From the NCBI GenBank assembly GCA_028873925.1, contig JAPPNA010000166.1, forward strand, positions 1-36,899: 36,899 nt of DNA. Direction: 5' to 3'. The notes under the pieces are model-generated. The model searched no databases, had not been told where the DNA came from, and saw only the letters and a program-made list of their open reading frames with translations. This stretch comes from Bacteroidota bacterium (GTDB taxonomy: Bacteria; Bacteroidota; Rhodothermia; Rhodothermales; Bin80). Below, piece after piece: positions 1 through 36,899 of this stretch. Every line of letters begins with the position of its first letter. Position 1 is the stretch's first letter. The translations under genes were made by a program, and so were the position numbers.

Positions 1-11
1 GCAATTGGACC

Positions 12-81
12 ATCGCGGTAGCCCCCGGGTTTCCCCGGGGGCCCACACAGATCCAAATGTGCGCGCTAACGCATCCGGCTC
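12..81 (-). ncRNA. Group II intron domains V-VI
   Basis: This is the catalytic core and branch-site region of the intron on the minus strand. Visible elements are the GAGCC 5' strand of domain V paired to a 3' strand ending GGATC, the AC bulge, and the domain VI stem GCCCCCGGG/CCCGGGGGC with a GAAA loop, followed by UACCGCGAU with a bulged A. Relative to the usual 34-nt domain V this copy is 32 nt. Two lower-helix pairs are G-U wobbles, and the apical loop is not GNRA in my folding. Confidence 0.8.
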
Positions 82-114
82 CTCCCTCGGGTCGCGCTCC
101 GACGCATGACGTTG

Positions 115-134
115 GAGAGTAGTCCACTACTCTC
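115..134. repeat. Perfect 8-bp hairpin (likely intron domain IV)
   Basis: GAGAGTAG and CTACTCTC are separated by the four bases TCCA. The hairpin lies about 35 bases upstream of domain V on the minus strand. In ORF-bearing group II introns domain IV carries the reverse-transcriptase gene; here only this stem is present. Confidence 0.5.
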
Positions 135-705
135 GGCCGTAACAGGTCCACCTTCTACACAGACCGACTCTGTGTCCGACCTGCCTATAGCACACGAACC
201 CGGCCCTGTATCCGGTGCGTGCTAAGATAATGTCTCATTGTGCTGCGCAGAAACCACGCCAGCACAGGCCCGGTGCGACCAACAGCCAGACAAATCCACA
301 CTCTCACACAGGGAGCCAAAAAACTACTCTTTCACCGGCCCCAACGGACACTTACCTGTCAACCTGAAAGACCGGAAACAGGACACCAGATCCACCGCAA
401 AAGGTTTTACCAGGCCATAACTTGGGGTAATGGCAGTACTTGCTCACCCGGACCAGGCAATCGGGCTGCAATCAAGCACAATAAAATTTTCAGTATGGAG
501 ATTCACGCACCTGTGTATCCCATGTCAATGATCGAAGCCCCTGCAGTTTGTGGGTCCCGCATACCGTAGGATCGCCGCCGAATGTGAAGTCGGACGCATG
601 GCCTCCGGTGCGGTAGCGGTTCTCTCGCTTAAGACTCATCGGCGGTGCGGCCTGAATCGGTCGCAGGCGGGCTGTGCCGCCCCTACGGCCGCCTGCGAGC
701 CACAC

Positions 706-1615
706 GCGATAGCCAAAGTGTGTCCAGGTAGACCTGTACCGCCTGCCTAAACGCCCCGAAATCGGATTCCAGCTCCTGTATCTTGTGAGGAGGTATTTGA
801 CAGTAAGTTTGAATCGGTTGAGAAGTCAGCCGGTGTGTTCGCGAAGATCAGGCACTGAGTGTGGCCATTCCGTCCGGATTCGCGGCGCTCACCCCCTCCC
901 GGGACGTATTGTCCGTTGGGATCGTCGCCGCAGTACGAACAGCCAAATCCTTAGCAAATGGAGAAAGCACCGTTGCAGGCACAGCCTACCGGTCGGCGCG
1001 GCACAGTAATCCAGCCCGCCGTTGAACATCTGTCCCTGCCAGCATCCGACCGCTTCCGCCGGATCTAAGTTTCCGCATCCGCTCTTGAAATCGGCCCATT
1101 CAAACCTGCCGATGCCGTACCGGGCATCTTCGGCCTGCACCCGGATTCCATGCCGCGCGGATGGTCCTGAAGCCGAACAAAATGCCGGGGCAGAGGTACG
1201 AACCGCCGGCCGACCCTTTCGGGCCGGAGCTTAACTTGGAATTAAGCGATGGCTGAATATGAATGCCCGCATTGGGAGCCGGATCTGCGGAAAACCCGGG
1301 AGGCAGATTGATGTACCCGCGTGAAGCTTATCAAGGGTCCTTAATGTTTGGACGCACCGGGACATGCTACTATTGCACATCGGATTGAGATCGGAATGCT
1401 CTCACTGAGCAGGACAGTCCATGATCACTGCTGTTGGAGACCTAGAAATCTGGTGGTGGAAACCGGCGAGGATACCGTGAGACTGGGCATCTGCGACATG
1501 GACACCAGCGCCGTTGAGGCCTGCGCTGAATGCAATGGATTTTCCGCCGCTGCTTGCGCGCCGGATGCGCTCCATGCTGCTGCGAAGCGCACGGCCCGCC
1601 GTTAGACGAAACCTG
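706..1615. other. About 0.9 kb with no convincing gene
   Basis: Short open frames exist on both strands, but none has recognisable motifs or consistent codon use. On the minus strand between about 1230 and 950, two adjacent frames read like a decayed protein: one frame contains GSYLCPGILFGF and the next RFEWADFKSGCGN. I cannot identify a family, so this is noted only as a possible remnant. The MoxR-type AAA ATPase that usually precedes DUF58 genes is not here. Confidence 0.4.
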
Positions 1616-2560
1616 ATGGACTCAACCGATTCTGCCGTATCCAGCGCCCTTCGCTACCTGGATCCCCAGGTAGTGTCCAAGCTCAAGAATATGGAGTTGC
1701 GTGCGCGGCTGGTGGTGGAGGGATTCATTACCGGGCTGCACAAAAGCCCCTATCACGGATTCTCGGTAGAATTTGCCGAACACCGGCCCTATAACTCCGG
1801 CGACGCTCTGCGCCACGTAGACTGGAAGGTCTACGCAAAAACGGATCGGTACTACGTCAAGCAGTACGAGGAGGAAACCAATCTGCGCCACTATGTGGTG
1901 CTTGACACCTCGCCTTCAATGCGATTTTGCCATTCCGGCAGCCTGTCAAAGCTGGAATACGGCACATATCTGTCTGCAGCTCTACACTATATGATGGTCC
2001 GCCAGCGCGATGCTACGGGCCTAATCGCGTTTGATTCCAGGATCCATACGATGCTGCGTCCCGGCAGTACCGCGCGATACCTGCGTCAGGTGCTGGCACA
2101 GTTGGAGCAAATCTCATCCAACCCGAGGCAGGTCCGGGAAACCGGAGCTGCGCGCGCCCTGCATGAAGTGGCCAAACGCATACACCGCCGCTCCCTGGTG
2201 GTGATTATTTCCGACCTGTACGAAACGGCTGACGCGCAGGAGAGTGTGATCCGAGCCCTCCGGCATCTGCGGCACCAGGGACATGAAGTACTCATTTTTC
2301 ATGTCCTTGAGAGCGCAACTGAGCGGCTGTTCAACCTCCCGGACCGCCCGGTAATTCTGCGTGATATGGAATCCGGTGAGGAAATGCCGCTGCATCCGGC
2401 ACAGCTGCGCGAGGCCTATGTGGAAAAAATGTCCAGAATCTGCGACGACCTGAAACGCCAGTGCCTGCGCCACGACATCAATTATGTGGAACTGGACACG
2501 GCGGTGCCCTACGACACGGCCCTAACCGCGTATTTGAACAAGCGCCACAACCTGCACTGA
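1616..2560 (+). CDS. DUF58 family protein (vWA-like)
   Basis: A 314-residue protein from the ATG at 1616; an upstream in-frame ATG at 1514 would add 34 residues that look unlike the family. The N-terminal half carries the DUF58 core: GFHKSPYHG-like text, then EFAEHRPYNSGDALRHVDW and a following YVKQYEEE segment. The C-terminal half is von Willebrand A-like, with a DTSPSM metal-site motif (DxSxS) near residues 98-103 and a second strand around VVIISDLYET. DUF58 proteins normally sit beside a MoxR ATPase and BatA-type membrane proteins and are thought to act in metal-dependent protein assembly. None of those partners is in the window, so this copy is an orphan here. It is cytoplasmic, with no membrane segment visible. 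The gene ends five bases before the broken peptidase, suggesting a former operon. Confidence 0.88.
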   Translation: MDSTDSAVSSALRYLDPQVVSKLKNMELRARLVVEGFITGLHKSPYHGFSVEFAEHRPYNSGDALRHVDWKVYAKTDRYYVKQYEEETNLRHYVVLDTSPSMRFCHSGSLSKLEYGTYLSAALHYMMVRQRDATGLIAFDSRIHTMLRPGSTARYLRQVLAQLEQISSNPRQVRETGAARALHEVAKRIHRRSLVVIISDLYETADAQESVIRALRHLRHQGHEVLIFHVLESATERLFNLPDRPVILRDMESGEEMPLHPAQLREAYVEKMSRICDDLKRQCLRHDINYVELDTAVPYDTALTAYLNKRHNLH

Positions 2561-2564
2561 TACA

Positions 2565-3790
2565 ATGATGCCTGGTGCTGCGCTGGTGCGCAAACTGATT
2601 CGTAAAGAGGCAGACAGCCTATGGCCCCGGATCGTTGAATGGCGACGAACGATTCATCGCAACCCGGAACTGGCCTGGCAGGAAAAGGAAACCACGCAGC
2701 TGGTTCACAACGCACTTACTCGGCAGGGTATACCGGCAACAGCCGACGTGGCTAAGACTGGTGTTGTTGCCACCTTGGACTCAGGTAGGGCGAGGCCTAC
2801 TACTGTTTCTGCTTTGAGCCGATATGGACGCGCTTCCGATTCAGGAGCACACCCAGCTACCCTTCGCCTCTACGCGTGCGGGCCGCATGCATGCCTGCGG
2901 GCACGACATAAATACCGCCTCGCTCCTGGGAACAGCCGCCATACTCAGGTGCCTCCAAAGACATCTTTGAGGCGCTGTGCGCTTCGTCCTTCAACCGGCT
3001 GAAGAGCGCCTGCCGGGGGGGGGGGCGGGGCTCGGGACATGATCCGGGAAGGGTTGCTCGAATCCGCCTCGGTCGCGTTTGTACAACACGTTTTTCCGAA
3101 TCAGCCTGCCGGAACCATTGGTATTCGTCCGGGCGCATTCTTGGCATCGGCTGACGAAGCATACCTTTCTGTCGAGGCCCGCGCCGCCATACCCCATCGG
3201 GTAGGGGCGGATACCGTACTGACGGCTTCTCATATCGTCGTGGCACTCCAGAGTATCATTAGCGGCCATTGCCCCCGGATATTCCCAGCGTGCTCTCATT
3301 CGACAGAGTGACCGCGGAGGGCAGCACAAATGTGCTGCCTTCGGCCGTGCATCTTGAAGGGACATTCGGATCCGTGGATGAGGCCTGGCGGCTCAACGCA
3401 CACGACCTGATCCTCCGCGTTGCCAACCACACCGGCCGGGCCTACGGCGCATCCGTTGAGGTTAACATCAGGACCTGCTATCTGGTGCTGGAGAACGACC
3501 CGGAGATGCCCGGAAGGTGCGGCAGGCGGCACACGAACACGTGGAAAAACGGCAGACCTTGGATTCGGACCCATGGTTTACCAGCGAATACTTTGCGTAT
3601 ATTCTGCAGCGGATCCCCGGCGTGTTCTACACGCTCGGCGTAGGAGGGTCAATGGCTCTCCATACGTCAGGATTTGATCCTGATGAATCCGAGCTGCGAA
3701 CCGGAAACGGTTTCATGGCTTACCTTGCGTGGACGCAATTTTGGTCGAAAACGGTGCTCCTAGTTGCTTATTTTTATCTCCCGGACGCGT
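2565..3790 (+). pseudogene. M20D amidohydrolase/carboxypeptidase pseudogene
   Basis: The remains of a peptidase M20 subfamily D (hippurate hydrolase/amidohydrolase-like) gene can be read across several frames. Pieces in order are RRTIHRNPELAWQEKET (about 2650-2700), then [11 protein letters not shown] (about 2821), the metal motif MHACGHD (2887-2907), VLQPAEERLPGG (about 2985-3020), FPNQPAGTIGIRPGAF, then DIPSVLSFDRVTAEGSTN, and finally a C-terminal piece ending LGVGGSMALHTSGFD. Lesions include a frameshift near 2790, an in-frame TGA at 2815-2817 where RADMD is expected, another break near 2970, a frame change at a run of eleven Gs (3015-3025), loss of the GGH residues before AAIPH, and frame changes near 3280 and 3510. 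The usual SEDFAY reads SEYFAY, losing a metal ligand. With so many lesions this is a genuine pseudogene rather than a single sequencing error. Confidence 0.9.
3015..3025. repeat. Poly(G) tract, 11 Gs
   Basis: An uninterrupted run of eleven Gs, then C, then four more Gs. It lies inside the M20 pseudogene just after the QPAEERLPGG codons. The reading frame of the family changes across it, so slippage here is a likely source of at least one frameshift. Confidence 0.9.
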
Positions 3791-3831
3791 AAACTCAATC
3801 CCGCAACGTACTGCGGGGCGATACAGGTCAG

Positions 3832-6408
3832 ATGATCGAGCAAAACGGCAGCACTCCAGAGGATACCGGAGCAATGACTCTGCGTCAGCGCATTTTGCAC
3901 AGCCTTTCCCCTCGGGGGCATCGACTGGCAACGGTGGTATTCGTAGCCAATGTCATGCTGCTGATAATAACGGTGCTGGCCGTATCGTTGACGCTGCTGA
4001 TCAGCTCCACGAATGGACGGCGTGATCAGGCCCGCAATACAGCGGAACAGACAGCCAATCTGATCGCTGAGATTTATGCGTCGATCGGCGAGATATCCAT
4101 CCCCAATGTGGCCCGGACGGTGGACGCGCTGCTCAACGCGCCGATGACCGCACAGGCCTTCGCCGCCGCCCACCTTGTGCAAGCCGCCGCAGCTGCCGGG
4201 TACGACACTTCGGAGGTGATCAATATCCTGTCATCCATTACCGAGGAAACGGTGTTGGATGAATTCTGGATCACGGACGTTTCCGGCTTCGCCTATCTGA
4301 CCAATGTCCGCGATGACCAGGGTGAACTGGTACCGTTCGGGTTTTCACCCAACCCCGCTGAGCAGCCGCAGGCCTACAAATTCTACGGACTGCTGGAGAC
4401 GGAGGTGGACACCTTTGAAGTGGTAACGCAGCCAGCACAGGTTCGGGAAGTGGACCGCAATGTTTACAAGTACGTAGGCACTAACGGCATTGATCAAGCA
4501 AGGGTAGTACAGGTCGGCAATCAGATCATCTTCAGCAACGAAGGACTGTTGAACCAGGCGCTGGCGGGCGACCGAACGGATGTGTCCGCAACGGTGGAGA
4601 GCGAATTGGTGGACAACATTCGCGTGGTTGGAACCATTCTGGACCACTATGTGATGGCATCCGAGGCGGCCGGATATTCAGCGGAAGAGATTAGCGCGCA
4701 CTTAAGCCGCATAACCGCGAACACCTCCATCGGAGAAATCCTGGTGGCCGACCGGTCAGGCAACACGCTGTACTCAGGCTTTCCCGATGGCTCTCAGCAC
4801 AGCGGCCCGATTTATTACCCTGAGCTGGTGGAGACTGTAATCGAGCGTACCTGGCTGGCGCATCCCGGGACTATGACGCATCCAAAGGACAACGGCCAGT
4901 ACAAGCAGGTTTCCATTGCCCGGCCCTCCAGTGATCACATCATCCAGGTGGGGCTGCCGCTATACGGAGTCGCAGGCAGCGGCAATATTCTGTATGTTGT
5001 CTACCAGGACGAAGCGGAAATACTGGTTGAGCGCGGCTATCCGGAAGCCTTATGGATTCTCAATCAGGATGAGGAACTGGTGGCGGCCGCGGAAACCGAG
5101 AGAGCCGGAGTGGAAATCGGCGAAGTATGGAACCGGCCGTACAATAGTCGTTCTCCTGATGTTGAGCAGTTGTACCGGCTCGCCCAGGAAACAGGAGAAA
5201 TCCAAAGCATTGTGCGGCTGGGATTGTTCAATCCTGAGCAGCGCGGAGCCTGGGTGACCACGCCCATTGTGATTGAAGGCGGCAACAATATCGGCGGGCT
5301 GGTTCAATACGTGAACATGGACACTATTGCTGAGGGTATCCTCAGTGAGGTGCGGCAGACCGGCCTGGTTACCATGTTGCTGCTGATCTTTACGGGGATT
5401 GCCACCTACTTCGGGTCCCGGCTGCTGACGCGTCCCATTGAAAAGATCGCCGACGCAGCCCGGTATGTGGAAACCGGGGAACAGCCCGATTACGCGTTAA
5501 TTGAGCCAGTGGCCTCCAGATCCGATGAAATCGGATCCCTGGCCCGCGTTTTCCAGGACATGTCCATCCAGGTCTTTAACCGTGAGGAAGTGCTGGAGAC
5601 GCTGGTCTCCGAACGCACCTCCGAACTGCAGTCCACCAACCGGCAGCTGCGCCGGGCGCAGCGTGCCATCAACCAAGATCTGGAGATGGCCAAAGTGGTG
5701 CAGGCGGCGCTGGTACGGGAGGGCTCGGTGGACCTTGAGACCTTTACGACCTGCTCGCGGATGAATCCTGCCCAGTTGGTGGGCGGCGATTTTGTGGATT
5801 TTCAGGTCATAGACGATGTGCTGTTCATTGTGGTCGGAGATGTTTCCGGTAAGGGAGTGGCTTCCGCCCTGTTTATGGCCGCGTCCCAAGCCGCGATCAA
5901 GTTTGCGGCTGCGGAGCATTCCCATGTGGGCAAGATTACCGAGACGGCCAACGACCGCCTGTGCAGTCAGAATCCAATGGGATTGTTCGTGACCGCCATC
6001 ATCGCTAAGGTTAATCTGAAAACAGGTGTCGTGGATTACGTCAGTGCTGGACACGAGCCGCCGTATATGCTGGGACAGGACGGATCCCGCACCACACTTC
6101 CCGGAACCCGCGGCATTGCCGCCGGCGTGCTGGAAGAGATTGAATTCAATACGCGGCAGATCATCATGCAACCGGGTGAGACCCTGTTCATTTACACCGA
6201 TGGCCTCACAGATATGGTCAACACGCAGGGTGAACTGTACGGCAAGCATCGGTTGGAGCAGATTCTTGACGAAATTGGAACCCAGACACCGCATGACATT
6301 GTAGAAGGGGTATGGAGCAACATCGCCGAATTTTCCGCGGGTACAGCCGCTGCTGATGATATGACCTGCCTTGTTTTGCACCGTAAAACTGTTACCACAG
6401 AGGTATGA
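3832..6408 (+). CDS. Membrane sensor HAMP-PP2C (SpoIIE-like) phosphatase
   Basis: An 858-residue serine phosphatase of the SpoIIE/RsbU type. Segments in order: TM helix about 37-60, a large periplasmic sensor region about 61-500 with alternating alpha/beta text suggesting a Cache-like double domain, a second TM helix about 510-527, a HAMP-like linker (TRPIEKIADAARYVETGE onward), a coiled coil about 585-625, and the PP2C domain 630-855. Metal-binding acids are intact: D653 in GGDF, D670 in DVSGKG, D790 in YTDG and D843 in ADDMT. Such enzymes dephosphorylate a STAS anti-anti-sigma protein in response to an external signal. The stop overlaps the start of the RsbW-like gene (ATGA), and a STAS gene follows, so substrate and kinase are encoded in the same operon. 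The ligand is unknown. A second ATG at 3874 is an alternative start. Confidence 0.93.
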   Translation: MIEQNGSTPEDTGAMTLRQRILHSLSPRGHRLATVVFVANVMLLIITVLAVSLTLLISSTNGRRDQARNTAEQTANLIAEIYASIGEISIPNVARTVDALLNAPMTAQAFAAAHLVQAAAAAGYDTSEVINILSSITEETVLDEFWITDVSGFAYLTNVRDDQGELVPFGFSPNPAEQPQAYKFYGLLETEVDTFEVVTQPAQVREVDRNVYKYVGTNGIDQARVVQVGNQIIFSNEGLLNQALAGDRTDVSATVESELVDNIRVVGTILDHYVMASEAAGYSAEEISAHLSRITANTSIGEILVADRSGNTLYSGFPDGSQHSGPIYYPELVETVIERTWLAHPGTMTHPKDNGQYKQVSIARPSSDHIIQVGLPLYGVAGSGNILYVVYQDEAEILVERGYPEALWILNQDEELVAAAETERAGVEIGEVWNRPYNSRSPDVEQLYRLAQETGEIQSIVRLGLFNPEQRGAWVTTPIVIEGGNNIGGLVQYVNMDTIAEGILSEVRQTGLVTMLLLIFTGIATYFGSRLLTRPIEKIADAARYVETGEQPDYALIEPVASRSDEIGSLARVFQDMSIQVFNREEVLETLVSERTSELQSTNRQLRRAQRAINQDLEMAKVVQAALVREGSVDLETFTTCSRMNPAQLVGGDFVDFQVIDDVLFIVVGDVSGKGVASALFMAASQAAIKFAAAEHSHVGKITETANDRLCSQNPMGLFVTAIIAKVNLKTGVVDYVSAGHEPPYMLGQDGSRTTLPGTRGIAAGVLEEIEFNTRQIIMQPGETLFIYTDGLTDMVNTQGELYGKHRLEQILDEIGTQTPHDIVEGVWSNIAEFSAGTAAADDMTCLVLHRKTVTTEV

Positions 6409-6827
6409 TTTCCGGCAACCTCAATGTCAGTCTGATGGCGCGGCTTTCTGAGCTGCGGGATCTGGCGGCCATGGTAGAGACGTTTGGCGAAGCCCACGAC
6501 CTGCCCCACCGCACCAACTTTATCATAAATCTGGCTCTTGAAGAGCTGATTACGAACACGCTGTTACACGGTCAGTTTGAAGATGGTGTGGAACCGGAAA
6601 TCAGCATCAGCCTGGGTGTCAATGAGTCCCAGGTCGTGGTGGTACTGGAATCCAACGGCGGGCAGTTTGACCCGACACAGGATTCCAATCCGGATCTTAC
6701 CAGCGACCTGGCGGATCGACCTATCGGCGGGCTGGGCCTGCATCTGGTCAAGTCACAGGCGGACAGGTTTGAATATGAGTGGGCCGATGGCATCAATCGG
6801 ATCACTCTGACGTACAACACATCCTGA
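6405..6827 (+). CDS. RsbW-like anti-sigma/serine kinase ATPase
   Basis: A 140-residue GHKL ATPase-fold protein (HATPase_c_2). The N box is visible as LALEELITNTLLHG, with E47 and N51, and the G2 box as IGGLGLHLVKSQAD, about 107-120. The N1 region reads LESNGGQFDP where the family normally has a D-x-G such as RDDGPPFDP; the adenine-contacting Asp is therefore Ser83. In known systems this protein phosphorylates the STAS partner and sequesters a sigma factor or other target. The start codon overlaps the phosphatase stop by four bases, indicating translational coupling. Family assignment is firm. Whether it still phosphorylates its partner is uncertain because of the altered N1 box. Confidence 0.88.
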   Translation: MISGNLNVSLMARLSELRDLAAMVETFGEAHDLPHRTNFIINLALEELITNTLLHGQFEDGVEPEISISLGVNESQVVVVLESNGGQFDPTQDSNPDLTSDLADRPIGGLGLHLVKSQADRFEYEWADGINRITLTYNTS

Positions 6828-6879
6828 CTTCGCTGATTTGTATTTTCGTAACGAACCATTGATTCTTGGAGGTTAACAA

Positions 6880-7218
6880 GTGGCCAGCAAACTTCAGATT
6901 CTGACCGAACGGGAAGCGGACATCCTGATTCTCGTTCCTGAGGGTCGAATTGACAGCTCGAACGCATCTGATTTTGAGCGCGAGATGAACACCCACATCG
7001 ACAACGGCGATGTCAATCTGGTGGTGGATTTTTCCAGACTCTCTTTCATCAGCAGCTCTGGAATGCGGGTGCTGCTGATCGCGGCCAAGCGGGTCCGCCG
7101 CGGCGGCAAACTGGTGCTATGCTCGATGAGGGACAGTATTCGGGAGATCTTCAGTATCAGCGGCTTTGACGCTATCATCACGGTAGTGAAGTCCCGCCAG
7201 GATGCGCTCAGCGTGTAG
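6880..7218 (+). CDS. STAS-domain anti-anti-sigma factor
   Basis: A 112-residue single STAS domain. The core strand VDFSRLSFISSSGMRVLL (48-66) contains the phosphorylation loop; Ser59, two residues before Gly61, matches the phosphoserine of SpoIIAA. The start is the GTG at 6880, chosen because a GGAGG (6868-6872) lies seven bases upstream, one of the better ribosome sites in the window, and because the STAS fold begins immediately. It is the expected substrate of the preceding kinase and phosphatase. There is a 52-base gap after the RsbW gene. The target sigma factor or effector is not in the window. Confidence 0.92.
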   Translation: MASKLQILTEREADILILVPEGRIDSSNASDFEREMNTHIDNGDVNLVVDFSRLSFISSSGMRVLLIAAKRVRRGGKLVLCSMRDSIREIFSISGFDAIITVVKSRQDALSV

Positions 7219-7401
7219 CCGTACCCTCGGCTGAGGTTTTGCGGGCCGCCTTGGCGGGGTCCGCTGCAGGGATCGCTTGGCGAATCGGACAGTTTCCAAG
7301 GTAGGTCCGGTGTTATCGTGCACGGATGCCGGTTCATATCCGTAACCGCGCTTCAGGGGCGGGTCCCCCACGCAGCGATCCTGCTTCCTAACGCTTCACC
7401 G

Positions 7402-7420
7402 CACCGGTCTGAGGCCGGTG
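7402..7420 (-). terminator. Possible hairpin 3' of the ammonium transporter
   Basis: CACCGG and CCGGTG flank a seven-base loop just past the stop of the transporter gene, in the space between two convergent transcription units. No T-run follows on either strand, so it is only a weak terminator candidate. Confidence 0.25.
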
Positions 7421-7424
7421 TCTG

Positions 7425-8702
7425 TCAGGCCTCCTCGTCATCCATTTCAGGCATGAGGACGAATTCAGGATATGCCTCAATGCCGAGTTCCGCCACATCC
7501 TGACCCAGCCGTTCCACCCGGTCCGACACCCGCGCACCAATCGTTGTTTCAAGCAGTTTCCAAGCCAGAAATGATACGCTGAACACAAAGGCACCGATGG
7601 AAACCACACCCAGCAGCTGAATCCATACATCGGCCTCCGGATTGGTAATGGCCACGGCCAGGGTTCCCCATATTCCGGCAAAAAGGTGTGCAGGAACGGC
7701 ACCGACCACATCATCCACCCGAATCATATCAAGCAGGCGGATGGCGGCCACGCAGACTACGCCGCCCACAGCGCCGATAATGATGGCCCAGTAATGGTTT
7801 ACCATGTCAGGCCCGGCCGTGATAGCCACCAGGCCGGCTATAGCCCCGTTCAAGGCCGCAAATAAGTCAAATCGCCGCAATATGGGCCGCGCAACGGCAA
7901 TGGCGGCCAATACGCCTGCCGCCCCTGCCAGATTGGTGTTGACCGCTGCATGGGCCATCCCGATCGCATCACCGGCGCTACCCAGGGCCAACTGCGAACC
8001 GACGTTGAATCCAAACCAGCCGAACCACAGGATAAATACACCCAGTGTTACGACCGGTACACTGGACGGAGGCGTTTCCTTAACCGTTCCATCGGCCCGG
8101 AATTTACCCATGCGGGCACCCACAACCATAACACCCGCCAACGCGGCCCACCCTCCGGTGCCGTGAACAATTGAAGATCCGGCGAAATCCATAAAGCCCA
8201 GCTCAGCCAACCAGCCTCCACCCCAGGTCCACGCACCCACGATGGGGTACACAATGGCCGTCAGCCACACGGTGAAGATGAAAAAGGCCCACAGGTTGAC
8301 CCGCTCCGCCAGCGCTCCGGAGACAATTGATGCGGCCGTTGCCACAAACACCATCTGAAAAAACCAGTCGGACATGGTCGCATAGTCATGCTGTGCCACC
8401 ACTGCAGCCGCATTATCCGCCCCTTCCACAAGGGCCACCTCCTCCGCGGATGGCGAATAGAACAGCGATAATTTGCCGATCAGACCCTGCACATCGGTGT
8501 ACATCAGGTTGTAGCCGATCGTGTAAAAGGCGATCCCGGCAATGGAGTAAAGCCCGATGTTCTTCAGGCAGATCACAGACGCGTTCTTTGTCCGCACCGA
8601 GCCGGACTCCAGCATCGTGAAGCCGGCGGCCATCCACATGACTAAGGCCCCCCACAGCAGGAACGCAAAGGTGTTGAGTACAAATTCAACTTCAGGATTC
8701 AT
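7425..8702 (-). CDS. amt: Ammonium transporter, Amt family
   Basis: A 425-residue inner-membrane protein with about eleven hydrophobic helices, the usual Amt topology and size. Family marks are GFTMLESGSVRTKN (27-40), the DFAGSSIVHGTGG segment with Asp172 and the first pore His180, NGAIAGLVAITAG (285-297), and the second pore His339 in PAHLFAGIWG. The paired aromatic gate is visible as FF at 114-115. It conducts ammonium/ammonia into the cell for nitrogen assimilation. A PII (GlnK) gene often accompanies amt; none is adjacent here. Instead an outer-membrane protein gene lies 66 bases upstream in the same direction, suggesting a two-gene operon. No strong Shine-Dalgarno precedes the ATG. Confidence 0.95.
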   Translation of the reverse strand: MNPEVEFVLNTFAFLLWGALVMWMAAGFTMLESGSVRTKNASVICLKNIGLYSIAGIAFYTIGYNLMYTDVQGLIGKLSLFYSPSAEEVALVEGADNAAAVVAQHDYATMSDWFFQMVFVATAASIVSGALAERVNLWAFFIFTVWLTAIVYPIVGAWTWGGGWLAELGFMDFAGSSIVHGTGGWAALAGVMVVGARMGKFRADGTVKETPPSSVPVVTLGVFILWFGWFGFNVGSQLALGSAGDAIGMAHAAVNTNLAGAAGVLAAIAVARPILRRFDLFAALNGAIAGLVAITAGPDMVNHYWAIIIGAVGGVVCVAAIRLLDMIRVDDVVGAVPAHLFAGIWGTLAVAITNPEADVWIQLLGVVSIGAFVFSVSFLAWKLLETTIGARVSDRVERLGQDVAELGIEAYPEFVLMPEMDDEEA

Positions 8703-8768
8703 GGGTAATTCAATTCTGATAACTCAATAATGGGCCCGACGATGTGCGCCCATTGCCGCCCGGTAGTA

Positions 8769-9554
8769 TTACAGACGCCAGATAGCCAGAAACTGCGGCA
8801 CAAAATCTCCTTCCCCCTCCACACCCAGCTTGTTGCGCCAGATCTGAAATTCTACCCCCATATGGAGCCAGTTGGGAGACCCAAAAGCCTTGCCTAGGTC
8901 CCAGGTCAGCTGCGGCTGAGCCAGAATCCATGCCTCCACAGTCTGTGCCAATTCGTTTTCCACCGCTGAAATATATTCCGCGTGTCCCATGAAGGCAAAT
9001 GACTGACTGCCCAGCGTAAAGGGCAGCAGCCAGCTCACATCAAACATGAAGCCATCACCTGTCGTGGGGGCACCCCCCTTGGCCAGCCCGTTACTCATGT
9101 CCAGCACCGCCGTGAAATCCGTGTTCAGAAAAATGAAGCCGGGAACCTGCCAGGACAAGCGCAGCCCCGGCAGATATTTGAGCACATCGGCATCCCCATC
9201 GAAATTAAGGCCGCTGATCAGCGAAAAATCCCGGATAGCACCAGCCTTCAGATCTGTCCCGAAGAGCTTGCTGAGACTGAGGGTGGGGTACCACTCTCCG
9301 TAGAACTCCTTGTCGTTAAAGCCATCAACTTTATCGTCATCAATAAAGTCAATAAAGAAAAAACTGTCACCGAGCAACCAGCCGCCTGCGTGCTGGAATG
9401 TGAGAATTCTGGTGGCCCGCTGCTCTCCTGAAAACGGGTTGGTCAGGCTGCCATACTGGAACTGAAAATCCAGCTGCGCCCGGGCGGGCATGGCCACAAA
9501 AAAGAGGGCCAGAAGCCCGAGCGTCGCTCGCTGTACACGCCAATACGCTTGCAT
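8769..9554 (-). CDS. Outer-membrane barrel protein, Tsx/DUF5020-like
   Basis: A 261-residue exported protein read from the ATG at 9554; a TTG six codons upstream is a poorer start. Residues 1-26 form a signal peptide ending ARAQ. The rest is alternating beta-strand text rich in aromatics (FFFIDFIDDD, FYGEWYPTLSLSKLFG, FMFDVSWLLPF), with a C-terminal strand near FLAIWRL. Overall pattern and length resemble the nucleoside-channel Tsx/DUF5020 group of small outer-membrane barrels. The gene precedes the ammonium transporter in the same direction, so it may supply outer-membrane passage of a nitrogen source; that is inference from position only. The barrel call is fairly safe and the exact family is less so. 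Confidence 0.7.
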   Translation of the reverse strand: MQAYWRVQRATLGLLALFFVAMPARAQLDFQFQYGSLTNPFSGEQRATRILTFQHAGGWLLGDSFFFIDFIDDDKVDGFNDKEFYGEWYPTLSLSKLFGTDLKAGAIRDFSLISGLNFDGDADVLKYLPGLRLSWQVPGFIFLNTDFTAVLDMSNGLAKGGAPTTGDGFMFDVSWLLPFTLGSQSFAFMGHAEYISAVENELAQTVEAWILAQPQLTWDLGKAFGSPNWLHMGVEFQIWRNKLGVEGEGDFVPQFLAIWRL

Positions 9555-9824
9555 CTGATTCAGATCGGTCAATTGAAGGGTGGGTCAGACATTCGGGCCT
9601 GTTCAGGAGGTCAGCAGCACTTCCCGTCCTGATCGGCCTGGACCATAATAGGGAATCTGCGCGTCAAATACTAATGCCGGGAGCGGGGAACTCCTGAAAC
9701 CTGCTGCGGCAAACCGGCTACAGTACAACTGATGGCCCTGCCCGCGACACATTCCAGAACGCCAGTCGCTTGGCCCGGTCATGGGTTGGGATACCGCAAA
9801 GGCCCGGGCTGAGCGCTGTGCGGC

Positions 9825-10127
9825 TCAGTAGGCCGCAGTGGCGTTGATGGCCTCAACACGCGTGATCTGGGGCACCGCCTGCTTTAGCGCCTGCTCAATC
9901 CCGGCCCGGAGGGTCATCGTACTCATGGGGCACGAACCGCACGCACCCAACAATTCCAGTTCCACAACCATGTTGTCGGTAATCTGGAGCAGCCGCACCT
10001 GACCTCCGTCAGCCATCAGATACGGTCGGATCGAATCCAGCCCGTCTTCAATTCTCTGACGCAGTTGCGGATCAGCATTCGGACGATACGGCTCGGTCGG
10101 CATGCGACGCTGCGGCTTGCGGGTCAT
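9825..10127 (-). CDS. NifU C-terminal-domain Fe-S scaffold protein
   Basis: A 100-residue protein consisting of the NifU-like (Nfu) domain. The diagnostic CxxC is at Cys63-Cys66 in LGACGSCPMST, preceded by RPYLMADGGQV, which is typical of the family. Nfu proteins hold and deliver Fe-S clusters to apo-enzymes in the cytoplasm. The start ATG is nine bases downstream of the Mrp stop, in the same direction, so the two Fe-S maturation genes form an operon. The first 20 residues are a poorly conserved basic leader. Confidence 0.93.
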   Translation of the reverse strand: MTRKPQRRMPTEPYRPNADPQLRQRIEDGLDSIRPYLMADGGQVRLLQITDNMVVELELLGACGSCPMSTMTLRAGIEQALKQAVPQITRVEAINATAAY

Positions 10128-10136
10128 GTCTGCAGG

Positions 10137-11204
10137 TTACCGATATTCAATCACAGGTGCAACCGGAAGATCGCTGCTGAATCCCGACAACGCCGCCACC
10201 ATTCGATCCGTCGCCTGCCTGAATGCCATCGCCGACGCTGAATAAGGCCGCCCCAACACTACCGGGGTGCCGTCGTCTCCCGCCTCGCGCACCTGCTGCT
10301 CCAGCGGAATTTCCGCCAGCAAGGGAACACCGACCTCCGCAGCCAGCGCCTTAGCACCGCCCTGCCCGAACAGATAGTACTTTCGGTCCTGCATGTCGGG
10401 CGGTGTAAACCAGGCCATATTCTCTATGATGCCGAGCACGGGCACATTTACTTTTTCAAACATGGCCACCCCCTTGCGCGCATCCGCCAGCGCCACACGC
10501 TGGGGCGTGGACACCACGACCGCACCCGCCAGCTTAACAGTCTGGACGATGGTCAGCTGAATGTCGCCTGTGCCGGGCGGCAAATCCAGAATCAGAAAAT
10601 CCAACTCTCCCCACTCCGCGTCGTTCAGAAACTGCTTTACTGCACTTGAGACCATTGGACCCCGCCAGATAACGGCCTGCGAATCGTCAACCAGAAACCC
10701 CATAGACAGCAGATGTACGCCATGCTTCTGAAGCGGGATGATCTTTCGCGCCCGGTTGACGCGGGGTCTGTCCGTACCGGTGCCCATCATGACCGGAACA
10801 CTCGGACCGTAGATGTCAGTGTCAACCAGTCCTACCTGATAGCCCTGCCGGGCCAGAGCGGCGGCCAGATTTACCGCCACCGTACTCTTGCCGACTCCGC
10901 CCTTGCCGGATGCCACAGCAATCATGTGCTGCACGCCCAAGGGCACCGACTGGCCCGCTGAACCCTTAGCCACGACCTTGACCGACACCCTGATGTTATC
11001 ATCGAAGGCGGCCTTGACAGCCTTCGTGCACAGCGCAGCCCCTTCCAAGGCCAACCGGGATCCGGGCGCACCCGCATGCAGCGTAAACGTGACCTCCTCC
11101 GAGGTTACAGCAAGATCACGCACCAGCCCCAGGCGGGCGATGTCATGTCCGCGGTCCGGATGGATCACGGAACTGAGTGCCTGCAGTACTGCCTTGCGCG
11201 TCAT
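10137..11204 (-). CDS. mrp: Mrp/ApbC family Fe-S carrier ATPase
   Basis: A 355-residue P-loop NTPase. Residues 1-80 are the MIP18/DUF59-like N-terminal domain. The deviant Walker A, VASGKGGVGKST, begins near residue 97, and VDTDIYGPSVPVMMG follows, which is strongly diagnostic of Mrp/Nbp35. Further on are LDLPPGTGDIQLT and a long C-terminal ATPase region. The protein carries and transfers Fe-S clusters using ATP. The ATG at 11204 is preferred over an upstream TTG (11240) because it starts the conserved domain and does not overlap the Ppx gene. The usual C-terminal CxxC of some members is not seen. The Nfu gene is next in the operon. Confidence 0.94.
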   Translation of the reverse strand: MTRKAVLQALSSVIHPDRGHDIARLGLVRDLAVTSEEVTFTLHAGAPGSRLALEGAALCTKAVKAAFDDNIRVSVKVVAKGSAGQSVPLGVQHMIAVASGKGGVGKSTVAVNLAAALARQGYQVGLVDTDIYGPSVPVMMGTGTDRPRVNRARKIIPLQKHGVHLLSMGFLVDDSQAVIWRGPMVSSAVKQFLNDAEWGELDFLILDLPPGTGDIQLTIVQTVKLAGAVVVSTPQRVALADARKGVAMFEKVNVPVLGIIENMAWFTPPDMQDRKYYLFGQGGAKALAAEVGVPLLAEIPLEQQVREAGDDGTPVVLGRPYSASAMAFRQATDRMVAALSGFSSDLPVAPVIEYR

Positions 11205-11217
11205 CGTGCTTGTACGC

Positions 11218-12132
11218 TCATGCGGGCCGTTTTGCCGCAATGGTCCCGGTGCCGGTCAGCCTGAGCTGCTCGCGAATCGCAAGGCCGTGCACCAGACCCC
11301 GCTCACTGATCGCAAAATGTTCACGTCCCAGATGAACCATGGCCTCATGGCAGATCAGCACGGCTGCGGGAAAAATGTCGTCGCGTCCCGCCAGAAGATT
11401 CGGACCCAATGCCCTGACCTCCACCCGGGACATGCCGAGGAGCCGCTCCAGCCAGATCGCCACAACCTGGCGCGATAGAGCTTGAGATTCAGGACCCGCC
11501 AGTCGGGCCAGGATGCGGTGGGTATCGGACGCTCCCACAAGCGGACCACCGTATTCTTGCGGTACCGCCTGGAGGCTGCGCTGCACAAAATCACGCGCAC
11601 GCCCGACTGCCCGTGCTGAAGGCGGCTGACCCTTGAAAAAACGCTCGGTGATCCGTACCGAACCCAGATCCACACTGCAACGCTCCATGCCCTGATTCCC
11701 GCGAAATGTGAATTCGGTCGACCCGCCCCCGATATCACAGGTGATCACCTGCCCGGTCACCTGCGGCAGGGCGCTCATGGCTCCGCGAAAACTCCATTCG
11801 GCCTCCTGGCTGCCCGAAAGGATTTCAAAGGCGAGGCCCGTACGCCCGTACACGGCTTTTACCACCTCATTGCCGGCATCCCTTGACGCACTGGTCCCGG
11901 CTACGATCAATCGTTCCGCGCCACATCGCGCGGCGGTGGCGGCAAACTCGTTCAGGGTGGTGGCGAGCCGATCCAACGCCACAACACTGATCCGGCCGCT
12001 GGCATCCACACCCTCACCCAGTCGGACAATACGATGGATGTGAGCCTGCGTCTTCAGTTCGTGTGCACCCTCAACATCCGCAATCAGCAGCCGGGCTGAG
12101 TTCGTTCCCACATCCACACACGCCACGCGCAT
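11218..12132 (-). CDS. Ppx/GppA family phosphatase, short form
   Basis: A 304-residue member of the exopolyphosphatase/guanosine pentaphosphate phosphohydrolase family in the ASKHA fold. Nucleotide-binding motifs are DVGTNSARLL (7-16) and DIGGGSTEF (133-141). The catalytic Glu is probably E110 in SGSQEAEWSF. Length corresponds to the N-terminal two-domain core without the HD-like C-terminal extension of the long enzymes. The expected activity is hydrolysis of polyphosphate or pppGpp; which one cannot be told from sequence. The stop lies 13 bases before the Mrp start in the same direction, so the three genes may be co-transcribed. Confidence 0.92.
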   Translation of the reverse strand: MRVACVDVGTNSARLLIADVEGAHELKTQAHIHRIVRLGEGVDASGRISVVALDRLATTLNEFAATAARCGAERLIVAGTSASRDAGNEVVKAVYGRTGLAFEILSGSQEAEWSFRGAMSALPQVTGQVITCDIGGGSTEFTFRGNQGMERCSVDLGSVRITERFFKGQPPSARAVGRARDFVQRSLQAVPQEYGGPLVGASDTHRILARLAGPESQALSRQVVAIWLERLLGMSRVEVRALGPNLLAGRDDIFPAAVLICHEAMVHLGREHFAISERGLVHGLAIREQLRLTGTGTIAAKRPA

Positions 12133-12253
12133 TATTCACTGCCGATCTTGTTCATCGCAGGCGGGGTGCCCCGCGAAGGTCTGGCCGGTCCTGCCGAGAT
12201 CCCGCTCGTCAGGGCCCAGCATCACAATGGGTCTGACCGGTCAGGCGACGGTG

Positions 12254-13579
12254 TCAGGGCAGCCCTGTTACGGCATCCACCGCATTTTCGCTCACCGGAA
12301 ACAGGGTCACCCCCCAGCGCTCCGGATGGTGAGGCGGATCATCATTCCAGTCCTCGTACGAGTGCGAACCGTCAGACTCGTAAATGAGCTGGTACTCGCC
12401 CGGTTCCAGCTGCAAAAACTTCAAAGCAATCCTGTTTTTACTGGACCCGCCTCCGGGCAGGGAGGGCTGATACGTCATGGTCCAGATTTCGGTGTCCTGT
12501 CCGCCGGTGGTCTGCAGCAATCTGGCCGTATCCCATAATCCGTCTTCACTGGTAATCTCCCCCATAGCCCAGATCAGCACGCTGGTCTGCGCCGAGACGG
12601 TAAATCGGCGATGGTGCGACTCGTTATCACCGACCCGCATAATGGAAATGATCGGATTACGATCCGCGTCCATCCAAGGGTCAAAATGTGTGATGGATCC
12701 GTTTTTGCTCGCGGTGAGCGTAGTGCCCCATCCAAACGGATCATAAGGGGGATAGTCTTCCCACTCTTTGTAAGCATGTCGGCCGTCGGTTCGGGCGACC
12801 ATCCGGTAGATGCCGGGGTCCACAGCTATGGACCCCACATACATCCGGTTGGCGCGCGCACCGCCCGCCCATTGGGTGTTATCAAGAGACAGATGCCAGA
12901 CCGGACGCCCGGAGAGGACATCCTCAATCCATGAATAGTCCGTCAGCGGCGACGGGTCGTCTGCATTAGCCTGGCCTACGGCATAGATGCCCAGTTCCGC
13001 CCGCTGGTGAACTTCAAAAAACAGTTCGCGGTGCTCATCATTCTCCAGCGGAGTAGCCGACCAGAATATCTCGCCAGTTTCCTGGATCGGAGAAGCATCC
13101 CGTGTCCATAATTCCACTTCCTGATCAGCCGACTGCAGGGTTAAGTTCCACCTGTTGCGGTCACGAGCGTTGGATCGCCGGAAATTGTGCCAACCACCCC
13201 AGTATGAAGTCAGATAAGCGGAATACCGGCCCGCGTCCAACAGCACGGTGTCCGAATCCACGATCGCCAACTGGCCATCAACGCGGCTAACGGACCCTAC
13301 GTCCATCACCCAAACAGGGATCCTGGTGGAATCGCTCAGGATCCAGCCGTAAACCGCCAGATCCGGTCCTTCAGACCCTGATCCGATACTGCCAACCGCA
13401 CGGATGACTACCTGCGCCTCCGATGTGAGCTCAAATCCAGAGGAGGATAACTCCCCGTACCGATCCACACGCAATTCAATGACCCCGCGAGGAGGAGGCG
13501 GCCCGACCAGAAGTCGGATTACCGAGATCACGAACAGTACCAACAGCACCAACAAGGCCAGCTTCTTGCCTGACGACAT
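12254..13579 (-). CDS. Membrane-anchored protein with three tandem ~138-aa modules
   Basis: I do not recognise this family. From the ATG at 13579 the protein has 441 residues: a short basic N-terminus, one TM helix (about 5-26), a Pro-rich linker (PPPP), and then three tandem modules beginning near residues 55, 194 and 331. Each opens with a strand like QVVIRAVG, LGIYAVG or VLIWAMG and ends with an L-x-G-x-Y strand. In modules 2 and 3 that strand is followed by DGxHxYxxWxxxPPxxPxxWGxTL, at about 265 and 403; module 1 has a degenerate version near WGGWHNF...RWNLTL. All-beta composition and export suggest a periplasmic binding or sensory protein. The gene is divergent from the second SpoIIE-like phosphatase. 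A TTG at 13624 is an alternative start. An AGGAGGT directly abuts the chosen ATG, which is too close to be an ideal ribosome site. Confidence 0.72.
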   Translation of the reverse strand: MSSGKKLALLVLLVLFVISVIRLLVGPPPPRGVIELRVDRYGELSSSGFELTSEAQVVIRAVGSIGSGSEGPDLAVYGWILSDSTRIPVWVMDVGSVSRVDGQLAIVDSDTVLLDAGRYSAYLTSYWGGWHNFRRSNARDRNRWNLTLQSADQEVELWTRDASPIQETGEIFWSATPLENDEHRELFFEVHQRAELGIYAVGQANADDPSPLTDYSWIEDVLSGRPVWHLSLDNTQWAGGARANRMYVGSIAVDPGIYRMVARTDGRHAYKEWEDYPPYDPFGWGTTLTASKNGSITHFDPWMDADRNPIISIMRVGDNESHHRRFTVSAQTSVLIWAMGEITSEDGLWDTARLLQTTGGQDTEIWTMTYQPSLPGGGSSKNRIALKFLQLEPGEYQLIYESDGSHSYEDWNDDPPHHPERWGVTLFPVSENAVDAVTGLP

Positions 13580-13818
13580 ACCTCCTGTTAAGTCTGATTC
13601 CTTCTTACGGCAATAATGCCCCAAATGTTACTGTTTGGACGCAGGGATTCCTGTAATTTACGGCCATGATCAGAGGGGTAGTCAGTATGCCAGGCCTTCG
13701 CACAATCCGCTGGTGAGTCCACATCAAGAAACGATCCAAATCGGCTGACATCAGGAGCACCGGAATCAAGCGCCGCGAGCGGTTCAGCCTGAAGCTGACC
13801 GGGTTCCTGCTGCTGTAT

Positions 13819-15918
13819 GTGACCACGCTGGTCTGGCCGATTCTATTCGGCCTTGATCCGCCGGCTTTTTCGTCGTCAGGCATCGGACTTCAAATCACGG
13901 TCGGTGCCTGCTTCGTCTTGTGGTGGTTTGTTCTGGCCCGCATTCTGAGGCGCGCACGATCCGGACCCATCCAAGTCCTGTGGCACATCCTGCTGACAGC
14001 CGTACTATTCATGGTGCTGCTGGTTTGCGTACTGCAGATTCCCGGTGCGGTCAATGAAGAATTCCAGGCGATTACCGCTACCACGCACCTGAAGGGTGGG
14101 CTGATCGCACTGCTGGCGGCCAGCTTCGCCTTCACCCTGCTGCAGAGACTGCGGATCCTGGTTCGCAGGCGCCGGCAGTCGACGAGCCGAAACTGGCCCT
14201 ACATGCTGCTGGCCATGGCATTGTTCTCGGTGTACTTCACCCATTTGCCACAGGAGTGGCCCGAAGGGCTGCTTGGCATTCTGTTGTCAATCCTGGTTGT
14301 ATGCCTCGCCGGAGCAATGGTAGTCTATATTGCCGCCAATGCCTTCCGCGTTTCCTGGGTTGCGCAACTGCGCGGAAACCAGCGATTGCTGGCAATCCTG
14401 ATAGGCCTTGGGCTGCTGGCGGTAACGGTGTTGCTGCCTGCAGTCTCATTGCCGAATTCTCCATTCCCGATGATCGCAGGCGTATCCGTAAGTGGATTCA
14501 GCAGTTTCCTGGGCCCGTACAGCCCTTCGCTGGCGGTGTTTACCGGGCTCGGCGTGTTGTTCGGTTTCCTCTATATCCTTGCCTCGGTGCTGTCGCTGCT
14601 CTTCAATATTCCGGGCGATCCTGATGTTCGTCTGACCGTTGATGAAATGGGCGTGCTGGACAATCTCAACTCACTGATGAAGTCGGCGGTGGATGTCGGT
14701 GAAGTTGCCGAGCGTGTGGTTGAGCAGACAGTTGAAGGCTATCTGGCCTCGGCAGCATGGATTGTTATGCTGAACTACGAGAATGAACCCTATCGGCCCA
14801 TGATAGTCGCGTCTCAGAATATATCCATTGAGCGCGCGGCTGCTGCCTTTGACACAGCCGCCTTCTTCAATGAAGTGGCCGGGGCTAAGGAAGTACTGGT
14901 CGTACAGCAGGTGGCCACCGATTATAGGGTCCGAACGTCACTGGGCAGTGATATTCAGAGCCTCGCGGTTGCACCGCTTGGGGATGGGGCCGTTGTATCC
15001 GGTGCCCTGTTTATTGTACGGGCTGAGGCCTACGGCTTTGTGAAGGATGATATAGCCGCCATTCGGATGCTGACTTCGTATGCCAGCCTGGCGCTTGAGT
15101 ATGCGCGACTCATTGAGTCTACGATTGAGCGGGAGCGGCTGGCAAGGGAGCTGGCCATTGCGAGGGAGGTGCAGCTTCGGCTCCTGCCACAGGATTTACC
15201 CGAATCCGAACAGTTGAGTATGGCCGCTTCAAGTTCACCCTCACAAGAGGTCGGCGGAGATTTTTATGATGTGCTGGAACTTGAAGATGGCAAGGTCGCT
15301 GTCATTGTAGCTGACGTGTCCGGCAAGGGCACCTCGGCTGCCTTTTACATGGCCATCCTGCAGGGCATATTCCGGTCCGCCGCAAGGCTGACACCCAGTC
15401 CGCGAGATTTTCTGCTCCAGGCCAATCGGGCCATCAGTGATCGGCTGGACAGGAAGATATTTGTAACGGCGGTCTACGGACTGGTTGACCAGTACACCGG
15501 AGTCCTGCATCTGGCCCGATCCGGGCATTGCCCGGCCATCCGGATAAGCGCCTCGGGCGAGCCTTCCGAGTGGCGCTCGTCAGGTATCGGACTTGGCCTG
15601 AATCAGGGGCCGCTCTTTGCCGATTCCCTGGCCGTGGTGGAGCACCAACTGATGCCCGGAGATGTCATTGTACTCTATACGGATGGTCTGATTGAGCACC
15701 GGAACGCAGATGGAGAGGAGTATGGGGTCGAGCGTCTGATCGGTACCGTAACCGACCATCGCCATATGGAGGCCCGCCTGCTCCACAATGTTCTGATCAA
15801 GGATCTCGCCCGATTTACCGGCGGACAGCCATCCTATTCCGACGACCTTACCCTGGTGGTGCTGACCTGGCAGCATGCGCCGCGCAAGGCCGTGCCTGAA
15901 GCATCCGGGCGACCTTAG
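13819..15918 (+). CDS. Multi-TM GAF-PP2C (SpoIIE/RsbU-like) phosphatase
   Basis: A protein of about 700 residues. Eight hydrophobic segments occupy residues 1-270, followed by a GAF-like domain about 280-430, a short coiled coil with ERERLARELAIAREVQ, and a PP2C domain 455-690. Metal-site acids are present: D481 in VGGDFYD, D499 in DVSGKG, the YTDG motif, and D675-D676 near the end. It should dephosphorylate the STAS protein encoded next. The GTG at 13819 is the first standard start, but it falls inside the first hydrophobic segment: the frame stays open back to 13717 with plausible basic-then-hydrophobic residues (IKRRERFSLKLTGFLLLYV) and no ATG, GTG or TTG. The true start may therefore be upstream at a rare codon. 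STAS and RsbW genes follow closely. Confidence 0.9.
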   Translation: MTTLVWPILFGLDPPAFSSSGIGLQITVGACFVLWWFVLARILRRARSGPIQVLWHILLTAVLFMVLLVCVLQIPGAVNEEFQAITATTHLKGGLIALLAASFAFTLLQRLRILVRRRRQSTSRNWPYMLLAMALFSVYFTHLPQEWPEGLLGILLSILVVCLAGAMVVYIAANAFRVSWVAQLRGNQRLLAILIGLGLLAVTVLLPAVSLPNSPFPMIAGVSVSGFSSFLGPYSPSLAVFTGLGVLFGFLYILASVLSLLFNIPGDPDVRLTVDEMGVLDNLNSLMKSAVDVGEVAERVVEQTVEGYLASAAWIVMLNYENEPYRPMIVASQNISIERAAAAFDTAAFFNEVAGAKEVLVVQQVATDYRVRTSLGSDIQSLAVAPLGDGAVVSGALFIVRAEAYGFVKDDIAAIRMLTSYASLALEYARLIESTIERERLARELAIAREVQLRLLPQDLPESEQLSMAASSSPSQEVGGDFYDVLELEDGKVAVIVADVSGKGTSAAFYMAILQGIFRSAARLTPSPRDFLLQANRAISDRLDRKIFVTAVYGLVDQYTGVLHLARSGHCPAIRISASGEPSEWRSSGIGLGLNQGPLFADSLAVVEHQLMPGDVIVLYTDGLIEHRNADGEEYGVERLIGTVTDHRHMEARLLHNVLIKDLARFTGGQPSYSDDLTLVVLTWQHAPRKAVPEASGRP

Positions 15919-15953
15919 CGTACCATGCACTATTGATTCAATCTTCTGTTTCG

Positions 15954-16316
15954 ATGAGTAATTTTTCCGTAGCCTTCCGGAACAGTGCAGGAACGACTAT
16001 CCTAGACCTGCATGGGGAGCTGGATGCACACACAGCTCCTGACCTGGAGTCCGCTATCCTGAAGAGCAGGGAAAACGGCGGGCATAATGTCATTATCAAC
16101 GGAGCCCATCTTGACTACATTTCCAGTGCGGGGCTGGGTGTCTTTATGGCGTTTGTTGAAGAATTTCGCGCTGAGGATGGCGACATAAAGTTTGCGGCGC
16201 TGCAGCCGAAGGTCTACAATGTTTTTGACCTGTTGGGATTCCCGCTGATCTTTCACATCACCGGTTCAGAAGAAGAGGCCCTGGAACTGTTCAACAGCGG
16301 GGTTCGGCCACTGTAA
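15954..16316 (+). CDS. STAS-domain anti-anti-sigma factor
   Basis: A 120-residue single STAS domain, read from the ATG at 15954; a TTG at 15933 would add seven residues. The phosphorylation loop is HLDYISSAGLGVF (52-64) with Ser58 as the likely phosphoacceptor, two residues before Gly60. The C-terminal half (KVYNVFDLLGFPLIF) matches the last strand-helix of the fold. It lies between the phosphatase and the kinase genes, with a 35-base gap upstream and no gap downstream, so the module order here is phosphatase, STAS, kinase; the first module has phosphatase, kinase, STAS. Confidence 0.92.
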   Translation: MSNFSVAFRNSAGTTILDLHGELDAHTAPDLESAILKSRENGGHNVIINGAHLDYISSAGLGVFMAFVEEFRAEDGDIKFAALQPKVYNVFDLLGFPLIFHITGSEEEALELFNSGVRPL

Positions 16317-16778
16317 ATGTCCGGTTCTATGTCGGTGCAGACAAGATTTTCACTGGCCATTCCCGGCAAAACGAGCCGGCTGAAGGAAGTGCGCCGGTTC
16401 GTGGCGCGTCACGGCCGGCGGGCAAATCTCTCTGAGGAAGTCATCAATGCCATGCGTACCGCCGTCGATGAGGCCTGTGCCAATATCATCGAGCATGCCT
16501 ACCATGGCGTAGCCGATCAGATCGTCAACATAGAGGTTACCGTGAAACCGGACTGCTTTGTGGTCAGTCTGCGCGACCAAGGTGCCCCTTTTGATCGAAA
16601 GGCTTACCGGGAACCGGATGTCCGAGAGCTTACCAGATCTCGAGCTTCCGGCGGCTTGGGGGTCCGAATGATCCACGCACTCATGGATCAGGTTGAGTAT
16701 TCCTCAAAGGGTCGGACCAACGAAATCCGCCTCACAAAATTCACCCGGCATCAGACCGATAACCTCGGTAAACGGTGA
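16317..16778 (+). CDS. RsbW-like serine kinase/anti-sigma ATPase
   Basis: A 153-residue HATPase_c_2 protein. The N box is TAVDEACANIIEHAY, with E52 and N56; the N1 box is LRDQGAPFD with D87 intact; the G2 box is SGGLGVRMIHALMD (111-124). All ATP-binding features are therefore present, unlike the kinase of the first module. The ATG directly follows the stop of the STAS gene. Its expected role is to phosphorylate that STAS protein and hold an unknown target. The last 38 bases overlap the 3' end of menG on the opposite strand. Confidence 0.92.
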   Translation: MSGSMSVQTRFSLAIPGKTSRLKEVRRFVARHGRRANLSEEVINAMRTAVDEACANIIEHAYHGVADQIVNIEVTVKPDCFVVSLRDQGAPFDRKAYREPDVRELTRSRASGGLGVRMIHALMDQVEYSSKGRTNEIRLTKFTRHQTDNLGKR

Positions 16779-17475
16779 CCACCCCCAACGTCAGCGGAGT
16801 GGCCTGCAGCCGCCTGAAGCCCGCCCGGTGCATGTGCTGCAGAAACTCCTGTCCCGATGGAAACGCGCGAATGGAATCCGGCAGGTACTGATAGGCCCCC
16901 TGCGCCCTGGAGAGCAATCCCCCGATAATCGGAAGCACATTGCGCGAATACACCGCAGATCCCCACCGCACGATGGCGGATTCGGGCCGGCTGAATTCCA
17001 GCACGACCAGCGGCGCACTCGGACGCAGGGTTCGATGGATTTCCAGCAGGCCTAGGTCCATGTTCTCAAAATTTCGGATCCCAAAGGCTACGACAGCCGC
17101 GTCAAATGTGGCATCGTCAAACGGTAGGTCCTCCGCACAGGCGGTAACGTATTCCAATCTTTCGCCTCCCCCGCACGCGGACGCTTTCTGCCGCGCCCGC
17201 TCCAGCATAGCGGCCGCAATGTCCACCCCGACAATCCTGGCCGGGTTGCGCTTCAGAAGTGATAAGGCGACATCTCCGGTGCCTGTGGCCACATCCAGCA
17301 CATCGGCTCCGTCCAGGTTACCGAGCTTGCGGACGGCCACGCGGCGCCATTTGCGGTCCTGGCCCAAACTGACGATCCGATTGATCAGGTCGTAGCGTGG
17401 CGCGACTGCATCAAACATGCGCGCCACTTCGATCTGCCGACCCGCCTGCTCAGTTACAGGTGGATAGTGTCGCAT
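16741..17475 (-). CDS. menG: Demethylmenaquinone methyltransferase (UbiE/MenG)
   Basis: A 244-residue class I SAM-dependent methyltransferase. The SAM-binding motif I is VLDVATGTGDVA (59-70), and the family signature region AFGIRNFENMD follows near 129-139; FDAVAPRYDLINRIVSLG near the N-terminus is typical of UbiE/MenG. It performs the last C-methylation of menaquinone (or ubiquinone) at the membrane; menaquinone is expected if the host is a Bacteroidota relative. The start overlaps the stop of the DUF1460 gene by ATGA, so the two are translationally coupled. The C-terminus runs convergently into the RsbW gene. Confidence 0.94.
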   Translation of the reverse strand: MRHYPPVTEQAGRQIEVARMFDAVAPRYDLINRIVSLGQDRKWRRVAVRKLGNLDGADVLDVATGTGDVALSLLKRNPARIVGVDIAAAMLERARQKASACGGGERLEYVTACAEDLPFDDATFDAAVVAFGIRNFENMDLGLLEIHRTLRPSAPLVVLEFSRPESAIVRWGSAVYSRNVLPIIGGLLSRAQGAYQYLPDSIRAFPSGQEFLQHMHRAGFRRLQATPLTLGVVTVYRGYRSDAG

Positions 17476-18323
17476 CAGTGCCGAGGATCCAGCGGGCGGG
17501 CCACCATGATCCCGATTTGTGACCGATTTCCACGCACATACGCCGCCAGATCATCAGACACGATCACACCCCCGTTGGGGGAGGCATGAAGCAACCCGAA
17601 TCGACCATCCGGCTGCGCAAACGCAAACCCCGTGTGCGTCACATCCAGCCCCCGGATATCCGTGCTCAGCGCCAGAATGTCCCCGTCGTGCAGCTGCGGA
17701 TAGACGACTGGGATGCGGTCCTGGGGGATGTGATACAGGGTGATATCCGCCAGATCCGCCTCCAGCTCCTGGATGCCAGCGAAAAGGCTGTCACTGACCA
17801 GCAGCCGGGGGTAACTGTTTCTGTGGCTCGACATAAAGTTCAGCGTTTTGCGCAGCGGCTGCCCGCCAAGGTCCGGGGTAATCTCACGGACGGTGCCCCG
17901 GCTGTCATTGTCGCTGATCCACTCCGAGAAATAATGCAGTCGGCTGCAGTATCCGTTACGGTGACCGTGGCGGTACCGCATCGATTCAAGGCGCCCTTCA
18001 TATCCGCCGAAAGTGTAATCCTGCACGGCAATACCGCGCGCCAGCGCAACCACGGCCTCGACAAACAACACACAGTCAAATTGCATCAGGTCGGAGACCA
18101 GCACTTCTTCCGCAGCCCGATCCAGCAGTCCGGCCGTATACGGGGAATCTGCAAAGAACAGTCCTGTGTCCCGAATAATCCTGCCCATCGGCCGGGTGTG
18201 CCAGACTTCATGGCGCGCCTGGTCCATGAGGCGGTCAAATCGCTTACGCGTATCTTCCCCAGATTGCGCGATGGTCACGGCGGGCAACAGCATGCAGAGG
18301 ACCGAAAAAACCGCCCGAAACAT
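17475..18323 (-). CDS. DUF1460 N-acetylmuramoyl-L-alanine amidase-like protein
   Basis: A 282-residue exported protein. From the ATG at 18323 residues 1-20 form a signal peptide (hydrophobic stretch ending TIAQ); an ATG at 18356 would add 11 residues before it. The DUF1460 fold is NlpC/P60-related. The likely nucleophile is Cys84 in FDCVLFVE, with a distal catalytic His in DVTHTGFAF and the LLHASP segment after it. Family members cut peptidoglycan stem peptides in the periplasm. The stop overlaps the menG start. Divergent from the biotin-carrier gene, with about 60 bases between starts, so promoters for both directions must lie there. Confidence 0.88.
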   Translation of the reverse strand: MFRAVFSVLCMLLPAVTIAQSGEDTRKRFDRLMDQARHEVWHTRPMGRIIRDTGLFFADSPYTAGLLDRAAEEVLVSDLMQFDCVLFVEAVVALARGIAVQDYTFGGYEGRLESMRYRHGHRNGYCSRLHYFSEWISDNDSRGTVREITPDLGGQPLRKTLNFMSSHRNSYPRLLVSDSLFAGIQELEADLADITLYHIPQDRIPVVYPQLHDGDILALSTDIRGLDVTHTGFAFAQPDGRFGLLHASPNGGVIVSDDLAAYVRGNRSQIGIMVARPLDPRH

Positions 18324-18383
18324 CAGTTCCACAGAATGATTGATCCACATGTACATTCAACAGAGCATTCCTGATCCGACCTG

Positions 18384-18896
18384 ATGGCCTTCAGCGTAGC
18401 TGCTACCCACCGGCCGCTGCATGTGACGTGTGATGGCGGTGACTTTGAAATTGAGATTCTTGACGGACACCTGATCATCAACGGAGAGAAATCATCCTGG
18501 TCTGCCGTTGAGGCGGACCACGGTACGGTGAGTCTGCTTCTGGGTGGAGACAGCTATGAATTCCATATTGAACAGGAGGGCCCGAACACTTATGCGGTCA
18601 CGATGGGTCACCATACCCGGCGGGTGCAGGTGCACCGTGAGTTTGCACGGCCGTCAGGCGGAGCGGGCCCTCGCGCCGGCCCGTCTGTGCTCTCCGCCCC
18701 TATGCCGGGAATGGTGCGTCAGGTCATGGTTAGCCCGGGCGACACCATCAAGGCCGGTCAGGGCCTGGTGGTGCTTGAAGCCATGAAGATGGAAAACGAG
18801 TTGCGTGCAACTGGTCCCGGCCGTGTTCGGGCGGTGCACATTGAATCGGGCCAGGCCGTTACCCGGGACATGGTGCTATTGGAATTTGATCCATGA
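18384..18896 (+). CDS. Biotin/lipoyl carrier protein (BCCP-like)
   Basis: A 170-residue protein. The C-terminal 75 residues are a biotinyl domain: APMPGMVRQVMVSPGD, then the biotinylation motif EAMKMENE with the target Lys at 135, then GQAVTRDMVLLEFD. The N-terminal half is a beta-rich region like those preceding the carrier domain in acyl-CoA carboxylase alpha chains, joined by a Gly/Ala/Pro hinge (GGAGPRAGPS). The role is to carry carboxybiotin between carboxylase and transferase subunits of a propionyl- or acyl-CoA carboxylase. Those subunits are not in the window. The stop overlaps the start of the SDR gene by four bases. Confidence 0.9.
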   Translation: MAFSVAATHRPLHVTCDGGDFEIEILDGHLIINGEKSSWSAVEADHGTVSLLLGGDSYEFHIEQEGPNTYAVTMGHHTRRVQVHREFARPSGGAGPRAGPSVLSAPMPGMVRQVMVSPGDTIKAGQGLVVLEAMKMENELRATGPGRVRAVHIESGQAVTRDMVLLEFDP

Positions 18897-19870
18897 AAAT
18901 TCTGGTCACCGGAGCGACCGGGTTTATAGGCAGCCGGGTTACCCGGCAGTTGCTGGATGCGGGCCACGACCGTGTTCGCATCCTCCGGCGGGAGCACTCC
19001 TGCCTGGATTTGCTGGGCGATACATCCGACCATGTGGAGCACCGGGTGGGCGACATGACGGATCCGGCCAGTCTGTTGGATGCCATGCAGGGGGTTGAGG
19101 TGGTTTTTCATACGGCTGCGGTCGTGCATCTGGGCTCGGAGCGGGGGCGCCGGGTTACCGCGACAGGTGCCCGTAATGTGGTGGATGCAGCGATTCGCGC
19201 CGGTATTGGCCGGTTGATACATACCTCCAGTATTGCCGCACTGGGACGCTCAGATAACCTTGCCCAGCCCGGTGATGAGTCAACCCAATGGGAGCCGGAT
19301 GGCCTCAACACCCCTTATGCGGTAGCTAAGCATGAGGCGGAGCTGGAGATCTTTCGCGGCCTCGCGGAGGGTTTGGACGCTGTGATGGTCAATCCTTCGG
19401 TCGTGTTCGGACCCGGAAGAAAATCAGAAAATACCTCGCTAATTTGTGCGGCGGTGCAGGCCCGGCGCGTCTTCATGTACCCGGCCGGCAGTATCAGCGT
19501 CGTGGATGTGGATGATGTGGCTGCCGGTCACCTGTTGGCCTGGGAGCGCGGCCAAACGGGCGAGCGATACATTCTGGCCGGCGAAAACCTGTCCTGGCTT
19601 AAGGTCCTGACCACGCTCGCCGAGGCATTCCAGGTTCCCCCTCCACGCTGGCGTATCCCTCCGGCTACGGCCATTGCCCTGGGGGCAGCGATCGAGGGGT
19701 GGTCCGCTCTTTTCAGGCGCTCGCCTGTTTTCAGCCGGGTGCTGGCCCGGACCAACAACAGGGCCTGGTCGGTGTCCAACGAAAAAGCGGTCCGTGAGCT
19801 GGGCTGCATATTCAGGCCCTTTGGGGAAACGGCTGCGCGCATCGCGGCCGCCTTTGCGGAAAACGGGTAG
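18893..19870 (+). CDS. Extended SDR (NAD-dependent epimerase/dihydroflavonol reductase-like)
   Basis: A 325-residue Rossmann-fold enzyme. The nucleotide-binding motif is TGATGFIG (6-13); catalytic residues are Ser112/113 and the YxxxK pair Tyr142-Lys146 in PYAVAKHE. The VNPSVVFGPG segment is typical of the dihydroflavonol-reductase/HpnA branch of extended SDRs. The substrate is probably a sugar, sterol-like or hydroxyketone compound and cannot be fixed from sequence. The start overlaps the biotin-carrier stop (ATGA), so expression is coupled, although the pathway link is unclear. Confidence 0.88.
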   Translation: MKILVTGATGFIGSRVTRQLLDAGHDRVRILRREHSCLDLLGDTSDHVEHRVGDMTDPASLLDAMQGVEVVFHTAAVVHLGSERGRRVTATGARNVVDAAIRAGIGRLIHTSSIAALGRSDNLAQPGDESTQWEPDGLNTPYAVAKHEAELEIFRGLAEGLDAVMVNPSVVFGPGRKSENTSLICAAVQARRVFMYPAGSISVVDVDDVAAGHLLAWERGQTGERYILAGENLSWLKVLTTLAEAFQVPPPRWRIPPATAIALGAAIEGWSALFRRSPVFSRVLARTNNRAWSVSNEKAVRELGCIFRPFGETAARIAAAFAENG

Positions 19871-19944
19871 ACTGCGCGACCGAGGGTGCGGGCCGGTTGC
19901 AGCTGAACCCGTTGCCTCCCACTGCCTGGCACAGTTCCACCGAG

Positions 19945-21720
19945 CTACAGACCCATGTGCACGGCCAGTTTCAGCGACCGGCCGGGTTCCGGTATGGCAG
20001 AGACTGCGTCCAGAGCAGGCCATGCAAACTGCCGGTCAAACAGATTCACCGCCGTTACACGCAGCTTCGTCTGCCGCCAGCCTGCGAACTGCAGCCATGC
20101 GGATGCCATCAGCCAGGCATTTGAGTGGTCGGTACGGGCCGCGGCATCCAGACTGGCACTGAATTGCAGGATTCGACCCGGAGCCTCCCAGTGGGTGCCA
20201 AAACGACCCCATACCGCGGGCAAACTCGGGTGGTCAGTCGCCGTAGCGGTAATAGTGACCTTTATCAGATCCGACAAAGCCGATGCGACCAGGTGGGCAT
20301 CCATGCCGCGCGCCTTGGAGGCTGACTGCCGCCGCATCCAGCCACGGACCCTCGCGATTAGGTTGGTCCTGCTCAGCCGCAGACCCAGGTCGGTCTGTAC
20401 GGTGCGCTCGATGCCCAACAGGTCAAAGTTATCGGACCGACCGATTCCCGCAATCAGGTCAGCGGAACGCGCCAGTCGCCAGTTGACCGAAGACTGCAGA
20501 TGCCAGCCGTAATTGGGCCAGCCATCCAGCAGGACGCGGTCAGCGCGGCCGGTCATCATGAGCGCAACGCGCTCTCCGGCGCGTGCCAGACGGGCAAAAG
20601 CACTTTCTTCCCGCACCCCTGGCATACCCACAAATTCCAGACCCGCGTCCGCGCGCCAAGCCCGTTGGGGGCGCAGCCGGATCGCCACCCGCCCGATGTG
20701 CTGATCTACCGCCAGGCTTCCGGTCCATTGTTGCCGCGCCAACTGAATGACAACTCTCTCCAGCAGGCCCTGGCTGCTGGAATACCGGTAACCCGCGGAC
20801 TGCTCGTTTTTAGCCGCATGGCCGCTGTGTAGCCGCACGCTACCCTGTCCCTCCAGCCTATGCCTGCCACCGAGCTGCCGGTGTCCGCGCAGCTGTACCA
20901 ACCCGGCTTTATGAGCACCTGGATGGAGCGTGCCGTCTGCGTCGGTATAGTTACCTGCCCGATGGTAGACCCCGGACAACTCGCCATACCCTTTGGGCAG
21001 GCTCCTGCTGTAGATCGCGCCGGTGCGGAAGCTGCGAAGGCGGGTGTCGTAAGCGAATTCCACGCCAGGTATGCGTTCCTCCAGTCGTGTAATGTACCAT
21101 CCTCCCTGCCCTCGTGGGCCCCAGTAGGCTGCGTAAGGCCCCCCTGCCATGAATACCTGCCCCACCGATGACATCATCACTGTGGGTTCCCTTCCTGCTG
21201 CCTCCAACTGGCGTATCCCATCTATGTACAATGTTGCCCTGCGGTAGTTGAGGCCCCGCACACCGGGCGTTACATTGATCCCGTCTGAACGAATGGGGAT
21301 GACACCCGGCAGCCGCACCAGCCGGGACGCAAGCGGTTCGGCCGGCCCGCCCTCCCATGCCGGTACATCAACCAGTGGGCTGAAGCGTCGCACTTCCTTA
21401 TAGGCCGCGCTGAGGTTCAACCTCAGGTTGACCGTACTGTCAGCCAGGATTCGCACCTGTTGCGTATGATCCTGAAATCCCGAAGCGGTCACTACGAGTG
21501 CGTACCAGCCTGCACGGATCGGACCCAGGACAAATTGCCCTTCCGCATCTGTGAGTGTGCCCGCAAGGGTTCCCGTCACCAAAACTGCTGCACCTTCCAC
21601 CGGTGCCAGTGTGCGGGCATCCTGAATCACGCCCTGCAGCATGCCATCGGTCTGTGCCCGCCCTGCCAATGTGATCACCAGGCTCAGCGCACAAAACCCG
21701 CCGCGCAGATAGCCCGTCAT
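19945..21720 (-). CDS. Short TonB-dependent-receptor-like outer-membrane protein
   Basis: A 591-residue protein. Residues 1-23 are a signal peptide. Residues about 28-105 form a CarboxypepD_reg-like beta-sandwich (GVIQDARTLAPVEGAAVLVTG), then a plug-like domain about 130-220 with the VRGLNYRRATLYIDGIRQLE segment, then beta-strand repeats to the end. Typical TonB-dependent receptors are 750 or more residues with 22 strands, so this barrel is smaller. No TonB box was confidently seen. The likely place is the outer membrane; the ligand is unknown. It follows the M23 peptidase by only 24 bases in the same direction. Confidence 0.75.
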   Translation of the reverse strand: MTGYLRGGFCALSLVITLAGRAQTDGMLQGVIQDARTLAPVEGAAVLVTGTLAGTLTDAEGQFVLGPIRAGWYALVVTASGFQDHTQQVRILADSTVNLRLNLSAAYKEVRRFSPLVDVPAWEGGPAEPLASRLVRLPGVIPIRSDGINVTPGVRGLNYRRATLYIDGIRQLEAAGREPTVMMSSVGQVFMAGGPYAAYWGPRGQGGWYITRLEERIPGVEFAYDTRLRSFRTGAIYSRSLPKGYGELSGVYHRAGNYTDADGTLHPGAHKAGLVQLRGHRQLGGRHRLEGQGSVRLHSGHAAKNEQSAGYRYSSSQGLLERVVIQLARQQWTGSLAVDQHIGRVAIRLRPQRAWRADAGLEFVGMPGVREESAFARLARAGERVALMMTGRADRVLLDGWPNYGWHLQSSVNWRLARSADLIAGIGRSDNFDLLGIERTVQTDLGLRLSRTNLIARVRGWMRRQSASKARGMDAHLVASALSDLIKVTITATATDHPSLPAVWGRFGTHWEAPGRILQFSASLDAAARTDHSNAWLMASAWLQFAGWRQTKLRVTAVNLFDRQFAWPALDAVSAIPEPGRSLKLAVHMGL

Positions 21721-21744
21721 CCGGCTGGTGGTCGCGCGAATCCC

Positions 21745-22914
21745 CTACCAGTCCTCCTTCCAGTTGGGAGAAGGCCAGGTGATCAGTTCCACCCTCCGCC
21801 GTCCGGCATCAGTCAGGGCATAGTTGTTGCCCCGCCCACGGATCAGGCCTCCGGTCAGATAGGTGTACGGTACCGCGGAAGGCTCCAGAATCCGCAATTG
21901 GGTGCTCGAGATTTCCGCATCTGAAGATTCAATGCGAAGGGGCAGGCCGGACTGTGCGAAGGTGATAATCCAGGAGGACCCCAAGTCGGGAACCGGGCCA
22001 TACATATAGGACCAGTTGTCAAGCTCCGGGCACAGCCATGGGTAGCGCCACAAAATGTCCAGCATGGCTCCCCCCGGCACCCGGACTTCAAAAAATGGCC
22101 TGCTCCGGCTGACGAACTCCGGGATTGAAAGCGTGGAGTCCTCTTCCAAGCTCAGATACAATTCGGCCAAATCCATCCCGGTCAGGTTCAGTCCGTTATA
22201 GAGGCCATGGTAGTTGGGAACGCGGCCCGAAAAATGCTTGTCATACCAGGCTTGGAATGACTGGCTGACGCGCAGATTGATTTCCAGATGAAGATGGGCT
22301 CTGGTGCGGTTAATCCCGCGCCCGGTGTAGCCCATTTGGGCAATTGTCTGCCCGCGCGCAACCCAGTCGCCCGCCTCAACCTGTGCGGCCTTAAGGTGCG
22401 CATAGAGACTGTAGTAGGGTGATCCGCCCCACCAGTGCTCAACCACCACATACCTGCCGTAATTGGACCGCGCGGAAATATTGTTGACATAAACGACTTC
22501 GCCAGCATCAATGCTGCGCACTTCGTCAAGAGGTTCGCCGCTCGCAGACCGGCGCAGTGGCTTGATGTCAATGCCCTCATGAAACCGGCTGTATACGACT
22601 CCCTGACTGGTGTGCCGCACATTGCGCACGAATCCGTACCTGCCTCCACTCCACGGCGGTGCCACCCCCGGCTCTTCGCGTCTGGCGGTGCGCTGATAGA
22701 ACGCGGGTCCGTTGCCCTCAAAAATCGCACGATTATCGGTAGGCAGCTCAATCCGGATAGTTGCGTCCAGATCCTGGGCACTGGATGGCGGCACCAGCAG
22801 CAGAAGAAACGCCAGCCACCCGAGCCAAAGTCCCGGGTTAGGGGTCGGGTGGGATAAGGCGGGTCTGAGGGTAGCCCTTGACGTACGGGATCTGCGCCAC
22901 TCCACCTGTTTCAT
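21745..22914 (-). CDS. M23 family metallopeptidase
   Basis: A 389-residue exported LytM/M23 endopeptidase. A basic N-terminus and a hydrophobic stretch (LGWLAFLLLLVPPSSAQ, about 30-46) act as signal peptide. The Zn-binding residues are visible as HEGID (HxxxD) after VVYSRF, the YAHL segment, and HLHLEI. The catalytic domain ends near 225; a 160-residue C-terminal region (beta-rich, DNWSYMYGPVPDLG) is not recognised. It cleaves peptidoglycan cross-links in the periplasm. The start overlaps the peptide deformylase stop by four bases. Confidence 0.93.
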   Translation of the reverse strand: MKQVEWRRSRTSRATLRPALSHPTPNPGLWLGWLAFLLLLVPPSSAQDLDATIRIELPTDNRAIFEGNGPAFYQRTARREEPGVAPPWSGGRYGFVRNVRHTSQGVVYSRFHEGIDIKPLRRSASGEPLDEVRSIDAGEVVYVNNISARSNYGRYVVVEHWWGGSPYYSLYAHLKAAQVEAGDWVARGQTIAQMGYTGRGINRTRAHLHLEINLRVSQSFQAWYDKHFSGRVPNYHGLYNGLNLTGMDLAELYLSLEEDSTLSIPEFVSRSRPFFEVRVPGGAMLDILWRYPWLCPELDNWSYMYGPVPDLGSSWIITFAQSGLPLRIESSDAEISSTQLRILEPSAVPYTYLTGGLIRGRGNNYALTDAGRRRVELITWPSPNWKEDW

Positions 22915-23486
22915 GCCGCGATATTCACCTCTGTCGGATACTCCGCTGCTGTTTCTCCGCGTGCAATATCGCGAAGTTTCCGCTTCAGCATCTGCCTGCG
23001 GAACGCGCTGATCCGGTCGAGGAACAGCACGCCTTCCAAATGATCGTATTCGTGCTGGATGACGCGCGCCAGCAGGTCTCCAACCTCCAGCTGTCGGGGG
23101 GTAAAGGAGCCATCCAGGTATTCAATCCGCACCATGGAGGGTCGCACCACATCCTCCAGAATATCGGGGATCGAAAGGCATCCCTCCTCGTATTCTTCCT
23201 CCTCCTCGCTCTCTACGGTTATTGCCGGATTGATAAAGACCATGGGTTGGTGAGGCACTCCGGCGATTTCGCGATCCGGCATGCTCTCCAAAAGGGGGCG
23301 GATATCCACCACGAACACCCTTTCAGACCGTCCGACCTGCGGGGCGGCCAGTCCGATGCCGTTAGCGTTGTGCATGGTATCGATCATATCGGCAATCAGG
23401 GTCTCCAGCCTTTCGTTCATGTGAGCCACCCGGTGGGTGGGCTCCCGCAAAGACGGATCGCCAAACAGCCTGATGGGCAGGATCAT
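22911..23486 (-). CDS. def: Peptide deformylase
   Basis: A 191-residue enzyme removing the N-formyl group from nascent proteins. All three motifs are present: GIGLAAPQVG (43-52), EEGCLSIP with metal ligand Cys103, and QHEYDHLEG with His145, Glu146 and His149. A run of acidic residues (ESEEEEEYEEG) immediately before the second motif is longer than usual. The ATG at 23486 is preferred over the GTG at 23495. It is coupled by ATGA overlap to the M23 gene, and the DUF411 gene lies upstream in the same direction. Confidence 0.97.
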   Translation of the reverse strand: MILPIRLFGDPSLREPTHRVAHMNERLETLIADMIDTMHNANGIGLAAPQVGRSERVFVVDIRPLLESMPDREIAGVPHQPMVFINPAITVESEEEEEYEEGCLSIPDILEDVVRPSMVRIEYLDGSFTPRQLEVGDLLARVIQHEYDHLEGVLFLDRISAFRRQMLKRKLRDIARGETAAEYPTEVNIAA

Positions 23487-23501
23487 TCTCGGCACCGCGG
23501 C

Positions 23502-23957
23502 CTATGGCGTAACCGTGGCATATTCATTCATCACGCCCCGACTGTCAAAGGAATAGACCTGGTAGGTCTCGGGGTTTGGGCCCTCCATGCCGGGCGAGCC
23601 GATGGGCATGTTGGGCACGGTCAGACCGCTGACATCGGGCCGGTCATCCAGCAGCTTCCGCACATACTCGGCAGGAACATGGCCTTCAATCACATAGCCT
23701 TCCGCTATGGCGGTATGGCAGGAGTATCCTTGATGCGGCACACCGTAGGTTTCCTTGATGGTCCCCATGTCGGTGCGGTCGTAGGCCTTCACTTTGAACC
23801 CCGCGGCCTCCATGTGTTCTATCCACTTAACGCAGCAGCCGCAGGTGGCTGACTTATATACGACCATTTCGGCAGACGAGGGCCGAAGTGAGGCGGCCAG
23901 GATTCCGGCCGCGACCAGACATGGCGTGAGAATCAGAATGGCGGTTCTTGCTTTCAT
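23502..23957 (-). CDS. DUF411 metal-binding protein
   Basis: A 151-residue exported protein. Residues 1-29 are a signal peptide. The DUF411 mark is the CGCC cluster (Cys39, Cys41, Cys42) in SATCGCC, followed by WIEHMEAAGF, GVPHQGYSCHTA and IEGHVPAEYVRKLL, all family-typical. Members are periplasmic proteins associated with metal, often copper, handling. The C-terminal tail (ETYQVYSFDSRG) is usual for the family. Located between deformylase and the PorD-like gene, all on the minus strand. Confidence 0.93.
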   Translation of the reverse strand: MKARTAILILTPCLVAAGILAASLRPSSAEMVVYKSATCGCCVKWIEHMEAAGFKVKAYDRTDMGTIKETYGVPHQGYSCHTAIAEGYVIEGHVPAEYVRKLLDDRPDVSGLTVPNMPIGSPGMEGPNPETYQVYSFDSRGVMNEYATVTP

Positions 23958-23969
23958 TCGGCGGCTGAG

Positions 23970-24854
23970 TTATTCAATCAGAGCATTATACGATGTGAGG
24001 TGAGACGGGTCCACATCCACCAGCAGATCATAAGCTGCGCTACTGACATCTGACTCCTCAAACAACCCCACCAGTTCATGAAATTTGGTGGAAAAAAAGA
24101 TGTCAAACACATACTGACTGGACAGCTCCTGGTACAACTCCTGCATGGTAGTCAGCACGTCCAACACGGCCTGGCGTGCGGCACTGGCATCCCGTGTGAA
24201 GTGATCCAGCCCCTCAAAGTGATACCGAAAGTAGGCCTCCCGGAGCGGCTTGTACTGGGGGGCCGTCATCTGATCAATGATCCGTGCCCGACCATCGCTT
24301 TCCAGGGTGCTCCAGCCGATCGCGTTAGCCGTTGTCGCAAGCTGCTGGATCCGTTTGGCCTTTTGAAAGTGGACCTCCCCGCCCAGTTCGCTGAAGGTGT
24401 CGTAATCGTACCCGAGCATCAGGTACGCGTAGTAGTCCAGAACTGAAGTCAGCTGGTCAAAGCGCTCGGTCTCAAAAATAAGCGGGGTCCCCTGGGCAAA
24501 ATCGAATTGCCACTGATTGTCGCTGATCTGTAGCAGCGTACTCCGGGCGGTGGTACCGTAAATCGGTCGGCTGCTGGTAAGGATGAGCTGAGCTTGAAAC
24601 GAAGTCATCGTGAAGCTCTCCACGAACACAATCTGGATTGAGCACGCGATCAGCTCATAGGTCTCAAAGCGGTCGTCCGTCCAGCTGTTGTTGTTCATGT
24701 AGTCTTCAACCAGATCCTTGAGTTCATCCAGGAATTCAAACCCGGACCCTTCCAACTGCCGATAATTGATGGCAGCGGTACACAGGAATTCGCGCGCCTG
24801 TGTTTGCGGTACAGCCAGCAACAGCACAGCCGCGATGACCAAGGATTTTCGCAT
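23970..24854 (-). CDS. DUF4835 family protein (PorD-like)
   Basis: A 294-residue protein read from the ATG at 24854, which begins a clean signal peptide (MRKSLVIAAVLLLAVPQTQA). Longer in-frame starts exist at 24890 and 24992. The mature part has the DUF4835 pattern: a strand region near the N-terminus with SWTDDRFETYELIACSIQI, a central RPIYGT...LLQISDNQWQFDF, the YYAYLMLGYDYDTFSELGG segment, and an all-helical C-terminal half. The family is named for a type IX secretion accessory protein, PorD, and is confined largely to Bacteroidota-type lineages. If correct it indicates the host has, or had, T9SS; no other T9SS gene is in the window. Confidence 0.82.
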   Translation of the reverse strand: MRKSLVIAAVLLLAVPQTQAREFLCTAAINYRQLEGSGFEFLDELKDLVEDYMNNNSWTDDRFETYELIACSIQIVFVESFTMTSFQAQLILTSSRPIYGTTARSTLLQISDNQWQFDFAQGTPLIFETERFDQLTSVLDYYAYLMLGYDYDTFSELGGEVHFQKAKRIQQLATTANAIGWSTLESDGRARIIDQMTAPQYKPLREAYFRYHFEGLDHFTRDASAARQAVLDVLTTMQELYQELSSQYVFDIFFSTKFHELVGLFEESDVSSAAYDLLVDVDPSHLTSYNALIE

Positions 24855-25141
24855 CAGCCACTTTACCCGTTTAACGGGCTGCTGTTTCATGTGATGGCGG
24901 ACTGCCTGCCTAAGGCTGCGCGGGCATCCAACCTGTCCGGGCCGCCCATGGTGTAACCGGGCACCCCCTGCCAATAAGGGCAGCGGATCCAACTAGGTCA
25001 GAACATTCATCAGCCGCAACCCTACGCGCGGACTACCGGACCGCTGCGACTCACCAAGCGCAGGAGCCGGAAAACGAAGTCCGTGCAATAGCCTATCATA
25101 GTACGCAGTCTGTTTCGCCAGCCTGCACCGGAGGTACCCTG

Positions 25142-27154
25142 ATGTTACGCGGATTCACTATAGTTGTGGTCGGCCTTCTCATTCTGGCCTGCGTCGCGAT
25201 CCTCGGATTTTACGGCTGGTACGCATTGCTGGCCCGGAGTGCGGTGTCAAGCCTGGGACCGGAGGTGCCCATCGGCATCAGCGGCGGCATTGAGTATCGG
25301 GATCTGAACAAGAACGGTGTCATGGATCCCTATGAAAACCCCACGGCATCCGTTGAGCAGCGGGTACAGGATGTCCTTTCCCGGATGACGCTTGCGGAAA
25401 AGGCCGGGATGATGTTCATCAATATGATTGCCATGCAGCCGGACGGAAGCCTGCAGGAGCGCCCTACCCCCAAGAACCCGTTCACGTTCATAATCCCTAC
25501 CAATTCGGAAATGATCGTGCGCCGCCACATGAATCATTTCAACATTATGCAGGGCAGTGGTCCGGCCGCCATGGCTCAATGGCATAACAGCGTGCAAAAA
25601 CTCGCCGAACGCACGCGGCTGGGCATCCCCGTCACGATCGGTTCCGATCCCCGGCACGGCTATCCGAGCAGCCCGGCGGCTGCGATGTTCGCCGGTGCTT
25701 TCTCACTTTGGCCAGAGCCCCTTGGGCTGGCGGCCACCGGCGATACGCTCCTGGTTGAGCAATTCGGCGACATTGCTCGGCAGGAGTATACGGCGGTCGG
25801 TCTGCGGCTCGCGCTGCATCCGATGATGGATCTGGCGACAGAGCCGCGCTGGCCCCGGGTTTTCGGCACCTTCGGCGAAGATGCCGAACTGGCCATACAG
25901 ATGGGCCGCGCCTACATCCGGGGCCTGCAGGGCTCTTCACTTGGGCCGGAAAGCGTCGCTACGATGACCAAGCATTTTCCGGGAGGCGGACCGCAGGAAG
26001 ACGGATGGGAGGCACACTTCTCCTACGGCAGAAGCCAGATCTATCCCGGAGGCGCGTTTGACTATCATCTCGCCCCGTTCGTAGAGGGTGCGATCCAGGC
26101 CAATACGGCGCAAATCATGGTGAGCTACGGGGTGGGCGTAGGTATTACGGAGAACGATGTGGGCTTTGCCTTCAGTCGCCCCATCGTTACGGACCTCCTC
26201 CGCGATGAGCTGGGATTTACGGGGGTCATCAGCACCGACTGGGCCCTGTTGAGCGACAAGCGCGTTCTGGGTCGCACGCTGTTGGAGTCCCCGGGATGGG
26301 GGTTGAAGCACCTTGAACCTGTGGATCGGGCCGAGCATGCGCTGAACGCGGGCATTGACATTTTCGGGGGAGAATCCAATCCCGAATGGATTGTTGAGCT
26401 GGTGGAATCAGGCCGGATTCCAGAGGCGCGCATTGACAGCTCCGTCAGCCGACTGCTGGCTGACAAGTTTCTGCTCGGGTTGTTTGATGATCCCTATGTA
26501 GACGAAGACTTAGCTGCCGGGATTGTGGGGTCAGCCCCCTTTATGGAAGCGGGCCGAAGGGCTCAGGAGGCATCGTTGGTGCTGCTCAAGAATACCGCTG
26601 ATGATGAGAGCCCGGTCCTGCCGCTCGGTCCGGAGGAACGTCTCTATGTTCAGGGCATCGATACCAGCCTGGCGGCCGGCTACGCCACCGTTGTCCGTGA
26701 CCCCGCGATGGCGACGGTGGCCCTGTTGAGGCTGCAGGCACCCTATGATCCGCCTCGCAGCGACAGTATGCTGGAGGGCCTGTTCCATCAGGGTGATCTT
26801 GATTTCAAGGGCGAAGAATTGGCGCAGATTCTTGCCCTCACAGCATCGCTTCCGACGATAGTGGACATTTATCTTGACCGGCCCGCCGTGATTCCAGAGA
26901 TTGCTGAAAGCGCTGCGGCGCTGATAGCCAATTTTGGCGCATCCGACCAGGTGATACTGGATGCCGTATTTGGACGATTTGCACCTTCGGGGCACCTACC
27001 GTTTGAGTTGCCATCATCCATGGAGGCGGTCCGGGCGCAGTTGGAGGACCTGCCCTACGACAGTGAGAACCCTCTCTTTCCATTCGGCTTCGGCCTGACC
27101 TACGGTGAGTCCGACACCGGCTCCACGACGGACGAGTCACCCCCATCGGAGTAA
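25142..27154 (+). CDS. Glycoside hydrolase family 3, membrane-anchored
   Basis: A 670-residue beta-glucosidase-like enzyme. An N-terminal TM helix (about 5-28) makes it membrane-bound facing outward. An EF-hand-like loop (DLNKNGVMDPYEN, about 54-66) precedes the catalytic domain, as in many GH3 enzymes. Then come SDPRHGYPSSP, a conserved KHFPGGGPQ, and the nucleophile Asp366 in GVISTDWALL, where most family members have SDW. The second GH3 domain runs from about 450 to 655. The start is supported by GGAGG (25130-25134), seven bases upstream. It probably cleaves exported beta-glucosides or related oligosaccharides; no transport or regulatory gene is adjacent. Confidence 0.93.
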   Translation: MLRGFTIVVVGLLILACVAILGFYGWYALLARSAVSSLGPEVPIGISGGIEYRDLNKNGVMDPYENPTASVEQRVQDVLSRMTLAEKAGMMFINMIAMQPDGSLQERPTPKNPFTFIIPTNSEMIVRRHMNHFNIMQGSGPAAMAQWHNSVQKLAERTRLGIPVTIGSDPRHGYPSSPAAAMFAGAFSLWPEPLGLAATGDTLLVEQFGDIARQEYTAVGLRLALHPMMDLATEPRWPRVFGTFGEDAELAIQMGRAYIRGLQGSSLGPESVATMTKHFPGGGPQEDGWEAHFSYGRSQIYPGGAFDYHLAPFVEGAIQANTAQIMVSYGVGVGITENDVGFAFSRPIVTDLLRDELGFTGVISTDWALLSDKRVLGRTLLESPGWGLKHLEPVDRAEHALNAGIDIFGGESNPEWIVELVESGRIPEARIDSSVSRLLADKFLLGLFDDPYVDEDLAAGIVGSAPFMEAGRRAQEASLVLLKNTADDESPVLPLGPEERLYVQGIDTSLAAGYATVVRDPAMATVALLRLQAPYDPPRSDSMLEGLFHQGDLDFKGEELAQILALTASLPTIVDIYLDRPAVIPEIAESAAALIANFGASDQVILDAVFGRFAPSGHLPFELPSSMEAVRAQLEDLPYDSENPLFPFGFGLTYGESDTGSTTDESPPSE

Positions 27155-27226
27155 GGCACGCGCTATTGCCTGGGCAGCGGTCACGATCAGGCGACCGGTC
27201 ACCCGGGGCGTGCGCGAGAGGGGGTT

Positions 27227-27242
27227 GGGCCGTTTCTGGCCC
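27227..27242 (+). terminator. Weak hairpin after the GH3 gene
   Basis: GGGCC and GGCCC flank a six-base loop (GTTTCT) and are followed by a short T/G-rich stretch (TGTTGT). It lies in the 256-base space between the convergent GH3 and lipoprotein genes. The stem is short, so this is tentative. Confidence 0.3.
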
Positions 27243-27410
27243 TGTTGTCATACGGACCTGCGTGACAGGCACCGCTAGGCAGAACTTGATTGTCTCCGCC
27301 TGTCAGATTGCCCGTTATCCACCTCAAGGCCGGCTCCCGGCCGATCGGCTCCGATGAGGCCGCCTCAATGGGAGGTTACAAGAAATGCCCATTGCCGGCC
27401 GACCGACTCA

Positions 27411-28154
27411 TCAGCATCCTCCGCCATAAACTTCAATAACCACCTGAGCCTGGTCACCCTGAAAGACCACAATCTTGTACACATGCCCTTCATATCCCCA
27501 GTCGTCCACATTGCCTAATATACCGCCATCTTCAAGGCGATGGAACCCCAGCCAGTCGAAACTGCGGCGACTATCATTGTCTACCAGATTATTGATCAGC
27601 CCCAGCGCGGACTCAATACTGTCCAGCCTGGCAATCTCCGCCTGAGGTGATACGATCTCCAACGGGACAGAGAGAGCCACTTCGCGAATTGCCCGATAAT
27701 TCTGGTGATCAAATACATGGTCGGACCTGACCATCATTGCTAGAGTGCTCTGACACAAAGAAGGCTGCAGTCCGATTCCCGTAACAGTCAGGGTATCCCG
27801 CACCATAGGGTACATGAACCACTGCACCGGGGCACCTATGCGGATGTGACCGGAATCAAGAACCTCAAACGAAGGGAACCTGGAGCTGTCCACTTCAAGT
27901 CCTCCTGAACTGTCAATTGCCGCGAAACTCCCTTCATCCACCGCATCGGTTCCCGGCCATGGCTGGTCCCAGGCCCCGTCCACAAGTCTGCCAACGGGAA
28001 TCAGGGCCAGCTCATCAGGATCAGACCCGTCAGATGGCTCAACTATGGCAACCCACAACGGGTAGCGCGCTACAGACTCTAATGGCTGCGGCTCATCGGC
28101 GCAGGATGCAATCAGGATCAGACCAGCTGCCAAGATGCATGCCCAGCCCGCCAT
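27411..28154 (-). CDS. Lipoprotein, tandem paralog A
   Basis: A 247-residue lipoprotein of unknown function. Residues 1-18 end in the lipobox LIASC with Cys18. The mature part has no recognised domain. It shares a conserved framework with the gene immediately upstream: PLWVAxVE, GxWxQPWP, D(S)xGxLxVD, MRDTL/VRDTL, GIG, and the near-C-terminal V(F/S)FQGDQ. The two are clearly paralogs, about 40% identical by eye. The final residue is Cys in both. Located after a 162-base gap from paralog B; the GH3 gene converges on it. Confidence 0.8.
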   Translation of the reverse strand: MAGWACILAAGLILIASCADEPQPLESVARYPLWVAIVEPSDGSDPDELALIPVGRLVDGAWDQPWPGTDAVDEGSFAAIDSSGGLEVDSSRFPSFEVLDSGHIRIGAPVQWFMYPMVRDTLTVTGIGLQPSLCQSTLAMMVRSDHVFDHQNYRAIREVALSVPLEIVSPQAEIARLDSIESALGLINNLVDNDSRRSFDWLGFHRLEDGGILGNVDDWGYEGHVYKIVVFQGDQAQVVIEVYGGGC

Positions 28155-28316
28155 CCGGCTCCAGCCACAGGCCTAAATCTCTGCGTGACGATAAGAATCC
28201 ATCCACACTCCGTCTAATTACTGTTCGACTCTGGGCAAGTAAGTGCCTCCGCTGGCAAGGCTGGATCAAAACCCCGGATGGACAACGCACAATGGAAATT
28301 GATCAGCCAAAAACCT

Positions 28317-29063
28317 TCAGCACCTTGGATCCCGGAACTCACGAACAATCTTGCCCTGATCACCTTGGAAGGACACGATCAGGTAACGATGACCATCACG
28401 ATCCCGGTCGCTGACGATGCCGACAACACCGCCGTGGGCAAGGTCAAAATAGCCCAGCCAGTGGACTTCACAGAAGCCCACTCTATAGTCATCATTTCCA
28501 ATCAGTCCCATAGCAGCCCCAATACTGTTGAGCCTCAGAATCTCATCCGCAGACGACACGATCTTCACGGGCTGTGAGAATGCTGCCCCCAGCCATCTGG
28601 AAGTGCCTCCTTGAAAGGCCTCGTATGCTACCGGAGGAGCAAAGAGCGTCCATTTGCGACCACAATAGGCAAACTCCCATCCAATCCCCATAATTGAAAG
28701 CGTATCCCGCATTGTCACATCAGGGTAGACGTACCACTCCAAAGGCGCATCAATGCGGAGGCGACCACTAGCAGAAATATCAGTCGGCGGGAAAACTGAA
28801 TGGTCAACTGTTAATCTGCCGATACTGTCCAATGACGCGAGTCTCCCAAAGGCTAAGGGTTCCGGCCATGGCTGTTCCCATTCGCCGTTCTCCAGACTTC
28901 CGATCGGAAGCACCGCCACTTCTGAATTACGCCAGCCGGACGAACGCTCAACTGCGGCCACCCACAACGGATCACCCGCCTCATGCTCCGAAGGCGGCAA
29001 TTCATCTACACGTGCGGTGAACAGGAATGCGCCGGCCGCCAAGGCCCATAAAGATCTCGCCAT
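28317..29063 (-). CDS. Secreted protein, tandem paralog B
   Basis: A 248-residue paralog of the downstream lipoprotein. From the ATG at 29063 the first 18 residues look like a signal peptide (LWALAAGAFLFTA), but no Cys is present at the expected lipobox position (LFTARVDE), so it is probably secreted rather than lipidated, or the lipobox has been lost. Conserved positions are as in paralog A: DPLWVAAVE, NGEWEQPWP, TMRDTLSIMGIG, and SFQGDQ. The function is unknown. A TTG at 29072 is an alternative start. Confidence 0.78.
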   Translation of the reverse strand: MARSLWALAAGAFLFTARVDELPPSEHEAGDPLWVAAVERSSGWRNSEVAVLPIGSLENGEWEQPWPEPLAFGRLASLDSIGRLTVDHSVFPPTDISASGRLRIDAPLEWYVYPDVTMRDTLSIMGIGWEFAYCGRKWTLFAPPVAYEAFQGGTSRWLGAAFSQPVKIVSSADEILRLNSIGAAMGLIGNDDYRVGFCEVHWLGYFDLAHGGVVGIVSDRDRDGHRYLIVSFQGDQGKIVREFRDPRC

Positions 29064-29072
29064 CGCGGGCAA

Positions 29073-29578
29073 AATCAGGTCACTCCAACTTGTGACATCA
29101 CCAAACCGGGGGTTCTTTTCAAAGTAACGTTTTGCCCCACTGATATCCAGACCCTACCTGCCCCTAATCAGCCTAGCGAGATCCGCGTTCTGGTGGCCTC
29201 ACATCCCTCGCCGCCTGGCAGATGACCCACCGACATGAGTGCCGGATGCAGACACCCGGAAATGATCGCGCCCACCTGTACGCGACATGAATGTGGGCCG
29301 CCTTCGCCGGGCTGCTTCAATTGCAGATTCCGATGTTTGGTGGCATGTATAATTGGAGGCGGCTCCATGGGGTCAAGGTATACCGCCGTTGACTGTCGCC
29401 CTCGCGCACTCCGACCCATCGGTTGCGCAACCGTCTCCAAGGCCAGCGGCAGCCCGCTTATACGCTTCGTACGACACAGACTGTGTATTCGTGACCGATC
29501 AACCAGCGAATGCCCGGGCGCTGTATACCTGCAGCCGGCCCGGGATTCGCCGACCCCGCCGTAGCCAGGGGCACGATT
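29073..29578. other. About 500 bases with no convincing gene
   Basis: This lies between the start of paralog B and the stop of the large peptidase gene, both on the minus strand. Short frames occur on both strands but have no motif or sustained coding pattern. It should hold the promoter of the paralog pair; no clear -33/-7 or -35/-10 was found. Confidence 0.4.
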
Positions 29579-32416
29579 TCAGCGAAACGTAAGCCTAAAT
29601 CCACCTGCGTCAGGATAGGCCAGCCCAATGCGCATATTGAGATCCACATAGTGCATGATGCGCCACTCCAGCCCCAATCCGGTACCGGCCGCGCGCGCAG
29701 TTCGCAAGGCCGGGATGTCACTGTGGACGATGGCCTCCGCGAATCCGTACAGGTACAGAGCCTTGAAATACATCGGTACATGCAGGAATCCGTCATCAAT
29801 GTACCATATGGGTTGCGCCAGCTCCAAATCGGCCTTTACCGTCTGACCCGAGGCAATGTACGAGTCCTCATACGTTCGCGGCATAACATGCATCGCGTCA
29901 TATACATTCGGTCTGTTTTGTGTCAGTGCACTGATGCCCAAGCGGAGGCCGGTATGGGCGCGGCGTGAAGGTGACCAGTACAACACCGCATGTCCCAATA
30001 TCGCCCGCCGGGTCTGCCCTTTCTCATGCCAAAGGTCGGAATGCGCACTCACACTGATCCCGCCGCCTCGATGGGGCCATATATCCCGCGGATTGCGCAT
30101 GTGCCGAATATTGAACGATACCCCTGCATGCATCGCCGTAAAGCCCACGCGATTTGCGGGCGATTCGCCGGACTCCGCATATACCGGAACCGTGTTTTCA
30201 TCTACGGAAAACCAACTTTCCTGACCGGCTTCTACACCTACCCTAACTGCGCCCAGGGTCGATCGGACACCGGATTCCAAGTACAGCGGTATCCTGAACT
30301 GCAGACCTGCATGCTCCTGGTTACGCCCGTACGTGAGACTGCTCGTGCTGCCATCATTGTTCCGTACCGCAGCCGTAACGGTCCGTGGCCGCCGGAACGC
30401 GTAACCGGAGGTCTGAATCAGGCCCAGCATGGTATTCACACTGGCACTGCCCCAGAAGCGGCCGGACTGCCTATAAGCCTGCGTCGTATAGGTGACCCTT
30501 CGTAGGGGGTCCGATCCCATGACCTGCAGTCCCCCGCCGAATCCAAGCTTACGGCCAGGATATCGGTACTCATAATGGACCATGGGCAGGAGCAGCCTTG
30601 GCGACAGTTGGCCACGAATCGAGTAAGGCTCAACGTCAAATCCAGCCGGCACGTTCGCTATCGGCTGGACCGGGACAATATGGGCATCATTGGGCAACGA
30701 TATCTCGGGGCCGGATTCGGGGACAAACGGAATGCTGACCAGATCATGCCGTTCATGATCGTAGCTCACGAATGCCAGGGTGGTGCCGTCAGGTGATACC
30801 TGCGGATCAAAGGCACCGTAACGCACGCGTGTCAGCTGCGTTGTGCGTTCACGCTCCAGATCGTAGCTGAATACGTTGGATGTGCCCCCCAAATCAGCCG
30901 TATACAGCAGGAACCGCCCGTCCGGGCTCCACGACACCTCACGGATCGCAACGCCGGGCAGGACAATCCAGGCCTGGGGTGTCAGCAGCTCCTGTCCAGA
31001 TGCCGCCACCCGATAAATGCCCTGTTCCCCGGCGCTCCGCATCAGTACGGCTATGATGTCCTGCTTCGGCGAAGGTGCCATCTGGATCACCGTTACCTGC
31101 TGACGGGACTGTATGGGTTTAATCGTACCATCGGGCATGATCGCCGAGATCACATTATGCTGCCCCGAATTCCTAACCGCCAGGATCGAATCTCCAGCCC
31201 GAACCGGCGCAAACACGCGGCCCTCGCGGGTCAGGCGCCTAGCCTCGCGCGTCCGCAAGTCCAAGGCAAATACTTCGGCCACCCACCGGGTGGGCACGAA
31301 CGTATCCCTGACGTACCGTGAATAGAGTGCGGTACTGTCATCCAGACTGAACCAGGCATCCTCCGGAAGCCGGACCGCATGGAGTCGCCGGCTGACACCG
31401 GTAGCTACGTTGACCGCGTACAGCCCGCTGATCACATCATAGCCCGACTTATACACAACCAACGAGGAGTCATTTACCCAGTACGGATGCCGATGCATGA
31501 CACCCCGACGACCGCTGATCTTCACGGGCACAGCTGAGGCTTCCTGCAGGTTACCGGCGAATTCCTCCGTCCATCCTTCGCGAAAGCTGCGTTTCAGATC
31601 CCGGACAGACTCGCCCGTAGCCAACTGTAGTTCAAAACCCGTCAGGCGCAGCGGGAATCGCCACAGTCGGTGGCGCATGCGTGTATAGAAACTACCGCTG
31701 TCACGCGCCGCCTGCCACGCGAAGAAATTCGCTCCGCCAATGTAATGGCGGCTTCGAGGCCATGTGTACGCGGGTGCCTCAAACAGCTGCACCATGGACC
31801 AGGGCCGCAACGCATCCAAGGCAGCCTTCATTTTCATCTGAAAGCGAGCATCATTGAGCCGTCCGGCATGGGCCTGGACCTGACTTTCGTAGTACACTGC
31901 CGCACCTTCATTAAGGCCGGATGGCAGGGCCAGGTTGATCGAACGGGCTAGATCCGGCGCTACCCAGTCCACCATGGTCCCGACCCCGAAACGGCCGCCC
32001 GCCTGAGCCTGTACCGCGTGCAACAGTTCATGAGGTACGACCGCCTGCATCCAGGACGTATGATGCGCCGACAGCAGATCACCCCTTATGTGGGGCAGCT
32101 CAATTTCCTGCCTGAACGGCAGCGTGTGGACATACCCGTTGGAGCGATCATTGTAGGCGTTCAGCACCACCGGCATTCGCATGGGACGCGGATCTCCGAC
32201 CAGCGCCTGTGTCTTAGCCAGCTCACGCTCCAGAATGGACGCGGCCTCGGCCGCCTCCGCGGTATTGCCGGATTCAAATATGACCGTGAAGTGGGGGGTG
32301 CGATGCACCAGATAGCGCGTGCCTGGAGGGCGCACCGCCGGGTCGTAACGCAGGTACTGGAGCTGTGCTGTCGCCGATCGGTCCTGCAGCAGGATCAGCA
32401 GGACTATCGCGGCCAT
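29579..32416 (-). CDS. HExxH peptidase + beta-propeller + beta-barrel protein
   Basis: A 945-residue exported protein. A signal peptide (1-18) is followed by a gluzincin-type peptidase domain: HELLH at 129-133 and the third ligand Glu170 in PSGLNEGAAVYYE. Then come TolB/PD40-like propeller blades with SPDGRFLLYTAD and SPDGTTLAFVSYD, and a C-terminal region (about 650-945) of outer-membrane beta-strand text ending GGFRLTFR. It would sit at the outer membrane as a surface or periplasmic protease with sensing blades; this is a combination seen in Bacteroidota-type lineages. The in-frame extension to 32503 is rejected because it reads through the tRNA gene. The ATG at 32416 is only 12 bases after the tRNA 3' end. 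Confidence 0.88.
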   Translation of the reverse strand: MAAIVLLILLQDRSATAQLQYLRYDPAVRPPGTRYLVHRTPHFTVIFESGNTAEAAEAASILERELAKTQALVGDPRPMRMPVVLNAYNDRSNGYVHTLPFRQEIELPHIRGDLLSAHHTSWMQAVVPHELLHAVQAQAGGRFGVGTMVDWVAPDLARSINLALPSGLNEGAAVYYESQVQAHAGRLNDARFQMKMKAALDALRPWSMVQLFEAPAYTWPRSRHYIGGANFFAWQAARDSGSFYTRMRHRLWRFPLRLTGFELQLATGESVRDLKRSFREGWTEEFAGNLQEASAVPVKISGRRGVMHRHPYWVNDSSLVVYKSGYDVISGLYAVNVATGVSRRLHAVRLPEDAWFSLDDSTALYSRYVRDTFVPTRWVAEVFALDLRTREARRLTREGRVFAPVRAGDSILAVRNSGQHNVISAIMPDGTIKPIQSRQQVTVIQMAPSPKQDIIAVLMRSAGEQGIYRVAASGQELLTPQAWIVLPGVAIREVSWSPDGRFLLYTADLGGTSNVFSYDLERERTTQLTRVRYGAFDPQVSPDGTTLAFVSYDHERHDLVSIPFVPESGPEISLPNDAHIVPVQPIANVPAGFDVEPYSIRGQLSPRLLLPMVHYEYRYPGRKLGFGGGLQVMGSDPLRRVTYTTQAYRQSGRFWGSASVNTMLGLIQTSGYAFRRPRTVTAAVRNNDGSTSSLTYGRNQEHAGLQFRIPLYLESGVRSTLGAVRVGVEAGQESWFSVDENTVPVYAESGESPANRVGFTAMHAGVSFNIRHMRNPRDIWPHRGGGISVSAHSDLWHEKGQTRRAILGHAVLYWSPSRRAHTGLRLGISALTQNRPNVYDAMHVMPRTYEDSYIASGQTVKADLELAQPIWYIDDGFLHVPMYFKALYLYGFAEAIVHSDIPALRTARAAGTGLGLEWRIMHYVDLNMRIGLAYPDAGGFRLTFR

Positions 32417-32428
32417 CTGGAGCAGTAC

Positions 32429-32517
32429 TGGCGGAGGGGGAGGGATTCGAACCCCCGGTAGACAATGCCTACAATGGTTTTCGAGACCACCCCGTTCGAC
32501 CACTCCGGCACCCCTCC
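32429..32517 (-). tRNA. tRNA-Ser(CGA)
   Basis: The minus strand reads a complete class II tRNA of 89 bases. The acceptor arms GGAGGGG and CCCCTCC pair fully, the discriminator is G, and CCA is encoded. The D arm has GTGCCGGAGTGGTCGAACGG, the anticodon loop is CTCGAAA with anticodon CGA (reads UCG), a long variable arm follows as expected for serine, and the T arm has GGTTCGAATCC. It lies between alaS and the peptidase gene on the same strand. Confidence 0.97.
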
Positions 32518-32539
32518 GTGTTCGCTTTGATACGCTGAT

Positions 32540-35371
32540 CTAGTCCTGAGTGTTTTGCTGCATGGACGCGACGATCGGACCGACCGCCTCCAGCGCCTGA
32601 TCCAGATGTTCAGGTTTGCGTCCACCCGCGCTGGCCAGTTCGGGCGCGCCGCCACCGCCGCCGCCAATGCGGCGCGCCAGCTGCCCTACAATCCTGCCGG
32701 CGTGCATGCCCGTTGCGACCAGATCGTCAGAAACCACCGCTACGAGATAGGCCTTGCCCGCATCCGGGTCAGTCGTACCTATCACACCCACAGCTGAGCT
32801 GCGGATGCGCTGACTCAGCTCTTTCCCCAATTGACGCAACATTTTCATGTCCGAATTCGGCACACGGCCGGTAATCAGTTGTACCGGTCCAATGCGGCGG
32901 GCCTGCCGGACGAAGATGTCCAGACTGGCTGTAAGTTGATCGCGCCGAAGCTGCGCCACTTCCCGCCGCAACTTTTTGTTGTCTTCCAACAGTTTGGCCA
33001 CCAATGCGTCCACCTCTCGCTGCTGCCCCTTGAACTGCTTCCTCGTGCGGTCCAGCTCATCATGCTCTCCCTCCACAAAAGCTAGGGCATCCAGGCCTGC
33101 TACCGCCTCAACCCTCCGTATTCCGGCAGCTACTGATCCCTCAGACTGAAGCACAAACAGGCCCAGCTCTCCGGTGGCCTGCACATGCGTTCCGCCGCAC
33201 AGTTCAACGGAAAAACCGGGATCAAACGTAACGACCCGAACAAAATCACCATATTTCTCGCCGAACAGAGCGGTGGCCCCGCGGTCGAGCGCGTCTGCGT
33301 ACGGGACTGCATCGTCAATCTGAGCCGTAATGTTCTCCTGAATCCGGCTGTTCACCACAGACTGTACGCGACGGATATCCTCCAGACCGACTCTGTCATA
33401 GTGGTTGAAGTCAAAGCGAAGATGCCCTGGAGCTACCAGCGAGCCCTTTTGGGCCACACCCGGTCCCAGTACCTCCCGCAGTGCGGCGTGCATCAGATGG
33501 GTAGCCGTATGATGCTTGGCAATCCGGCGGCGGCGCTGCACATCAACGGCCGCACGCACGGTCGCACCCACCTGGACGGCGGGATCTTCGTCCAGCAGAT
33601 GCAGGACCTGATCGCCCTGAACCTGCGTGTCAATGACTTGCAGCGATCGGCTACCGATCTGCAGCACGCCGGTGTCGCCAACCTGTCCGCCATTTTCCGC
33701 ATAAAACGGCGTACGGTCCAATATCACCGCCCTGCGCGCGGGATCGATTCCCACTACCCGGGCCTCTGCTACCACATGCACATCATGCCCGGCAAAAATG
33801 GATCCCTGCCGCGCACCTCCGTTGTCCCCCGGCACAAGAACAGCCGGACCGGCCTTCTGGTCATGTCGGAATCCTGATGCCTCCCTGGCTCTGGCTTTCT
33901 GCCTCGCCATAAGGGCGTGATACTGCTCCATATCCACATCATGACCGTGCTCCCGCGCAATTAGCTGCGTCAGATCCACTGGGAATCCATAGGTATCATG
34001 CAACAGAAACGCCACATTCCCGGACACCCGACCCTGGCGGGCTGAGGCAATAAAGTCACGGTCTCCGTCCCGCTGGCCGGGATAGGCTTTGCCGATCAGG
34101 TCCTGCATCCTCCCGCCACGAATATGCATGTCTGCTCCATCTGTGGATCGGATTCGGCGGATGGTTCTATTGGCCTGGGTGCTCAGCTCCAGTCCGCGTC
34201 CCAGCGTCCTGAGAAAAGCGGTCTCCTCACCGCGAATGGTCGCCTGGATGCGTGATTCATGCTCCCTGAGCTCACGGTAGAAGTCGTCCAACTGAGCGAT
34301 AACCGTAGCAGCCAGGTGCCAAAGGAACGGCTTCCTGATGTGCAGGAATGTGTAGCCGTATCGCACGGCGCGCCGAAGTATCCGGCGGATAACGTATCCC
34401 TGACCGACATTGCCCGGTACCGCACCATCGGCTATGGCAAAGACGATCGCCCGAATATGGTCCGCCACTACGCGCATGGCTATGCGGATCTTCCTGCGGT
34501 CTGCCGCCCCGTCTATCTCGTCGTAACCCTGAACGCCGGGCGCAGCAGTCAGGCGGGCAATGTGGGCCAGCAGCGGCGCGAATGCATCGGTGTCGTAGGT
34601 GCTGGATTTGCCCTGTATCACCGCAGCCAGTCGCTCAAGGCCCATTCCGGTATCCACATGACAGGCAGCCAGCGGCTCCAGAGGCCTGTCCCGCACCGCA
34701 TTGAACTGGATGAACACCAGATTCCAGATCTCAATCACCAGCGGATGGTCCTGGTTGATCAGGCGCGCTCCAAGAACGCGCGCACGCTCGGTATCAGAGC
34801 GTAAGTCAATGTGAACTTCCGAGCACGGACCGCACGGACCGGTGTCACCCATCATCCAGAAGTTATCCTTTGAGCTGCCGAACAGGACACGGTCATCCGG
34901 CAGATGCCGCCGCCAGAGCGTGGCGGCATCTTCGTCCGGTGGCAGACCCAGCGCATCATCTCCTTCGTGCACGGTGGCATACAACCGATCGGCCGAAATG
35001 CCCCAGCGTGTATGCAGCAGCTCCCACGTCCAGGCAATGGCCTCATCTTTGAAATAGTCTCCGAAGCTCCAGTTGCCCAGCATTTCAAAGAAGGTGTGGT
35101 GATAGGTATCGTGCCCCACCTCTTCAAGATCGTTGTGTTTCCCGGACACGCGCAGGCACTTCTGGGCATCTGCCGCACGGTGGTAGGGCCGGGTTCCCGT
35201 CCCCAGGAACACGTCCTTGAACTGATTCATCCCCGCATTGATAAACAGCAGGGTCGGATCGTCATGGGGCACCATCGACGAACTGGGCACAATCGTGTGG
35301 CCCTTCTCCTGAAAAAACTCCAGGAATTCTGCCCGGATCTGATCGGTGGTCCGATAGCGGCTATCTGTCAT
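32540..35371 (-). CDS. alaS: Alanyl-tRNA synthetase
   Basis: A 943-residue class II aminoacyl-tRNA synthetase, slightly longer than the usual 870-880. The catalytic core starts with DQIRAEFLEFFQEKGH and carries FINAGMNQFKDVFLG and the HHTFFEMLGNWSFGDYFK segment. The editing domain has HHTATHLMHAALREVLG and the zinc motif ELCGGTHV. The C-terminal part holds a coiled coil and a DHHA1 domain with the GGGGGGAPELASAGG glycine run. The start ATG at 35371 is chosen over an upstream frame start at 35410 because the family begins there. Downstream on the same strand is tRNA-Ser. Confidence 0.96.
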   Translation of the reverse strand: MTDSRYRTTDQIRAEFLEFFQEKGHTIVPSSSMVPHDDPTLLFINAGMNQFKDVFLGTGTRPYHRAADAQKCLRVSGKHNDLEEVGHDTYHHTFFEMLGNWSFGDYFKDEAIAWTWELLHTRWGISADRLYATVHEGDDALGLPPDEDAATLWRRHLPDDRVLFGSSKDNFWMMGDTGPCGPCSEVHIDLRSDTERARVLGARLINQDHPLVIEIWNLVFIQFNAVRDRPLEPLAACHVDTGMGLERLAAVIQGKSSTYDTDAFAPLLAHIARLTAAPGVQGYDEIDGAADRRKIRIAMRVVADHIRAIVFAIADGAVPGNVGQGYVIRRILRRAVRYGYTFLHIRKPFLWHLAATVIAQLDDFYRELREHESRIQATIRGEETAFLRTLGRGLELSTQANRTIRRIRSTDGADMHIRGGRMQDLIGKAYPGQRDGDRDFIASARQGRVSGNVAFLLHDTYGFPVDLTQLIAREHGHDVDMEQYHALMARQKARAREASGFRHDQKAGPAVLVPGDNGGARQGSIFAGHDVHVVAEARVVGIDPARRAVILDRTPFYAENGGQVGDTGVLQIGSRSLQVIDTQVQGDQVLHLLDEDPAVQVGATVRAAVDVQRRRRIAKHHTATHLMHAALREVLGPGVAQKGSLVAPGHLRFDFNHYDRVGLEDIRRVQSVVNSRIQENITAQIDDAVPYADALDRGATALFGEKYGDFVRVVTFDPGFSVELCGGTHVQATGELGLFVLQSEGSVAAGIRRVEAVAGLDALAFVEGEHDELDRTRKQFKGQQREVDALVAKLLEDNKKLRREVAQLRRDQLTASLDIFVRQARRIGPVQLITGRVPNSDMKMLRQLGKELSQRIRSSAVGVIGTTDPDAGKAYLVAVVSDDLVATGMHAGRIVGQLARRIGGGGGGAPELASAGGRKPEHLDQALEAVGPIVASMQQNTQD

Positions 35372-35904
35372 AGTGTCGATCAAGTACAGCACATAAATAC
35401 GCCTGAACAAGGCTGTTTGTGCCTATCCCGAGTGCACCCATGTGGTCCACAGTGCGTGCGGCATCGATGCGTCAGCCGCTAGATAGCGACCCGAGCAGGG
35501 GAATGAGGATGGCTGGCAGCGAATCTTTCCGATAGATCGGGTGAATGAGGGGAAGCTGGCATACTTCAACATCTCAGCCACCAAGAACATCGCCGGATCG
35601 CCAGGTGGAGGCAGGATGACCTCCCGGCATCATATTGGGCCGTAACGAGGCTCCGGTGGGAATCCCGACTCGGCAAGTATTCCTGTGGCGCAGACTCTCA
35701 GGTCAGGTTGGCCCTGCAGCATTGGCCATACATCCGGGGCCAGATTGCAAAACCGGCCTGACGGGCCTCACCATCGTTCTTGAGTCCGCCGGGTAATTCC
35801 CGGACTTGTAGCCATCAAAACCGGCCCCGTCAGCGCCCAAAAAAAAGTTGTGGAAATTGGGAACCAAGCAAATTGGGGGGGGGGTAGTTATACTTTTCCA
35901 CCAT
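35372..35904. other. About 530 bases with no convincing gene
   Basis: This lies between the divergent alaS and collagen-like genes. It holds a small perfect hairpin, CCGGGTAATTCCCGG (35788-35802 region), a run of eight As (35839-35846), the G10 tract, and two related segments around AACCGGCC near 35752 and 35818. No gene was recognised. Promoters for both neighbours must lie here. Confidence 0.4.
35875..35884. repeat. Poly(G) tract, 10 Gs, upstream of collagen-like gene
   Basis: An uninterrupted run of ten Gs ends about 20 bases before the ATG at 35905 and 32 bases before the preferred ATG at 35917. It lies between an ATTG (35872-35875) and a TACTTTTC (35891-35898), which resemble the -33 and -7 elements of Bacteroidota promoters with a shorter-than-usual spacer. 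Confidence 0.85.
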
Positions 35905-35916
35905 ATGGATTTTGCT

Positions 35917-36543
35917 ATGAGACGCTTATTCGGCATTTTTTTACTGCTGGTCTGCCTGTTTTGCGCGTGTGAGGGACCAACCGGTCCAGTGGGCCCCGCC
36001 GGGCCCGCCGGGCCCGCCGGGACCACTGGGAACACCGGGCCCACTGGGAACACCGGGCCCACTGGACCAACGGGGCCCACTGGACCAACGGGGCCCACTG
36101 GACCAACGGGGCCCACCGGACCCGCTGGAGAACGGGGCGAACCGGGCAATTCAAACGTAACTGCGTTTACGGTTACGCTTAGAGCCTCCCAGTTCGAGGA
36201 CAACGAACGTATGAGTTTGGAAACGGCGTTCTTTGAAACATCCCTCGTAACCTCCTCGGTAATGACCCGTGGTGCGGTTTTGGCGTATACAGATTTTGGC
36301 ACTTCCGGGCAGGCATGGACACCGCTACCTTACGTGTTAGGTACTGTTTCAATGACGTATATCTACGGGGAAGATTTCGTTGCAGTGTTCATTGCGCGTC
36401 CGGCGGGGAACAACCGGGTGGCCCGTATTTTTGACGGTGACCGGGTGCGTTTTCTGGTCATGACTCCTGCGGGTGCCGCCCGCCTCAAGGATGTTGATAA
36501 GGAGGACTACGAGGCCGTAATGGACGCATTGGAGTCGTATTGA
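35917..36543 (+). CDS. Collagen-like repeat lipoprotein
   Basis: A 208-residue exported protein. From the ATG at 35917, residues 1-17 form a short hydrophobic signal followed by a probable lipid-attached Cys18 (FCAC); the -3 residue Phe is unusual for a lipobox. Residues 20-76 are 19 consecutive Gly-X-Y triplets, dominated by GPT, predicted to form a collagen-like triple helix. A beta-rich C-terminal domain (about 80-208) follows, with [17 protein letters not shown] at its start. This architecture is common among small Bacteroidota surface lipoproteins; the function is not known. ATGs at 35848 and 35905 are in frame but poorer starts. The repeat DNA is discussed separately. Confidence 0.88.
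35974..36144 (+). repeat. Gly-X-Y codon repeats, partly identical 18-base units
   Basis: Nineteen 9-base codon triplets. Within them, an 18-base unit cccactggaccaacgggg occurs three times in tandem, and cccactgggaacaccggg twice just before. The near-identity at DNA level, beyond what the protein requires, points to recent unit duplication and a potential for length variation. Confidence 0.88.
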
Positions 36544-36899
36544 CCCTACGCGGAACGTCACCGGAAGGGTTCGCATATTGCCTCGCGTTTGGTGCTGCTG
36601 ACTCGCCATCGGGCACCAGGTCCGTTTTTGCACGGATCTGGGTGCCCTTTGGCAGTCTGTCTTCCCCGTACCGGGTTGGCCGCAATGCGGCTTGGAACCT
36701 GCTGATCTGGAGCACCCATGATCGGACGGCACCTGCAATCGCACGCGGTATGACGTTTGATAGCGGTGTACTTGTGCTGTCTGAGTCGGACTTAACTGTC
36801 CGCGGGTATGCTGCGTAGGTCTGTCCTGTAGCTGAGAACCCTACTTAGTGTTTGCCAGAAAAAGCCAAATTTCGGAATTCCGAGGGTGCGGCGGCCGGC
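36544..36899. other. Window end, no convincing gene
   Basis: A 92-residue plus-strand frame (36540-36818) starts at a TTG overlapping the previous stop and has no recognised motif or ribosome site. The minus-strand frame across 36349-36744 overlaps the collagen-like gene. Neither is called. Confidence 0.35.

Follow-up and report, generated by a model that had tools for sequence, protein, structure and literature searches.

Results

A patch of decayed mobile elements at the left edge of the window

The window, by which we mean the whole stretch of 36,899 nucleotides analysed here, is one contig (C60) of a genome assembled in 185 contigs. Its first clear gene, DUF58, lies at 1514-2560, and the left edge that precedes it is a patch of decayed mobile elements with the following features:

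12-226, minus strand: 3' part of an ORF-less group II intron (end of domain IV, domain V and domain VI), 5'-truncated, recognised by homology to the copy on contig C143
12-81, minus strand: domains V and VI of a group II intron, recognised by a family covariance model, the fold and a common 3' boundary; domain V at 81-50, domain VI at about 47-12, branch-point A at 19, intron 3' end (...CGAT) at 12
222-443, plus strand: last ~220 bp of a DDE-transposase insertion sequence (IS) that is repeated in the genome, outer end at about 443, recognised by homology
444-903, no strand: unmatched stretch containing GTGTG (705-701) and a hairpin at about 660-700
904-1062, minus strand: decayed remains of a group II intron-encoded protein, from the region of its maturase domain, recognised by tblastn and genome search

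A first-pass annotation had placed here a single intron of about 700 nt, running from 705 to 12. A search of the genome with window positions 1-1400 instead divides this interval into two repeats, 9-226 and 222-443, the first of which matches intron copies on contigs C143, C28, C93, C6 and C135. The second shows 85-92% identity to sequences on C26, C53 and C140 and recurs at many contig ends, a large number of which start within it. It stops at about 443, where its copies diverge, and the C140 copy borders a DDE_Tnp_1 (PF01609) transposase ORF. Positions 222-443 are the end of an IS and not intron, and 444-705 matches no intron either, which leaves only 12-226 of the proposed span.

Across 444-903 as a whole we found no intron, IS or Rfam match; the genome search gives weak short-repeat matches only, and the relatives give no match except one of 37 nt. 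Positions 645-700 form a hairpin with a perfect stem (TCGCAGGCGG...CCGCCTGCGA), of which about 25 nt (645-669) recur in four other contigs at 88% identity; this is possibly a small interspersed repeat. No empty orthologous site was found when one was sought in the relatives.

Genuine domains V and VI with signs of decay

Read on the minus strand, positions 81-12 are a genuine group II domain V and domain VI, as the first-pass annotation had recognised. The segment folds with an MFE of -38.6 kcal/mol (z -3.55, none of 200 shuffles being as good), its 81-50 hairpin carries the AGC strand and the AC bulge, and a covariance model built from ten members of the intron family, with the window copy left out, scores it at 81.8 bits (E 4.3e-14). 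Base pairs of domains V and VI covary across the same ten members, with 98.4% of cells paired compared to 88.0% after shuffling, and with 22 compensatory cells, in which both sides have changed, compared to 7.3 in shuffles.

In the window copy, a long hairpin capped by GAAA forms domain VI, and an A in it is left unpaired 8 bases before the ...CGAT end. The position proposed earlier for a bulged A was thus correct (A at 19, end at 12), but not its description as a single bulge: one G has been lost from this domain VI, and the branch A consequently lies in a 2-nt UA bulge. Domain V carries wobble substitutions, and its 3' strand reads ATTT compared to GTCC in the family. The decay of domain V explains why the copy is missed by the Rfam Intron_gpII model (RF00029), one of the group II models with which the first-pass annotation had proposed to check the element: neither RF00029 nor the D1-D4 models give a match in the window at gathering score, or over positions 1-1500 even up to E=5. 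RF00029 has 15 matches elsewhere in the same genome. We do not consider the Rfam null in the window to be a refutation, since the family model and the DNA homology are decisive.

Truncation relative to a complete sibling

A complete, ORF-less member of the family, with all RNA domains, a GTGYG start and no reverse transcriptase ORF, lies on contig C143 (L014:878-1573). It is 696 nt long (GTGCG...CGAT); its domain I scores 138.8 bits with RF02005 (E 3.6e-40) and its domains V and VI score 33.7 bits with RF00029, which is below the gathering score of that model. Window positions 12-226 are 88% identical to the 3' part of this intron (E 1.3e-71) and align to its last 219 nt only; the window copy is therefore truncated in domain IV. 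The first ~477 nt of the C143 intron have no counterpart anywhere in the window. The copy starts at intron position ~477, without a GTGYG 5' end and without domain I and its exon-binding sites, no D1-D4 match being found in 1-1500 at E up to 5.

Domain I was likewise not found inward from 705, where the first-pass annotation had said that it should be foldable if the proposal was right. We reject GTGTG (705-701) as the intron 5' end, given that 444-705 has no similarity to any intron and that the first 477 nt of the sibling are absent. The agreement between the proposed span (~700 nt) and the length of the sibling (696 nt) is a coincidence. By alignment, the window copy is cut at about position 477 of 696, in domain IV, and joined there to an IS fragment.

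At the other end, the boundary (...GCGAT) is the same in five other copies (C143, C28, C93, C6 and C135), beyond which the flanks diverge; other copies with identical ends, which the first-pass annotation had suggested looking for, thus do exist, at least five genomic copies ending at the same base. Past the intron 3' end the contig continues for 11 bases only, too short a stretch by which to judge the 3' exon or flank of the window copy. C135 carries a second internal 5'-truncated copy, from intron position 586, and on C28 the intron adjoins transposase sequence at a different point from the window copy. The family is multi-copy in this bacterium, and the window copy is probably a dead relic and not a working intron.

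A maturase fossil and the reverse transcriptases of the genome

The earlier statement that no reverse transcriptase accompanies the intron holds for 12-705, but a maturase fossil on the same strand, at 904-1062, had been missed. Tblastn gives 52% over 50 aa (E 1.7e-11), corresponding to residues 408-460 of a 502-aa relative, and the genome search recovers the fragment at E 1.1e-9; weaker maturase similarity continues past 1062 to about 1122. Pfam and NCBIfam give no maturase match for the 904-1062 fragment, and there is no recognisable domain V of its own near the fossil (904-1122, minus strand).

No intact cognate maturase gene, of the kind that the first-pass annotation had expected elsewhere in the genome, is present among the assembled contigs. 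The pieces that are assembled consist of an N-terminal part on C6 and small fossils only. On C6, a related intron 5' end (68% identical) leads into the N-terminal 133 aa of a maturase, which is cut off by the contig end, and 54-56 nt of the 5' end of that intron recur at 96-98% identity on C23, C140 and C47, at the contig edge in the case of C23 and C140. The likeliest explanation for the missing intact maturase is that near-identical copies have collapsed in the draft. Two intact reverse transcriptases in the genome of the window (G000), at about 29.4-30.0 kb of C48 and about 1-3 kb of C31, were considered as drivers and rejected, since they match the DRT2 and DRT1 models of anti-phage defence.

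ORF-bearing relatives and twintrons

The C143 intron contains a remnant resembling the N-terminus of the family maturase, KSDALIVVMKPANK, near the start of domain IV, and another resembling the maturase C-terminus, SATRGRSRMR, which runs into domain V. Two genomes of the same bacterial family, G004 and G015, contain related introns with an intact maturase of 502-504 aa (TIGR04416, 353-374 bits), which ends in ...ATQGRSRMR with its stop codon in the domain V loop. Among the relatives, the loci L172, L174, L177 and L178 have the maturase stop inside the domain V terminal loop (...GRSRMR*, from GGATGCGTTAA). A stop codon in this position may explain why the terminal loop of domain V in this family is the unusual UUAG or UUAA in place of GNRA.

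In G004, ORF-less copies number at least eight and maturase genes are numerous, and a domain IV segment of the ORF-less lineage is common to G000 and G004. In three G004 twintrons (contig C3; L174, L173 and L179), an ORF-less intron is interrupted at one and the same site by a maturase-bearing intron. The junction, with slashes at the limits of the inner intron, reads CAGATGT/GTGCG...CGCGAG/GACCATAG, and uninterrupted copies read CAGATGTGACCATAG; the outer halves of one of these twintrons, joined by script, are 94% identical to an uninterrupted copy.

Discussion

We are highly confident that positions 12-226 (minus strand) are what is left of an ORF-less group II intron, a dead copy that lacks its 5' part and is fused to an IS end, and that its parent family arose from a maturase-bearing intron and presumably spread in trans. 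In this reading, deletion of most of the reverse transcriptase ORF from domain IV of a maturase-bearing intron gave the ORF-less parent family. The shortened intron then spread, presumably with the maturase of related ORF-bearing introns acting in trans in its splicing and retro-insertion. The copy at 12-226 has kept the exact 3' end, with a domain IV remnant, domain V and domain VI with its branch point, and lacks domains I-III. Because these domains are absent, it is without a 5' splice site, exon-binding sites and the platform to which domain V binds, and would thus be unable to splice or move. The copy is joined to the IS end at 222-226. An incomplete reverse-transcription insertion may have produced this junction, and so may a deletion that occurred later between IS and intron; either is compatible with the data. 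What remains of the original proposal of an ORF-less intron in need of a maturase from elsewhere is the ORF-less nature of the lineage and its probable reliance on a maturase in trans; the copy itself is not complete.

We give almost no credence to the idea that a complete, functional ORF-less intron extends from 705 to 12 and is spliced by a maturase from elsewhere. Although domains V and VI at 12-81 are real and the length would be close to that of the complete sibling, the D1-D4 models that give 138.8 bits with the sibling are silent in 1-1500 (E up to 5), 222-443 is IS sequence, 444-705 has no similarity to any intron and domain V is decayed. The maturase fossil raises another question, namely whether 904-1062 and the domains V and VI at 12-81 are parts of one ORF-bearing intron, split by the IS and other insertions. 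The two lie on the same strand in the right order, the maturase domain and then domain V, and 904-1062 resembles the same maturase family; however, 112-226 matches a domain IV segment that the ORF-less lineage has (C143, C28) and that is absent from the intact ORF-bearing introns compared, and the intron part is 88% identical to C143, whereas decay has gone much further in the fossil (about 50% protein identity). This much stronger decay suggests that the fossil comes from an older, separate element, and we consider a common origin unlikely.

A further alternative is an assembly artefact that joined two repeats at 222-226, with the real intron copy continuing upstream, and it is true that both pieces are multi-copy and that many draft contigs break inside them. 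The junction is nevertheless inside the contig and not at its end, C135 provides another internal 5'-truncated copy (from position 586), and the C28 intron adjoins transposase sequence at another point, all of which makes an artefact very improbable. We therefore retain the reading of 12-226 as a truncated relic, and see roughly an even chance for a wider scheme, in which at least two genera of one Rhodothermales family have retained the ORF-less lineage, the 502-504-aa maturases drive it in trans, the ORF-bearing driver has inserted more than once at a fixed site inside the ORF-less intron, and the window copy is a dead product.

The closest known parallel is provided by the ORF-less TeI3 introns of Thermosynechococcus elongatus, in which the ORF was deleted and the ORF-less form then spread (Mohr et al. 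2010, PMC2882425). As in TeI3 (PMC2882425), domain IV has lost the ORF apart from N- and C-terminal remnants, the intron is multi-copy and coexists with related maturase-bearing introns, and twintrons occur. The host is different, and trans-mobilisation, which an assay demonstrated in T. elongatus (PMC2882425), is here presumed. The G004 twintrons, with the ORF-bearing intron inside the ORF-less one, also show the reverse arrangement to those of T. elongatus (PMC2882425). In terms of Rfam families, C143 matches both group-II-D1D4-6 (RF02005) and Intron_gpII (RF00029), the latter below gathering score, and the window copy matches neither, being truncated and decayed. It does not differ materially from truncated bacterial group II introns in general (reviewed in PMC4424553), and is an ordinary, inactive 5'-truncated member of an already known kind.

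The window itself is of little import: bacterial group II introns usually end in this way, as truncated copies amid mobile-element debris. There is mild value in the surrounding family, which adds another example to the T. elongatus pattern of ORF-less introns dependent on related maturases, and which illustrates how decayed but real copies can escape the generic Rfam domain V model and yet be picked up without difficulty by one built for the family. The same type of domain V was also seen in an alphaproteobacterial MAG, jk18x34bins.26 (JAJDYL01, L112-L171), on dozens of contigs and mostly near contig ends, which suggests that this MAG holds a very high-copy group II intron.
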